Assembly (NCBI RefSeq): GCF_013170845.1
Contig: NZ_CP033367.1
Coordinates: forward strand, 3,225,001-3,289,000
From: Mesorhizobium loti R88b
GTDB taxonomy: Bacteria > Pseudomonadota > Alphaproteobacteria > Rhizobiales > Rhizobiaceae
Length of the DNA: 64,000 nucleotides
Direction: 5' to 3'
Shown: in pieces, positions 1 to 64,000 of the stretch
Position numbering within the stretch: the stretch's first letter is position 1
Layout of the letters: the number at the start of each line of letters is the position of its first letter
Translations under genes and position numbers: made by a program
The notes under the pieces: generated by a model
Database searches by the model: none
What the model was told of the DNA's origin: nothing
What the model saw: the letters and a program-made list of their open reading frames with translations, nothing else

Positions 1-213
1 GAGCGCCGGAAGATATTGACCGCCCAGAAGCGCCAGGCTGCATGCCATGAAAATCGCGCTGAAGCCCGACAGCATGTTGATGGCCCGGTTCTTGTGCGTC
101 GTGTTGCGGACAATGCGTTCGGGATTGATCGAGATGGCGACGAAGATCAAACCCGCAAGCCCCGCCGCGCCGCCGCCCACCATGACGAAGAAATTAGTCC
201 ATTGATCCAACAT
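1..213 (-). CDS. Small membrane protein, 3' end cut by window edge
   Basis: The first 71 codons of a minus-strand gene run off the left edge. Translation starts MLDQWTNFFVMVGGG, continues through a Gly/Ala-rich hydrophobic stretch (about residues 9-29), a short polar loop with NPERIVRN, and a second hydrophobic stretch (about residues 46-65). This predicts a small multi-pass inner-membrane protein. The ATG is preceded by a good purine-rich ribosome binding site (CGAGGGGG, 6-7 nt upstream). No stop codon is reached, so the length is unknown. I do not recognise the family and assign no function. Confidence 0.6.
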   Translation of the reverse strand, partial: MLDQWTNFFVMVGGGAAGLAGLIFVAISINPERIVRNTTHKNRAINMLSGFSAIFMACSLALLGGQYLPAL

Positions 214-1022
214 GACTTGCCCCCTCGAGCTTCAGCCGGCTGGGTGGAGGCTAGCATAGGCGGGGTGGCGAACTCTATGGGGTGGGAGACGGCTGGGCGG
301 GAGGGGGTTGTTTGGGCGACGGGTCCGGGGTCTTGCGGCTTGGCGGCGCCGAGCAACAGTCAAGACCCGGGGATCGGCGGATGACGTGAAGGGCAAAGGC
401 CGATAGCCATGGGAAATTCTGATCGAGGTCAAATCCTGACTGGCGAGATGATCCGCAAACTGAAAGGTAGAAAATACCGACTTTGTTCCGCAAGAAGGAC
501 TAGAATACTTGGGGCAGAGATATCCCGTCTATCTAGCCCCCGAGGCACCTCGCATCGGCGCGATCTCGCTAGACAGGCTGGTGGCTGGCTAGTGCAGATC
601 GCAGCGCGGCCGATATATCGTCGCTGCCACCCGATCCCCAGTGCGCCGGCCTTGGCGACGAGGCGCAATCCCTGCGCGGCACAGACCCTTACCGGCGCCA
701 CCACCTGCGTATAAGAGCTTGGCGTCGAGATTTGCGCTGGTCACAGGTCGGTCGAAAGTTGCGCACCCCAAGATCGCGGCCGGCGAACTCGGCGTAGCCA
801 AAGACCTTGCCGGCCGCCTTGCGTTGTTCGGCGATTGGATTCACTCACGTGTTCAAACGCCATCATTCCTCGCTATTACGCCCGCGATGCCGAATAAGAA
901 TTTGTGTGCCTGTTGTAGTTAGGGCGTTGTCGCCGCTTCGCGGTTTTCTATAATCTGAATCCACTTGTCGCCGATTAACACCCTGCTACTATGTTTTCGG
1001 GTGGATTTTTGGGGGGGCGCAG
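214..1022. other. 0.8-kb stretch without a recognisable gene
   Basis: I see no convincing coding region here. Short open frames exist on both strands (for example 409-714 plus and 429-704 minus), but their translations are Arg/Pro/Ser-rich, as expected from out-of-frame reading, and none has a recognisable motif. Composition shifts from GC-rich on the left to more A/T-rich after about 830. The segment separates a core-like membrane gene from the defence genes and may be the left junction of an accessory island with decayed sequence. No tRNA or integrase remnant was identified. Confidence 0.4.
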
Positions 1023-1544
1023 TTGGACGATTTGGATAAATTTGCCGCGATTTTAGGTCGCTTGCTGTTTAAAATATTTCGTCTCTATTTTGACTTTCTT
1101 GAGCGGCTGTCCAAGGCGATAGACCCAGATTACCGACGCCCTAAATTTCTGGACTTGTTAGTTAATGCTGCCGGAATCGAGCGGCAAAACGTTACGATTG
1201 ACGAAAGAATCAGAAAGATAGATTCGGCCCGCGAGAACCTTCAGGACGCCATTTCCGCAATTGATGAGCTTCGCGTTCAAGCTGACACCAACAAACGCGA
1301 TCTTACAGATGCGCTGAAGAGAATTGAAGACGCCGAGTACCAAAAACAAGTAATTGGTGAGGAGCTGAACGCTCTCAAGCAGGTGGCAGAAACCGACACA
1401 GCGGCGTTTCGCCGGATAGTCGGCTTACCCACTAAAGCAGATGTGTGGCGCGAGCGACTGCTCGGGTTTGGAAGCGGCGTTCTAGCATCAACTATAGCCT
1501 CGATAATATTCTTCGCAGCTATAAAGATTTTCCATGTTTCCTGA
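1023..1544 (+). CDS. Coiled-coil protein with C-terminal membrane anchor, upstream of Hachiman genes
   Basis: A 173-residue protein starting at TTG, preceded by a G7 run (about 1012-1018) that serves as ribosome binding site. Residues about 50-125 form a heptad-like coiled coil rich in Glu, Lys, Asp, Ala and Leu. Residues about 147-170 form one hydrophobic helix (GVLASTIASIIFFAAIKIF), suggesting a tail anchor with the coiled coil in the cytoplasm. The N-terminus is amphipathic (LLFKIFRLYFDFLERL). The gene shares the lower GC of hamAB, lies 53 nt upstream of hamA on the same strand, and could be co-transcribed. I do not recognise the family. It may be an accessory defence component or an unrelated island gene. 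Confidence 0.6.
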   Translation: MDDLDKFAAILGRLLFKIFRLYFDFLERLSKAIDPDYRRPKFLDLLVNAAGIERQNVTIDERIRKIDSARENLQDAISAIDELRVQADTNKRDLTDALKRIEDAEYQKQVIGEELNALKQVAETDTAAFRRIVGLPTKADVWRERLLGFGSGVLASTIASIIFFAAIKIFHVS

Positions 1545-1559
1545 CCTCGGTGTGGCAAG

Positions 1560-1579
1560 CTAGGGTTCAGTGACCCTAG
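1560..1579 (+). promoter_or_regulatory. Perfect 7-bp inverted repeat just before hamA ribosome binding site
   Basis: CTAGGGT (1560-1566) and ACCCTAG (1573-1579) are exact reverse complements separated by 6 nt. The right arm overlaps the start of the purine-rich AGAGGAAG that precedes the hamA ATG at 1598. It could be an operator or a weak hairpin controlling hamA translation. No T-run follows, so a terminator is less likely. Confidence 0.4.
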
Positions 1580-1597
1580 AGGAAGACCGTCAAAGTT

Positions 1598-2375
1598 ATG
1601 GTTCAATACAACGACTGGTGCAATGCGACGGATACGAATGTCGTTGGCCACAACCTCAGGGTTCTTTCTGGTAATCCTGCAAACATCGATGTCGGCATCC
1701 AGGCGACTGCCGCTGTCGTCCCCGGCCACTACGCCGCCGAGGAGAGGATTGCGCACATTCTGCAACGCCTCGGAAAAACTGCAGCAGCAGCGTTCGTCAC
1801 CGAGAAACTACCCGAAGGCAAAAGCGATTCGCTCTGGAGATCTCGGCGAGATACTCGCGACTGAGTACATCACTGAACAGACTAGCTATGAAGCGCCAGT
1901 CAAGCGATTGCGTTGGAAGGACCACCGCAATATGGCGATGCGTGGTGACGACGTCATTGGCATTGTGAAAGACCCGGCAACGCAGAGGCTCCAGTTTCTC
2001 AAGACCGAAGCCAAGAGTCGCCAAGTGCTTGCGGCTGGTGTGGTTGCTGACGCGCGCGAAGCTCTAGATAAGGACAACGGCCTGCCATCGGCGCATGCGC
2101 TTTCCTATATCGCATCACGCCTGCATGAACAGGGAAGCCACGACTTGGCAGATGCTATCGACGATGCGCAACTCAAGCTCGGTATCCCGCCACAAACTGT
2201 ACGGCATATGCTGTTTACGTTCTCAGGAAATGATCCGACTGCTCAGTTAACAGCATCCTTGCAGGGCTACGGAGGTGCTATCGCCCAATCCAGCGTCGGC
2301 GTTCGCGTCGAAACGCATGGGGAATTCATTGGTGCAGTCTATGATCTGGTGATCGCAAATGCCAACAACGATTGA
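1598..2375 (+). pseudogene. hamA: Hachiman nuclease HamA (DUF1837), frameshifted
   Basis: HamA is the DUF1837 nuclease subunit of the Hachiman anti-phage system. In the known system HamB holds it in check and releases it to degrade DNA. Here the protein is split over two frames. Residues 1-75 (1598-1822) read well to LPEGK. The remainder (1824-2375) carries the hallmark RSGDLGEILATEY, KRLRWKDHRNMAMRGDD and KTEAK, i.e. the D...ExK nuclease signature with Asp at about 1947-1952, Glu at 2007-2009 and Lys at 2013-2015. The break is at AAAA 1820-1823; removing one A restores GKAIRSGDLGE and a protein of about 258 residues, normal for the family. If the extra A is ignored, the upstream frame ends at 1864. 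The downstream frame could start at 1623, but its first 50-odd residues look out of frame. Overlaps hamB by 17 nt. It could be a pseudogene, a sequencing error or recoding. Confidence 0.8.
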
Positions 2376-5300
2376 GGGCATTCAGGCGGACATCCATGAG
2401 GCGGCCACGCCGGGGTTTCGCAGCAGTCTGATCGCGCGCGGTCAAGCCCGAGCAATGATCTGGCGGCAGGGTGTCCTACCTCTAGGCGCTCCGGCGTTCT
2501 CTCCTCAACTTAGCTATGATCTCCAATCATATGGCTATTCACTTCTAAGCTTCGGCCTGCGCCTCCGAGAATTGGGTGGTGACCCTGCGCAAGCACGCCT
2601 TGCGTTTGAAAATTCGGCCACGGCGCTTGAGGCTGTCATAGCCAAAGGCGATCATCATGAAAATGATCGTGATTTTCATTTCGTTATGGCTGCGGCCGGC
2701 TACCATCTCGCCCACTTCTCCGCACGTGCCTATTCAATACTGACCATCGTGCAGGCTGACGATAACTTCTCGCCGATCGAGCGCGCGCTTGCACTTCTAA
2801 TGCTTCGTGATCTTAATGTGCTTCAGGCGCTTGCCCTTTCATATCGTCTTGATGGCACCGGCAGCGATCAGAATATCGCGGCGATATTCCAAGGCCAGTT
2901 CGAGGCCCAGCAAGCTGATCAGCCTGATATTGACACCTCTCCATTTTTGTTCGACGGCATCGATCTCGCGCTGACCGACGCGTTCATGGGGGCGATTGAC
3001 ATTTTTCTCTTGGCGCTTGAGCGGGGCGAGCGAGCTTTGCTGGATCAAGCGATCGGCAGACTAAAAGATGGGATTTCAATTTGCGCGGAACTGAATATGT
3101 TGCCGCAATGGTGGTCGCATCGGGTCGCCGTTCATCTTTTGTCCGATCTTTGGGACTCCACGTTCCACGAAAAGTTGCCCCTGTTGCCGGTTGGAGGCGA
3201 TGCTGCGACATGGAGTGGTCTCCGCGATCTCTTTATTGCCTCCATGTTGCGAAGGCCGAAAGCCGAGATAGATCTTTGGCCGTCACAAATCGCCGCAGCA
3301 ACGCGCGCAGTCGATCAAGCTGACAATCTTGTCGTTTCGCTTCCGACAAGCGCCGGAAAGACGCGCATCGCAGAGCTTTGCATCTTGCGCTGCCTTGCCG
3401 CAGCTAGGAGGATCGTTTTTGTCACCCCTTTGAGAGCTTTGTCCGCTCAAACAGAGGCGACTCTTCAACGCACTTTCGGCCCTCTTGGAAAGACTGTTTC
3501 TGCACTTTATGGCAGCATTGGCGTGAGCGGTTTCGATCAAGACGCGATCAGGGGCCGCAATATCGTCGTGGCTACACCTGAGAAGTTGGATTTCGCGTTG
3601 CGCAACGATCCTTCACTTCTCGATGACGTTGGCCTGCTCGTCTTCGATGAGGGGCATATGATCGGCCTCAGTGAGCGAGAAGTTCGCTACGAGGTTCAGA
3701 TCCAGCGGCTTCTGAAGCGAGCAGACGCAGGGCAAAGGCGCATTGTCTGCCTTTCTGCCATCTTGCCGGACGGCAATCAGCTTGACGACTTTGCAAACTG
3801 GCTCCGCCGTGATCAACCCGGTGGCATAGTCAAAAGTGAGTGGCGTCCAACTCGTCTGCGCTATGGCGAGGTCATTTGGAACGGTCAGTTTGCTCGATTG
3901 AACCTGCGAGTGGGACAAGAACGTCCATTTGTTCCACGTTTCCTGACAGGCGTTGTTCCGCCCGTCGGCAAACGCAAGAAGATTTTTCCGAACGACCTGC
4001 GGGAACTTTGTCTCGCTACAGCTTGGAGGCTCGTTGCGGATGGTCAATCGGTTCTGGTGTTTTGCCCTGTTCGGGCATCAGTTGAGCCATTCGCCACTAA
4101 AATTATCGATCTTAATCTGCGCGGCGCATTGCCGTCGCTACTAACGGCCGATGAGGGTGTCTTGAATACCGCCATGGTTCTTGGTGAGGAATGGCTTGGT
4201 CCCGACCATCCTATTTTGCAGTGCCTGAAACTTGGCGTCGCAATCCATCATGGGGCTTTGCCCTCGGCCTATCGGAAAGAGATCGAACGGCTGCTCCGCG
4301 AGGCTGTGCTCAAGGTGACGATTTCCTCGCCTACCCTCGCACAAGGGCTCAATCTCTCGGCAACGGCGGTGATCATTCACTCTCTTCACCGCAACAAGGA
4401 TCGCATCGAGACATCAGAGTTTAAGAATGTCATAGGCCGCGCAGGTCGGGCCTACGTCGACGTGGAGGGGCTAGTACTCTATCCAATCTTTGACGAGCAT
4501 TTACGTCGCCTGGACCAATGGCAAAAGTTGATCGCGGATGTCACATCTCGCGAAATGGAAAGCGGGCTTCTCCGGCTCGTCGTGACGTTGCTCCAACGCA
4601 TGCGCAGGCGCGTGGGCGGGTCCATTGAGAATCTCACCGAATATGTACTAAACAATGCCGAGGCTTGGACCTTTCCAGAAATTGCTGGAGAGAAGGCTGA
4701 AGATCGCCTCCAGGCACGCGCCGATTGGGAACGCTTTACCGCGAGCTTGGATACGGCAATTCTAAGCCTCATCGGCGAGAACGACATTGCCGACGACGAT
4801 ATCGCCGCCGCTCTCGACTCGATTCTTCAATCTTCTCTCTGGGAGCGACGACTAAACCGCAGAAACGAGGCTGCTCAGAATGCGCTCAAAGCCACGCTTG
4901 TCTCACGCGGGAGGCTTATTTGGGCACAGTCCACGGCTAGTCGACGGCGAGGATACTTCCTTGCAGGCATCGGTCTAACTACTGGGCATGCGCTTGACGC
5001 TCTGGCGGCAGAAGGCAACCAGCTCCTGGTCGATTCGAATGGCTACCTTATTGCCGGCGAGTACGCAGCAGCTATTGCCACGATTGCGGCAATTGCCGAA
5101 CGCGTCTTCGCAATCAGTCCTTTCGTTCCCGATAAAGTGCCAGAAAATTGGCGTGAAATTCTCGCAAGTTGGCTGCGAGGTGATTCACTTGCACCGTTGG
5201 GGTCTGGACAAGAGGCAGATACCCTTCGGTTTGTTGAAAGCGGTCTGGTGTATCGGCTCCCATGGGCCATGGAAGCAATTCGCGTACGTGGCCTCGCCAA

Positions 5301-5862
5301 TGGAGATGTCATCGGCGGCATGGGCGCTTCATTGGACGATTTCGATTTGAGCAGAGCAGTTTCGGCGATCGAGACAGGCACGATGAATCGATCTGCATCC
5401 ATTCTGATCCAAGCAGGCTTTAGTTCGAGGCTGGCTGCTATAAAAGCTATCAACGACACTGGGGCGACATTCGGCAATGGGGTTGAGTTGCAGCAGTGGT
5501 TGGCTTCCGAAATCGTTACTCAAGTAAGCCACCAGCCGGATTGGCCTACGGCTGAAACGCACGCGATGTGGTTGTCTTTTGTCGGCAGTTTTGCACCACG
5601 CGAAACGACCGTTTGGAAGGATCAGCGATACCAAGCGCCGGTAACTTGGGTTCCCGGTCTTGTGCAACCCGCCGGTACTCCTGTTAGGCTGCATAGCATC
5701 AACGGCCACGGAGTTGTCGTTTCCGCCGATGGTCAGTACCTTGGCACTCTGGGCGCCCCGCTAAATCCGGCTCGAAAAGGCCTAGTTCGATCTGCGATCA
5801 TGCCTGAAGGAGATCGGATATTCATCTCTTACCTCGGACCAGAGGATCTCTGGATCATCTAG
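2359..5862 (+). CDS. hamB: Hachiman helicase HamB (Ski2-like DEAD/DEAH helicase)
   Basis: A 1167-residue superfamily 2 helicase. The N-terminal ~300 residues are helical with no clear enzymatic motif. The motor follows: Walker A PTSAGKT (from residue 329), DEGH box (430), SAILPDG motif III (about 465), TLAQGLNLSA and NVIGRAGRA motif VI (about 689-698). The C-terminal ~450 residues are helical, as in Ski2/Hel308-like enzymes. In Hachiman, HamB senses abnormal DNA using ATP and controls the HamA nuclease. The gene overlaps the DUF1837 gene by 17 nt, the classic HamA-HamB order. It looks intact, with all helicase motifs present, even though its partner is frameshifted. Codon use is less G/C-biased than minCDE next door, in keeping with horizontal transfer. 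Confidence 0.9.
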   Translation: MPTTIEGIQADIHEAATPGFRSSLIARGQARAMIWRQGVLPLGAPAFSPQLSYDLQSYGYSLLSFGLRLRELGGDPAQARLAFENSATALEAVIAKGDHHENDRDFHFVMAAAGYHLAHFSARAYSILTIVQADDNFSPIERALALLMLRDLNVLQALALSYRLDGTGSDQNIAAIFQGQFEAQQADQPDIDTSPFLFDGIDLALTDAFMGAIDIFLLALERGERALLDQAIGRLKDGISICAELNMLPQWWSHRVAVHLLSDLWDSTFHEKLPLLPVGGDAATWSGLRDLFIASMLRRPKAEIDLWPSQIAAATRAVDQADNLVVSLPTSAGKTRIAELCILRCLAAARRIVFVTPLRALSAQTEATLQRTFGPLGKTVSALYGSIGVSGFDQDAIRGRNIVVATPEKLDFALRNDPSLLDDVGLLVFDEGHMIGLSEREVRYEVQIQRLLKRADAGQRRIVCLSAILPDGNQLDDFANWLRRDQPGGIVKSEWRPTRLRYGEVIWNGQFARLNLRVGQERPFVPRFLTGVVPPVGKRKKIFPNDLRELCLATAWRLVADGQSVLVFCPVRASVEPFATKIIDLNLRGALPSLLTADEGVLNTAMVLGEEWLGPDHPILQCLKLGVAIHHGALPSAYRKEIERLLREAVLKVTISSPTLAQGLNLSATAVIIHSLHRNKDRIETSEFKNVIGRAGRAYVDVEGLVLYPIFDEHLRRLDQWQKLIADVTSREMESGLLRLVVTLLQRMRRRVGGSIENLTEYVLNNAEAWTFPEIAGEKAEDRLQARADWERFTASLDTAILSLIGENDIADDDIAAALDSILQSSLWERRLNRRNEAAQNALKATLVSRGRLIWAQSTASRRRGYFLAGIGLTTGHALDALAAEGNQLLVDSNGYLIAGEYAAAIATIAAIAERVFAISPFVPDKVPENWREILASWLRGDSLAPLGSGQEADTLRFVESGLVYRLPWAMEAIRVRGLANGDVIGGMGASLDDFDLSRAVSAIETGTMNRSASILIQAGFSSRLAAIKAINDTGATFGNGVELQQWLASEIVTQVSHQPDWPTAETHAMWLSFVGSFAPRETTVWKDQRYQAPVTWVPGLVQPAGTPVRLHSINGHGVVVSADGQYLGTLGAPLNPARKGLVRSAIMPEGDRIFISYLGPEDLWII

Positions 5863-5936
5863 TTCAACAAGGCAAGCCATGGCCTCATCCTGGCCCTCTC
5901 AGGAATCACCTTTCCAACCCTCCAAAGTATCCCCCA

Positions 5937-5951
5937 TTAACCATTCGTTAA
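5937..5951 (+). promoter_or_regulatory. Candidate CtrA box upstream of minC
   Basis: TTAA (5937-5940), seven bases, TTAA (5948-5951) followed by CC exactly matches the TTAA-N7-TTAA consensus of the alphaproteobacterial cell-cycle regulator CtrA. It lies 46 nt upstream of the minC start in the only intergenic gap before the operon. CtrA control of min genes is known in rhizobia, so the match is biologically sensible. Binding itself is inferred. Confidence 0.65.
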
Positions 5952-5996
5952 CCATCCTCCCGCTAGCGTTTACCTCTCAGTAAGGATTCGCCAGCC

Positions 5997-6797
5997 GTGA
6001 CCTTTGCCGCTCCCCTCGAGGCCAAATCCATTCGCTTTCGTGCCCGCTCTTTCGTCGCTTTCACACTGACCCCGGAAGCGCCCATGGTGGGGTGGCTGGA
6101 GGGGCTGGATCACTGGATCGGCAACTCGCCGGGCTATTTTGCCGGGCGGCCGGTGTTGCTCGATCTGAACGTCTTGAAGCCGCGGGCCAGCGAGATCGCG
6201 GCGCTGGTGGCGGAGCTTTTTACGCGCGGCATTCGCATCTATGCCATCGAGCTTGAAGGGGCCGTTCTCGGCCCCGAACTGCCGCCGGTGCTGGTCGGCG
6301 CCAAGGAGGCGACGACGGATGGGCTGCTGCCCGGCCGTGGGCAAGAGGGCAAGCCGGAGGGCAGGGCGCCCGAGCGCGGCCTGGACGCGCGGGCGGATGC
6401 CGGTGCGAAGGGCAAGGCTGGCGCAAGCAAGACTGAGGAAAGCGAGCCGCTGGCTGGGCACTACGATTCGGGCACGCTGATGATCAAGGCGCCGATCCGC
6501 TCCGGCCAGGCGATCATGCATCCGCATGGCGATGTCATCGTGCTGGGCTCGGTCGCGTCCGGTTCGGAGATCGTCGCGGCGGGCTCGATCCATGTCTATG
6601 GCACGCTGCGCGGGCGCGCTTCGGCGGGTGCGCTCGGCAACACCGGTGCGCGCATCTTCTGCCGCCGCAACGAGGCCGAGCTTCTGTCGGTCGACGGCTG
6701 GTACATCACCGCCGAGGAGATGGAAGGGGTGTCGCGCGGCAAGCCGGTGCAGGCCTTCCTCGACGGCGAGGGCCTGCGCGTGGAGACATTGAGCTGA
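5997..6797 (+). CDS. minC: Septum site-determining protein MinC
   Basis: MinC (266 aa) is the FtsZ-assembly inhibitor that, with MinD, blocks division near the poles. The N-terminal domain (about residues 1-110) is the FtsZ-binding half. A charged, Gly-rich linker (about 110-150) is followed by the beta-helical C-terminal domain with HYDSGTLMIKAPIRSGQ, HPHGDVIVLGSV and GTLRGRASAGA, typical of the MinD-binding domain. The start is GTG at 5997, with TAAGGA at 5981-5986 as ribosome binding site. It is first in the minC-minD-minE operon and lies behind a CtrA-type box. Confidence 0.93.
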   Translation: MTFAAPLEAKSIRFRARSFVAFTLTPEAPMVGWLEGLDHWIGNSPGYFAGRPVLLDLNVLKPRASEIAALVAELFTRGIRIYAIELEGAVLGPELPPVLVGAKEATTDGLLPGRGQEGKPEGRAPERGLDARADAGAKGKAGASKTEESEPLAGHYDSGTLMIKAPIRSGQAIMHPHGDVIVLGSVASGSEIVAAGSIHVYGTLRGRASAGALGNTGARIFCRRNEAELLSVDGWYITAEEMEGVSRGKPVQAFLDGEGLRVETLS

Positions 6798-6865
6798 CTG
6801 GCTGATTGAGACGAAGGCCGTCAGGGCGGCGGGGACAACAACGAACAACAACGGAGGCTTTTTTC

Positions 6866-7681
6866 ATGGGCAAGGTAGTGGTGGTCACTTCGGGCAAGGG
6901 GGGCGTCGGCAAGACCACCTCGACGGCGGCACTGGGTGCGGCCGTGGCCAAGACCGGCAAGAAGGTGGCGCTGGTCGATTTCGACGTCGGCCTCAGGAAT
7001 CTCGACCTGATCATGGGCGCGGAACGGCGCGTGGTGTTCGACCTCGTCAACGTCATCCAGGGCACGGCAAAACTGTCGCAGGCGCTGATCCGCGACAAGC
7101 GGGTCGACACGCTGTTCCTGCTGCCGGCCTCGCAGACGCGCGACAAGGATGCGCTGACCGAGGAGGGCGTCGGCGAAGTCATCGACAAGCTGCGCTCGGT
7201 GTTCGACTATGTGTTCTGCGACAGCCCGGCCGGCATCGAGCGCGGCGCGCAGCTCGCCATGCGCTTTGCCGACGAGGCGGTCATCGTCACCAATCCTGAA
7301 GTGTCGTCGGTGCGCGATTCCGACCGCATCATCGGCCTGCTCGACGCCCGCACCATGCGCGCCGAACAGGGCGAGCAGATCGCCAAACACGTGCTGGTCA
7401 CCCGCTATGACGCGGCGCGGGCCGCGCGCGGTGAAATGCTCAGCATCGACGATGTGCTGGAAATCCTGTCGGTGCCGCTGCTGGGCATCATTCCCGAGAG
7501 CCAGGACGTGCTGCGCGCTTCCAACCTCGGTTCGCCGGTCACGCTGTCGGAGCCGCTCAATGCGGCCGCCAAGGCCTATCTCGACGCCGCAAGGCGGCTC
7601 GAAGGCGAGCAATTGCCCGTCATCGTGCCGTTCGAGCGCAAGGGCTTCCTCGATCGTCTTCTGGGAAGGAGGGCGGCATGA
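6866..7681 (+). CDS. minD: Septum site-determining ATPase MinD
   Basis: A 271-residue deviant Walker ATPase of the ParA/MinD family that cycles on the inner membrane and recruits MinC. It begins [18 protein letters not shown] (deviant Walker A with signature Lys), continues with [16 protein letters not shown] and ends in the amphipathic, basic [11 protein letters not shown] membrane-targeting helix. ATG 6866 has an excellent site, CGGAGG, 8 nt upstream. The frame is open further upstream to 6806, but that extension is Arg/Thr-rich and lacks family similarity. The stop overlaps the minE start by 4 nt (ATGA). Confidence 0.97.
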
Positions 7682-7950
7682 ACCTGCTCGACATCTTCAA
7701 GCGGCGCTCCAGCGCGCCGGTGGCGCGCGAGCGGCTGCAAGTGCTGCTCGCCTATGAGCGCCGCAACCGCAACCAGCCCGACCTCGTCTCAATCCTGCGC
7801 GAGGAGATCATGGCCGTCATCGCCAAGCATGTGCAGATCGACCAGGATTATCTGCAGGTGTCGATGGACAGGGGCGAGACCATGTCGACGCTGGAGATCG
7901 ATATCCAGATCCCCAACAAGAGCGCCGTGCCGCTGGCTATGGCGGGCTGA
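7678..7950 (+). CDS. minE: Cell division topological specificity factor MinE
   Basis: A 90-residue MinE, which stimulates MinD ATPase and drives pole-to-pole oscillation. The N-terminal part begins [10 protein letters not shown] and contains [14 protein letters not shown], the anti-MinCD helix. The C-terminal part ([15 protein letters not shown] and LEIDIQIP) is the dimerisation/topological-specificity domain. The start codon overlaps the minD stop, showing translational coupling. Length is normal. It is last in the operon and is followed by an intergenic palindromic repeat. Confidence 0.96.
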
Positions 7951-7957
7951 TCTTTAC

Positions 7958-8110
7958 CCTCCCCCTTGTGGGGAGGGTCGGCTCGCAGTCGCAGCGAAGC
8001 GGAGATTGCGAGCCGGGGTGGGGGCAGCGCGACGCTGCAAGATTTGCTTTCAAGGCCAGTGCCAGTACCCCCGCCCGGACCTGCGGTCCGACCTCCCCAC
8101 AAGGGGGAGG
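7958..8110. repeat. Palindromic intergenic element with 19-bp exact inverted ends
   Basis: CCTCCCCCTTGTGGGGAGG (7958-7976) and its perfect reverse complement (8092-8110) bound a 153-bp element with a GC-rich interior, including GCTCGCAGTCGCAGCGAAGCG and GCAGCGCGACGCTGC, each partly self-complementary. It fills the gap between convergent minE and the kinase gene. Such CCTCCCC...GGGGAGG units are common dispersed repeats in rhizobial genomes. Here it could also act as a bidirectional transcription stop. A more degenerate relative lies near 52382-52545. Confidence 0.75.
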
Positions 8111-8177
8111 TGGGGGAGCCGGGCTTTTCGCTGTTCCGCTAGCAGTCAAGGCGCTTGTCCGCACGACGCCCACCCCC

Positions 8178-9419
8178 TCACACCGCGTCAAACACCACCG
8201 TCTGCGCCAGTCCGCCGCCCTGGCGGTTCTCCAGCGTCACCGTCCCGCCGTATCGCTCGATGATTTCCTTGGCGATGGCGAGGCCGAGGCCGGCGCCGGG
8301 GATGAATTGCTGGCGGCCGGGATCGACGCGGAAGAAGGGCTCGAAGGCCTTGTTGATGAGGTCGGGCGGAATGCCCGGCCCCTTGTCGGAAATGGTCAGC
8401 ACGGCGCGCCTGTCGGCCAGAGCGAGATCGATGCTGCAGGCCTTGCCGTGAGTGGCGGCGTTGATGATCAAATTGCGCAGCGCGCGGCGCAGGCCGAGCG
8501 CGCCGGCGCGCACCGACACACTGTCCAGATGGCCGATCGAGACGGCATGGCCGAGCGAAACCATCTCGGCTTCGATATCCTCTACCATCTTGCGCAGGTC
8601 CAGCGGCTCGACGGCGTCCTGGTTCACCTCTTCGCGCACCAGGCGGATGGCGCTGTCGGCGATGCGGTCGAGCTCGTCGAGGTCGTGAAGCCATTTGTCG
8701 CGGTCTTCGTCGAGGAACTCGGCGCGCAGGCGCATGCGCGTCATCGGCGTGCGCAGGTCATGGCCGGCAGCGGCCACCAGCCGCATGCGGCTTTCCATGG
8801 CGGTGCGCAGCCGCGAGGAGAGCTGGTTCAGCGCATGCGCGGTGGCCTTGACCTCGGCCGACCCCACTTCCGGCACCGCCGCCAGCACGCCGTCATTGCC
8901 GATCTTGGAGACGGCGGCCTCCAGCATTTCCAGCGGCCGGATCAGCACCGAGGTGAAGTAGACCGAGACGGCGGTGGCGCCGGCGACGATCAACGAGATC
9001 CAGCCGGCCAGAACAAGCCATTCGCGCCCGGGCGGCTTGAGGTGCGGCACGTCAGTGATCGCCCAGCGGTGATCGGGCATTTGCACCGAGGCGGTCTGGC
9101 CGGCTTCGCCGGGCTTCTCGCTGATGATCGCCAGGAGGTCGAGGCCGCGGCGCTGCAGGATGTCGTTGAGCATTTCCGTTTCCGCACGGGCGACCTTGCC
9201 GGCGGCCGGATGATCCGAGAATTGCACCCTCAGCACATCCGGGATCGGCCCTGGCAGCAGCCGCACCACGAGTTCCATCTGCTGGGCGATCCAGGGCACG
9301 GTCAGTTCCGGCGGCGGCCCGCCGCCGCGCACGCTGATGACGGCGGCGGTCGCCAGGCCGACGACGCCGACGATCGAAAGGATCAGCAGCAGGATGAGGC
9401 GGCGGCGCAGCGAATTCAC
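8178..9419 (-). CDS. Two-component sensor histidine kinase
   Basis: A 413-residue membrane kinase. TM1 is at about residues 8-30, followed by a periplasmic sensor region (about 31-133), TM2 (about 134-160) and a HAMP-like linker (VLIRPLEMLEAAVSKIG). The HisKA phospho-acceptor is AAAGHDLRTPMTRMR (His220). The ATPase domain has N-box NLIINAATHG, G1 DKGPGIP and G2 GAGLGLAI. It is an OmpR-class (EnvZ-like) sensor. Its start overlaps the response regulator stop by 4 nt (ATGA), so the two are co-translated. The pair is divergent from a periplasmic stress-type protein and the RND operon, which suggests that it controls them; this is inference. Confidence 0.93.
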   Translation of the reverse strand: MNSLRRRLILLLILSIVGVVGLATAAVISVRGGGPPPELTVPWIAQQMELVVRLLPGPIPDVLRVQFSDHPAAGKVARAETEMLNDILQRRGLDLLAIISEKPGEAGQTASVQMPDHRWAITDVPHLKPPGREWLVLAGWISLIVAGATAVSVYFTSVLIRPLEMLEAAVSKIGNDGVLAAVPEVGSAEVKATAHALNQLSSRLRTAMESRMRLVAAAGHDLRTPMTRMRLRAEFLDEDRDKWLHDLDELDRIADSAIRLVREEVNQDAVEPLDLRKMVEDIEAEMVSLGHAVSIGHLDSVSVRAGALGLRRALRNLIINAATHGKACSIDLALADRRAVLTISDKGPGIPPDLINKAFEPFFRVDPGRQQFIPGAGLGLAIAKEIIERYGGTVTLENRQGGGLAQTVVFDAV

Positions 9420-10141
9420 GCCTGTGCCTCCACCGCCTCGACGCGCGCGGTCAGCTGGTAGCCGCCATTGCGCACCGTCTTGAACAGCGGCCCGTCGCCG
9501 GTGTCGGAGAATTTGCGGCGCAGCCGGCTCATCAGCACGTCGACGGAGCGTTCGAGCGGATCGCGCTCGCGGCCTTGCGTGAGATCGAGAAGCTGGTCGC
9601 GCGAGAGCAAGCGGCCGGGACGGTCCAGAAAAACCTGCAACAGGTCGAACTCGGCGCCGGTCAGGTCGACGAGCTCGCCGCGTGCATCCATCACCTTGCG
9701 GGTATCCGGCTCCAGCCGGTAGCTGGCGAAGCGGTAGATGCGCGCACGCGGCGCCGGCGCCTCCTCGGGTGCGGCGCGGCGCAGCACGGCGCGGATGCGG
9801 GCGGTGAGCTCGCGCGGGTTGAACGGCTTGCCGAGATAATCATCGGCGCCGAGCTCCAGCCCGATGATGCGATCGACATCTTCCTTCAGCGCCGTCAGCA
9901 GAATGACAGGGATATGCGGCTTGCGGTCGCGCATGCCGCGGCAGATGTCCAACCCCGAACCGTCCGGCAGCATGACGTCGAGCACGACGAGGTCGAACTG
10001 GCCGGCGCCGAGCTTCTGCTCGCATTCGCGCCGGTCGGCCGCCACCGAGACGCGAAAGCCCTGGCCGTCGAGGTAGCGGCCGAGCAGCGTGCGGATCTCG
10101 CGGTCGTCGTCAACGACGAGGATATGGGGTTGTGACTGCAT
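9416..10141 (-). CDS. OmpR-family response regulator
   Basis: A 241-residue regulator. The receiver domain begins MQSQPHILVVDDDREIR, with acidic pocket DDD at residues 11-13, phospho-acceptor Asp55 (LVVLDVMLPDG) and the switch Lys in GADDYLGKPFNPRELTAR. The C-terminal winged helix (about 140-235) has LTGAEFDLLQVFLDRPGRLLSR and RSVDVLMSRLRRKF. The frame stays open far upstream, but ATG 10141 directly precedes the receiver and has AAAGGG at a proper distance. It is cotranscribed with the downstream kinase and divergent from the gene at 10352, sharing a ~210-bp promoter region. Confidence 0.93.
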   Translation of the reverse strand: MQSQPHILVVDDDREIRTLLGRYLDGQGFRVSVAADRRECEQKLGAGQFDLVVLDVMLPDGSGLDICRGMRDRKPHIPVILLTALKEDVDRIIGLELGADDYLGKPFNPRELTARIRAVLRRAAPEEAPAPRARIYRFASYRLEPDTRKVMDARGELVDLTGAEFDLLQVFLDRPGRLLSRDQLLDLTQGRERDPLERSVDVLMSRLRRKFSDTGDGPLFKTVRNGGYQLTARVEAVEAQA

Positions 10142-10351
10142 GATGCGTGCCCTTTGCCTGACGGTGATTATAGGGAGCGCACGCCAAAGCGGCATGGAAA
10201 ATTGCAACGCAATGTTTCCAACGGGCCGCCGGAAACGTTCGGAAACAAATTGCCGCTTTGCGGAAACCTTCGGCAACATGCCGACGCGAAGCAGACAAAC
10301 ACGCTTCCTATCCTCAGGGCTGTCCGATGCATGAGAGAAAGGAACACCGTC

Positions 10352-11056
10352 ATGCGAAGCAGACTTCTTGCGCTCGGCCTGTTTTCCGTCGCCGCAATCC
10401 ACCCCGCGTTGGCGGCGCAGCCCGATGCCGGTCCCGGCGATGCGCCGCCAGTGATGACCCTTCAGGATGGGCCGGATCATCGCCCGATGCCCTGGTTTGG
10501 CCAGCATGGCCCGATGCTTGGTCCGCAGGCCTTTGGCCCGCAGGGTTTTGGTCCCCACCGCATGGGACCGCCGCCGGAATTCATGCTGGCTGCCCGGCTG
10601 GCGGTGCTCGAGACGCGCGTCGGCATCCGCAGCGAGCAGCTCGATGCCTGGCGCGACTATACCAGCGCGCTGCAGGCCGTGCTTGCGCCGCCGCTGCATG
10701 ATCGCGGCCCCGGCGGCACCGGCGGCCGCGCTGGTCCTGGCGGGCCCGAGGCCAAGGGTCCGGATGCTGGTGGTCCCAACGCTGGTCCGGGCGGCAAGCC
10801 CGACCCCTTCGCCTTCCAGGAAAGGCTGGCCGACGAGGTTACCGCACGCGCCGCTTCGGCCGCCAAATTGAAGGACGCGATCGCCGAACTGCGCACCAAG
10901 CTTTCCCCCGAACAACTCGAAATCCTCGCTTCGGCGGAACGCCCCCACGGACCACCCCCCGGTCCCTGGGGCGGCCCGCCGGAAGACGCGGCCGCACCTG
11001 GAGGTCCGCCTGATCAGGGCCGACAGCTTCCGCCACCCCAGCCCGGGAATGGCTGA
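10352..11056 (+). CDS. Secreted Pro/Gly-rich Spy/CpxP-like periplasmic protein
   Basis: A 234-residue protein with a Sec signal peptide (MRSRLLALGLFSVAAIHPALAA). The mature N-terminus is rich in Pro, Gly, His, Phe and Met. A helical section follows (RLAVLETRVGIRSEQLDAWRDY), then a Gly/Pro-rich linker, then a second helical section (LKDAIAELRTKLSPEQLEIL) and a Pro-rich tail. The paired helices with an LSPEQ-type motif resemble Spy/CpxP (LTXXQ) periplasmic chaperone/sensor proteins. GAAAGGA precedes ATG 10352. It is divergent from the two-component genes and upstream of the RND operon, so it may report envelope or metal stress. Family assignment is by motif only. Confidence 0.75.
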   Translation: MRSRLLALGLFSVAAIHPALAAQPDAGPGDAPPVMTLQDGPDHRPMPWFGQHGPMLGPQAFGPQGFGPHRMGPPPEFMLAARLAVLETRVGIRSEQLDAWRDYTSALQAVLAPPLHDRGPGGTGGRAGPGGPEAKGPDAGGPNAGPGGKPDPFAFQERLADEVTARAASAAKLKDAIAELRTKLSPEQLEILASAERPHGPPPGPWGGPPEDAAAPGGPPDQGRQLPPPQPGNG

Positions 11057-11073
11057 TAACTCCGAGCGGCTGC

Positions 11074-11159
11074 ACCGGCCGGCCCGGTACTTGTACCCGT
11101 TCTTGGGCCGTTCTCGGGCCGGCCGGTTTTGTGGGATGGCGCGCATGTGCCGCCATCCC
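11074..11159 (+). terminator. Two consecutive strong hairpins between Spy-like gene and RND operon
   Basis: Hairpin 1: ACCGGCCGGCCCG (11074-11086) pairs perfectly with CGGGCCGGCCGGT (11115-11127), followed by TTTT. The loop contains a further small palindrome (GTACTTGTAC). Hairpin 2: GGGATGGCG (11133-11141) pairs with CGCCATCCC (11151-11159). Hairpin 1 fits a terminator or attenuator. The two together suggest regulated readthrough into the efflux genes or a structured leader. Confidence 0.6.
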
Positions 11160-11185
11160 GATTCACACGAAATGGAAACACGACA

Positions 11186-11392
11186 ATGTGGGAAGCCATG
11201 ATGATGCTGCGGCTGATCGCATCGGTCACCCCAAAATTCTCGCTCGGCCGGCGCGCCGGCCATGCCGCCACGCTGCCGGCCCTGCCGGCCGATGCGCTGA
11301 AGGGCGCGGTGCGCCTGAGTTTCGCCGCCTGGCGGCTGTCGCTGCCGGTTTCGCAGCAGCCCAACGAACATCATGACCGCAAGATCGCGTAA
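11186..11392 (+). CDS. Possible 68-aa leader protein of the efflux operon
   Basis: A short frame starting MWEAMMMLRLIASVTPKF that overlaps the following adaptor gene by 20 nt. It has one mildly hydrophobic segment and an Ala/Leu/Arg-rich composition. Its start has only a modest ribosome binding site (GGAAA). It sits between two hairpins and the adaptor gene, so it could be a translationally coupled leader. I do not recognise it, and it may be non-coding. Confidence 0.35.
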   Translation: MWEAMMMLRLIASVTPKFSLGRRAGHAATLPALPADALKGAVRLSFAAWRLSLPVSQQPNEHHDRKIA

Positions 11393-12524
11393 GACCTATC
11401 TTGTCCTGGCCGGCGTGCTGGTCGCCCTGGTCGCTACGGCGGCGCTGGGCGCCTATGGGCGCGCGACAGTCGAACCCGCCGCGCAGGTGGCGGCGCCGCG
11501 CGTCAGCCTGACGGTTGCCGTCGAAAAGGTGCGCTCGCAGGCGATCGCCTCGTCGATCAGCGCCACCGGCACCGTCGCCGCCTGGCAGGAGGCGACCATC
11601 GGCGCCGAGACATCGGGCCTCAAATTGACCGAAGTGCTGGTTGGCGAAGGCGACCATGTGCGCGCCGGCGACGTGGTGGCGCGGCTCGACGCCTCGGTGC
11701 TGAAGGCACAGCTGGCCGAGCAGAAGGCCGCGGTCGACCAGGCGCAGGCAACGCTGGACACCGCCGTTTCCGCCGCCGGCCGCTCCGACAGGCTGCTGGC
11801 CAGCAAGGCCATCAGCGCCGAGACGGCGGAGGAAAAGACCACCGCGGTGAAGACAGGCCGGGCCGCGCTCGCGCAGGCCGAGGCCGCCGCTGAGCGGCTG
11901 CAGGCAGAGCTCGACCAGGCGACCATCCGCGCGCTCTTCGACGGCATCGTCTCCAACCGGCCGGCGGTTGCCGGCTCGATCGTCCAGGCCGGCACCGAGC
12001 TGATGAAGATCATCCGCGACGGTCGGCTGGAGGTCGGCGTGCTTGTGCCGGAAAAGGACCTACCAATGATCACGGTCGGGCAGGCGGCAAATGTCGTCGA
12101 TGCGTCAGGCCGGACTTTCGCCGGCAGCGTCTCCTCGATCGCGCAGACGGTCAGTTCGACGACGCGGCTCGCCACCGTCTATGTCGGGCTGGGCTCTGGT
12201 TCGGGGCTGAAACCCGGCATGTTCGCTCGCGTCTCGATCGCTGGTGCTACCTCGCAAAGGCTCAGCGTGGCCGAGGCCGCCCTTGTCTGGCAGGACGGCA
12301 AGCCTGTTGTCTTCGTCGTCGATGCCGCCGGCAAGGCCAGCGCGCGCCCGGTGAGGGTCGGCGGGCACCAGAACGGCCGCGTCGCCATCGAAGGCGGACT
12401 GTCGGAAGGCGACAGCGTCGTTGTCGCCGGTGCCGGCTTCCTCAGCGACGGCAATCTGGTGCGTATCGCGGATGCTGAAGCGGCCACTGATGCCGCCGGC
12501 AAGGTGGCGGAGGCGGCGCGATGA
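11373..12524 (+). CDS. RND efflux periplasmic adaptor (membrane fusion protein) 1
   Basis: A 383-residue HlyD/AcrA-type adaptor with an N-terminal membrane anchor (VLAGVLVALVATAALGAYG). The order is a barrel-sandwich half (SATGTVAAWQEATIGAETSG, VLVGEGDHVRAGDVVARLD), a coiled-coil hairpin (about residues 105-190, Ala/Gln/Glu-rich), the second lipoyl half (IRALFDGIVSNRPAVAGSIVQ), and beta-barrel and membrane-proximal domains. It links an inner-membrane RND pump to an outer-membrane channel. It overlaps the next gene by 4 nt, so its partner is the 1049-aa permease. Confidence 0.92.
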   Translation: MTARSRKTYLVLAGVLVALVATAALGAYGRATVEPAAQVAAPRVSLTVAVEKVRSQAIASSISATGTVAAWQEATIGAETSGLKLTEVLVGEGDHVRAGDVVARLDASVLKAQLAEQKAAVDQAQATLDTAVSAAGRSDRLLASKAISAETAEEKTTAVKTGRAALAQAEAAAERLQAELDQATIRALFDGIVSNRPAVAGSIVQAGTELMKIIRDGRLEVGVLVPEKDLPMITVGQAANVVDASGRTFAGSVSSIAQTVSSTTRLATVYVGLGSGSGLKPGMFARVSIAGATSQRLSVAEAALVWQDGKPVVFVVDAAGKASARPVRVGGHQNGRVAIEGGLSEGDSVVVAGAGFLSDGNLVRIADAEAATDAAGKVAEAAR

Positions 12525-15500
12525 ACGCCATTTCCTCCTGGTCGATCCGCAACCCGGTGCCGACCATTGTTTTGTTCCTGTCGCTGACCATCGCCGGCCT
12601 TTACGGCTTCATGCAACTGCGCACCAACAACATGCCCGATATCGACCTGCCGACGGTCACCGTCACCGTCTCGCAGCCGGGTGCCGCACCCAGCGAAATG
12701 GAAGTACAGGTCGCCCGCGTGATCGAGAACGCGGTGGCGACGCTCGAAGGCGTCGACGACGTCTCGACCTCGATCAGCGAGGGCTCTTCCGTCACCACGG
12801 TCGAGTTCACATTGGGCACCGATCCCGAGACGGCGACCAACGACGTCCGCAACGCTGTGTCGGAAGTGCAGTCGAGCCTGCCGGCGGCCGCGCTGACGCC
12901 TGTCGTGGCCAAGATGAACGCATCTGGCAATTCGGTGCTGACCTATGTCGTCGAGGCCCCCACCATGTCGCCGGACGCGCTGAGCTGGTACATCGACAAT
13001 GATGTCGCCAAGGCGCTGCTCGGCGTCGACGGCGTCTCCAAGATCACCCGTTCGGGCGGCGTCGACCGGGTCATCCGCGTCGAGCTCGATCCCGACCGCC
13101 TGGCAGCACTCGGCATCAGTGCCGGCGATGTCAGCCAGACGCTCGCCTCCAACAACGTCAACCAGCCGGGCGGCCGCACCAGCGTCGGCGGCCAGGAGCA
13201 GTCGGTGCGCACGCTGGCCAGCGCCGGCACCGTCGAGGCGCTGGCCGACACCCGCATCGCGCTCAATGGCGCCGGCGGCGTCAGGCTCTCGGACCTCGGC
13301 CGCGTGGTCGACAGCTGGGAAAAGCCGCGCCAGGCCGCCTATCTCGACGGCCGGCAGGTCGTCGCCTTCAACGTTTACAGGTCGGTGGGATCGAGCGAGA
13401 TCGACGTGGTCAAGGCCGCGCGAAGGGCCGTGGCGGAAATCGGCGCGAAGACCGACACCGCGAAATTCACCGAAGTCACCTCATCGTCCGGCTTCGTGCA
13501 GGAGAGCTATGACGCCGCATTCGAGGCGCTGTGGCTTGGCGCGCTGCTCGCCATCGGCGTCGTCTGGCTGTTCCTGCGCGACATCAGGGCGACGCTGGTG
13601 TCGGCGGTCGCCATGCCACTGTCACTGATCCCGACCTTCGCCGTCATGGCGGCCTTCAACATCTCGCTCAACAACATCACCTTGCTGGCGCTGTCATTGG
13701 TCGTCGGCATCCTGGTCGACGACGCCATCGTCGAGATCGAGAACATCGTGCGCCACATGCGCCAGACCGGCGCCAGCGCCTACCAGGCGGCGATCGAGGC
13801 CGCCGACGAGATCGGGCTTGCCGTGGTGGCAACCACGGCGACCATCGTCGCGGTGTTCCTGCCGGTCGCCTTCATGCCGGGCATTCCCGGAAAATTCTTC
13901 TTCTCCTTCGCCGTCGCGGTTTGCGTGTCGGTGCTGTTCTCGCTGCTGGTGGCGCGCATGCTGACGCCGCTGATGGGTGCCTATCTGGTGCGCGCCGGAG
14001 GCTACAGCGAGGACGACATGCCGGCCTGGGTGCCGACCTATCTCTGGCTGCTGCGCAAGGCTCTCGACCATCGCTGGATCACGCTCGTCGCCGGCATTGC
14101 CTTCTTCGCCGGTTCGATCGGGCTGGCAACGAAACTGCCGACCGAATTCATGGCGGCGACCGATCGCGGCCGCTCGATGATCTCAGTCGAGCTGCAGCCG
14201 GGGTCGACGATCGAACAGACGACCAATGTCGTCCAGGACATCACAAGGCGCCTCAAGGACGAGCCGGCCGTCGACAGCATCTTCGCCACCATCGGCACCG
14301 CGGCCACCTCGGGTGGTGGGCCGAACCGCGGCTCGACATCGGCCGAGGTGCGCAGCGCCAATGTCACCGTCAATCTGAAGCCGCGCGGCGAGCGGACCTT
14401 GAGCCAGCAGCAGTTCGAGGCCGAGGCCTCGCTGAGCCTCAACGCTATTCCAGGTGCGCGCATCCAGTTCGGCGCCGACGGCTTTGCCGGCGCCAAGGTG
14501 GCGATCACCCTGGTCGGCGATGATGGCGCGGCGCTCGAAAAGGCGAGCGATGCGCTGATCGACGGGATGAAGTCGGTGCCCGGCCTGATCAACCCGACCT
14601 CGACGGCGGCAACGACCAAGCCGGAGCTGATCGTGCGCCCCGACAGCGCCAGGGCGGCCGAACTCGGCGTCACGCCGACCGAGATCGCGGCAACGGTCAA
14701 GATCGCCACCATCGGCGATACCGACACCAGCCTGGCCAAGTTCAATCTCGGCGACCGCCAGGTCGCTGTCGTGGTGACCTTGCCCGACGGCGCTATCGAC
14801 GACCCGGCGAAACTGGCCATGCTGCCGCTGATCGGCAGCAAGGGCACGGTGCCGCTCGGCGCTGTCGCCGATATCGGCTTCAATGCGGGGCCAAACAGCA
14901 TCACAAGGGTCGGGCGCAGCCGCAGCGCCACGATAGAGGCGGATCTTTCCGGCATGACGCTCGGCCAGGCGACCACGGCCATCCATGCCTTGCCGGCGAT
15001 GCGGAGCCTGCCCGCCGGCGTGCAGGAGCTGGCGCGGGGCGATGCCCAACGCATGCAGGAGCTGTTTTCGGGCTTCGCCACGGCGATCGCGGCTGGGATC
15101 CTGCTGATGTACCTGACGCTGGTGCTGCTTTTCCGCGGCTTCGTCCAGCCGGTGACCATCCTGGTCGCGCTGCCGCTGTCGATCGGCGGTGCGCTCGGCT
15201 TCATGCTGATTACCGGCAAGGCGCTTGGCATATCGCCGCTGATCGGGATATTGATGCTGATGGGCATTGCGGCCAAGAACTCGATCTTGCTTGTCGAGTA
15301 CGCCTTGGTCGCACAGAAGGAGCGTGGCATGAGCCGCTTCGACGCACTGCTCGATGCTGCCCGCAAGCGGGCACGGCCCATCGTCATGACATCGATCGCC
15401 ATGGGCGCCGGCATGCTGCCGATCGCACTCGGCATCGGCGCCGATGCCGAGACGCGGGCGCCGATGGCGATCGCGGTGATCGGCGGGCTCATCTCCTCGA

Positions 15501-15670
15501 CCGTGCTCAGCCTCGTCTACGTTCCGGTCGTCTACACCTTCATGGACGACATCCAGCGCTTCCTGGGCCGGCATCTCGCCCGGCTCCTGGTGGAACGATC
15601 CGACCTCGACAGCCAGACGGCGACCGCAACTCCAGCGAAAGATCATCCAGGCCATGTCTATCCAGTCTAG
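12521..15670 (+). CDS. RND efflux permease 1 (HAE1 family)
   Basis: A 1049-residue 12-TM proton-driven RND pump. It begins MNAISSWSIRNPVPTIVLFL, with TM1, a large periplasmic porter loop, and then TM2-7 including LVVGILVDDAIVEIEN (about residue 400), whose Asp pair is the proton relay. A second porter loop follows, then TM8-12 with MGIAAKNSILLVEYA, the relay Lys in TM10. It is an efflux pump for hydrophobic or amphiphilic compounds; the substrate cannot be read from sequence. It overlaps adaptor 1 upstream (4 nt) and the lipoprotein adaptor 2 downstream (17 nt), so the whole block reads as one operon. Confidence 0.95.
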   Translation: MNAISSWSIRNPVPTIVLFLSLTIAGLYGFMQLRTNNMPDIDLPTVTVTVSQPGAAPSEMEVQVARVIENAVATLEGVDDVSTSISEGSSVTTVEFTLGTDPETATNDVRNAVSEVQSSLPAAALTPVVAKMNASGNSVLTYVVEAPTMSPDALSWYIDNDVAKALLGVDGVSKITRSGGVDRVIRVELDPDRLAALGISAGDVSQTLASNNVNQPGGRTSVGGQEQSVRTLASAGTVEALADTRIALNGAGGVRLSDLGRVVDSWEKPRQAAYLDGRQVVAFNVYRSVGSSEIDVVKAARRAVAEIGAKTDTAKFTEVTSSSGFVQESYDAAFEALWLGALLAIGVVWLFLRDIRATLVSAVAMPLSLIPTFAVMAAFNISLNNITLLALSLVVGILVDDAIVEIENIVRHMRQTGASAYQAAIEAADEIGLAVVATTATIVAVFLPVAFMPGIPGKFFFSFAVAVCVSVLFSLLVARMLTPLMGAYLVRAGGYSEDDMPAWVPTYLWLLRKALDHRWITLVAGIAFFAGSIGLATKLPTEFMAATDRGRSMISVELQPGSTIEQTTNVVQDITRRLKDEPAVDSIFATIGTAATSGGGPNRGSTSAEVRSANVTVNLKPRGERTLSQQQFEAEASLSLNAIPGARIQFGADGFAGAKVAITLVGDDGAALEKASDALIDGMKSVPGLINPTSTAATTKPELIVRPDSARAAELGVTPTEIAATVKIATIGDTDTSLAKFNLGDRQVAVVVTLPDGAIDDPAKLAMLPLIGSKGTVPLGAVADIGFNAGPNSITRVGRSRSATIEADLSGMTLGQATTAIHALPAMRSLPAGVQELARGDAQRMQELFSGFATAIAAGILLMYLTLVLLFRGFVQPVTILVALPLSIGGALGFMLITGKALGISPLIGILMLMGIAAKNSILLVEYALVAQKERGMSRFDALLDAARKRARPIVMTSIAMGAGMLPIALGIGADAETRAPMAIAVIGGLISSTVLSLVYVPVVYTFMDDIQRFLGRHLARLLVERSDLDSQTATATPAKDHPGHVYPV

Positions 15671-16931
15671 CCCGTCTTCCCGCCACCGGCTCGCGCCCTG
15701 GGCGGCAGTGCTCACGGCCTCGGTTCTTCTTGCGGCTTGTTCCCAGGAGGGAAGCAAGGCTCCCGCCGGCATGGCCGCTGCCGCCAAGCCGGAAGTCGGC
15801 GTCGTTACGCTGCATCCGCAATCGGTGGCGATAACAGCCGAACTGCCGGGACGCACGTCTGCCTCGCTCACCGCCGATGTGCGCCCGCAGGTCAACGGCA
15901 TCATCCAGGCACGGCTGTTCAAGGAGGGCAGCGAGGTGGTGGTCGGGCAGCCGCTCTACCTCATCGATCCGGCGAGCTACCAGGCAGCTTTTGACAGCGC
16001 GCAGGCAGCCCAGCAGAAGGCCGAAGCGGCGGTGCCGACGGCGCAGGCCAAGTTCGACCGTTATGCCGGCCTGTTGAAGCAGAACGTTGTTTCCAAACAG
16101 GATTATGACGATGCCGCGGCAACGTTGGCCCAGGCCAATGCGGATGTGGCGTCGGCCAAGGCCAGCGTCGAAACCGCGCGCATCAATCTCAACTACACCA
16201 GCATCACCGCGCCGATCGCCGGCCGCATCGACAAGTCGTCGCTGACGCCAGGCGCGCTGGTCACCGCCAACCAGGACACCTTGCTCACCACCATCCGTTC
16301 GCTCGATCCGATCAATGTCGACGTCACGCAGTCGAGCACCAATCTGCTCAATCTGCGCCAGGCCATCAATGAGGGCCGGCTGAAGTTCAGCGGCCCCAAT
16401 GTCAGCGTCAAGCTGAAGCTCGAGAACGGCACCATCTACACGCAGACCGGCAAGCTGGAATTCGCCGGCGCCAACGTCGACCAGACGACAGGCACTTTCG
16501 CGCTGAGGGCCGAGTTCCCCAATCCCGACCGCCTGCTTTTGCCGGGCATGTATGTGCGGGCGCTGGTCGAGGAGGGCGTTGCCCAGAACAGTTTCCTGGT
16601 GCCGCAGCGCGGCGTGACCCGCAACACCAAGGGCGAGGCGACCGCCATGGTCATCAACGCGCAAGGGAAGGTCGAGACGCGCGTGCTGGCCGTGCGCAAC
16701 AGCGTCGGCAACAACTGGCTGGTGGATTCAGGCGTCGGCGACGGCGACCGCGTCATCGTCGAGGGCCTGCAGCTGGTGCGCCCCGGCGGCGATGCGACGG
16801 GCGTCGAAGTGACGATCGACGAGACGACCGGCGAGGTCAAGGACCGCGCGCAGACGTCTTCGTCCGCATCTTCCACGCCGAAGATGGCCGATAGTGGCCA
16901 AAAACCGGCGCAAGCGTCGGCCGGGAACTGA
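15654..16931 (+). CDS. RND efflux adaptor 2, lipoprotein (AcrA/MexA-like)
   Basis: A 425-residue adaptor with a lipoprotein signal; the lipobox is LLAAC (Cys about residue 29). Lipoyl, hairpin and barrel segments follow in AcrA order (TAELPGRTSASLTADVRPQV, LFKEGSEVVVGQPLYLID, ITAPIAGRIDKSSLTPGALV, DQTTGTFALRAEFPNPD). The last ~40 residues are a Ser/Thr/Lys-rich tail. It is closer to MexA/AcrA than adaptor 1 is. It starts inside the end of permease 1 and ends 3 nt before permease 2, so it is the partner of permease 2. Confidence 0.94.
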   Translation: MSIQSSPSSRHRLAPWAAVLTASVLLAACSQEGSKAPAGMAAAAKPEVGVVTLHPQSVAITAELPGRTSASLTADVRPQVNGIIQARLFKEGSEVVVGQPLYLIDPASYQAAFDSAQAAQQKAEAAVPTAQAKFDRYAGLLKQNVVSKQDYDDAAATLAQANADVASAKASVETARINLNYTSITAPIAGRIDKSSLTPGALVTANQDTLLTTIRSLDPINVDVTQSSTNLLNLRQAINEGRLKFSGPNVSVKLKLENGTIYTQTGKLEFAGANVDQTTGTFALRAEFPNPDRLLLPGMYVRALVEEGVAQNSFLVPQRGVTRNTKGEATAMVINAQGKVETRVLAVRNSVGNNWLVDSGVGDGDRVIVEGLQLVRPGGDATGVEVTIDETTGEVKDRAQTSSSASSTPKMADSGQKPAQASAGN

Positions 16932-16934
16932 GCT

Positions 16935-19900
16935 ATGTCAGCATTTTTCATCAACCGGCCGATCTTCGCCTGGGTGATCGCCATCGTGATCATGCTGGGC
17001 GGACTTTTGGCGCTCACCACGCTGCCGATCTCGCAATATCCGCAGATCGCGCCGACCACCGTCAACATCAGCGCCACCTATCCGGGCGCCGATGCTTCGA
17101 CCGTCGAGAATTCGGTGACCAAGGTCATCGAGCAAGGCATGACCGGCATCGACAATCTCGACTACATGACGGCGACCTCGACCTCGACCGGTGCGGCCAC
17201 GATCACGCTGACCTTCACCACGGCGGCCGATCCCGACACCGCCCAGGTGCAGACGCAAAACAAGCTGCAGCTGGTGCAGTCGCAGCTGCCGCAGGTGGTG
17301 CAGAGCAACGGCATCACCGTCTCCAAATCCTCGACCGGCTTCCTGATGGTCATCGGCTTCGTCTCCAGCGACGGCAAGATGAACTCGACCGATCTCGCCG
17401 ACTATGTCGATTCCACCATCAACGACACGCTGAAGCGCGTCGAAGGTGTCGGCTCGACGCAGCTGTTCGGCTCCAGCTATGCCATGCGCATCTGGCTCGA
17501 TCCCGACAAGCTCGCCAAATACACGCTGATGCCGAGCGACGTGGCTTCGGCGATCGAGGCGCAGAACACGCAGGTTTCGGCCGGCCAGCTCGGCGGCATG
17601 CCGCAACGCAAGGGCCAGCAGCTCAATGCCACGGTGACCGCCAAGAGCCGGCTGCAGACCGCCGAACAGTTCCGCAACATCATCCTGAAGAGCACGGTCG
17701 ACGGCTCGCTGGTTCGCCTCAATGACGTCGCCACCGTCGAGCTCGGCGCCGAAAGCTATACGACGGCCGCCCGGTTCAATGGCCAGCCGGCGGCCGGCGT
17801 CGCGATCAATTTGGCGACCGGCGCCAACGCGATCAACACCGCGGAAGCGGTGCGCACGACGATCAACCGGCTGAGCTCAACGTTCCCGCAAGGGGTCGAG
17901 GTCGTCTACCCCTACGACACCTCGCCCTTCGTGCGGCTGTCGATCGAGGAGGTGGTCAAGACGCTGGCCGAGGCGATCGTGCTGGTGTTCCTGGTGATGT
18001 TCATCTTCCTGCAGAATCTGCGGGCAACGATCATTCCGACGATCGCCGTGCCGGTGGTGCTGCTCGGCACATTCGGCGTGCTCTCGTTCTTCGGCTATTC
18101 GGTCAACACGCTGACCATGTTCGCCATGGTGCTGGCCATCGGCCTGCTGGTCGACGACGCCATCGTCGTGGTCGAGAATGTCGAGCGCGTGATGCAGGAG
18201 GAAGATCTGTCGCCGAAAGAGGCGACGCGAAAATCGATGAACGAGATCACCGGCGCGCTGGTCGGCATCGCCACCGTTTTGTCGGCCGTGTTCGTGCCGA
18301 TGGCCTTCTTCGGCGGCTCGACCGGCATCATCTACCGGCAGTTCTCGGTGACCATCGTCTCCGCCATGGTGCTGTCCGTGCTGGTGGCACTTGTGCTGAC
18401 GCCGGCGCTGTGCGCCACCATCCTGCGGCGGCCCAAGGACCATGCGACGCAGACCGGCCCGTTCGGCTGGTTCAACCGCGTCTTCGACCGCGGCACGACG
18501 GCCTATCGCAACGGCTCGCACGGCATCATCAACCGGTCCTGGCGCTTCCTCGTCATCTTCCTCGCCATCGTCGTCGCCATGGGCTGGATGTTTGCCCGGC
18601 TGCCGAGCTCGTTCCTGCCGGAAGAGGACCAGGGCATCCTGATCACCAGCGTGTCGCTGCCGGTCGGCGCGACGCAGGACCGTACCGAGCGTGTCCTGGC
18701 TCAAGTGACCGACCACTATCTCAAGGAGGAAAAGGACGCCGTCGCAGGGGTCTTCACCGCTTCCGGCTTCGGCTTCGGCGGCGCGGGCCAGAATGTCGGC
18801 ATTGCGTTTGTGCCGATGAAGGAATTCAGCCAGCGCAAATCGCCGACCCTGTCGGCGCAAGCGGTCGCCCGCCGCGCCATGGGTGCCTTCCGAGAGATCA
18901 GGGATGCGCAGGTCTTCGCGCTTGCGCCACCCGCGATCCAGGGTTTCGGCAACACCAACGGCTTCGATTTCTACCTGCAGGACGTCAACGGCGCCGGCCA
19001 TGATGCGCTGATTCAGACGCGAAACCAGCTTCTGGGCCTCGCGGCACAGAGCAAGCTGCTCACCGCCACAAGGCCGAACGGCCAGGAGGACCAGCCGCAG
19101 TTCTCCGTCGACATCGACCAGGAAAAGGCCAGCGCGCTCGGCGTCAGCCTCGCCGACATCAACAACACGCTGTCCTCCGCCTGGGGCAGCGACTACGTCA
19201 ACGATTTCATCGATCGCGGGCGGGTGAAGCCGGTCTATATGCAGTCGGACGCGAACTTCCGCATGCAGCCGGAAGACCTCGACAAATGGCAGGTGCGCAA
19301 TGCCAGCGGCGCCATGGTGCCGTTCTCGGCCTTCGCCTCCAGCCACTGGACATTCGGCTCGCCCCGGCTTGAACGCTACAACGGGTCGGCGGCCGTCGAG
19401 ATCCAGGGTGCCGCGGCGCCCGGCGTGAGTTCGGGTGCGGCCATGGACGAGATCGACAGGCTGGTGGCGCAATTGCCGCCTGGCTATTCGCACGAATGGA
19501 CCGGGCTGTCGCACCAGGAACGGCTTTCGGGCAACCAGGCGCTGTCGCTCTATGCGATTTCGGCGCTGGTCGTGTTCCTGTGCCTGGCGGCGCTCTATGA
19601 AAGCTGGTCGATCCCGTTCGCTGTCATGCTGTCGGTGCCGATCGGCATCTTCGGCGCGTTGTTGGCGGCGACCATCTTCGGCCAGACCAATGACGTCTAT
19701 TTCAAGGTCGGCCTGCTGACCACGATCGGCCTCGCCGCCAAGAACGCCATCCTCATCGTCGAGTTCGCCATCGAGCGGCAGGCGGCGGGCATGGGGCTGG
19801 TCGAGGCGACGCTGGAGGCGGCGCGACAACGATTGCGGCCGATCCTGATGACATCGCTGGCCTTCATCCTTGGCGTCACGCCGCTCGCCATCGCCAGCGG

Positions 19901-20102
19901 CGCCGGTTCAGGAGCGCAGAACTCGGTCGGCATCGGCGTCATGGGCGGCATGATCGCGGCGACCGTGATCGGCGTGTTCCTGGTGCCGCTGCTGTTCGTC
20001 ACGGTGCGGCGCATCTTCAAGGGCGGGGCGGCCAAACAGGATACTGGGCAGGATACCGGGCAGGGCACCGACGAGAAGCCGGCGACGGCCAACCAGCAAT
20101 AA
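16935..20102 (+). CDS. RND efflux permease 2 (AcrB/MexB-like)
   Basis: A 1055-residue AcrB-like pump. It starts [20 protein letters not shown], the typical AcrB N-terminus. Porter motifs include [20 protein letters not shown] and [11 protein letters not shown]. The TM4 relay is [19 protein letters not shown] (about residue 404) and the TM10 Lys is in [14 protein letters not shown]. The C-terminus ends in a Gly/Thr/Lys-rich cytoplasmic tail. The probable role is multidrug export with the adaptor directly upstream and the outer-membrane factor 11 nt downstream. Confidence 0.96.
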
Positions 20103-20113
20103 GGAAACTTTCC

Positions 20114-21604
20114 ATGACAGGTTTTGAACGTGGCCCGGTGGCCGCGGGGCGGCTCATTGTGCCCATGATTACGGCTGTTTTTCTCACCGGATGCGTCGTT
20201 GGTCCGGATTATCAGACGCCCATCCTGCCGATGCCGGCAAACTGGACCGGCCAGAAGCCGACGAAATCCACCCAGCCGGCGCAGCTGTCGCAATGGTGGC
20301 AGCGCCTGCGCGATCCCACGCTCGACACGCTGGTCGAGGAAGCGGTTGCCGGCAATCTCGATGTCGCCACCGCGAAAGCCAAGATCCGCGAGGCGCGCGC
20401 CAGCTATCGCCAGAGCGCCGGCACATTGCTGCCGTCCCTGGATGGTTCCGGGTCGGTGACGCGCAACAAGTCGGCAGAGACCACATCGGGCGCCAATTCC
20501 ATCTATTCGGAATACCAGTCGGGCTTCGACGCCAGCTGGGAGCTCGACCTGTTCGGCGCCAACCGCAGGGGCGTCGAGGCGGCGCGCTACGGCGTGGATG
20601 CATCGCAAGAGGAATTGCGCTCGACGCTGCTGACCCTGGTCGGCGATGTCGCGTCCTATTACACCCAGGCGCGCGGCTACCAGGCCCGCATCGCGCTCGC
20701 CCGGCGCTCGGCCGTGTCGCAGCGGCAGACCGCCGAACTCACCCGCACCATGTTGCTGGCAGGATCCGCAACGGCGGCCGATGTCGCCAAGGCGATGGGG
20801 CAGGCGGCGAGCACCGAGGCCGCGGTGCCGACGCTGGAAGCAAGCTATGCAGAAGCGGTGCATCGCCTGTCGGTGCTCACCGGCCGGCCGCCGGCCGCAC
20901 TCGTCGAGCGGCTGAAGCGCGGCAAGCCGATCCCGTCGCCGCGTTTGCCGATGCCGACCGGGATCCCGGCCGACATCCTGTTGTCGCGCCCCGATGTGCG
21001 CATGGCCGAGCGGCAATATGCGCAATACACCGCCAAGGTCGGCCAGGCCGAGGCGGCGCGCTATCCCTCGGTCAGCCTGACGGGAAATATCTCAACGGCG
21101 GCGCTCAATCTCGGCGATCTCGGCAGGAATTCGTCGATCGGCTGGTCCTTCGGGCCGTCGCTCAGCGTGCCGCTGTTCAACGCTGGTCAGCTTCAGGCGG
21201 CCGCCGACGTCGCCCGCGCGCAGCGCGACCAGTATTTCATTGCCTATCGCGCCTCGGTGCTGACCGCGCTCGAGGATGTGGAGAATGCGCTGGTGCTGAT
21301 GGCGCAGGAGCGCATCCGGATCAGCAAGCTCGCCGCGTCGGCCAAATCCTATGGCGAGGCGGCAAGTCTCGAAGGCACGATCTACAAGGCCGGCGAGACC
21401 AGCCTGCTCGATGTGCTCGACGCACAGCGCTCGCTCTACTCGGCCGAGGATTCACTGCTGCAAAGCCGCGTCCTTTTGGCCACCAACTACATCGCCCTCA
21501 ACAAGGCGCTCGGCGGCGGCTGGGATGGCGCGGTCGACAGCAGCAAGCCCGAGATCGTCGATGTCAAGACAGGGCCGCGCCTGGCGAAGATGACGGCGCA
21601 ATGA
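20114..21604 (+). CDS. Outer-membrane efflux lipoprotein (NodT/TolC family)
   Basis: A 496-residue TolC-like outer-membrane factor. It has a lipoprotein signal with lipobox FLTGC, then the family hallmark VGPDYQTP and two OEP repeats (SQWWQRLRDPTLDTLVEEA, SWELDLFGANRRGVEAARY, and ISTAALNLGDLG, FNAGQLQAAADVARAQ). It trimerises to form the exit duct. AAGGAAA precedes ATG 20114. It is the only outer-membrane channel in this block, so it probably serves both RND pumps. Confidence 0.94.
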   Translation: MTGFERGPVAAGRLIVPMITAVFLTGCVVGPDYQTPILPMPANWTGQKPTKSTQPAQLSQWWQRLRDPTLDTLVEEAVAGNLDVATAKAKIREARASYRQSAGTLLPSLDGSGSVTRNKSAETTSGANSIYSEYQSGFDASWELDLFGANRRGVEAARYGVDASQEELRSTLLTLVGDVASYYTQARGYQARIALARRSAVSQRQTAELTRTMLLAGSATAADVAKAMGQAASTEAAVPTLEASYAEAVHRLSVLTGRPPAALVERLKRGKPIPSPRLPMPTGIPADILLSRPDVRMAERQYAQYTAKVGQAEAARYPSVSLTGNISTAALNLGDLGRNSSIGWSFGPSLSVPLFNAGQLQAAADVARAQRDQYFIAYRASVLTALEDVENALVLMAQERIRISKLAASAKSYGEAASLEGTIYKAGETSLLDVLDAQRSLYSAEDSLLQSRVLLATNYIALNKALGGGWDGAVDSSKPEIVDVKTGPRLAKMTAQ

Positions 21605-21662
21605 ACAAAATGTGTAAGCAAAACCGGGGGCTGTCCGTTTATGATGTCCTGGAGGCAATGCG

Positions 21663-22349
21663 ATGTCCCGCACCTACGATCTTGCATCCGATGTGATCCG
21701 GCGTGTCTATGAAAAGCGGATAGACGCGCCGGCGATCCTTGAGAGCGAAGCCGACTTTCCCAACGCGGCGAAATTCACCAAGGCCTGGCGCGACATCCGC
21801 GATGAAGCGCTTGCCGTGCATCTGGTGAAGGTTCCCCGCTTTCACGACATCATGCCGGAGCAGGCCGATATCTCGGCCAATGACGGCCTCGACTGGCGCA
21901 TGTTCGTGCTCAAGGCCTATGACATGGCGGTGCCGGAGAACCTCGCGCGGATGCCGGTTCTGAGCCGGTTGCTCGCCGAATGCCCGGAAGTCAAATCGGC
22001 GGCGATTTCGTTCCTCGCGCCGCGCAAGCACATTCCCAGCCATCGCGGGCCGTTCCGCGGCATCATGCGGTTTCACCTCGGCCTGGTCATCCCGCGACAG
22101 GCCGATGGCCGCCCGGCAACCATCATGATGATCAACCATCAGGAGAAACGGATCACCGACGGCGAAGGCATGCTGTGGGACGACACCTACCCGCACGAGG
22201 TGATGAACAACGCCGATGAGCCTCGCGTGGCCCTGCTTCTGGATGTCTGGCGGCCGGGAATGCCCTGGGACATGGAAATCCTGTCCAGGCTGATCGTGCG
22301 CGGCGTGCAAGCCGGGATGCGCCGCAGGGGCGTGTCGTTCAACGCCTGA
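21663..22349 (+). CDS. Aspartyl/asparaginyl beta-hydroxylase-family enzyme (lipid hydroxylase-like)
   Basis: A 228-residue Fe(II)/2-oxoglutarate-dependent hydroxylase of the aspartyl/asparaginyl beta-hydroxylase family. The core motifs are SHRGPFRGIMRFHLGLVIP (His ligand and oxoglutarate-binding Arg) and WDDTYPHEVMNNADEPRVAL (second His and Arg). Bacterial relatives with a domain of this size include LpxO (lipid A) and OlsC (ornithine lipid), both 2-hydroxylating membrane lipid acyl chains. A lipid substrate is therefore likely but not proven. Position next to an envelope efflux operon fits. ATG 21663 has CTGGAGG upstream. Confidence 0.8.
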   Translation: MSRTYDLASDVIRRVYEKRIDAPAILESEADFPNAAKFTKAWRDIRDEALAVHLVKVPRFHDIMPEQADISANDGLDWRMFVLKAYDMAVPENLARMPVLSRLLAECPEVKSAAISFLAPRKHIPSHRGPFRGIMRFHLGLVIPRQADGRPATIMMINHQEKRITDGEGMLWDDTYPHEVMNNADEPRVALLLDVWRPGMPWDMEILSRLIVRGVQAGMRRRGVSFNA

Positions 22350-22502
22350 ACCCGTGGCGGGCGTCTTGGCGACCCAAGGCGAGCAAAACCGATTTGGCGC
22401 CCTGACGCGGAGGCAGGTGCCAGCGTCTTCCTGCATTGATGATGGCAGGCGCACCCTATCGCTGATACTGATGGAGCTCACGCACAGCACAGGCCGCCGC
22501 AG

Positions 22503-23588
22503 ATGACATCCGATACACAGAAGGCCGAAGCAGTCGGGCAGTTGCTCGATACGCCGGACCTCGCCAACGCGCTGGAAAGCGAACAGTTCAAGAAATTCCT
22601 CGACCAGGTGCCGATCGCCATTGCCGTCTCGGACCTCGGTGCGAAGGAGCGCGTCGTCTATGCCAATCCGGAATTCGAGAAACTGTCAGGGCTGAAAGCA
22701 GCCAGGCTTGCCCAAAAGCACTGGGCCGCACTCGCTGGCACCGGTCTGCACCAGCACAAGGACCGCGCGCTGTCCGAGGCGGTGGTCGAGGAGACCGATT
22801 TCGTCGGCACGTTTCGGCTGGAGCGGGCCGAGGACACGCCGGCAATCGTCGACGCCTATTCCAACGTCATCGAGGACGACAACGGCAAGGTCTGCTTCCG
22901 GCTGGTGGCGCTGGTCGACGTCTCGGCCCATGGCGAGGCCGAGCAGGCGATGTCGGTGGAGGAACGCGTGCGGGAGAAGGACACGCTGCTGCGCGAATTG
23001 CAGCACCGGGTGAAGAACAATCTGCAGATGATCACTGCACTGATCCGGATGGAGACACGTAACGCGACCGCGCCGGACCAGAAGCGCTTCGAGAGGCTCG
23101 CCGGCCGCGTCGACGCGCTGGCGATCCTCTACCAGACGCTGTCGGGCGACGATCACAAGGACGAGGTCGATCTCGGCGTCTATCTCAGCCAGATAGCGTC
23201 GGCGGTGATGAACTCGCATGCGGTCGAGGGCATTCGCCTCGACATGAAGGTCGATACCTATCCGGTGTCGGTCAACGTCGCGATGCCGACCGGGCTGGTG
23301 GTGAACGAGCTTTTGACCAATGCGCTCAAACATGCCTTCAAAGGGCGCGACGGCGGCACGATCACGCTGCATAGCATCGTTAACGGCGATGGCTGCCGTA
23401 TTGTCATCGCCGATGACGGCATCGGCCTGCCGGAAGGCGAGACCTGGCCCAAGCCCGGCAAGCTCGGCGCGCTGATCGCGCGTTCGCTGACCGAGAACGC
23501 CAAGGCGGAATTCGACGTGAATTCGAGCGCCAGCGAGGGCACGCGGGTCACCATCGCCTTCAAGCGCTCGGTTGCCGCCACCGCTTAG
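22503..23588 (+). CDS. PAS-domain HisKA_2/HWE-type sensor histidine kinase
   Basis: A 361-residue soluble kinase with no membrane segment. A PAS domain (about residues 28-145, with FLDQVPIAIAVSD and VVYANPEFEKLSGL) precedes a HisKA_2 domain with LLRELQHRVKNNLQMITAL (phospho-His168). The ATPase domain has VVNELLTNALKHAFKG, ADDGIGLP and GKLGALIARSL. Such kinases in rhizobia often belong to the general stress (PhyR/EcfG) network or sense light or small molecules. No partner regulator is next to it. The start has a weak ribosome binding site. Confidence 0.9.
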   Translation: MTSDTQKAEAVGQLLDTPDLANALESEQFKKFLDQVPIAIAVSDLGAKERVVYANPEFEKLSGLKAARLAQKHWAALAGTGLHQHKDRALSEAVVEETDFVGTFRLERAEDTPAIVDAYSNVIEDDNGKVCFRLVALVDVSAHGEAEQAMSVEERVREKDTLLRELQHRVKNNLQMITALIRMETRNATAPDQKRFERLAGRVDALAILYQTLSGDDHKDEVDLGVYLSQIASAVMNSHAVEGIRLDMKVDTYPVSVNVAMPTGLVVNELLTNALKHAFKGRDGGTITLHSIVNGDGCRIVIADDGIGLPEGETWPKPGKLGALIARSLTENAKAEFDVNSSASEGTRVTIAFKRSVAATA

Positions 23589-23777
23589 GCAGGCAGCCCC
23601 CAACCAATGCCGTGAATGGCCGGAAGGGTATTCCTCGGCTCCCGGACCGATTCCAGCGCTTGCCCCAGCCGACTGTCTTGGCGTGCCTCACGACAGGCCG
23701 GCCCGGGGAGGCCATAGCTGCCAGCCGTGCCGCCGGGGCGCGCGGATGCCCGGCAGGGCAGGGAGGAAGAAACCAAA

Positions 23778-24659
23778 GTGACATTGACGCCAGTTGCCGG
23801 TCGCGAGGCGGCGCCCTTGCCGGTCGCGGCGCTGATGGGGGCCATGGTGTCGATCCAGATCGGCGCCACCTTCGCCAAGACGCTGTTCCCGGTGATCGGT
23901 GCGCAAGGCACGACGACGCTGCGGCTGGTCATCGGCGCGCTGATGCTGATCGCGGTGCTGCGGCCCTGGCAGATGCGCCCGTCGCGCGCCACCTTGCCAT
24001 GGCTGGTCGCCTATGGCGTGACGCTGTGCGCGCTCAACCTCCTGTTTTATGCAGCCCTTGCCAGGATTCCGCTCGGCGTCGCGGTGGCGCTGGAGTTTTC
24101 AGGGCCGCTGCTGGTGGCGACGCTGACCTCGCGGCGCGCCAGCGATTTTGCCTGGATCGCGCTTGCGGTGGCCGGCATCCTGTTGCTGTCGCCCTTCATC
24201 CGTTCGCTGCAGCCGCTCGACCCGGTGGGCGTGATGCTGGCGCTGGCGGCCGGCGGCTTCTGGGCGCTCTACATCGTGCTTGCGCAGAAGGCGGGCGCCG
24301 AACTTGGCACCCGCACCACTGCCTACGGCATGGCGATCGCCGCCGTGCTGGTGCTGCCCTTTGGCGTGGCGCAGGCGGGAACGGCGCTGCTGTCGCCATC
24401 GATCCTGATCAGCGCGCTGCTCGTCGGCCTGTTCTCGAGCGCACTGCCGTTCTTCCTGGAGATGGTGGCGCTGACGCGCATGCCGGCCCGCATCTATGGC
24501 ACGCTGACCTGCCTGGAGCCGGGGCTCGGTGCGCTCGCCGGCTTCCTGTTCCTGCACGAAAGCCTGACCGCGCCGCAACTGGCCGGCATCGCCGCCGTCA
24601 TCATAGCTGCCGCCGGGACCGCGCTGACGTCCAGGCCGCCGGTGCCGTCGCCGGAGTAG
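23778..24659 (+). CDS. EamA/RhtA-family exporter (10 TM)
   Basis: A 293-residue drug/metabolite superfamily transporter with two EamA halves of five TM helices each; for example SIQIGATFAKTLFPVIGAQG at the N-terminus and ARIYGTLTCLEPGLGALAGF in the second half. It resembles RhtA, the threonine/homoserine exporter, so amino-acid efflux is a plausible role. I chose GTG 23778 because GGGAGGAAG lies just upstream; the frame also offers an upstream ATG (23727) without a good site. The last 11 codons plus stop are duplicated 2.4 kb downstream (27055-27090). Confidence 0.88.
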   Translation: MTLTPVAGREAAPLPVAALMGAMVSIQIGATFAKTLFPVIGAQGTTTLRLVIGALMLIAVLRPWQMRPSRATLPWLVAYGVTLCALNLLFYAALARIPLGVAVALEFSGPLLVATLTSRRASDFAWIALAVAGILLLSPFIRSLQPLDPVGVMLALAAGGFWALYIVLAQKAGAELGTRTTAYGMAIAAVLVLPFGVAQAGTALLSPSILISALLVGLFSSALPFFLEMVALTRMPARIYGTLTCLEPGLGALAGFLFLHESLTAPQLAGIAAVIIAAAGTALTSRPPVPSPE

Positions 24660-24803
24660 GAGCGAACCGTGCCTTCCGTGCCGCGGCCATCGCGTCGCCG
24701 GATTTGCTGGCCGGTGCGTGTATTTCCGAAAAACCCCCACGCTGGATTGATCGAAGCCGGGAAGATTATTGTCCAGAACGGCACTTAACTCCGGATCAAA
24801 CAC

Positions 24804-25853
24804 TCAGGTCCCGCGCGGTTCCTGCTTGAGCTGGTCGCCGCGGACCTTGCTCTGGAAGTCGAAGACCCAGCCTGGATATTCCGCGGGCAGCTTGCTGATG
24901 TCGTCGAGCGTTCTCAGCTCGGCGTCGGTCAGCGCCACCTTGGTCGCGGCGATGTTGTCATCGAGTTGCCCTGGCTTCTTGGCACCGATGATTACGCTGG
25001 TCACAGCCTTTTGGTGGAGCAGCCAAGCGAGTGCGATCTGGGCGATCGAGACACCCTTGGCTTCCGCGATCGGCTTCATCGCGTCGATGACGTTGTAGCC
25101 GCGTTCCTCATTGACCGGCGGGAAATCGAAGGTAGCGCGGCGGTTGTCGCCTTCCTTAGCGCCGTCGCGGCTATATTTGCCTGACAGAAAACCGCCCGCC
25201 AGCGGACTCCATACCATCAGGCTGATGCCTTCGGATTCCATCATCGGCACCAGTTCACGCTCCAGATCGCGTCCGGCGATCGTATAATGTGCCTGAAGCG
25301 AAGCGAAGCGGGCCAGGTTGAACTGGTTGGAGATACCGACCGCCTTTGCGATCTGCCAGGCGGCCCAATTGGAGACGCCGATATAGCGGACCTTGCCCTG
25401 TTGGACGACCGTTTCGAGCGCACGCAGGGTCTCCTCCATCGGCGTGATCTGGTCGAAGCCGTGGATCTGGTAAAGATCGATATGATCGACCTGAAGGCGC
25501 TTGAGGCTGCCCTCCAGAGCGTAGAGCATATGCGAGCGAGATGTGCCACGCGCATTCGGGCCGTCACCCGTAGGCCCGAAGAATTTGGTGGCGACGATCA
25601 CATCTTCCCGTGCGATCCCGAGGTTGCGCAACGCTTGGCCCGTGATCTGTTCAGAAAGACCTTTTGAATAGACATCGGACGTATCGATGAAGTTGATGCC
25701 GGCATCGATCGCGGTCTTGACCAGACCGTCAGCTTCTTTCTGCTGTAGACCGCCCATGCTGCTGTAGATGCCGCTCCCGCCGCCGAAGGTCATGGTGCCG
25801 AGGCAGAGTTCGGAAACGAATAGGCCGGTGCGGCCGAGGATGTTATAACGCAT
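24804..25853 (-). CDS. Aldo/keto reductase (voltage-gated K channel beta-like)
   Basis: A 349-residue NADPH-dependent aldo/keto reductase with the TIM-barrel tetrad Asp57, Tyr62, Lys90, His131 (INFIDTSDVY, VIVATK, DLYQIHGFD). The C-terminal cofactor region reads SVIIGAKKPGQLDDNIAA. It is similar in length and style to YajO/Kv-beta-type reductases. Substrate unknown. AGGAGAG lies 5-6 nt upstream of the ATG. It is divergent from an AraC regulator that probably controls it. The pair shows less biased base use than neighbours and is bounded by short direct repeats. Confidence 0.92.
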   Translation of the reverse strand: MRYNILGRTGLFVSELCLGTMTFGGGSGIYSSMGGLQQKEADGLVKTAIDAGINFIDTSDVYSKGLSEQITGQALRNLGIAREDVIVATKFFGPTGDGPNARGTSRSHMLYALEGSLKRLQVDHIDLYQIHGFDQITPMEETLRALETVVQQGKVRYIGVSNWAAWQIAKAVGISNQFNLARFASLQAHYTIAGRDLERELVPMMESEGISLMVWSPLAGGFLSGKYSRDGAKEGDNRRATFDFPPVNEERGYNVIDAMKPIAEAKGVSIAQIALAWLLHQKAVTSVIIGAKKPGQLDDNIAATKVALTDAELRTLDDISKLPAEYPGWVFDFQSKVRGDQLKQEPRGT

Positions 25854-26103
25854 GGGGCTCTCCTGAGTGAAACGTAACGGGCAGGCGGATGGCTCATGCG
25901 ATCGAGCCGAGTGGTTCCATCGCCAAAGACTGTGAGATGGCGCTTTTCCAGGCCTTTCGATCTACAGTCTTCCCAATTCTTATATGGGGCTGACCGCGGC
26001 TTCTCCACGCCGGATCGCCGCAAATGCTTGCCTGATCCGATCAAATGCCGTCTTAGGGACTAATGAAGCTTGCCTTCGTGGGCGGCACGAAGGATTGAAT
26101 GTG

Positions 26104-26967
26104 ATGCACGAAACTCTCGCCGACCTTGCTTACCGCCACGCCACTCGGCCAGGGGGGGCGTCGATCCCGCGTGTGAGCGTTCATGTCGCGAAGGAGACCA
26201 GCTGGCCGATCCCAGTTCTGTACCAGCCCATGCTCGGCATCGTCCTGCGCGGCGCTAAGCGCGTGGTCATCGGTGACCGCACGCTTAGCTATGATAGCAA
26301 TCATTTTTTCATCGCTTCTATCGACGTGCCCGCATCGAGCGTCATGATCGAGTCCTCGCCTGAGGCGCCCTACGTCGCGGCGAGGCTGGCGATAGACCAG
26401 GATGTCCTCGCAGACCTGGTTGTTGATATACCTTGCGAAGCCCGTGGCGATACTGCGGCTTTTGCTGTGGCCGCGATGACCCCCGAGCTTCTCGATGCTT
26501 GGTCAAGGATGTTGCAACTACTTGATGCCCCAAACGAAATCGACATGCTGGCGCCTCTGATCGAGCGCGAAATTCTGTTTCGCGTCCTGCAGGGGCCACA
26601 AGGAGCCCTGCTTCGCCAGGCCGCTCGAACCGATAGCCGGATTGCGCAAATTAGGGGTACCATCGCCCATTTGCGCGCGAACTTCGATCGCTTTGTTAGA
26701 ATTGAAGAGTTGGTGGAAATCACCGGCATGAGCGCGGCAACCTTCCATCGCCATTTTCGAGCCGCCACTGCCATGAGCCCATTGCAATATCAGAAGGCTC
26801 TCCGCCTGCAGGAGGCAAGGCGGCGTCTGATTGCCAATGCCGATGCGACGAGCGCAGCTTTTGCTGTCGGATATGAAAGCCCGTCGCAGTTCAGCCGCGA
26901 ATACACACGCATGTTCGGCACGCCGCCCGCGCGCGATGCAGCGAGGCTGCGCGCGATTAGGAACTGA
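26104..26967 (+). CDS. AraC-family transcriptional regulator
   Basis: A 287-residue regulator. The N-terminal cupin-type AraC_N domain (PF06719 style) includes QPMLGIVLRGAKRVVIGDRT and HFFIASIDVPASS. Two C-terminal helix-turn-helix motifs follow (RIEELVEITGMSAATFHRHF and SAAFAVGYESPSQFSREY). I chose ATG 26104 because GAAGGA lies 9 nt upstream; the frame extends 40 codons further without family features. It is divergent from the aldo/keto reductase, which regulators of this type often activate. Confidence 0.9.
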   Translation: MHETLADLAYRHATRPGGASIPRVSVHVAKETSWPIPVLYQPMLGIVLRGAKRVVIGDRTLSYDSNHFFIASIDVPASSVMIESSPEAPYVAARLAIDQDVLADLVVDIPCEARGDTAAFAVAAMTPELLDAWSRMLQLLDAPNEIDMLAPLIEREILFRVLQGPQGALLRQAARTDSRIAQIRGTIAHLRANFDRFVRIEELVEITGMSAATFHRHFRAATAMSPLQYQKALRLQEARRRLIANADATSAAFAVGYESPSQFSREYTRMFGTPPARDAARLRAIRN

Positions 26968-27054
26968 TCCGGCTGAGCGCATCGACGAATCAACAGCCGG
27001 CGATGCCGTCATGCTAACCCACTGATACCACTCACCTTAGTTTCGGATCAGACA

Positions 27055-27090
27055 CTGACGTTCAAGCCACCAGTAGCGTCGCCGGAGTAG
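27055..27090 (+). pseudogene. Remnant 3' end of an EamA exporter gene
   Basis: Twelve codons (LTFKPPVASPE and stop) match the end of the exporter at 24624-24659 (LTSRPPVPSPE and stop), and similarity continues a few bases past the stop. Nothing of the rest of the gene is present. It marks the right edge of the segment that carries the aldo/keto reductase and AraC genes. Confidence 0.7.
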
Positions 27091-27108
27091 GGGGCCGACT
27101 GTGCCGCG

Positions 27109-27417
27109 TTAGTTGGTGCAAGCCTTGGTTGGATCCGGCGTCCATTCTGCGGCTTCGAGCGGCTTGCCCTCCATGCAGATGGTCATTTTGCTGCTGATGG
27201 TGCCGGTCACGGTTCCATAGGTATCGATGGCCGGTTTCGGCTTGGCGGAGGTGATCTGGTAAGTCTTGTCGCCGTCCTGCAAAATGATGCAGCCGGCTTC
27301 GGTGCCGGCTCTTGCACAACCCGATGCTTTGACCTGCTCGGCCTGTGCCGCGCCGAGATCCTGGAACAATCCCAGGGCCAGAACGGCAAATGCCATCTTG
27401 CTTCGTGCATGCTTCAT
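27109..27417 (-). CDS. Small secreted protein with Cys residues
   Basis: A 102-residue protein with a Sec signal peptide (MAFAVLALGLFQDLGAAQA). The mature part has four Cys (GCARAGTEAGCIIL, MTICMEG, KACTN) and a short beta-rich core (GDKTYQITS, YGTVTGTIS), suggesting a small disulphide-bonded periplasmic domain. I do not recognise a function. Its downstream end abuts the exporter remnant. Confidence 0.7.
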   Translation of the reverse strand: MKHARSKMAFAVLALGLFQDLGAAQAEQVKASGCARAGTEAGCIILQDGDKTYQITSAKPKPAIDTYGTVTGTISSKMTICMEGKPLEAAEWTPDPTKACTN

Positions 27418-27730
27418 CGTACTTCCTCCCGCTGCCCGATAAGATACTTGCAGTCATACCACAGCCTCGCTTCAGGCGCGCTACGCGGCTCCGTCGGGAA
27501 ACCGTTGGCCGGCAATCCGTGGAAGCGAATATGACTGCGCCTCTTGGAGGACAATCGTCATTTGGCGGAGATCATAGGGTGACTAGGGCGGATTTCGTCA
27601 TGTCGCGGTATACCGCTCGGGGGTTGGCGTAGACTGTCGGCCTGCCCTGGATCGCCGCTCAGCAGTCGCAAATTCGCCGCTGTTGCCGGGAAATCTGCGG
27701 CTTGCAGCGGTGTGGCGCGGGGGAGAAGCC
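27418..27730. other. Divergent promoter region, nothing recognisable
   Basis: About 310 bp between two divergent secreted-protein genes. I see no coding frame with sensible composition and no clear palindrome. It must contain the promoters for both genes, but I cannot place them with confidence. Confidence 0.4.
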
Positions 27731-28870
27731 ATGATGAGACTATCGATCATGGCGGGACTCGTTCTGGCAAGTTCCGCGGTGCGGGCAGGCGGCATACCCT
27801 ATGCGTCCTCAGCCGATGTCCCCGACTATGTCGCAACCATGACGGCCGAGGAGATGTGGGGAAAATCAACCGGGCCACAAACGCGGATCGTCACACAGCA
27901 TGGCGGTTGGGTGCGTGTCGACGAACAGCAAGCGACCATCTATGGAAATCCGGCAAAGCAGACATCGATCGTCATCCGCCCACATCCAGAGGCCAGCTAT
28001 TCATCCGTCCTGATCTACCGTGAGATACCCGCATCGTCGCTTGGGGTACGCGGAACAAGCCAGACCGGGCAAACAGAACTGCATGCCGGCGAAACATGCA
28101 CCGTGCGAAAACTCCTGCGCGGCGATCCGGACCGGATGAAGAACGGTCCACAATGGCTGAGTTGCCTTACAGCCGACGGGATTGAGATCGGCGCGAAGGT
28201 GCTGGGTAACGGTGGCTCGCCGGAGGAGCAGGTGACGCTGGTCAGGCTCGAACGCCGGCCTGTTTCCACCGAGGAGGTTAGTCCACCCGCAGATCTGCTC
28301 GACGTCGCGCAATGGCTGCATTTCGACGACAAGTCGGCGCAAGATGCAACCGCCGTTGAACAGTCTCCGGACTATGCCCTCCACATGCATTCTGAAGATG
28401 CAACAAGGACAGTACGCCGTCACAGTGCCTGGACCTATGATGAGAGATCGTACGCCGACGGGCGGCGATATCTCATCATCTGGAACGACCAGACGGGGCA
28501 GCAGCTATCCTTCAATACGCTCAAGGGCGGCGCGTTCGAGCATCTCTCCATGCTCCAGAAATACCTGCCCGGACAAAGGATCTACTTTCCCAATGGCCGT
28601 GGTCTCGCCGGCGCACCGAAAAGCACCGGTAAAAACAGCAGCGTTATGGGCGAGCCATGCGCGTGGTTCGACATGACGCCGAACATGGCGGATGGGAGCC
28701 TTCATCACTGTCTCACGCAGGACGGCATCCCGTTGAAAATCAGAACTGGCGGGTTGGGGCCGTCCGAAGAATTTGTCGCCGATGAGGTCCAGCGCCGGGA
28801 CCTCAAGGCTGAAGAGATCCTTCCACCCGCGGATGTATTGACACGATCGAACTGGGATTTTCCGGAGTAG
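27731..28870 (+). CDS. Secreted protein made of two copies of one domain
   Basis: A 379-residue protein with a signal peptide (MMRLSIMAGLVLASSAVRAG). The mature part appears to be an internal tandem duplication. GETCTVRKLL...WLSCLTADGIEIG and RLERRPVSTEEVSPPADLL in the first half align with GEPCAWFDMT...LHHCLTQDGIPLK and VQRRDLKAEEILPPADVL in the second. Each copy keeps two Cys that could pair. The likely location is periplasmic or extracellular; function unknown. ATG 27731 has GGGAGAAG upstream; a longer frame to 27683 lacks a signal peptide. Confidence 0.78.
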   Translation: MMRLSIMAGLVLASSAVRAGGIPYASSADVPDYVATMTAEEMWGKSTGPQTRIVTQHGGWVRVDEQQATIYGNPAKQTSIVIRPHPEASYSSVLIYREIPASSLGVRGTSQTGQTELHAGETCTVRKLLRGDPDRMKNGPQWLSCLTADGIEIGAKVLGNGGSPEEQVTLVRLERRPVSTEEVSPPADLLDVAQWLHFDDKSAQDATAVEQSPDYALHMHSEDATRTVRRHSAWTYDERSYADGRRYLIIWNDQTGQQLSFNTLKGGAFEHLSMLQKYLPGQRIYFPNGRGLAGAPKSTGKNSSVMGEPCAWFDMTPNMADGSLHHCLTQDGIPLKIRTGGLGPSEEFVADEVQRRDLKAEEILPPADVLTRSNWDFPE

Positions 28871-28895
28871 GTTGGAGATCGCACTGGCGATGTGC

Positions 28896-28924
28896 TGCCA
28901 AGCTCCCGTGAGGGAGGCTTGGCA
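28896..28924. terminator. Bidirectional hairpin between convergent genes
   Basis: TGCCAAGCTCCC (28896-28907) pairs with GGGAGGCTTGGCA (28912-28924), with one bulged base and a 4-nt loop. It lies midway between the secreted protein gene (+) and the molybdenum hydroxylase operon (-), where a shared terminator is expected. There is no long T-run on either side. Confidence 0.6.
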
Positions 28925-28933
28925 ACTCGCGCC

Positions 28934-31246
28934 TCAGATCAGCTTTTCCAGCGTGATCGGCAAATCCCGCACCCGCTTGCCTGTCGCGTGGAACACCGCG
29001 TTGGCGATGGCCGGAGCGACACCGACGATCGCCAGCTCGCCGACACCCTTGCCGCCGAGCACCGATGAATGCAGGTCGGGGACGCCGACCGAGATCACCT
29101 CGATGTCGGGAATGTCGGCATTGGTCGGCACGAGGTAGTCGGCAAGGTTGTTGTTGACGATGCGGCCGTGGCGGCGGTCCATGATGCCTTCTTCCAGCAG
29201 TGCCTGGCCGATGCCCATGATGATGCCGCCCTTCCACTGGCTCTCGGCGAGTTTCGGATTGTAGAGCCGGCCGGAATCCAGCGCCGACACCACGCGTGAC
29301 ACGCGCACCGTGCCGAAATCCTCATCGACGCGCACCTCGATGAAATGCGCGCACCAGGAGTGACGGGAATAGTCGCCTTCGGTGTGCGGCACCGACATGG
29401 CGATGGTGGTGTAGTTCTTGTAGCGGTCCTCGGCCGTCGAATTGGCCGGCATGGTGTCGCCGGTCGCCTCGATATGGTCGCGGCCGACGCTCCTGAGCAG
29501 TTCGGCGATAGAGACATCGGGACCGTCGCCGCGCGGCGAGGCGATGCGGCCGTTGGCGACCACCAGCGTGTTGGCCTGCAGCGCGTGGAAGGGTGAGCGC
29601 TGATCGCTGATCGCCAGACCGACCAATTGATCGAGCGCCGAGGTCGCGGCCTTGTAGACCGCTCCCGTCATCACGCCGGCCAGCCGCGAGCCGCCGGTGA
29701 CGCCGGCGCGGGGAAAGCGGGAGTCGCCCAGCTTCACCACGACATTGTCGGCCTGCACGCCGACCGTTTCGGCGGCGGTCTGCGCCAGGATGGTGTAGGT
29801 GCCCTGGCCCATGTCGATCGACGAGCTTTCGACCTCGACAGAACCGTCGGCGAGTATGCGCACGATCGCCTCGCCATAGGCGCGCCGAACCGGATAGGTG
29901 CCGGCGGCAACGCCCCAGCCGATCAGCTGGTTGCCGTCGCGCATCGAGCGCGGTTTTGACGAGCGCCTGGCCCAGCCGAAACGCTCAGCACCCGCGGCAA
30001 AAGCCTCGCGCAATTGCCTGGTCGACCAGGCTTTTTTGGCGTGCGGGTCCTGCTCGGCATAGTTCCTGAGGCGAATCTCCAGCGGATCGATGCCGACCTC
30101 GTAGGCGAGCTCGTCGATGGCGCTTTCGATGCCGAAGGCGGAGGGGTTTTCGCCCGGCGCGCGCATGGCGCCCGGCACCACCGAATTCACCCGCACGACA
30201 TTCTGTTTCGAGGAAAAATTCGGCGTCGCGTACATGATCGAGGTGACCGAGCCCAGCGGCTCGACCCACATGCCGTCCATGGATGTTTCATTGACGCCGC
30301 GATGCACGATCGACTGGATCACGCCGTCATGGCCGGCGCCGATGGTCACCGTCTGCCGCGTCGCGGCACGGCCGCCATAGCCGGTGAAGGTTTGCGGCCG
30401 CGTCATCACCAGCCGCACCGGCCGGCCGAGCATCTTGGCAGCACTCGCGGCCACCGCGCCGTGGCTGAGCGCCAGCGCCTTGGAGCCGAAGCCGCCGCCA
30501 ATATAGGGTGAGACCAGCCGCACATTCTCGAATGGCACGTCGAACCATTCGGCATAGGTACGGGCCATGCCGTCGAGCCACTGGCTCGGCTCCCATACGG
30601 TGAGATGATCGCCTTCCCAGCGTGCGATCAGGCCATGCGGCTCCATCGGCGCCTGGTATTCGCGCGGCGTGTTGTAGGCGGCGCAGATGCGCACGGGTGC
30701 TGAGGCGAAGGCGGCGGGCGCGTCGCCCCATTCATTGGTCATGGCGTCGATCGGAATGCCGTCGCCGGCCTTGCCGTCGCTGAGGTCGACGATTGCCGGC
30801 GTCTCGTCATAGCTGACCTTGACCATGGCCGCTGCAGCGACCGCTTGCTCGAAGGTTTCGGCAACGACTGCGGCGACATGCTGGCCCGAGAAGGTGATGT
30901 CGCGCGCCAACGGGCAGTAGGTTTTGTGGGGCGACGGCATGCCGAACCAGTCGGAGGCGCCCTTGAGGCTGATGATGGTGTCTGGTGTCAGCACTTGCAG
31001 CACGCCGGGCGCTTCCTCGGCCTCCTTGGTGTCGATCGCACGCACCTTGCCCGACGCAATCGTGCTTTCGACCAGCACGGCATAGGCGAGACCTTCGAGC
31101 TGCTGCTCGACGGCGTATCTGGCGGCACCGGTGATCTTGGCAGGACCATCGACGCGCGACAGCCGGCCGCCAACGGCCTCGGCCAGCACGCCGTCCGCGG
31201 CGTCGCCCCGTTTTGTTTCACCAACTCTGATATTGTGAACGGTCAT
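28934..31246 (-). CDS. Molybdenum hydroxylase large subunit (xanthine dehydrogenase family), operon 1
   Basis: A 770-residue molybdopterin-binding subunit. Features in order: N-terminal AldOxII-like domain (RVDGPAKITGAARYAVE), Mo-cofactor segments VSPYIGGGFGSKA and MRAPGENPSAFGIESAIDELA, SSIDMGQGTYTILAQ, and the C-terminal active-site Glu in GGKGVGELAIVG. It oxidises aldehydes or N-heterocycles using water as oxygen donor; which substrate is not readable. ATG 31246 overlaps the FAD-subunit stop by 4 nt. Together with the two upstream genes it forms a PaoABC/YagTSR-type heterotrimer without a Tat signal, hence cytoplasmic. Confidence 0.93.
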   Translation of the reverse strand: MTVHNIRVGETKRGDAADGVLAEAVGGRLSRVDGPAKITGAARYAVEQQLEGLAYAVLVESTIASGKVRAIDTKEAEEAPGVLQVLTPDTIISLKGASDWFGMPSPHKTYCPLARDITFSGQHVAAVVAETFEQAVAAAAMVKVSYDETPAIVDLSDGKAGDGIPIDAMTNEWGDAPAAFASAPVRICAAYNTPREYQAPMEPHGLIARWEGDHLTVWEPSQWLDGMARTYAEWFDVPFENVRLVSPYIGGGFGSKALALSHGAVAASAAKMLGRPVRLVMTRPQTFTGYGGRAATRQTVTIGAGHDGVIQSIVHRGVNETSMDGMWVEPLGSVTSIMYATPNFSSKQNVVRVNSVVPGAMRAPGENPSAFGIESAIDELAYEVGIDPLEIRLRNYAEQDPHAKKAWSTRQLREAFAAGAERFGWARRSSKPRSMRDGNQLIGWGVAAGTYPVRRAYGEAIVRILADGSVEVESSSIDMGQGTYTILAQTAAETVGVQADNVVVKLGDSRFPRAGVTGGSRLAGVMTGAVYKAATSALDQLVGLAISDQRSPFHALQANTLVVANGRIASPRGDGPDVSIAELLRSVGRDHIEATGDTMPANSTAEDRYKNYTTIAMSVPHTEGDYSRHSWCAHFIEVRVDEDFGTVRVSRVVSALDSGRLYNPKLAESQWKGGIIMGIGQALLEEGIMDRRHGRIVNNNLADYLVPTNADIPDIEVISVGVPDLHSSVLGGKGVGELAIVGVAPAIANAVFHATGKRVRDLPITLEKLI

Positions 31247-32226
31247 GCCGTCTCTCCCAATTTGAGGATGGCGCGCGCGATGACGCGCGGTGCGAGCTCG
31301 ATCTTGTAGTGGTTGGCGCCATGGTCGACAGCGCCTTCGACGGCGAGCCGGCTGGCGGCACGGGCGGTTTCCGGCTCCAGCACCTTGCCTATCAAGGCTG
31401 CCTCGAGGGCGCGCGCGCGCCACGGTTTTGTCGCGACGCCGCCAAGCGCGACGCGCAGGTCGCGAATGGTGCGGCCATCGGCTTCGAATTCAATGCCGAC
31501 GGCGGCACTGGCCGCCGCGAATTCATAGGACTGCCGGTCGCGGATCTTGAGGTAGGTCGAACGGCGGGCAGCGGCGGAGCCGGGGATTTCGATGGCGGTG
31601 ATCATCTCGCCCGGCTCGATCGCGTGTTCCCTGTCCGGCGTCGTGCCGGGCAGCAGGAAGAAGTCGTCCACCAGCAGCTTACGCTCGCCGAGATGAACTG
31701 TTGCGTCGAAGGCGACCAAGGCGGTGGCGAGGTCACCGGGATACATGGCGATGCAGGCCTCGCTGGTGCCGAGTACGGCGTGGCCCCTGGTGACGCCGCC
31801 GATCGCCGAACAGCCAGAGCCGGGCTGCCGTTTGTTGCAGGCGGAAAAATTCGACGGATCACGGAAATAGGGGCAGCGGGTGCGCTGCATCAGGTTGCCG
31901 CCGATGGTCGCCATGTTGCGGATCTGCGCCGAGGCGGCTTGCCACAGTGCTTCGGAGATTGCAGGAAATTGGCTCTTGATGTCGGCATTGTCGGCGATGT
32001 GGCCCATTTTGGCCAGCGCGCCGATGGTGGCGCCGCGCTCATTCACTTCGATCCGATCGAGCCCCTTGAGATGGGTGATATCGACCAGCGTGTTGGGCTC
32101 GGCAACGCCGCATTTGGCGAGGTCGATCAGCGTGGTGCCGCCGGCAAGCAGCATGGCGCCGGGCAGGGCGGCTGCCTGGCGTGCCGCATCGACCGAGCCG
32201 GGGCGAAAATAGGAAAAATCCCTCAT
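31243..32226 (-). CDS. Molybdenum hydroxylase FAD-binding subunit, operon 1
   Basis: A 327-residue CO-dehydrogenase-type flavoprotein subunit. It begins MRDFSYFRPGSVDAARQAA with the FAD motifs LLAGGTTLIDL and ATIGGNLMQRTRCPYF. Three spaced Cys after that (CPYF, ACNKR, SGCSAIGG) match the extra [4Fe-4S] site seen in PaoB and 4-hydroxybenzoyl-CoA reductase beta subunits. The start is chosen at ATG 32226, which overlaps the 2Fe-2S gene stop by 4 nt. It passes electrons from the molybdenum/2Fe-2S chain to the final acceptor. Confidence 0.93.
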   Translation of the reverse strand: MRDFSYFRPGSVDAARQAAALPGAMLLAGGTTLIDLAKCGVAEPNTLVDITHLKGLDRIEVNERGATIGALAKMGHIADNADIKSQFPAISEALWQAASAQIRNMATIGGNLMQRTRCPYFRDPSNFSACNKRQPGSGCSAIGGVTRGHAVLGTSEACIAMYPGDLATALVAFDATVHLGERKLLVDDFFLLPGTTPDREHAIEPGEMITAIEIPGSAAARRSTYLKIRDRQSYEFAAASAAVGIEFEADGRTIRDLRVALGGVATKPWRARALEAALIGKVLEPETARAASRLAVEGAVDHGANHYKIELAPRVIARAILKLGETA

Positions 32227-32696
32227 GATGCGACCTCCAGCGCTGCCTGGCGCACAGCGGCGACAATGTGCGGATAGGCGCCACAGCGGCAGAGATTGCC
32301 GGCCATGTATTCGCGGATTTCCTCGTCCGAGCCGGCATGGCCTTCGCGGATGCAGGCCACCGCCGACATGATCTGGCCCGGTGTGCAATAGCCGCACTGG
32401 AAGGCGTCCTGTTCGAGGAAGGCAGCCTGCACGGGATGCAGTTCGCCCTCCCGTGCAAGCCCCTCTATGGTGGTGATGGTGCGGCCTTCGGCCTGGGCCG
32501 CCAGCGTGAGACACGCCAGCACGCGCTCGCCATCGACATGCACGGTGCAGGCGCCGCACTGGCCGTGGTCGCAGCCCTTCTTGGTGCCGGTCAGGCCGAG
32601 CCTGTCACGCAAGGCATCGAGCAGGGTGACGCGGGGTTCGAGTTCCAGCTGATGATGTGTGCCGTTAATGTCGAGATGTACGGGGATTTTCGTCAT
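32223..32696 (-). CDS. Molybdenum hydroxylase 2Fe-2S subunit, operon 1
   Basis: A 157-residue iron-sulphur subunit with a plant-ferredoxin-type cluster (GCDHGQCGACTVHVDG) followed by the second cluster (FQCGYCTPGQIM and NLCRCGAYPHI). No Tat signal is present, unlike E. coli PaoA. It is first gene of operon 1. The 33 nt containing its start and ribosome binding site closely match those of the operon 2 counterpart, supporting duplication of the operon. Confidence 0.94.
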   Translation of the reverse strand: MTKIPVHLDINGTHHQLELEPRVTLLDALRDRLGLTGTKKGCDHGQCGACTVHVDGERVLACLTLAAQAEGRTITTIEGLAREGELHPVQAAFLEQDAFQCGYCTPGQIMSAVACIREGHAGSDEEIREYMAGNLCRCGAYPHIVAAVRQAALEVAS

Positions 32697-32743
32697 GGGC
32701 GTCGGGCTCCAGTTGCTTGACGCTGGTGGAATTATTTCATGTT

Positions 32744-32767
32744 GGACAGGTGGAGGCCCACCTGTCC
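32744..32767 (-). terminator. Perfect 10-bp hairpin between the two molybdenum hydroxylase operons
   Basis: GGACAGGTGG (32744-32753) and CCACCTGTCC (32758-32767) pair exactly around a 4-nt loop. On the minus strand it lies 34 nt beyond the stop of operon 2 and about 50 nt before operon 1. It is likely a terminator or partial attenuator of readthrough. No T-run follows directly. Confidence 0.55.
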
Positions 32768-32801
32768 GTCCGGCGCTTTCGCTCCGGGCGTTCGCGACCT
32801 C

Positions 32802-35060
32802 TCAGGCCAGCAGATCCTCGATGCGGATCGGAAAGCGGCGAGGCCGCACGCCGGTTGCGTGCCAGACGGCGTTGGCGACCGCGCCGGCCGTGCCGGTGAT
32901 GCCGATTTCGCCGACGCCCTTGATGCCGAGCGCGTTGACGTAAGGGTCGTCCTCATGGACCAGGATCGCCTCCACCGACGGCACGTCGGCATTCACCGGG
33001 ACATGGTATTCGGCGAGGTTGGCATTCTGGATACGGCCCGAGCGCCGGTCGGTGATGGCTTCTTCATTCAGCGCGAAGGAGACGCCCCAGATCATGCCGC
33101 CATAATACTGGCTGCGCACCAGCCTGGGATTGATGACCCGCCCGGCGGCGAACGCGCCAACCAGCCTGGTGACGCGGATCTGGCCGAAATCCGGATCGAC
33201 CTTCACCTCGGCGAAGACGGCGCCATGCGCGTGCTTGGCGTAGGTCTCCTGGGACGCCGCGTCCGGAGCGCCCTTGCCTTGGCCTTCGATCTCGGTGAGG
33301 CCCGCGCGGGTCAGTATCTCGGCATAGCTTTCGCTCCGATTCTCGTCGTCGCGGCGATACAGCCGCCCGCCGCGCGCCACAACGCCCTCATTGCCGGCGC
33401 CGAACAGTGGCGAGGCCTCGTTGCCGGTGGCGAGATCGGCGAGCCTGGCGATGACGGCGGCACCCGCATTGTGGATCGCCATGCCGGCCGTCGCCGTGTG
33501 GCCGGAGCCGCCGGCAATGCCCGCATTGGGCAGATCCGAGCTGCCGGCCCTGAAATCGACCTGGTCGATGTCGAGCCCCAGCCCGTCGGCGGCGATCTGG
33601 GCAAAAGCGGTCCAGGCGCCTTGCCCCATGTCCTGCGCGCCGGTCTCCATCAGGCCGCTGCCATCGGCCTTCAGCACCGCACGCGCTTCGGCCTGGAACA
33701 TGATGGCCGGGAATGTCGCCGTGCCCACGCCCCAGCCGGTGAGGAAACCGTCGGCGTCGCGCATAAGTCGCGGCTGAATCGGGCGGCTTGCCCAGCCGAA
33801 TGCTTTCGCGGCCTGGCTGTAACATTCGCGCAATGCCTTGGAGGAAAACGGCTTGCCGGTCATCGGCTCGACCTCGGCATAGTTCTTCAGCCGGAATTCC
33901 AGCGGGTCCATGCCGCAGGCGTGAGCCGCTTCATCGATGGCGCTCTCCAGCGCGATCGAGCCGGTCGCTTCGCCGGGCGCGCGCATGAACAGCGGCGTCC
34001 CGGTGTCGAGCCGCACCGCCTCGTGCGAGGTGGTGATGGCCGGGCTGGCATAGAGCGTGTGCGAGGCGTCCGCCGCCGGTTCGAAGAAATCGTCGAAGGT
34101 GCTCGACGCGGTCTTGGCGTGGTGGTGGATCGCCGTCAGCCGCCCCTGGCCATCCATGCCCATGCGCAAGGTCTGCCGCGTCGGCGCACGGTGGCCGACC
34201 GGCCCGTACATCTGCTCGCGCCGCAGCACCAGCTTGACCGGACGGCCTACGAGACGCGCCGCCAGGACGCCCAGCACCTGCGGCCCGGAAATCATGCCTT
34301 TCGAACCGAAGCCGCCGCCGAGGAAGGGGCTGCGGATGTGGATGTTTTGCGGCGCGATGCCGAACAGGCCGGCTATGCGGCCCTGCGCCATGGCAAGGCC
34401 CTGGCTCGGCGTGTCGATCGACAGCTTGTCGCCATCCCAGGCGGCGACGATGGCATGCGGCTCCATGGCGTTGTGGTACTGGGCCGGCGTTTCGTAGGTG
34501 GCCTCGATCCGCGTCCTTGCCGATTTGAGGCCGGCCTCGACGTCGCCCTTGTGCTGCACCGCCGGATTGCCGACGCCGACACCACGCGGCACGAAGCTTT
34601 CGGCGCCGTCGAGACCGACGCGCGCCGGCAGCGCCTCATAGCGCGGCGAGAGCAGTGCGGCCCCCTCGGTCGCCGCTTCCAGCGTTTCGGCGATCACCAC
34701 GGCGATGCTCTGGTTGGGGTAGCGAACCTCATCGTTCTGCAGCAGGTCGAGCCGGAACATGAAGGGATGGTCCTTGGCATCCGGGTCGGTGGCGAGCGCC
34801 GGCCGGTTCCTGGGCGTCATCACCTCGACCACGCCCTTGTGCGCCTTGGCTGCCTCGATATCCAGCGAGGCAACACGGCCGCGCGCGATGCTGGAGACGG
34901 CGAGCACGGCGTAGAGCATGCCGGGCGGATGGTTGTCGGCGGCGTAGCGGGCTGCTCCGGTGACTTTCAGAAAGCCATCGCGGCGGGTCAGCGGCTGGCC
35001 AATGCTGGAGCCCTGCCTGGTATGGGCGGGTTGCTGGTTGAGGCTGAGTTCAAGCGTCAT
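32802..35060 (-). CDS. Molybdenum hydroxylase large subunit, operon 2
   Basis: A 752-residue paralogue of the 28934-31246 subunit. It has LTRRDGFLKVTGAARYAADN, IRSPFLGGGFGSKGM, MRAPGEATGSIALESAIDEAA, GAQDMGQGAWTAFAQ and the active-site Glu in GIKGVGEIGITG. It differs from operon 1 across the substrate channel region, so substrate specificity may differ. It is the last gene of operon 2; its start overlaps the end of the FAD gene by 11 nt. Confidence 0.93.
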   Translation of the reverse strand: MTLELSLNQQPAHTRQGSSIGQPLTRRDGFLKVTGAARYAADNHPPGMLYAVLAVSSIARGRVASLDIEAAKAHKGVVEVMTPRNRPALATDPDAKDHPFMFRLDLLQNDEVRYPNQSIAVVIAETLEAATEGAALLSPRYEALPARVGLDGAESFVPRGVGVGNPAVQHKGDVEAGLKSARTRIEATYETPAQYHNAMEPHAIVAAWDGDKLSIDTPSQGLAMAQGRIAGLFGIAPQNIHIRSPFLGGGFGSKGMISGPQVLGVLAARLVGRPVKLVLRREQMYGPVGHRAPTRQTLRMGMDGQGRLTAIHHHAKTASSTFDDFFEPAADASHTLYASPAITTSHEAVRLDTGTPLFMRAPGEATGSIALESAIDEAAHACGMDPLEFRLKNYAEVEPMTGKPFSSKALRECYSQAAKAFGWASRPIQPRLMRDADGFLTGWGVGTATFPAIMFQAEARAVLKADGSGLMETGAQDMGQGAWTAFAQIAADGLGLDIDQVDFRAGSSDLPNAGIAGGSGHTATAGMAIHNAGAAVIARLADLATGNEASPLFGAGNEGVVARGGRLYRRDDENRSESYAEILTRAGLTEIEGQGKGAPDAASQETYAKHAHGAVFAEVKVDPDFGQIRVTRLVGAFAAGRVINPRLVRSQYYGGMIWGVSFALNEEAITDRRSGRIQNANLAEYHVPVNADVPSVEAILVHEDDPYVNALGIKGVGEIGITGTAGAVANAVWHATGVRPRRFPIRIEDLLA

Positions 35061-36108
35061 GGCGCGCTCCGGGAATAGAGGAAAAGGGCGAGGCAGGCAG
35101 GGCCGGCAACCGCTCGGGCGTTCCCGCCTGCGCTGATGTCAGCGCCCTGACAACGATGCGGCGGGCAAGCTCGATCTTGAACGCATTGTCGCCGGAGGGG
35201 CTGGCATCGGCCAAGGCGGCATCGGCCGCGCTGGCGAAGGTCGCTTCATTGGCGTCGGCACCAAGCAGCACGGCTTCGGCCGTGCGCGCGCGCCACGGCT
35301 TGGCCGCGACGCCGCCCAGTGCCAGCCTTGCGGCGCGGATCTTGCCGCCGTCGACGACAAGTGCCGCAGCGGCCGAGACGACGGCGAAAGCATAGGAGGT
35401 GCGCTCGCGGACTTTCAGGTAGCGGGCATTGGCAGCGAAGGAGGCGGCCTCCGCCGGCAGGCGCACCGCCACGATCAGGTCGCCGGGCTCCAGCGCATTC
35501 TCCCGCTGTGGCGTTTCGCCGGGAAGCAGGTGGAATTCCGCCAGCGTGACGTGGCGCCGACCCTGCTTGCCCTCGATCTCGACGACGGCGTCAAGCGCCA
35601 CCAGCGGCACGCAGAAGTCCGATGGATGGGTGGCGATGCAGGCATCGCTCCAGCCAAGCACGGCGTGCAGGCGGTTCTCGCCCCCAAGTGCCGCGCAGCC
35701 GGCGCCTGATACACGCTTGTTGCAGGCGCTGGCGGTGTCGTAGAAATAGCTGCAGCGCGTGCGCTGCAGCAGGTTGCCGCCGACAGTGGCAGCGTTGCGA
35801 AGCTGCGCGGAGGCGCCCGACAGCAGCGCTTCCGCCACCATCGGATAGGCCTTGGCGAATGCCGCGTCATGGGCCAGATCGGCGTTGCGGACCAGCGCGC
35901 CGATGCGCAGGCCGCCATCCTCCAGCCTTTCGATGCGGTTGAGTTCCGGCAGCCGCGAGATGTCGACGATGCGCTCGGGGCTGGTGATGCCGCCCTTCAT
36001 CAAGTCGAGCAGATTGGTGCCACCGGCCAGGTAGGCCGAACCCGGCTCGGCCGCCGCCGCGATGGCATCGGGAATGGTGGCGGGTCGGATGTAATCGAAG
36101 TCTCTCAT
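35050..36108 (-). CDS. Molybdenum hydroxylase FAD-binding subunit, operon 2
   Basis: A 352-residue paralogue of the operon 1 FAD subunit. It begins MRDFDYIRPATIPDAIAAA, with LAGGTNLLDLMKGG and ATVGGNLLQRTRCSYF. The Cys set for an additional [4Fe-4S] cluster is conserved (RCSYF, SACNKR, GAGCAALGG). ATG 36108 overlaps the 2Fe-2S stop by 4 nt; the frame is open further upstream but that would run through the 2Fe-2S gene. Confidence 0.92.
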   Translation of the reverse strand: MRDFDYIRPATIPDAIAAAAEPGSAYLAGGTNLLDLMKGGITSPERIVDISRLPELNRIERLEDGGLRIGALVRNADLAHDAAFAKAYPMVAEALLSGASAQLRNAATVGGNLLQRTRCSYFYDTASACNKRVSGAGCAALGGENRLHAVLGWSDACIATHPSDFCVPLVALDAVVEIEGKQGRRHVTLAEFHLLPGETPQRENALEPGDLIVAVRLPAEAASFAANARYLKVRERTSYAFAVVSAAAALVVDGGKIRAARLALGGVAAKPWRARTAEAVLLGADANEATFASAADAALADASPSGDNAFKIELARRIVVRALTSAQAGTPERLPALPASPFSSIPGARHDA

Positions 36109-36602
36109 GCCGCGGTCCTCCGGTCGGCTTTGGCAAGTTGCTCCTGGGCTTCCAGGACGGCCTCGACGATGCCGCCATAGGCGGCGCAGCGGCATATGTT
36201 GCCGCTCAGCCCCTCGCGGATGCGTTCGGGATCGTCGCCGGCCTGGCCCTCGGCGATCAGGCCGAGCGTGCTCATGATCTGGCCGGGCGTGCAGAAACCG
36301 CATTGGAAGCCGTCATGGGCGATGAAGGCGGCCTGCACCGGATGCAGTTCTTCGCCGTGGGCGACGCCTTCGATGGTCAGGACATCGGCGCCATCATGGC
36401 TGACCGCCAGCGCCAGGCAGGAGTTGATGCGCTTGCCGTCGACCAGCACCGTGCAGGCGCCGCACTGGCCGCGGTCGCAGCCTTTCTTGGTGCCGGTGAG
36501 ATCAAGCCGCTCGCGCAAGAGGTCGAGCAGGGTGACGCGTGGATCGACCTCCAGTTCGTGCCGGTGGCCGTTGATGGTGAGCGTGATGGGAAGGCTTGTC
36601 AT
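36105..36602 (-). CDS. Molybdenum hydroxylase 2Fe-2S subunit, operon 2
   Basis: A 165-residue subunit with cluster motifs GCDRGQCGACTVLVDG, FQCGFCTPGQIM and NICRCAAYGGI. It is first gene of operon 2, with its start (ATG 36602) and CTGGAGCC leader matching operon 1. The C-terminus is longer and more charged (EQLAKADRRTAA). It lies divergent from the TetR gene, whose palindromic site is about 210 nt away in the shared promoter region. Confidence 0.93.
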   Translation of the reverse strand: MTSLPITLTINGHRHELEVDPRVTLLDLLRERLDLTGTKKGCDRGQCGACTVLVDGKRINSCLALAVSHDGADVLTIEGVAHGEELHPVQAAFIAHDGFQCGFCTPGQIMSTLGLIAEGQAGDDPERIREGLSGNICRCAAYGGIVEAVLEAQEQLAKADRRTAA

Positions 36603-36810
36603 GGGCGTCTGGCTCCAGTTTGCTTGACGCGGATGGGAAGTGAACTGGTGCCTTGCCGGAGAAGGGCAAGGTGACCTTATGGTCAGGTGCTGGCTGGGGT
36701 GACAGCGGATCTCCCGGGAGACAGGCGGGCAGGGGAGATGTCGGCTTGCAGGTTCGAAAGACGTGACATACCCGTTCCCCTTCTTATATGATAAAGGCAC
36801 TCCACTAAAG

Positions 36811-36824
36811 CGGAGGCGCCTCCG
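36811..36824. promoter_or_regulatory. Candidate TetR operator, perfect 14-bp palindrome
   Basis: CGGAGGCGCCTCCG is fully self-complementary and is flanked by TAAAG on the left and TTTA on the right, extending the symmetry. It lies between the divergent molybdenum hydroxylase operon and the TetR gene. Autoregulation plus repression of the operon is the simple inference. Confidence 0.65.
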
Positions 36825-45840: not shown

Positions 45841-47550
45841 TTGAAAAGCGCGGCAGTTCAAATTGAGGCCTTTGACGAACCGAATCTGATCATGGGCAAG
45901 GCGCCCATCGTGCGTGCGGTCTTCGAGGGGCGAGATATCTCGCCCCTGTGGAACGAGCTGTTCGGGCGTGTTTCGGCCGATATCACCGATGCAGCGGCGT
46001 TTCTCGATGTGTCGATCCTGCTTCACGCCATAGGCGAGGAAGACAAGGCAGCGCTCAGCCAGAAGGCGGCACTCGATATCAGCCGCAAATACCGCATCCG
46101 CAACGGTCGCGGCACGGGGCCGAACGTGCTTGTCTTCATGACCGCCGGCGACTTCATGGCCAACACGCCGATCGAGTTCCTGCTCGAGACATCCGACGCG
46201 AACCTGCTGCTCTACTATGTCGATGCCGACACGGCCGACCTTGGGGACGTTCCCGCCCATGACGTCGCCTTCGTGGCTGTCGGCGAGTCCGCGGCAAACC
46301 TTGCCGTACTGGCGAACCTCGACCGGCTGCTGCGCGACTGGGCCGGCCCGATCATGAATAACGCACCGCGCCAGATCATGGCGCTGTCCAGGGACGGCGT
46401 CGCGGAAGCGCTGAAAAGCGAGCCTTCGATACTTGCGCCTGCCGCAGCGCGCGTTGATAGGGTCGTGATCGAGAGGCTGGCTGGCGGGGACATCGAGATC
46501 GGCGCGATCCTGGTGGCGAACGCGTTCCCGGTGATTGTCCGCCCGCTCGGCACGCATGCCGGCAAGGGAATGGAGAAAATCTCCACCCGCGCGGAGCTTT
46601 CAGCCTATCTGACTTCGCACGCCGAGACCGAATTCTACGTCACGCCCTTCATCGACTACAGCGGCACCGACGGCAAGTTCCGCAAGCAGCGTGTCGCCTT
46701 CATCAATGGGCGTCCCTATGCCAGCCATCTTGCGGTTTCCGAGCACTGGATGGTCCATTATCTCAACGCCGGCATGACCCAGCACGAAGACAGGCGTGCC
46801 GAGGAGGCGCTGTGGATGGCGAATTTCGACAGTGATTTCGCGGTGCGCCACGCGCGATCCTTCGATGCGCTGCATCGGCGTCTGGGGCTGGACTATTTCG
46901 CCATCGATTGCGCCGAACTCGCCGACGGCCGCCTGCTGGTATTCGAGGCGGATGTGGCGATGATCGTCCATTCCATGGACTGGGAGAGTATCTTTCCCTA
47001 CAAGAAGGGCGCCATGCGCAAGCTCTTCACGGCGTTCGAAAACGCGCTGGAGCGGCGCGTGGCGCGCATGCTGCCGACACCGACCACAGCATGCGCCCAC
47101 ACGGGAAAGTCGGCGATCTACCAGCGAACCCATGACGACTGCCTGGTTTGCGCCCTGGCGATGCTGACGGGCCGAACCTACGAGGAAATCGAGGCCATCG
47201 CGCGAGGCTGCGATCCGGCCTATCCGCTCGGCGGGCCGATGAGCCATTCGATCATGCGCGGCGTTGCCAACAAATGCGGTTTCGTTCTCCTGAGCAGCAT
47301 CTACATGCTGTGGGCCAAACCGGCGATCATAGGCGTGGTTTCGCCGACCGTCCCCGACACCGGCCACGCCGTCTTCTGGGACGGCGAGAAGATCATCGAT
47401 CCAGGCTTCTGCGGACGTGTCGATCGTGCCTATGTCGACCGGTGCGGGCTGGAATTCACGCAGCGCGCCAGTGATCTCCAACCGCTGATCAGCCACGACA
47501 TCCAGATCTCCTATCTGGCCGGTGCCGTGGCGGCCAATGAACCGCTTTGA
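45841..47550 (+). CDS. ATP-grasp ligase fused to C39-like cysteine peptidase domain
   Basis: A 569-residue two-domain protein. Residues about 190-400 look like an ATP-grasp ligase (RPLGTHAGKGME from about 235, EFYVTPFIDY, FRKQRVAFINGRPY, DYFAIDCAEL, VFEADVAMIVH). Residues about 425-569 look like a papain/C39-fold peptidase with candidate triad Cys434 (THDDCLVCALAML), His509 (GHAVFWDG) and Asp520 (IIDPGFC). The first ~190 residues contain a tetratricopeptide-like helical part. TTG 45841 is taken as start because AGAAGG lies 9 nt upstream; ATG 45892 is an alternative. The fusion could join amino acids and then cleave or transfer a product. The 3' end slightly overlaps possible starts of the next gene. 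Function is not known. Confidence 0.75.
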   Translation: MKSAAVQIEAFDEPNLIMGKAPIVRAVFEGRDISPLWNELFGRVSADITDAAAFLDVSILLHAIGEEDKAALSQKAALDISRKYRIRNGRGTGPNVLVFMTAGDFMANTPIEFLLETSDANLLLYYVDADTADLGDVPAHDVAFVAVGESAANLAVLANLDRLLRDWAGPIMNNAPRQIMALSRDGVAEALKSEPSILAPAAARVDRVVIERLAGGDIEIGAILVANAFPVIVRPLGTHAGKGMEKISTRAELSAYLTSHAETEFYVTPFIDYSGTDGKFRKQRVAFINGRPYASHLAVSEHWMVHYLNAGMTQHEDRRAEEALWMANFDSDFAVRHARSFDALHRRLGLDYFAIDCAELADGRLLVFEADVAMIVHSMDWESIFPYKKGAMRKLFTAFENALERRVARMLPTPTTACAHTGKSAIYQRTHDDCLVCALAMLTGRTYEEIEAIARGCDPAYPLGGPMSHSIMRGVANKCGFVLLSSIYMLWAKPAIIGVVSPTVPDTGHAVFWDGEKIIDPGFCGRVDRAYVDRCGLEFTQRASDLQPLISHDIQISYLAGAVAANEPL

Positions 47551-47590
47551 CCGCGAACAGCTCGCCGTCGCCCTGATTTCGGAGAACATC

Positions 47591-49129
47591 ATGCCTGCAA
47601 ATCAGCGCGGGACCCTAGTGGCGCCGCCAGGTCCGGACCAGCAAACGGGCAGCCATGATCACCGTTCCCCGGCGTCCGTTTCCTTCCTGCTCGGTACGGG
47701 TGGAGACAGGCGTATCTGGTTGGATGCGATCACCCGGCGCAACCGCTACGGGACGCGCACCACCCCGGCTGATGACGAGATCTCATTTTCGTCGACAACG
47801 GCAAGCAACATCTCGCGCGAGGGTTTTCAGGCGGCCGGGGTCGAGGCCGCGCGCCTTATCGACATGGCGTCGCCGTCGCCTGTCGCATCCGCGCAATGGT
47901 TTGCCGATATTCGCGACAGGATTGCCGGCAATCTTGGTTGTGCGGGCGCGCAGGTCGTGCTTGCCGCCTCCGGGACGGATGCGGAGCTTCTCGCTTTGTG
48001 CATGATTGCCGGCGTCTCCGGGCGCCCCTTGACCAATGTGCTTGTCGCGCCGGACGAAACGGGCAATGGCGTGCCACGCGCGGCGGCGGGGCGTCACTAC
48101 TCCGATCTGACCGCGCTGGGCAGCGCCGTCGAGGCCGGTGCGCCGCTTGAAGGCCTGGCGCCGGACCGTATCGACGTGCGCACCATCGCCATCCGCAACG
48201 AGACCGGCGGACCTCGCCGCCAGCATGACATTGATGCCGAGATCATCGCCACCGTCGGGCTCGAATTGAAGCGCGGTCGCGATGTGCTCGTCCACGTGCT
48301 CGATGCGTCGAAGACCGGCCTGCCGGCGGTAACCCGGCAGGCCGCGCGCCATGTCGCGGCCCTTGCCCCCGGGCGGGTGCATGTCGTCGTCGATGCCTGC
48401 CAGTTCCGCGGCTCGATTTCGCGGCTGCGGCAGGACTTGGCCGATGGCTTCATGGTCGCCCTGACCGGATCCAAGTTCATTGCCGACCCGCCTTTTTCGG
48501 GCGCGCTCCTCATACCCGAGGCCCTGGCCGAGGCGCTTGCCGCCAGGTCGGCCATTCCGGTGGGGCTGGCGGACTACACGGCGGCGCAGGACTGGCCGGT
48601 GGCCCTTCGTCAGCGCATGGGCTTCGCCTTCAAGTCGGAAATGAACCTTGGACTGGGTTTGCGCTGGGTTGCCGCGCTCGCCCATCTCGACCGCTATGCC
48701 GCGATCGATGAATCCCGGCAAGGGCTGCTGAAGGACGAGTTCGTCCGTCTGGTGCTGTCTCGCATCGGCGCCGTCAAAGGCATCTCCCTGCATCCTGATG
48801 ACGAAGGCGACCATCTCGGCGCCAGCGCCATGGTACCGTTGACCATCACCGACGGTGACGGCGCTTTCGCTTCGTTCGAGGTGTGCCAGGCTGTCCAGCT
48901 GTCGATGCGCGGCTTCAATGGCGGGCCGATCTGCCGTATCGGGCAAGCCGTGCGCCTGGGCTCGCGCACGGTGCTGCGCGTTGCCGCCTCCGCTGCCGAT
49001 GTGGTCGGCGTTTCGGCGCGCATGGCAGCCGGCCAGTCGCTGCAGCAGGCGTTTGGTCCGATCGAATCCAGGCTCGACGTCTTCTTCCAGAAATTGGCTG
49101 TTGTCCTGCAACAGGCAGGGGAAGCCTGA
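47591..49129 (+). CDS. PLP-dependent enzyme, class V aminotransferase fold
   Basis: A 512-residue fold-type I PLP enzyme. The small-domain start and glycine-rich PLP phosphate loop are at VLAASGTDAELLAL. The cofactor Asp is in HVVVDACQFRGS and the probable Schiff-base Lys is Lys295 in ALTGSKFIADPPF. The sequence is divergent and I cannot name the reaction (aminotransferase, lyase or decarboxylase). ATG 47591 is chosen for the GGAGA just upstream; ATG 47537 would overlap the previous gene by 14 nt. Middle gene of the three-gene cassette, with its stop touching the next start (TGATG). Confidence 0.78.
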   Translation: MPANQRGTLVAPPGPDQQTGSHDHRSPASVSFLLGTGGDRRIWLDAITRRNRYGTRTTPADDEISFSSTTASNISREGFQAAGVEAARLIDMASPSPVASAQWFADIRDRIAGNLGCAGAQVVLAASGTDAELLALCMIAGVSGRPLTNVLVAPDETGNGVPRAAAGRHYSDLTALGSAVEAGAPLEGLAPDRIDVRTIAIRNETGGPRRQHDIDAEIIATVGLELKRGRDVLVHVLDASKTGLPAVTRQAARHVAALAPGRVHVVVDACQFRGSISRLRQDLADGFMVALTGSKFIADPPFSGALLIPEALAEALAARSAIPVGLADYTAAQDWPVALRQRMGFAFKSEMNLGLGLRWVAALAHLDRYAAIDESRQGLLKDEFVRLVLSRIGAVKGISLHPDDEGDHLGASAMVPLTITDGDGAFASFEVCQAVQLSMRGFNGGPICRIGQAVRLGSRTVLRVAASAADVVGVSARMAAGQSLQQAFGPIESRLDVFFQKLAVVLQQAGEA

Positions 49130-50562
49130 TGCCGCTGCCTGTCGAGCAGAATGACGCGGGCGAGACCAGCCTTGATCCCGCGGACTGGGACGAATTCCGC
49201 GCGGTCGCGCACGGCCTGCTCGATGACATGATCACCCACATCGAGACGATCCGGCAAAGGCCGGTATGGCAGCGGCCAAGCGATGAAGCGCGTGCCCGGT
49301 TTGACCGACCGCTGCCGCACGGCCCCCGCGACCTCGGCGATGTCGTCGATGACGTGCGCACGCACATCATGCCGTTCGCGACCGGCAATCTGCATCCCTC
49401 GTTCATGGGCTGGGTTCATGGCGCGGGCACGCCGATCGGCATGGTGGCCGAAATCGTCGCCGGCGGCCTGAACATGAATTGCGGCGGCCGCGACCATGCC
49501 GGTCTCGTGGTCGAACAGCAGATTGTGCGCTGGATGAGCGAGGCGCTCGGTTATCCCGGCGGAGCCAGCGGCTTGTTCCTCACCGGATCCTCGATGGCAA
49601 ACTTCGTCGCGTTGACGATCGCCAGAACCGAAGCGACGGGGCAGTCGGTCCGGGAAACCGGCCTGCGCGGCGCTGACCGCCAGCTTGTCGCCTATACGTC
49701 AACCGAGGCGCATTCCTGCATCGCGCAGGCCATGCAACTGTCCGGCATCGGCTCGGCCAATCTGAGGACCGTCGCGGTTGACGATGCGGGACGGATGCTG
49801 CCCGGCGCGTTGCGCACAGCCATCGACCAGGATCGCGTCAGCGGATTCCTGCCGTTCCTGGTCGTGGGGACCGCGGGAACGGTCAATACCGGGGCCATCG
49901 ATCCGCTGGCTGAAATCGCCGAAATCGCATCGAGGGAAGGTCTCTGGTTCCATGTCGATGGCGCGATCGGTGCGCTCGCCGTGCTGTCCGATACGCTGCG
50001 GGGACTGTTCAAGGGCATCGAGAAGTCGGCATCGGTGGCGCTCGACTTTCACAAAGGGGGCCAGGTTCCCTACGATGCCGGGTTCCTTCTGGTGCGCGAT
50101 GGAGCTGCCCAGAAGCGGACATTCGCGCAGCCGGCCGCCTATCTGCAGCGCGCCGATCGCGGGCTTGCCGCTGGCGAGACCTGGCCGTGCGATCTCGGCC
50201 CGGACCTGTCGCGCGGCTTCCGCGCCTTGAAGACATGGATGACGATCGAAGCGCTGGGAGCGGATCGTATCGGCGGCTCGATCGCCCATACATGCAGGCT
50301 CGCCCGCCATCTCGCCGAACGCCTGGAACGCCATCCGTCCTTTGACTTGAAAGCGCCCGTCGCGCTCAACATCGTCTGTTTCGGCATTCGCGGGGCGGAT
50401 TCCGAGTTTGTCCGCAACCTAGGCCTGGCCGCGCCTTCGTGGACAACTCTCAACGGTGAACTGGTCGTGCGCTGCGCCATCGTCAACCATCGCACGACGG
50501 AGGCCGACATCGATGCGTTCATCGATACGCTTGACCAGTATCTGACCGGTTGGAGCGGCTAG
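49129..50562 (+). CDS. PLP-dependent group II amino acid decarboxylase (AADC/GAD-like)
   Basis: A 477-residue decarboxylase of the aromatic-L-amino-acid/glutamate decarboxylase family. Motifs: NLHPSFMGWVHGAGTP near the N-terminus, LFLTGSSMANFVAL (PLP phosphate), FLVVGTAGTVNTGAIDPL, FHVDGAIGAL (cofactor Asp) and the Schiff-base Lys309 in LDFHKGGQVPYDAG. It probably converts an amino acid, or an amino-acid-containing product, to an amine. The start overlaps the previous stop (TGATG), indicating coupling. The stop overlaps, by 4 nt, the stop of the convergent 90-aa gene. Confidence 0.88.
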   Translation: MPLPVEQNDAGETSLDPADWDEFRAVAHGLLDDMITHIETIRQRPVWQRPSDEARARFDRPLPHGPRDLGDVVDDVRTHIMPFATGNLHPSFMGWVHGAGTPIGMVAEIVAGGLNMNCGGRDHAGLVVEQQIVRWMSEALGYPGGASGLFLTGSSMANFVALTIARTEATGQSVRETGLRGADRQLVAYTSTEAHSCIAQAMQLSGIGSANLRTVAVDDAGRMLPGALRTAIDQDRVSGFLPFLVVGTAGTVNTGAIDPLAEIAEIASREGLWFHVDGAIGALAVLSDTLRGLFKGIEKSASVALDFHKGGQVPYDAGFLLVRDGAAQKRTFAQPAAYLQRADRGLAAGETWPCDLGPDLSRGFRALKTWMTIEALGADRIGGSIAHTCRLARHLAERLERHPSFDLKAPVALNIVCFGIRGADSEFVRNLGLAAPSWTTLNGELVVRCAIVNHRTTEADIDAFIDTLDQYLTGWSG

Positions 50563-50831
50563 CCCTTCGTTTCCACCAGAATGACCAGCGATTCCGGTAC
50601 CACGCCATCATGCGCCATCGCGTCGGCGGCTGCCTTGCTCTGCATGAGGGCTGCAAGCTTGTCCATGTCCGGCACGTCCATCATCAGCGCCACGCGTTTT
50701 GGATTCTGCGGGTCGACGAAGGTGCGGACATTGGTGATCCCAAGCGAGCCGAAAAGCTCCTTGCGCTTGGGTGAACTGAGCCAGTGCTTGGTGTCTTTCG
50801 AAATGTTGTGATGGCCAATGACTGTCGGCAT
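50559..50831 (-). CDS. Small hypothetical protein (90 aa)
   Basis: A 90-residue protein starting MPTVIGHHNISKDTKHWL, with an excellent GGGGAGG ribosome binding site. Alternating strands and helices (VRTFVDPQNPKRVALMMDV, MDKLAALMQSKAAADAMA) suggest a small ferredoxin-like alpha/beta fold. No catalytic motif is visible and I cannot assign a function. It is convergent with the decarboxylase gene. Confidence 0.75.
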   Translation of the reverse strand: MPTVIGHHNISKDTKHWLSSPKRKELFGSLGITNVRTFVDPQNPKRVALMMDVPDMDKLAALMQSKAAADAMAHDGVVPESLVILVETKG

Positions 50832-50953
50832 GGCATCCCTCCCCAAGGTGACGCCGGCGGTCGATGTCGCCCGCCCGTTGCTGCGATCCACCTGTGCTGG
50901 GCAGTGAGCGCCGTATCCCATTGGCTGTCAATTAGTCATTTCTAATACAATTC

Positions 50954-51958
50954 CTAAAGCTCCAGGCAAACCTTCCCAAAATGCTTCTGCGCTCCGTAAT
51001 GCCTGAAGGCGGCGGCTATGTCGCGCAGCGGGAAGCGGCGGTCGATGACGGGCTTGAGGTGATTGACGTCAATCGCCCGGATCATGTCCTCCTGGTCCGC
51101 CCGGCTGCCGATGGAAATGCCGTTGATGCGGATCTGGTTGGAGAACAAAGCCGGGATCGAGACTTCGGCCGCAAAGCCCGTTAGCACGCCGATCAGCGCG
51201 ATGTGGCCGCCTGTGCGGCAAGCGGTTATCGATTGGGCCAGCGTGGCGGGGCCGCCGACCTCGATGACGTGGTCGACGCCGCGTCCGTCGGTCAAATCCC
51301 TGGCGGCACGGCCCCAGTCCGGCACGGCCTTGTAGTTGATGGTTGCATCGGCGCCGAGCCGACCGAGCCTCTCCAGCTTCTCTTCGCTGGATGAGGTGGC
51401 GATGACGCGTGCGCCGGCGGCCTTGGCGAATTGCAGCGCAAACAGCGACACGCTGCCGGTGCCAAGCACCAATACCGTGTCGCCTAGCTTAACCTTGCCG
51501 CAGACAACCAGGCCTCGCCAGGCGGTGACGGCGGTGCAGGTCAGGGTTGCGGCTTCGACATGCGTATAGCCGTCCGGAGCCTTGGTGAAGGCTTGTGCGG
51601 GCATGCAGACATATTCGCTGGCCACGCCGTCAAAACTGTCGCCAGGCACATCGCGTCTGGTGGATGGCGTCATGTCGCCGTTCAGCCAGAAGGGGTAGAA
51701 AACGCTGACGACATGGTCGCCGGGCTTGAGCGCCTCGACACCGCTGCCGACAGCGATCACCTCGCCGGCGCCATCCGACAGCGGGACGCGACCATCAGCG
51801 AGTGGCGTCTTGCCCTGCACCGCGAAATCGTCGCGCATGTTTAACGAGCAGGCGCGGATCCTGACCAGCACGTCACCTGGGCCCGGCTTCGGCGGATATT
51901 CCTCGGCCAGTTCAAGCCTGTCCAAGCCACCCGGCGCTCTCAGCCTGACGAGCTTCAT
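50954..51958 (-). CDS. Medium-chain NAD(P)-dependent dehydrogenase, quinone-reductase-like
   Basis: A 334-residue MDR-family oxidoreductase. The N-terminal GroES-like domain includes VLVRIRACSLNMRDDFAVQG, PLSDGAGEVIAVGSGV and KPGDHVV. The Rossmann half has the cofactor loop VLVLGTGSVSLFALQFAKA. The typical structural-zinc four-Cys lobe is absent, so it is probably the zinc-independent quinone-oxidoreductase type. ATG 51958 starts the GroES domain; upstream frame sequence is non-family. Substrate unknown. Confidence 0.9.
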   Translation of the reverse strand: MKLVRLRAPGGLDRLELAEEYPPKPGPGDVLVRIRACSLNMRDDFAVQGKTPLADGRVPLSDGAGEVIAVGSGVEALKPGDHVVSVFYPFWLNGDMTPSTRRDVPGDSFDGVASEYVCMPAQAFTKAPDGYTHVEAATLTCTAVTAWRGLVVCGKVKLGDTVLVLGTGSVSLFALQFAKAAGARVIATSSSEEKLERLGRLGADATINYKAVPDWGRAARDLTDGRGVDHVIEVGGPATLAQSITACRTGGHIALIGVLTGFAAEVSIPALFSNQIRINGISIGSRADQEDMIRAIDVNHLKPVIDRRFPLRDIAAAFRHYGAQKHFGKVCLEL

Positions 51959-51993
51959 TGTCTTCTCCGATGTGTGGGATGTCTGACGTGGAT

Positions 51994-52251
51994 CTAGCGG
52001 AGCTGCCGGCCTGAAATCACCCTCAGCCAGGGTGCGAGATGAAAGGCGCTCATCAGCAGATACATGGCTGCCATGCCGGTGAGCGGCGAGGCGCCCATGC
52101 ACGACATGGCCGCATCGCTGCCCTGAAGGCAGGAAAGAAGGGCCATCAGGGCGAAGGTGGGTGCGGCCGCGAGGCATAGCCAGTCGGCGATGCCGAGGGC
52201 GGCTGTGTTTTCCGGAGCCGCGCGACCGGTATTTGTGTGGGTATCGCTCAT
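51994..52251 (-). CDS. Small two-TM membrane protein
   Basis: An 85-residue protein. A polar N-terminus (MSDTHTNTGRAAPEN) is followed by two hydrophobic helices (LCLAAAPTFALMALLSCL and GMAAMYLLMSAFHLAPWL). Function unknown. Two starts are possible: ATG 52251 (AGGGA, 8 nt upstream) and ATG 52284 (GAGGAA, 9 nt upstream). It lies directly upstream of the dehydrogenase on the same strand, so the two may be cotranscribed. Confidence 0.68.
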   Translation of the reverse strand: MSDTHTNTGRAAPENTAALGIADWLCLAAAPTFALMALLSCLQGSDAAMSCMGASPLTGMAAMYLLMSAFHLAPWLRVISGRQLR

Positions 52252-52381
52252 GTTCTTGATCCCTAGATGGTTGCGACCCGACATAACTTGGGTTCCTCGC
52301 CCCCCACTTTCGTCTAGGCTATGGGCGATTGGCGTGACTGATCAGGGCCATGCTTGATTGGCAGGTGGTTCCCCCAATCCG

Positions 52382-52545
52382 TCGCTGCTTCGCAGCGCCA
52401 CCTTTCCCCCCTCCGGAGGGAAAGGAAGGGGGGCTGCGGATCGAGCGGCGACGGCAAAAAGCCTGGCGCGCTTCCTCTACCCCGTCGATCGGGGGAGAGG
52501 TGGCTCGGCAAAGCCGAGACGGAGTGGGGGTCGACCAGCGCGGCA
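52382..52545. repeat. GC-rich palindromic intergenic repeat, degenerate
   Basis: This stretch contains several nested inverted repeats: CGCTGCTTCGCAGCG, CCCTCCGGAGGG with CTTTC/GAAAG outside, CCCCGTCGATCGGGG and GGCTCGGCAAAGCCGAG. It has the look of the dispersed palindromic repeats typical of rhizobia and is related in style to 7958-8110. It lies 3' of the DUF899 gene in a ~320-bp gap with no other feature. Confidence 0.55.
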
Positions 52546-52574
52546 CGAGGAGGCTTCGCTTCAGCCAATCCCAA

Positions 52575-53324
52575 CTATTCGCCCTTGTCCCGGAACGCGG
52601 CTTCGCCGGCGGCGGAGACTTCGGCCCATTTCTTGTCAGCTCCGGCTTCGTAATTGTCGTGCCAGTTCCACCAGCTGTAGAGCGGCGTCTGGGGATAGCC
52701 TTCGGGCGAGTCCTCCCAGATCTCCTGGCGGCCGAGCGGGGTGGCATCGAGATAGCTCCAGACGGTGCCCATCGCTTCGTCGCCGCGGCTGTTGATGAAA
52801 TAGGTCCGGAAGATGCGGTCGCCGTCATGGATGAAGACGTTGTGGCCATGCCATTCGTCGACGCCGAAATCCTTGTCGAAGCTGTCCGTGATCGTATACC
52901 AGGGGATCTCCCAGCCCATCCGCGCCTTCAGCCTGACAATGTCGGCCTGCGGGGCACGAGAAGCATAGGCAAGCGTGGTGTTGCGGGCGTTGAGATGGGC
53001 GAGGTGGCCGACCTGGTCGGCGCCGAGCGAGCAGCCGCGGCAGGCGTGTTCGGGCCAGCCATAGACGCCGGGCTCGAAGAAAGCGCGGTAGACGATCAGC
53101 TGGCGGCGGCCTTCGAACAAATCGAGCAGGCTCGCCTTGCCATTGGGGCCTTCGAACTCATAGGCCTTGTCCACTTCCACCCACGGCATGCGGCGGCGCT
53201 CGGCGGCGAGCGCGTCCTTGGCGCGCAGCGTCGCCTTCTCCTTGACGAGAAGCTGCGCGTGCGCGGCCGCCCATTCCTGCTGCGAAACGACCGGTGGGGT
53301 CTTTATCGTCAAGTGCTTGGTCAT
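52575..53324 (-). CDS. DUF899 thioredoxin-like family protein
   Basis: A 249-residue DUF899 protein. It has the conserved PWVEVDKAYEFEGPNGKASLLDLFEGRRQLIVYRAFF-type core, HACRGCSLGADQVGHLAHL, and a WHGHNVFIHDGDRIFRTYF strand-loop. The fold is thioredoxin-like, with the CRGC motif in the active-site-like position. The family is widespread in Actinobacteria and Rhizobiales but has no firmly assigned reaction. AAGGAGA precedes the ATG. A 66-aa gene lies 20 nt upstream on the same strand, and a regulator is divergent. Confidence 0.9.
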   Translation of the reverse strand: MTKHLTIKTPPVVSQQEWAAAHAQLLVKEKATLRAKDALAAERRRMPWVEVDKAYEFEGPNGKASLLDLFEGRRQLIVYRAFFEPGVYGWPEHACRGCSLGADQVGHLAHLNARNTTLAYASRAPQADIVRLKARMGWEIPWYTITDSFDKDFGVDEWHGHNVFIHDGDRIFRTYFINSRGDEAMGTVWSYLDATPLGRQEIWEDSPEGYPQTPLYSWWNWHDNYEAGADKKWAEVSAAGEAAFRDKGE

Positions 53325-53343
53325 TGGTCTTCTCCTTTGCCAG

Positions 53344-53544
53344 TCATTGGTTGCCGGTGATGGGGCCGTTGCGGCCTGTTGCTTCCCGGGGATCCAGGGT
53401 AGGGCGGTGAAGCGGGGCGGGGTGCGTTACTTCAGCGACGGGATTTGAGTCATCCGGCCCGGCGCAGCAGGGATGGCGCATCCGGTGGGCAGGTTCGCCC
53501 GTGTCGTGAAAGGATGTGTCGTGGGAGGAAGTGTCGGTGGGCAT
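53344..53544 (-). CDS. Possible 66-aa His/Cys-containing protein
   Basis: A short polar protein (MPTDTSSHDTSFHDTGE...) with a MRHPCCAGPD motif that could bind metal or redox partners. The start has a strong AAGGAGA site 7 nt upstream, which supports translation. It ends 20 nt before the DUF899 gene, so the two may form an operon. No family recognised; low complexity in the N-terminus. Confidence 0.45.
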   Translation of the reverse strand: MPTDTSSHDTSFHDTGEPAHRMRHPCCAGPDDSNPVAEVTHPAPLHRPTLDPREATGRNGPITGNQ

Positions 53545-53657
53545 CTCAGGTCTCCTTGGCTTGCCGCTTCGGTGATGCGGCTTGCTGCTTTGTGGTGGTG
53601 ACTTAAGTTAGGGCGGGCAGGCCGAGGGGTGGGAGTTACAAGTGTGACGGGATTTGA

Positions 53658-54878
53658 ATGGACTCGCTGATCACGGCGGCAGCGCTGGCGCTGGCGGCGG
53701 GCGATCCGCTCGCCGCACTCGACCGCGTTGCGCTCCGCGAGGATGCGCCGGCGCTGGCGCTGCGCGGCATCGCCATGGCGCAGCTCGGTGATTTCGACCG
53801 CGCAAAGCTGCTCTTGCGGCGGGCGGCCCGCGCGTTCAGCCCGAAAGAGGCTGTCGCGCGCGCCCGGTGCGTCGTCGCCGAGGCCGAGATCGCGCTGGTC
53901 TCGCGTGATCTCGGCTGGCCGGCCAAGGCGCTCGACGCGGCGCGCACGACGCTGGAAAAGCATGGCGACCGGCTGAACGCGGCGCATGCCGGCCATCTCA
54001 AGGTGCGGCGCCTGCTGTTGATCGGCCGCCTCGACGAGGCCGAGCATGTGCTGGCCGGGCTGGACCCGACGCCGTTGCCGCCGGCAGCACGGGCCGCGCA
54101 TGAGCTCGCGGTCGCCGGCATCGCCATGCGGCGGCTCAGAATCCGGCCGGCGCGTGCGGCACTCGAATGGGCACGCCACGCCGCCCGCCAGGCCGGCATT
54201 CCGGGCCTCATGGCGGAGGTCGACAGCGCATCGCTGGCGCTGGAAACACCGGCGGCGCGGCTGATCAGCCAAGGCACGCAGCGGCCGTTGCTGCTCGAAG
54301 AGGTCGAGGCGCTGCAGGGATCGCCGGCGCTGGTCGTCGATGCCTTCCGCTATGCCGTGCGTGCCGCGGACAGAACCGTCTCGCTGGCGAGCCGCCCGGT
54401 GCTGTTTGCGCTGGCGCGTGCGCTTGCGGAGGCCTGGCCCGAGGATGCCTCGCGTGAAGAGCTCGTGGCGCGGGCCTTTGGCGGCAAGCATGCCGATGAA
54501 TCGCATCGCGCGCGGCTACGCGTCGAGATCGGCCGGCTGCGCGCCGAACTTGCCGCGCTGGCCGACATCAGCGCCACCAAGCGCGGTTTCACGCTGGCGC
54601 CGCGCCAGGCGCGCGCGGTGCTGGTGCTGGCACGGCCGATCGAGGAACGGCATGCTGCCGTGCTTGCCTTGCTTGCCGACGGCGAAGCCTGGTCGAGCTC
54701 GGCCCTGGCGCTGGCGCTCGGCACCGGCCAGCGCAGCGTGCAGCGGGCGCTCGAGCCGCTGGCCGAGGCCGGCAAGGTGCAGTCCTTCGGCCATGGCCGG
54801 GCGCGCCGCTGGATGACGCCGCCGATGGCGGGATTCACGACCACCTTGTTACTCCCGGCGCCGCTGCCAAGCAGTTAG
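53658..54878 (+). CDS. TPR-containing transcriptional regulator with two winged-helix modules
   Basis: A 406-residue Ala/Leu/Arg-rich protein. Residues about 1-200 are helical repeats (for example DAPALALRGIAMAQLGDFDRAKLLLRRAARAF). Residues about 225-315 resemble an OmpR-type winged helix (DASREELVARAFGGKHADESHRARLRVEIGRLR). The C-terminal ~75 residues form a second winged helix (SSALALALGTGQRSVQRALEPLAEAGKVQSFGHGRARRW). It is probably a DNA-binding regulator for the divergent DUF899 operon. The double-wHTH layout is unusual. Confidence 0.7.
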   Translation: MDSLITAAALALAAGDPLAALDRVALREDAPALALRGIAMAQLGDFDRAKLLLRRAARAFSPKEAVARARCVVAEAEIALVSRDLGWPAKALDAARTTLEKHGDRLNAAHAGHLKVRRLLLIGRLDEAEHVLAGLDPTPLPPAARAAHELAVAGIAMRRLRIRPARAALEWARHAARQAGIPGLMAEVDSASLALETPAARLISQGTQRPLLLEEVEALQGSPALVVDAFRYAVRAADRTVSLASRPVLFALARALAEAWPEDASREELVARAFGGKHADESHRARLRVEIGRLRAELAALADISATKRGFTLAPRQARAVLVLARPIEERHAAVLALLADGEAWSSSALALALGTGQRSVQRALEPLAEAGKVQSFGHGRARRWMTPPMAGFTTTLLLPAPLPSS

Positions 54879-54914
54879 GAAGGGTGCATTGCATCGTCAC
54901 ATGAGGACAAACAC

Positions 54915-55547
54915 ATGAAACATTCAGCGGCCGAAATCCTGCGCGAATACGGACCCTTTCCAGGTGTGGAGCGGGTGCATGGGGTGAGCTTCGACGGCGA
55001 GAACGTGTGGTTTGCTTCTGGCGAGAAGCTCAACGCCTTCGACCCGCAAAGCGGACAGAAGCTGCGGTCGATAGATGTCGCCGCACATGCCGGCACTGCC
55101 TATGACGGCCGGCATTTCTTCCAGCTCGCCAATGATCGCATCCAGAAGATCGATCCCGATACCGGCGCGGTGCTTTCCACCATCCCGGCGCCCGGCGGTG
55201 GAGGCGACTCCGGGCTGACCTGGGCCGAAGGCACGCTTTGGGTGGGGCAGTACCGCGAGCGCAAGATCCACCAGATCGATGCCGAGACCGGGAAAATCCT
55301 GCGCACCATCGAATCCAACCGCTTCGTCACCGGGGTGACCTGGGTGGATGGCGAGCTGTGGCACGCCACCTGGGAAGGCGACGAGAGCGACCTGCGCCGC
55401 GTCGATCCAAAAACCGGCAAGGTTCTGGAAAAGCTCGACATGCCCGATGGCATCGGTGTCTCGGGGATGGAGTCCGATGGCGGCGACCGCCTCTTCTGCG
55501 GCAGCACATCCGATGGCGTGGTGCGGGCGGTGCGCCGGCCGAAATGA
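54915..55547 (+). CDS. Beta-propeller (YncE/glutamine cyclotransferase-like) protein
   Basis: A 210-residue protein made of repeated blade-like units (VSFDGENVWFASGEKLNAFD, GLTWAEGTLWVGQYRERKI, GVTWVDGELWHATWEGDE). It has no signal peptide. Such short propellers are relatives of YncE and glutaminyl-peptide cyclotransferase, but catalytic residues cannot be confirmed. It lies 36 nt after the TPR regulator on the same strand. Confidence 0.75.
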   Translation: MKHSAAEILREYGPFPGVERVHGVSFDGENVWFASGEKLNAFDPQSGQKLRSIDVAAHAGTAYDGRHFFQLANDRIQKIDPDTGAVLSTIPAPGGGGDSGLTWAEGTLWVGQYRERKIHQIDAETGKILRTIESNRFVTGVTWVDGELWHATWEGDESDLRRVDPKTGKVLEKLDMPDGIGVSGMESDGGDRLFCGSTSDGVVRAVRRPK

Positions 55548-55679
55548 GCCGGGTCTTCTGACGCAGACATCAGGTCGCGCCTCGCGAATTTGTCCGCGGC
55601 GACTGGTCGTCGCCCAAGGTCGTGCCTAGATAGGCTCCGATGGGCAACCGCCCGGACATCTCTTCGCAAAGGACCTGAC

Positions 55680-56510
55680 ATGCCCGAACAGATAACGCTG
55701 AACGACGGCGCCACCATTCCCCAGCTTGGCCTTGGCGTGTGGCAGGTCGACCATGACATCACCGCCGATGTGGTGGGCTGGGCAATCAAGGCCGGCTACC
55801 GGCTGATCGACACCGCCGAGGGTTATCAGAACGAGGAAGGGGTCGGCGAGGCGATCCGCGCCGCCGATGTGCCGAGAAGCGAGCTGTTCATCACCTCGAA
55901 GCTGCGCAATGGCGCCCACCAGCGCGATGCGGCCCTGCGTGCCTTCGACGATACGATGAAGAAGCTCGGCATCGAGCAGCTCGATTTGTTCCTGATCCAC
56001 TGGCCGGTGCCCAGCCAGGACAAATATGTCGAAGCCTGGAAGACTTTGGTCGAGTTGCAGAAGGGTGGCCGCATCAAGTCGGTCGGCGTCTCGAACTTCA
56101 ACAAGGATCATCTGGAACGGATCATTGGCGAGACCGGCGTGACGCCCGTCGTCAACCAGATCGAACTGCATCCGCGCTTCCAGCAGCGCGCGCTCAGGGA
56201 GTTTCATGCCGGGCACAACATCCACACCGAAAGCTGGAGCCCGCTGGGCAGCGGCCGGCTGCTCGGTGACCCGACCATCGCGGGCATTGCCAAAAAACAC
56301 GGCAAATCCGCCGCGCAGACCATGATTCGATGGCACCTCCAGGAAGGGCTGATCGTCATTCCAAAATCGATCCAGCAAGACCGCATCGCGGCCAATTTCG
56401 ATGTCTTCGATTTCGAGCTGGATGCGCAGGATCTGAAGGCGATCGCAGGCATGGATTCGGCTGACGGACGCGGCGGCCCGAACCCGGCCACGGCTTCGTT
56501 TTTGTTTTGA
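55680..56510 (+). CDS. Aldo/keto reductase (2,5-diketogluconate reductase-like)
   Basis: A 276-residue reductase of the short AKR5 type. The tetrad is Asp44, Tyr49, Lys74, His107 (LIDTAEGYQNEEGVGEAI, ITSKL, LFLIHWPVP). The NADPH region is VIPKSIQQDRIAANFDVFDF. ATG 55680 is chosen: AAAGGA lies upstream and the family N-terminus starts there. Its stop is immediately convergent with the Rieske gene. Confidence 0.93.
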   Translation: MPEQITLNDGATIPQLGLGVWQVDHDITADVVGWAIKAGYRLIDTAEGYQNEEGVGEAIRAADVPRSELFITSKLRNGAHQRDAALRAFDDTMKKLGIEQLDLFLIHWPVPSQDKYVEAWKTLVELQKGGRIKSVGVSNFNKDHLERIIGETGVTPVVNQIELHPRFQQRALREFHAGHNIHTESWSPLGSGRLLGDPTIAGIAKKHGKSAAQTMIRWHLQEGLIVIPKSIQQDRIAANFDVFDFELDAQDLKAIAGMDSADGRGGPNPATASFLF

Positions 56511-56511
56511 G

Positions 56512-56829
56512 CTAGTCTGGCAGATCGACCAGCACGGCGCCGCCTTCCAAGCGCGCCGAATAGCTCTTGAGATTGATGCAGGGCGGCAGACGTTTGGCTG
56601 CGCCGGTGCGATAGTCGAAGGCGCCGCCGTGCTTGGGGCATTCGACCTCGTAGTCCATCACCAGCCCGTCGGCGAGATGGACCGCCTCATGGGTGCACAG
56701 CCCGTCGGTGCAAAACACTTCGTCGTCGGGCGAGCGGAAGATGGCGTAGGTCCGGCCGCCATGATCGAAACGGAGCGCGCCTTCCTGTTCGATGTCGTCG
56801 AGCCCGCAGGCCTTGATCCAACTGGACAT
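56512..56829 (-). CDS. Rieske-type [2Fe-2S] ferredoxin
   Basis: A 105-residue soluble Rieske protein. Ligand boxes are C45-T-H47 (GLCTHEAVHL) and C64-x2-H67 (VECPKHGGAFD), the normal C-x-H...C-x2-H arrangement. Such small ferredoxins pass electrons to oxygenases; a membrane hydroxylase-family enzyme is two genes upstream in the same minus-strand block. ATG 56829 starts the domain; the longer open frame upstream is not used. Confidence 0.92.
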   Translation of the reverse strand: MSSWIKACGLDDIEQEGALRFDHGGRTYAIFRSPDDEVFCTDGLCTHEAVHLADGLVMDYEVECPKHGGAFDYRTGAAKRLPPCINLKSYSARLEGGAVLVDLPD

Positions 56830-56903
56830 GTTTCTCACCCTAAATTCGATCGCGAACGGCGGCCGGAACGGCTGAAACCGCTCCGGAGGCCCCAGTCTCG
56901 GCT

Positions 56904-57845
56904 CTAGTTCTTGCCAAGATAGTCGGTGGCGTTGGCTGGCGTGACCAGTTCGAACGGCACATAGACGACACGGTCGACCTTCTCGCCCTTGGCGAGGGCG
57001 AGTGCCGCATCGACACCGCCGCCGCCCTGGCCCTTGGCGTTCTGGAACACCGTCACAGCCAGGTCGCCCGCCTTCATCGCCTGCAGGCCATCCTGGGTGG
57101 CGTCGATGCCGCCGACGACAACGTTCTTCATGTCGATGCCATTGGCCTTCAGCGCCAGGATGGCACCGATGGCGGATTCGTCGTTGTTGGCGATGACAGC
57201 ATCCGGGGCAGGGCCTGCCGTCAGCCAGTTGGTCATCAGGTTCTGCGCATTGTCGCGTGCCCATTCGGACGACTGCTTGTCGGTGACCTTGATGAAGTTG
57301 CACATGTCGGTGGCGAAGATCTGTTCGACGTCCTTGGTCCGCTGCAGCGCCGCTTGGTGAACAAGGCTGCCCATGACGATGTAGGCCGTGGCGCCAGCGG
57401 ATTTGCCCTTCGCGCGCAAGAGCTTACACACTTCGAATGCCTCGATCGTGCCGGATTCCGTTTCGTTGGAGCCAACATAGACTTGGCTTGCCGGCAGATT
57501 CTTCATGTCGGACGGTTCGAGGTTGACGAAGACCAGCGGAATGCCGGCCTTGGCGGCTTCGTCGCTGATCGTCTTCGACGCGTTGGTGTCGACCAGCGTG
57601 ACGATGATGGCATCGACGCCGCTTGCGATGAAGTTCTTGACCTGGTCGAGTTGCTTGGCGACGTCGTTCTGCGCATCCTCGACCTGGATGCCGGCGCCTT
57701 TTTCCTTGGCGCGGTCCTGCATGCCGTGCATCAGCAGCGTCTGGAAATTGTTGTCGAAGTTGACGATGCTGACGCCGATCTTGGCGGCGAAGGCTGATGT
57801 CGACATCAAAGTGGCCAGCGCCGTCGAAATGAGAAATTTCTTCAC
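56904..57845 (-). CDS. Periplasmic sugar-binding protein, orphan
   Basis: A 313-residue RbsB-type binding protein with signal peptide MKKFLISTALATLMSTSAFA. The core has KIGVSIVNFDNNFQTLLMHGM, VDAIIVTLVDTNAS, NNDESAIGAILALKANGID and VVGGIDATQDGLQAM. The start is GTG 57845 with GGGAGGAAAC upstream. No ATPase or permease gene is adjacent on either side, so it either borrows another importer or serves as a receptor. It is placed between the Rieske and hydroxylase genes. Confidence 0.92.
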   Translation of the reverse strand: MKKFLISTALATLMSTSAFAAKIGVSIVNFDNNFQTLLMHGMQDRAKEKGAGIQVEDAQNDVAKQLDQVKNFIASGVDAIIVTLVDTNASKTISDEAAKAGIPLVFVNLEPSDMKNLPASQVYVGSNETESGTIEAFEVCKLLRAKGKSAGATAYIVMGSLVHQAALQRTKDVEQIFATDMCNFIKVTDKQSSEWARDNAQNLMTNWLTAGPAPDAVIANNDESAIGAILALKANGIDMKNVVVGGIDATQDGLQAMKAGDLAVTVFQNAKGQGGGGVDAALALAKGEKVDRVVYVPFELVTPANATDYLGKN

Positions 57846-57955
57846 GGTTTCCTCCCTTGGATGGAGTGCCGGTTCACTCCTCCCTTGATTACCGGCCCTT
57901 GCGGGATGGCTGGATGGATGGCTGGCGCCATCCGTGTGGCTGTCTGGTCGGGCTG

Positions 57956-58960
57956 TCAGTTGGCGGCGTTGGCACGCGCCTTCTTCTTCTCGTAGCGAGC
58001 CTGCATGCGGGCCTCACCTTCCTTGCTGCCGTCGTGGAAAGTGCCCAACCATCGGTCGAACGGGATGAGCCCGTCGCCGTAGTTCACCTCGAAATATTTG
58101 TGGTGGAGGTAGTGGATGTAGGCGTGGCTATCGATGCTGGTGTCTTCGCCGAGTTCGACCTTGTCGAAGCCGACGTGGCCGGGAATGGCGCCGAAGCCGG
58201 CATAGTGGAGTTGATAGAGCGCCAGCAGTGGGTTCGACGGGATGATCAGGTGCCAGAATGCAACGCCGAGATAGCCGAACTGCTCGACAGGATGCATCGC
58301 CAGCGACGACCATGGCGACGGGTTGACCGAATTGTGGTGCACCGAGTGCACCCATTTGTAGAGTGGCGGCCAGTGGATCGCCCGGTGCAGGAGGAAGAAA
58401 TGCGTCTCGTGGATGATCGGCACCACCAGCGCCAGGCAGAACAGGTATACGGGGTGCTCCGCGACCGTCAGCCACGGCACGTAGCCATTGGCGTAGGCAT
58501 AGAGGATCGCCACCTCGATCGCTGTCCAGATCGGCATGCCGGTGCCGAAGGTGCGCAGCATGTTGTCGAGATTCTGGTTCTGGAAGAAGAACGCCTTGCT
58601 CTTTTGCTCCGACGGCCATTTGCCGTTGTATTTGAATCGGTTGCCCTGGCTTCTCAAGATGTAGAGTCGGATCTCGAAAGCGCCGAAGAACAGAAGCAAT
58701 GCCGCGCAGTTGACGAGGAACAGCCGTAGGATCCAGCCCCAGCCAATCGTCTTCATCACCTCGACATCGGGCACCACGAAGTGCCACCAGGCCACCGCCG
58801 AGAGCGCGAAGAGGAGATTGTAGGGCAGGAAATAGTGCGGCAGCCATTTCAGGAACGCCAGCGGTCGCGGCGGGAAGGTAAAGAGCGGCGCGGTGCCGGC
58901 AGGCTCGTTCGGAGCCCAGTCGCCGCGCTTGTTGCGTGTTCCGTATTTCAGATCGTCCAT
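57956..58960 (-). CDS. Fatty acid hydroxylase/sterol desaturase-family membrane enzyme
   Basis: A 334-residue protein with four or more membrane helices. The eight-His di-iron motifs are present: HETHFFLLHR, HSVHHNS, and HYLHHKYFEVNYG. Members hydroxylate or desaturate lipids, carotenoids or sterols. ATG 58960 begins the conserved MDDLKYGTRN N-terminus. A GTG at 58987 that overlaps the preceding stop (GTGA) is an alternative. Coupled to the PanB-like gene; the neighbouring Rieske protein is a possible electron donor. Confidence 0.88.
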   Translation of the reverse strand: MDDLKYGTRNKRGDWAPNEPAGTAPLFTFPPRPLAFLKWLPHYFLPYNLLFALSAVAWWHFVVPDVEVMKTIGWGWILRLFLVNCAALLLFFGAFEIRLYILRSQGNRFKYNGKWPSEQKSKAFFFQNQNLDNMLRTFGTGMPIWTAIEVAILYAYANGYVPWLTVAEHPVYLFCLALVVPIIHETHFFLLHRAIHWPPLYKWVHSVHHNSVNPSPWSSLAMHPVEQFGYLGVAFWHLIIPSNPLLALYQLHYAGFGAIPGHVGFDKVELGEDTSIDSHAYIHYLHHKYFEVNYGDGLIPFDRWLGTFHDGSKEGEARMQARYEKKKARANAAN

Positions 58961-58983
58961 GGCGGTCTCACGAGGGCTTGGTT

Positions 58984-59775
58984 TCACAAAGACTGGGAGA
59001 GAGTGAGGAAGCGGTCATGGGCGGCATCGTCCATGTCCACCTGGTGCCTGGCCTCGGGGTAAAGGCCATCGGCCACGTCGCGGCCAAACGCGCGGAAGGC
59101 GGCGATGCGCTTTTCCTGCAGTTCGGCTTCCAGCGTGACGAAGTCGGCGTAGCGCCTGGCGTGGCGCGGATAGTGGCCGGTATGACTGCCGAGCACGTCA
59201 CAGGAAAACAGATACTGCGTGTCGCAGGCGCTGCCGCAACCCATGCCCATGGTGATCAGCGGCGTCGAGCGGGTGATGTGCTCGGCAAGCCTGAACGGCA
59301 CCACTTCGACCTCGATGCAGGCCGCGCCAGCGTTCTCCAAATCCTTGGCGGCGCGCAACACTTTAATGGCCTCTTCGGCTGACCTGCCGATGGCGCGGAA
59401 ATTCGTCCAGGTGGCGCGGTTCGGCACCAGGCCGACATGTCCGGTGACGGGAATGCCTTCCGCCGCCATGGCTTCGATGAAGCGCGGCGAATGCGATGAA
59501 TAGACCGCATCGGCGCCGCGCTTCATCATTGCGAAGCCGAGCCGCACCGCCTCATCAGGCGAGGCGACCGCGCCATGCGGCATGCCGACGGAGAGGAAGG
59601 CGAAGGGTGCTGCCTGGCGAATGGCTTCGAGATTGTGGTCGGGTTCGCAGGACAGGATGACGATGTCGCTGGCGACGGCGGCGCAGGCCTCGGCCGGCGT
59701 GTCGACATGCAATTGCAGCCATTTGCGGCTGCCCTTGGTGCTCTGGAGGTCGTGTACTGTCAGCCGTCTCGTCAC
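58984..59775 (-). CDS. Divergent PanB-like (ketopantoate hydroxymethyltransferase family) protein
   Basis: A 263-residue TIM-barrel protein. It keeps PanB landmarks GIPVTGHVGLVP and MGMGCGSACDTQYLFSCDVLG, plus an Glu-rich EVEVVP strand. The first two metal-binding loops differ: the usual VGDSLG is ILSCEPDHN and the usual AD(M/L)PF is SVGMPHG, so the Mg-ligand Asp residues appear lost. It may not be a pantothenate enzyme. GTG 59775 is preferred as start because GGGAGGA lies 6 nt upstream; ATG 59790 would place that site inside the gene. It is the first gene after lacI in the block. Confidence 0.8.
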   Translation of the reverse strand: MTRRLTVHDLQSTKGSRKWLQLHVDTPAEACAAVASDIVILSCEPDHNLEAIRQAAPFAFLSVGMPHGAVASPDEAVRLGFAMMKRGADAVYSSHSPRFIEAMAAEGIPVTGHVGLVPNRATWTNFRAIGRSAEEAIKVLRAAKDLENAGAACIEVEVVPFRLAEHITRSTPLITMGMGCGSACDTQYLFSCDVLGSHTGHYPRHARRYADFVTLEAELQEKRIAAFRAFGRDVADGLYPEARHQVDMDDAAHDRFLTLSQSL

Positions 59776-59835
59776 CAGTGATCCTCCCATTTGCGAGAGG
59801 CGTAGCATCGCGGGCGGCGAATGGCCGCTTGTTCC

Positions 59836-59853
59836 TTGATCAAATCAGATCAA
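59836..59853. promoter_or_regulatory. Candidate LacI operator upstream of the PanB-like gene
   Basis: TTGATC-AAATCA-GATCAA is a perfect 6-bp inverted repeat located between the lacI stop and the PanB-like start. Its core TGAT-N8-ATCA (59837-59852) has the same geometry as the site at 60869-60884 in front of lacI. A shared LacI operator is inferred. It overlaps the last codons of lacI. Confidence 0.5.
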
Positions 59854-60857
59854 AGGTTCTCAGCGGTAAAGGTGATGAAGCGGATCGGCGGGTTTTCGAT
59901 CGGCAGGTCGTGCAGGCCAAGCCGGGCCAGGATGAGGTCGATGGCGCGGCGCGCCTGCGCTTCCGGCGCCTGGTCGAGCACGACGTCCATGGTCCCCGCG
60001 CGCAGGGCCGCACTGCTGCGCTCGGTCAGTTCATGGCCGACGAAGAAAATTTCGTGGCGGCGCGGACGGCGTGCCAGCACCTCGTTCAATGAGCCATTGC
60101 CACCCCCGGCATTGTAGAAGCCGGCGAGATCCGGGCGCTGGCCCAGCACATCGACGAGAAGGTCAGCGCTGCGGTGGCCCTCATCATGACCGAACAGCAC
60201 CTCGACAAAGGCGAGGTCGGCGCGCGGATGCTCGGCAAGATAATCGGAAAAGCCGTGGATGCGGTCGCGGTGCACCTGGTAGATTTGGCTGTGGCAGAGC
60301 GCGACGATGCTGCCGCTGCCCGTCTGCATGCGGCTCATCAATTGCGCGGCCATGCGGCCGGCGGCGTAATTGTCAATGCCGACATAATCGGCCTTCGAGC
60401 CTGCGATGCGGGTCACCACCTGGACCGTCGGCACGCCTTGCGCCTCGACTTCGGCCAGGGCCGCACGGATCAGCGGGTCGTCTGGCACCGCCAGGATCAG
60501 CCCGCCACGGCGCATGCCGGGCTCGCGGATGCGCCGGGCGACGGCGGAAGCGTCGCCTTCGTCGAGGAAGGTCCGGTGCACAGCGACAGTGCGGTCGAGC
60601 GTAGCCGCGATGCGCTCGAAGGCGCGGGACAGTCGGGAGAAAAAAGTCGAGTCCGGCCGCACCAGGATGACCTCGATGCGGAGGATGCCGCGATGCGCCT
60701 CGGGAAGCCGGCGCGGATAGTCGAGCGAGCGGGCGGCGGCGACCACCTTCTCCACCGTCTCGGGTCGCACGCCGCCCCGGCCGTTGAGCACGCGCTCGAC
60801 CGTTGCCGTGCCAACGCCGGCGCGGCGGGCAATGGCGGCGAAGGTCGGCTTGGGGAT
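59850..60857 (-). CDS. LacI-family regulator, apparent ATC start
   Basis: A 335-residue LacI repressor if translation begins at the ATC codon 60857. The HTH (KPTFAAIARRAGVGTATVERVLNG) and hinge lie upstream of the first normal start (GTG 60791), which would delete the DNA-binding domain. The ligand domain (LVRPDSTFFSRL, GGLILAVPDDPLI, VGIDNYAAGRMAAQL, FVGHELTERSSAA) follows. A GGGAGG site sits 5-6 nt before the ATC. No ATG, GTG or TTG occurs in frame between ATC and the upstream stop at 60882. It could be ATC initiation, a mutated ATG, or a small indel. It probably regulates itself and the PanB-like operon. Confidence 0.82.
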   Translation of the reverse strand: MPKPTFAAIARRAGVGTATVERVLNGRGGVRPETVEKVVAAARSLDYPRRLPEAHRGILRIEVILVRPDSTFFSRLSRAFERIAATLDRTVAVHRTFLDEGDASAVARRIREPGMRRGGLILAVPDDPLIRAALAEVEAQGVPTVQVVTRIAGSKADYVGIDNYAAGRMAAQLMSRMQTGSGSIVALCHSQIYQVHRDRIHGFSDYLAEHPRADLAFVEVLFGHDEGHRSADLLVDVLGQRPDLAGFYNAGGGNGSLNEVLARRPRRHEIFFVGHELTERSSAALRAGTMDVVLDQAPEAQARRAIDLILARLGLHDLPIENPPIRFITFTAENL

Positions 60858-60863
60858 GGCACC

Positions 60864-60889
60864 CTCCCTGATGCGATTTGATCAGGGAG
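60864..60889. promoter_or_regulatory. Inverted repeat over lacI promoter and ribosome binding site
   Basis: CTCCCTGAT (60864-60872) and ATCAGGGAG (60881-60889) are exact 9-bp inverted repeats with an 8-nt spacer. On the lacI mRNA the second arm overlaps the ribosome binding site GGGAGG, so a hairpin would mask it. As DNA, it has the TGAT-N8-ATCA core also seen at 59837-59852. A TATGAT -10-like element lies just upstream on the minus strand (60892-60897). Autoregulatory operator is the simplest reading. Confidence 0.55.
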
Positions 60890-60913
60890 TTATCATACTT
60901 TTGTTGGGAAAGC

Positions 60914-61222
60914 TCAGATCCCCGACCCATCCAGCTGCTGTGCATCCTCGCCTTCCCAGGGCGCCGGCAGCGCGCCGCCGCGGCTGAGGTTGGCCGAGGG
61001 CAGGGGCATCCAGCACTTCAGCTCCGGGTCGGCATATTCGACGACGCGGCCGGGCGAGGAATCCGACGCGCGCCAGCCTTCGCCGGCGAACTGGTCGCCA
61101 CGTGCCCAATAGGCGAGGTCGACCTCCGCCGGCCCTTGTTCGGAGGGGCGCACCGTGACCAGGATGCGGCTGCCGTCCTTCGGCGCCGTCGACATGTGGC
61201 GCCACCGTTCGGGCTCGTCCAT
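60914..61222 (-). CDS. Hypothetical protein (102 aa)
   Basis: A 102-residue polar protein starting MDEPERWRHMSTAPKDGSRILV, with a GGAGGAA ribosome binding site. The STAPKDG...YWARGDQFAGEGWRAS pattern recalls small proteins of phage- and integrative-element origin that begin with an APKDG motif, but I cannot name the family. C-terminus is disordered-looking. It ends 56 nt before lacI on the same strand. Confidence 0.72.
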   Translation of the reverse strand: MDEPERWRHMSTAPKDGSRILVTVRPSEQGPAEVDLAYWARGDQFAGEGWRASDSSPGRVVEYADPELKCWMPLPSANLSRGGALPAPWEGEDAQQLDGSGI

Positions 61223-61357
61223 CGTATTTCCTCCTGCCTTTGTGCGGGGTGAAGTGTCGCCTCGCCATTGATGGTGGTCAACCCACACTTTGTCGGATTA
61301 CATCGGCCATCTCCGTCCTAGGTCTGGCGATGTTCGCCAGGACAAGGAGAGGCATTC

Positions 61358-62026
61358 ATGCGTGACAAGGTCGAGCCGGGCGAGATGAAACTGTATTTCA
61401 GCCGCAATCCCAATCCGCGCCTGGCGGTCGCGGTGGCGCGCCACCTCAAGGCCCGGGTGACCTTCGAATTCGCCTCACCGTTCGCGCCGGGGCAGGCCGA
61501 CAAATACCGTCCGCTCAATCCCAATCTTTCCATCCCGATACTGGCATGGCCGGGCGGCAGCCTGTGGGAGACGGACGCCATCGCCTGCCGTCTGTCGCGG
61601 GATGTCGGATCGGATTTCTGGCGCACCGGCGATGACGAGCCCGACATGATCCGCTGGCTGAGCTGGGGCAAGGAGAATTTTGCCAGGGCCTGCGACATGG
61701 TGCATTTCGAGCGCGGCACCAAGCAGCGCTATCACATAGGCCCGATTGATCAGCTGCTGGTCGAGGAGGGGCTGAAGCTTTTCGAGAAAACGGCGGCGAT
61801 CCTGGAGGTGGAGTTGGCCAACCGGCAATGGCTGGTGGGACATTCGGTCTCTTACGCCGATTTCCGCATGGCGACGTTCCTGGCTTTCAATGATGTCGGC
61901 GGCCTGCCGCTTGGCGATTATCCAGCGCTCATCAGCTGGTATCGCCGGCTCGAAGCCATCGAGGCCTGGCGCGATCCGTTCGCCGGGCTCGATGCGCCCG
62001 AACTGCCACCCGTAAAATCCAGCTGA
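61358..62026 (+). CDS. Glutathione S-transferase-family protein
   Basis: A 222-residue GST-fold protein. The N-terminal thioredoxin-like domain begins MKLYFSRNPNPRLAVAVARHL and has the cis-Pro loop LSIPIL with WETDAIACRL for glutathione gamma-Glu contact. The C-terminal helical domain includes WLVGHSVSYADFRMATFL. A catalytic Cys is absent at the usual site, so Ser12/Tyr-type activity or a non-enzymatic role is likely. AAGGAGAGG precedes the ATG. A perfect 7-bp palindrome (61324-61340) lies just upstream and may be an operator. Confidence 0.9.
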   Translation: MRDKVEPGEMKLYFSRNPNPRLAVAVARHLKARVTFEFASPFAPGQADKYRPLNPNLSIPILAWPGGSLWETDAIACRLSRDVGSDFWRTGDDEPDMIRWLSWGKENFARACDMVHFERGTKQRYHIGPIDQLLVEEGLKLFEKTAAILEVELANRQWLVGHSVSYADFRMATFLAFNDVGGLPLGDYPALISWYRRLEAIEAWRDPFAGLDAPELPPVKSS

Positions 62027-62092
62027 GGCGCTGCGCGAAAAGCGCGCTGCGCCAATGACACGACCGATCGGCCTGGGCTTACTTGGCTGGAC

Positions 62093-64000
62093 TTAATGGG
62101 CCTGCGCGAGCTGCTGTTCAACCAGGCCGAGTTCTTTCTGGTAGAAACCCTCGAAGCCTGACGTGTAGTGCTGCTCGCGAAAGATATCGCGGGCGGTGAT
62201 GAAGGCGTCGCGGGCGGCGAGCAGGCTGGCCTTGTCATGCGTCCTTGTGCCGATGGCGAGCAGGATTTCGCCGCGCACCGAATGGGTCTTGCCCCAGATG
62301 ACCGGCGACTTGTCGCGCTTCAGTTCGGTGAGCGCCAGGTCCATCTGCTCCAGCGCCTTGCGGTAGAGCGGCACACTGTCTTCGGCATCGCCCATGAAAC
62401 GGTAGGCGCGGCCTATATTGTAGGTGAGGGTCGCCCAGGTGAAGGGATCGCGCGCCCGGGTGATCACCTCCTGCGCCTTGTCGAACGCGTCAATCGACTG
62501 CTTGAAGTAATCGGAGCCCTTGCCGCGCTGGCCAAGCGACAGAAGGGCCGCGCCAAGATTGTTTTGGGTGGACGCCCAATCGACGGGCTGCTTGTCGCGC
62601 GTGCGAACCTCGAGGACGTCGTTGAAAGCCGCAACCGACGCTTCGAGCATCTCGGTGCCGTCCTGCAGATCGCCGAGCTGGCGCATCGAAACGGCAAGAT
62701 TGGCCTCGGCCATCGCCCATTGCACCGGCACTTTTTCACGGGTCCACACCGTCAGCGCGCCATGGAACGCTTCGATCGCCTGTGTCAGGTTTTTCTTCGC
62801 ATCGCCACCATCGGCCATGGCGGAGAGTTCATTGCCGATGTTGTTCTGCAGCCCTGCCCATGCATCGGGATCGAGCTGTTTGGTGTAGATCTTCAAGGCC
62901 TGCCGGAACGCCTCTATCGCCTTTTTGTAATAGGTCATACCACCGGCGCGCTGGGCCATCAGGTCATAGGCATTGCCGAGATTGATCTGCACGGTTGCCC
63001 ATTCCTGCGGATAGCGCTTGCGGGTGAACACCTTGAGCGCGTCTTCATAGACGCCAATCGCCTGCTCGATGCGCGCCGTGCCGTTCTCGCGCTCGGCCAG
63101 TGCGGTGAGCGTGATGCCTTCGTTGATGGCGACGCCGGCAGGGCCGCCGAAAACGGTGACGCCGGGCAGGAGCTTCGCCGCTTCGTAGACATCGACGGCC
63201 TGCGAAAGGGCCGCGTTCTCGCCCTTGACCATGCCCTGGTCGGTCAAGGCATCGGCCTCCAAGACCTTGTAGAGGAAGGCGGCTTTCGGATCCCAGCGCT
63301 CCGTTTGCCTGAAGGCGTCCTCGTAACGCTCGGCGGCGGTGCGATAGTCGAAGTTGAGGATCGCGGTACGGGCATGGTCGGCGAAGGTGCCGGCCAGTTC
63401 CAGCCGCCTCTGCTTGATGTCAGCCTCGGCCTCGTCGAGCTCTTTGCTGATCTCCTCGGCACGGGCGCTGGCCCTGGCGCGGAAGGTCAGCGCCAGGTTG
63501 ATCGCGCCCTCCGATTGCGCGCGGTCGGCAAGGCCGGAAAGCCGAATCAATTCCGGGTCCTGCCGGGTTTCGCTGTCGTGCCGGGCGAGGATTTCGCGCA
63601 GCTTCTGCGCGCCCGCCGCGAGTTGCGCCTGCAATTCCCCGGGTCCGGCTGAGGTGTCGACCTCCAAGGCGCCGAGCATGCCGTAGAGCTGGTCCAGCGG
63701 CACTTCGTTCTGAGCCGCCACCGTCTCGACCATCGTGCGCTGCTCGGCCGGTGTCGCGGCGATGGTCAGCAGGAGCTTGCGCCGCGCCGAACGGATCGAG
63801 GCCTCGTCGCTTCCGGTCTCTTCCGGCGCCTGGCCGAAATAGAGCAGGCGCCGCAGGCTGGCATTGGTCCATGGCAGCTGCCGGCCGCCGGTCTTCACAT
63901 AGACCTCCTCGGCAACCATGGTCATGACATCGCCGAAGGCGAAGCCGCCGGCGGCGAGGTGTTTCAGCAGGGCCGCGGCATAGGGGCTGTTGCCGCCGGA
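62093..64000 (-). CDS. Caspase-TPR protein paralogue, 5' end cut by window edge
   Basis: The last 635 residues of a paralogue of the 37561-40866 protein. The visible start (GGNSPYAAALLKHLAAGG then MTMVAEEVYVKTGGRQLPW) aligns with GATSPYSTAVLKHLSALSG and MRMVAEEVYLRTNGRQRPW in the first copy. The catalytic His/Cys lie beyond the window. The linker (RRKLLLTIAATPAEQRTMVE) and a shorter TPR-like array of about seven repeats follow (for example PVDWASTQNNLGAALLSLG). The frame is open across the right edge. Function unknown, as for its paralogue. Confidence 0.88.
   Translation of the reverse strand, partial: SGGNSPYAAALLKHLAAGGFAFGDVMTMVAEEVYVKTGGRQLPWTNASLRRLLYFGQAPEETGSDEASIRSARRKLLLTIAATPAEQRTMVETVAAQNEVPLDQLYGMLGALEVDTSAGPGELQAQLAAGAQKLREILARHDSETRQDPELIRLSGLADRAQSEGAINLALTFRARASARAEEISKELDEAEADIKQRRLELAGTFADHARTAILNFDYRTAAERYEDAFRQTERWDPKAAFLYKVLEADALTDQGMVKGENAALSQAVDVYEAAKLLPGVTVFGGPAGVAINEGITLTALAERENGTARIEQAIGVYEDALKVFTRKRYPQEWATVQINLGNAYDLMAQRAGGMTYYKKAIEAFRQALKIYTKQLDPDAWAGLQNNIGNELSAMADGGDAKKNLTQAIEAFHGALTVWTREKVPVQWAMAEANLAVSMRQLGDLQDGTEMLEASVAAFNDVLEVRTRDKQPVDWASTQNNLGAALLSLGQRGKGSDYFKQSIDAFDKAQEVITRARDPFTWATLTYNIGRAYRFMGDAEDSVPLYRKALEQMDLALTELKRDKSPVIWGKTHSVRGEILLAIGTRTHDKASLLAARDAFITARDIFREQHYTSGFEGFYQKELGLVEQQLAQAH

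Follow-up and report, generated by a model that had tools for sequence, protein, structure and literature searches.

A three-gene cassette of Mesorhizobium loti that probably makes an amide bond: flagellar neighbors in several lineages suggest an undescribed kind of flagellar decoration

RESULTS

Three overlapping genes and a conserved upstream region

The window, the whole stretch of 64,000 nucleotides that we analyzed, corresponds to C1:3225001-3289000 of a source genome of 7.2 Mb in one contig, with Mesorhizobium as its nearest named relatives. It holds three genes, here called A, B, and C (Table 1), which the list of open reading frames (ORFs) places in the same direction with head-to-tail overlaps at both junctions. 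A first-pass annotation had described a three-gene cassette at 45841..50562 with coupled translation of B and C at TGATG. All three ORFs are present and open; the ATG of C lies within TGATG and has one base in common with the stop codon of B, and the A-B junction overlaps too. A starts with TTG, with AGAAGG upstream, and an ATG at 45892 is a possible alternative. The start of B is most plausibly ATG 47537 rather than 47522, which gives an overlap of 14 nucleotides with the 3' end of A.

Table 1. Features of the cassette (positions in the window)
Feature	Position	Strand	Description and basis
Upstream region of A	45724..45840	+	Conserved as DNA among Mesorhizobium copies; holds GCTCGCACAAGC
Gene A	45841..47550	+	569 aa; TPR-like N terminus, RimK/LysX-like ATP-grasp ligase, C39-like C-terminal domain; ORF and model
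TPR-like helices, A residues ~20-80	45898..46080	+	Family profile and model
ATP-grasp domain, A residues ~94-408	46120..47064	+	Fold and invariant residues
C39-like domain with Q428, C434, H509, D520	47098..47550	+	Residue conservation
Gene B	47537..49129	+	530 aa; fold-type-I (class V-like) PLP enzyme without Pfam match
Gene C	49129..50562	+	477 aa; PLP group II decarboxylase; PF00282, 190.3 bits

Comparison of Mesorhizobium genomes revealed that the DNA upstream of A is conserved even where the surrounding locus differs. The blastn blocks started at 45724-45735 in 6 of 6 compared stretches, including one (L078) in which the cassette was the sole match. Within this region, GCTCGCACAAGC reads as an imperfect palindrome and is possibly an operator. 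A 15-codon ORF at 45766-45813 was considered as a carrier or small leader peptide and rejected because its frame is broken in several other loci. Upstream of the cassette in the window is a sugar ABC transporter, which is also close to A in L023 and L077; it lies behind A in genome G145 (L072) and was not found in the compared stretches L073, L075, and L076. Given this patchy presence, we left the transporter out of the unit.

Gene A joins an ATP-grasp ligase to TPR-like and C39-like parts

The ATP-grasp domain annotated in A was borne out by the predicted structure (mean pLDDT, 91). A structure search with the model assigned the ligase part to the ATP-grasp superfamily by fold, and its closest solved folds are those of the amide ligases RimK, LysX, and ArgX, to which A adds its TPR-like and C39-like parts. 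Against the RimK family model TIGR00768, A scored 11.3 bits (cut-off, 143.4), and it fell below the cut-off of every Pfam family. Residues R207, R234, R284, D356, and E369 were invariant in 72 aligned sequences, and D371 was present in at least 90%. The trio probably makes an amide bond.

At the N terminus, the model of A contains four helices, and the family profile matched designed and natural TPR proteins (best E value, 6.1e-19, at profile positions 23 to 82). The TPR-like signal comes from this family profile; the window A protein alone gave no TPR match.

For the C-terminal domain, a Cys434/His509/Asp520 triad had been predicted and the fusion called rare. The fusion is not unique, with 54 fused proteins (at least 540 amino acids) among the 120 relatives listed. 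The triad fared better: in these 54, Cys434 was kept in 52 (one Ser and one Ala in the others), and His509 and Asp520, like Gln428, were kept in all. Gln, Cys, His, and Asp in this order are typical of C39, and by residue order the domain carries a conserved C39-like tetrad. A stand-alone query returned 44 shorter relatives, some of which may be fragments, with Cys in 34 of the 34 sequences covering that position, Gln in 31 of 34, and His and Asp in all 44. A Foldseek search with the whole A model matched a phage protein named Peptidase C39 domain-containing (E value, 4.7e-4; 141 columns; TMt, 0.61), presumably through the C-terminal domain; the PDB rows shown for the whole model were mostly ATP-grasp chains. 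Neither A nor the stand-alone relative L066:10028-10486 matched a C39 Pfam model. Not every A has the C39 part, which is fused in Mesorhizobium and some Rhizobium, forms a separate overlapping gene in one Caulobacterales genome, and is missing from A in some Mesorhizobium genomes.

Genes B and C encode two kinds of PLP enzyme

B had been read as a divergent class V PLP enzyme, and its structure model agrees, with a predicted fold-type-I, class V-like PLP fold. Aminotransferase class V (PF00266) gave no match for B, and no Pfam family matched B or three distant relatives. The candidate PLP residues D286 (VDACQ) and K313 (TGSKF) are invariant. Foldseek ranked carbon-sulfoxide lyases first; none were among the best 50 rows of VIA-align for B, which excludes nothing. 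In Neorhizobium and Shinella, a D-amino-acid-type transaminase and an S58 peptidase precede B, and in L105 B is followed by a PF14397 sugar-transfer-associated ATP-grasp gene. Single cases of EF-P behind B (L042) and of EutBC behind A-B (L033) were also observed.

C belongs, as annotated, to the group II decarboxylases, its PF00282 score standing against a cut-off of 27 bits. The closest PDB entry by profile was 4obu (320 bits), named Ruminococcus gnavus tryptophan decarboxylase. Scores were below cut-off for L-2,4-diaminobutyrate decarboxylase (NF052646; 162, cut-off 900) and for PanP (TIGR03799; 115.3, cut-off 606.1). K309 is invariant in the C alignment. Seven consecutive residues present in the other 24 rows (VLDLQES in L015) are missing from the window copy, which has HKGG in place of the HKW of 23 of those 24. 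C is distinct from the ~43%-identity paralogues common in Mesorhizobium genomes; any C match at an E value of 1e-60 was found in 124 of 146. Aromatic amino acid decarboxylases have a catalytic tyrosine in a loop. None was seen in C, but the aligned R. gnavus enzyme has none either, so no conclusion follows for C.

The genes recur together as a compact unit

GTDB genomes were scanned once with the A protein alone, a search that reaches close relatives only, and 57 loci had an A-type match: C was present in 29, B in 19, and all three genes in 17. Gene calls in these relatives came from our own scripts and are rough, with some false ORFs (e.g., L035:11751-15353). The orders were A-B-C, C-A-B, C-A, A-B, and, in genus g40, B-A-C, with opposite strands in a few loci. 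Recurrence in other genomes was the first-pass annotation's own test of the cassette, and combinations of A, B, and C were found in many loci.

Co-occurrence was also seen at the level of whole genomes. Among 347 sampled genomes of the order, A was found in 20, B in 16, and both in 14 (P = 1.4e-18), with 2 of the 16 B-bearing genomes having no A; scoring was limited to at most 4 candidates per genome and may have missed some. In Mesorhizobium (146 genomes), A was present in 14, and B and the C orthologue in 13 each, the same 13 genomes. Where the flank of A held no partner (22 genomes), C at more than 650 bits was found in 8 and B in the same 8 (two partial, one in two pieces); C adjoins a second A in G170 and G175 and adjoins B in G174, and in others of the 8 the genes are far apart. 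B at an E value of 1e-30 was not found in 5 of 7 tested genomes with C-A pairs.

The neighbors of the compact unit change from locus to locus, as they might if the trio made a free small metabolite. An amine from C and an amino acid or another acid would then be joined by A into a pseudo-dipeptide, B would account for an unusual amino acid, and the C39-like domain would hydrolyze or transfer the product. A ligase and a decarboxylase are also combined for E-64-type amides (PMC12568646). The nearest PDB relative of C, an aromatic amino acid decarboxylase, and the genes ahead of B in Neorhizobium and Shinella fit this explanation as well. It is weakened by the neighbors themselves: in a rough clustering, no one transporter family adjoins the trio across the 57 loci, with generic ABC ATPases somewhere in 10.

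The module lies in or near flagellar loci in several relatives

Genus g40, which is perhaps Bradyrhizobium-like, belongs to the same order as the window and has genomes of 4.3 to 10.4 Mb. A was found at an E value of 1e-80 in 69 of its 107 genomes and flbT in 105. In all 69, flbT lay 1.6 to 3.6 kb from A on the same contig, on the opposite strand in 68. Six of these loci were read, and in them A is inside the hook/filament cluster: flgE-flgK-flgL, a GT-like gene (5 of 6), B (4 of 6), A, C, and then flbT and flagellin. The GT-like gene was assigned by eye; it had no Pfam match, and its PDB match, dolichol-phosphate mannose synthase, reached an E value of 0.25 only.

Other lineages have other flagellar arrangements. 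In L112, from another family, C and A adjoin flgE-flgK-flgL and flbT. In L113, the gene ~120 nucleotides ahead of A encodes an ATPase with a T3SS_ATPase_C domain; FliG belongs to this cluster too, and flagellins are ~14 kb off. Three Rhizobium loci (L030, L034, and L088) have C-A between flagellin genes, and a TPR protein of glycosyltransferase family 41 (GT41) adjoins in L030, with a homologue in L034. In Methylobacter (L043), the genes behind C-A-B encode a dioxygenase-like protein, a sugar aminotransferase, and TPR-type proteins, one of which clusters with the Rhizobium GT41 protein; flagellin, recognized by eye and with a Pfam model, is ~14 kb from B, beyond the fetched flank. Linkage to flagellar genes, as looked for in flagellar modification genes, is thus present in relatives, namely, in g40, L112, L113, Rhizobium, and Methylobacter.

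A family scan of 147 neighboring proteins (at most 5 per locus, 120 to 900 amino acids, from 30 hand-picked loci, with L112 known to be flagellar beforehand) placed Flagellin_N and Flagellin_C at the top (8 members each) and Flg_bbr_C sixth (3 members); all 8 flagellins came from L030 and L034. Flagellar queries on the fetched flanks of the 57 loci matched only in these same two loci and in no Mesorhizobium locus. All 40 sampled genomes that have A also have flagellin genes, against 27 of the 40 that lack A (P = 3.8e-5), a comparison of 80 genomes of our choosing that is confounded by taxonomy.

In the window genome itself, the flagellin genes (C1:2395783-2409302) and A (C1:3270841) are ~860 kb apart, and the linkage is absent. 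The flagellar-linked A copies gave no match to the C39 part. In the A tree, they stand in several places among rows without known linkage, and one branch can part flagellar from fused rows, the root being a midpoint used for drawing only. The forks joining the window clade to the Rhizobium flagellar A fall short of full support (94/87 and 92/67); the A tree alone does not nest the window clade among flagellar-linked genes. R. lusitanum carries both a flagellar-linked A (L088) and a second, unlinked A of the window clade (L026), so the two kinds may differ in job. A flagellar role for the window copy is thus an argument from relatives, given the ~860-kb distance, the unlinked state of most loci, and these limits of the tree.

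The position of the module in or near flagellar loci in several lineages suggests that a surface structure is decorated. The interpretation of the first-pass annotation, an amine- or peptide-like metabolite, is partly supported overall. As the main rival to flagellar decoration, we consider a free, diffusible metabolite conceivable but somewhat doubtful. Linkage to flagellar genes would in that case be incidental or a matter of regulation, which is hard to square with 69 of 69 linked genomes in g40 and with the differing flagellar arrangements elsewhere.

Mesorhizobium copies are under purifying selection

Between Mesorhizobium copies, A, B, and C are all under purifying selection (dN/dS, 0.09 to 0.24); because the genes also recur together, the cassette is more than chance. 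Of the columns invariant in the other alignment rows, none is changed in window B or C, and two are changed in window A. Several copies are incomplete or split: in G145, C is missing and B is reduced to a short piece; A and B are both broken in two in G036; and G011 and G020 have an A without the C39 part. Such copies, the presence of A in only 14 of 146 genomes, and the missing residues and HKGG of window C would be expected if the Mesorhizobium cassette were a decaying remnant of a once-flagellar module that had lost its full job. The dN/dS values of all three genes and the unchanged invariant columns of B and C argue against such decay, and we regard it as very improbable.

DISCUSSION

Our best reading, which we hold tentatively, is that the trio is an amidoligase module decorating a flagellar protein or a glycan on it. 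What was computed is the folds, the conserved residues, the overlap and co-occurrence of the genes, and their linkage to flagellar genes in several relatives; from these we infer a conceivable order of reactions, the substrates, the recipient, the role of the C39-like domain, and the same job for the unlinked Mesorhizobium copy. C would turn an amino acid, or else an amino-acyl intermediate, into an amine by decarboxylation, and B may supply or remodel a second small building block. A would activate a carboxylate with ATP and form the amide bond. Within the family, the recipient would be a flagellar filament or hook protein, or its glycan. The C39-like domain may hydrolyze, trim, or transfer the product.

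The TPR-like part of A could serve as the docking site on the target, as in the Caulobacter flagellin glycosyltransferase FlmG, a modular enzyme that binds flagellin through its TPR part (PMC7591256). As a further likeness, TPR-GT41 or GT-like genes accompany the module in Rhizobium, Methylobacter, and g40. FlmG, however, carries a GT-B glycosyltransferase, whereas A carries an ATP-grasp ligase with a putative docking part. A TPR-docked A might even form an amide directly between flagellin or hook protein and a decarboxylated amino acid or a similar amine, with the C39-like domain as eraser. We think this unlikely; direct amide modification of a flagellar protein by such a ligase was not found in the literature searched.

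The closest working parallel is the Campylobacter jejuni HS:2 capsule, in which an ATP-grasp amidoligase (the ATP-grasp domain of Cj1438) puts serinol or ethanolamine on glucuronic acid, so that a small amine is amide-linked to a surface polymer (PMC11800379). By analogy, A may amidate a sugar acid of an envelope or capsular polysaccharide with an amine from C. Two PLP enzymes in the HS:2 pathway, according to the title of a reference, the PF14397 gene behind B in L105, and the sugar aminotransferase near the Methylobacter copy would suit such a role. However, Cj1438 is described as a TupA-like ATP-grasp enzyme fused to GT2, uses phosphorylated amines, and acts on capsule, not flagellum. By contrast, A is RimK-like by fold. 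A TupA-type family was absent among the Pfam matches of A. No glycan genes were identified among the annotated neighbors of the Mesorhizobium cassette, and the flagellar linkage is more specific; polysaccharide decoration therefore seems to us quite unlikely.

Other known systems share parts with the trio. Glutathionylspermidine synthetase/amidase unites an ATP-grasp amide synthetase and a papain-fold cysteine amidase in one chain, but its amidase is at the opposite end from the C39 part of A, and it is not known to have PLP partners. PF03738, the glutathionylspermidine synthetase domain, gave no match to A at E values up to 1, which places A in another ATP-grasp family. In the butirosin side-chain pathway, a ligase, a PLP decarboxylase, and a C39-related acyltransferase (BtrJ, BtrK, and BtrH) act together, as their counterparts may here. 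That pathway works on an acyl carrier protein and an aminoglycoside, whereas no carrier protein gene was noticed in the window cassette. BtrK also has another PLP fold. The methylofuran genes MyfA and MyfB were considered as well, from their description (PMC8141765). We place the trio in no named system, HS:2 included. A description of the module was not found among the titles and abstract starts that searches of an open-licence library gave for the module, its parts, and parallels, a scope that leaves the amidoligase review Iyer 2009 outside.

A and B fall below all Pfam cut-offs, yet with C they form a recurring module of Proteobacteria. For the subpolar flagellum of Bradyrhizobium, glycosylation is only suggested by one review (PMC8429497). 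Flagellar decoration, our preferred reading, offers a directly testable target in g40, where A lies beside flbT in every A-bearing sampled genome. If that target is confirmed, amide chemistry would join the means by which flagella are decorated, and enzymologists may find use for an amide ligase that carries its own hydrolase-like domain.

Conserved DNA upstream of gene A and divergence of the decarboxylase

Comparison of loci revealed that the stretch directly upstream of A (the ATP-grasp/C39-like fusion gene), including its imperfect palindrome GCTCGCACAAGC, is preserved across loci whose context differs. Around the three-gene cassette, the arrangement of blocks in the window differs from that in other Mesorhizobium genomes. 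One large minus-strand protein of the window has, by eye, a caspase-like appearance and repeats. In the alignment, decarboxylase C of the window lacks 7 residues common to the 24 other sequences, and its PLP lysine motif reads HKGG, versus HKW in 23 of those 24.

Features of the window and of loci from relatives (coordinates within each)
Feature	Location	Strand	Remark
Large protein	window 37561-40866	-	
Conserved upstream DNA	window 45724-45840		holds imperfect palindrome
Gene C, decarboxylase	window 49129-50562	+	aligned with 24 other sequences
EutB and EutC	L033:12772-14923		24 nt after A-B
Gene set behind A	L113:9707-13638		
S58 peptidase, class IV transaminase, and B	L086:4551-8284		B comes last
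S58 peptidase, class IV transaminase, and B	L091:6690-10589		B comes last
B and PF14397 gene	L105:8740-11583		PF14397 gene ~40 nt after B

Neighbors of genes A and B in relatives

In Neorhizobium, Shinella, and Caulobacter (L027, L028, and L029), A has genes for large proteins with ALTTAQ repeats (PF20080) close by, and ethanolamine ammonia-lyase genes follow A-B in L033. The set behind A in L113 resembles, by eye, the one made up of genes for a circularly permuted ATP-grasp, an alpha-E, a transglutaminase, and a proteasome-like protein.

B, the fold-type-I PLP enzyme gene, adjoins a glutathione-dependent disulfide-bond oxidoreductase gene in two Rhizobium genomes (L089 and L093). The PF14397 gene after B in L105 belongs to the sugar-transfer-associated ATP-grasp family, and that genome has no match to A. 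In Neorhizobium and Shinella, the transaminase ahead of B is of the D-amino-acid type; together with the S58 peptidase, it offers a hint as to the substrate of B.
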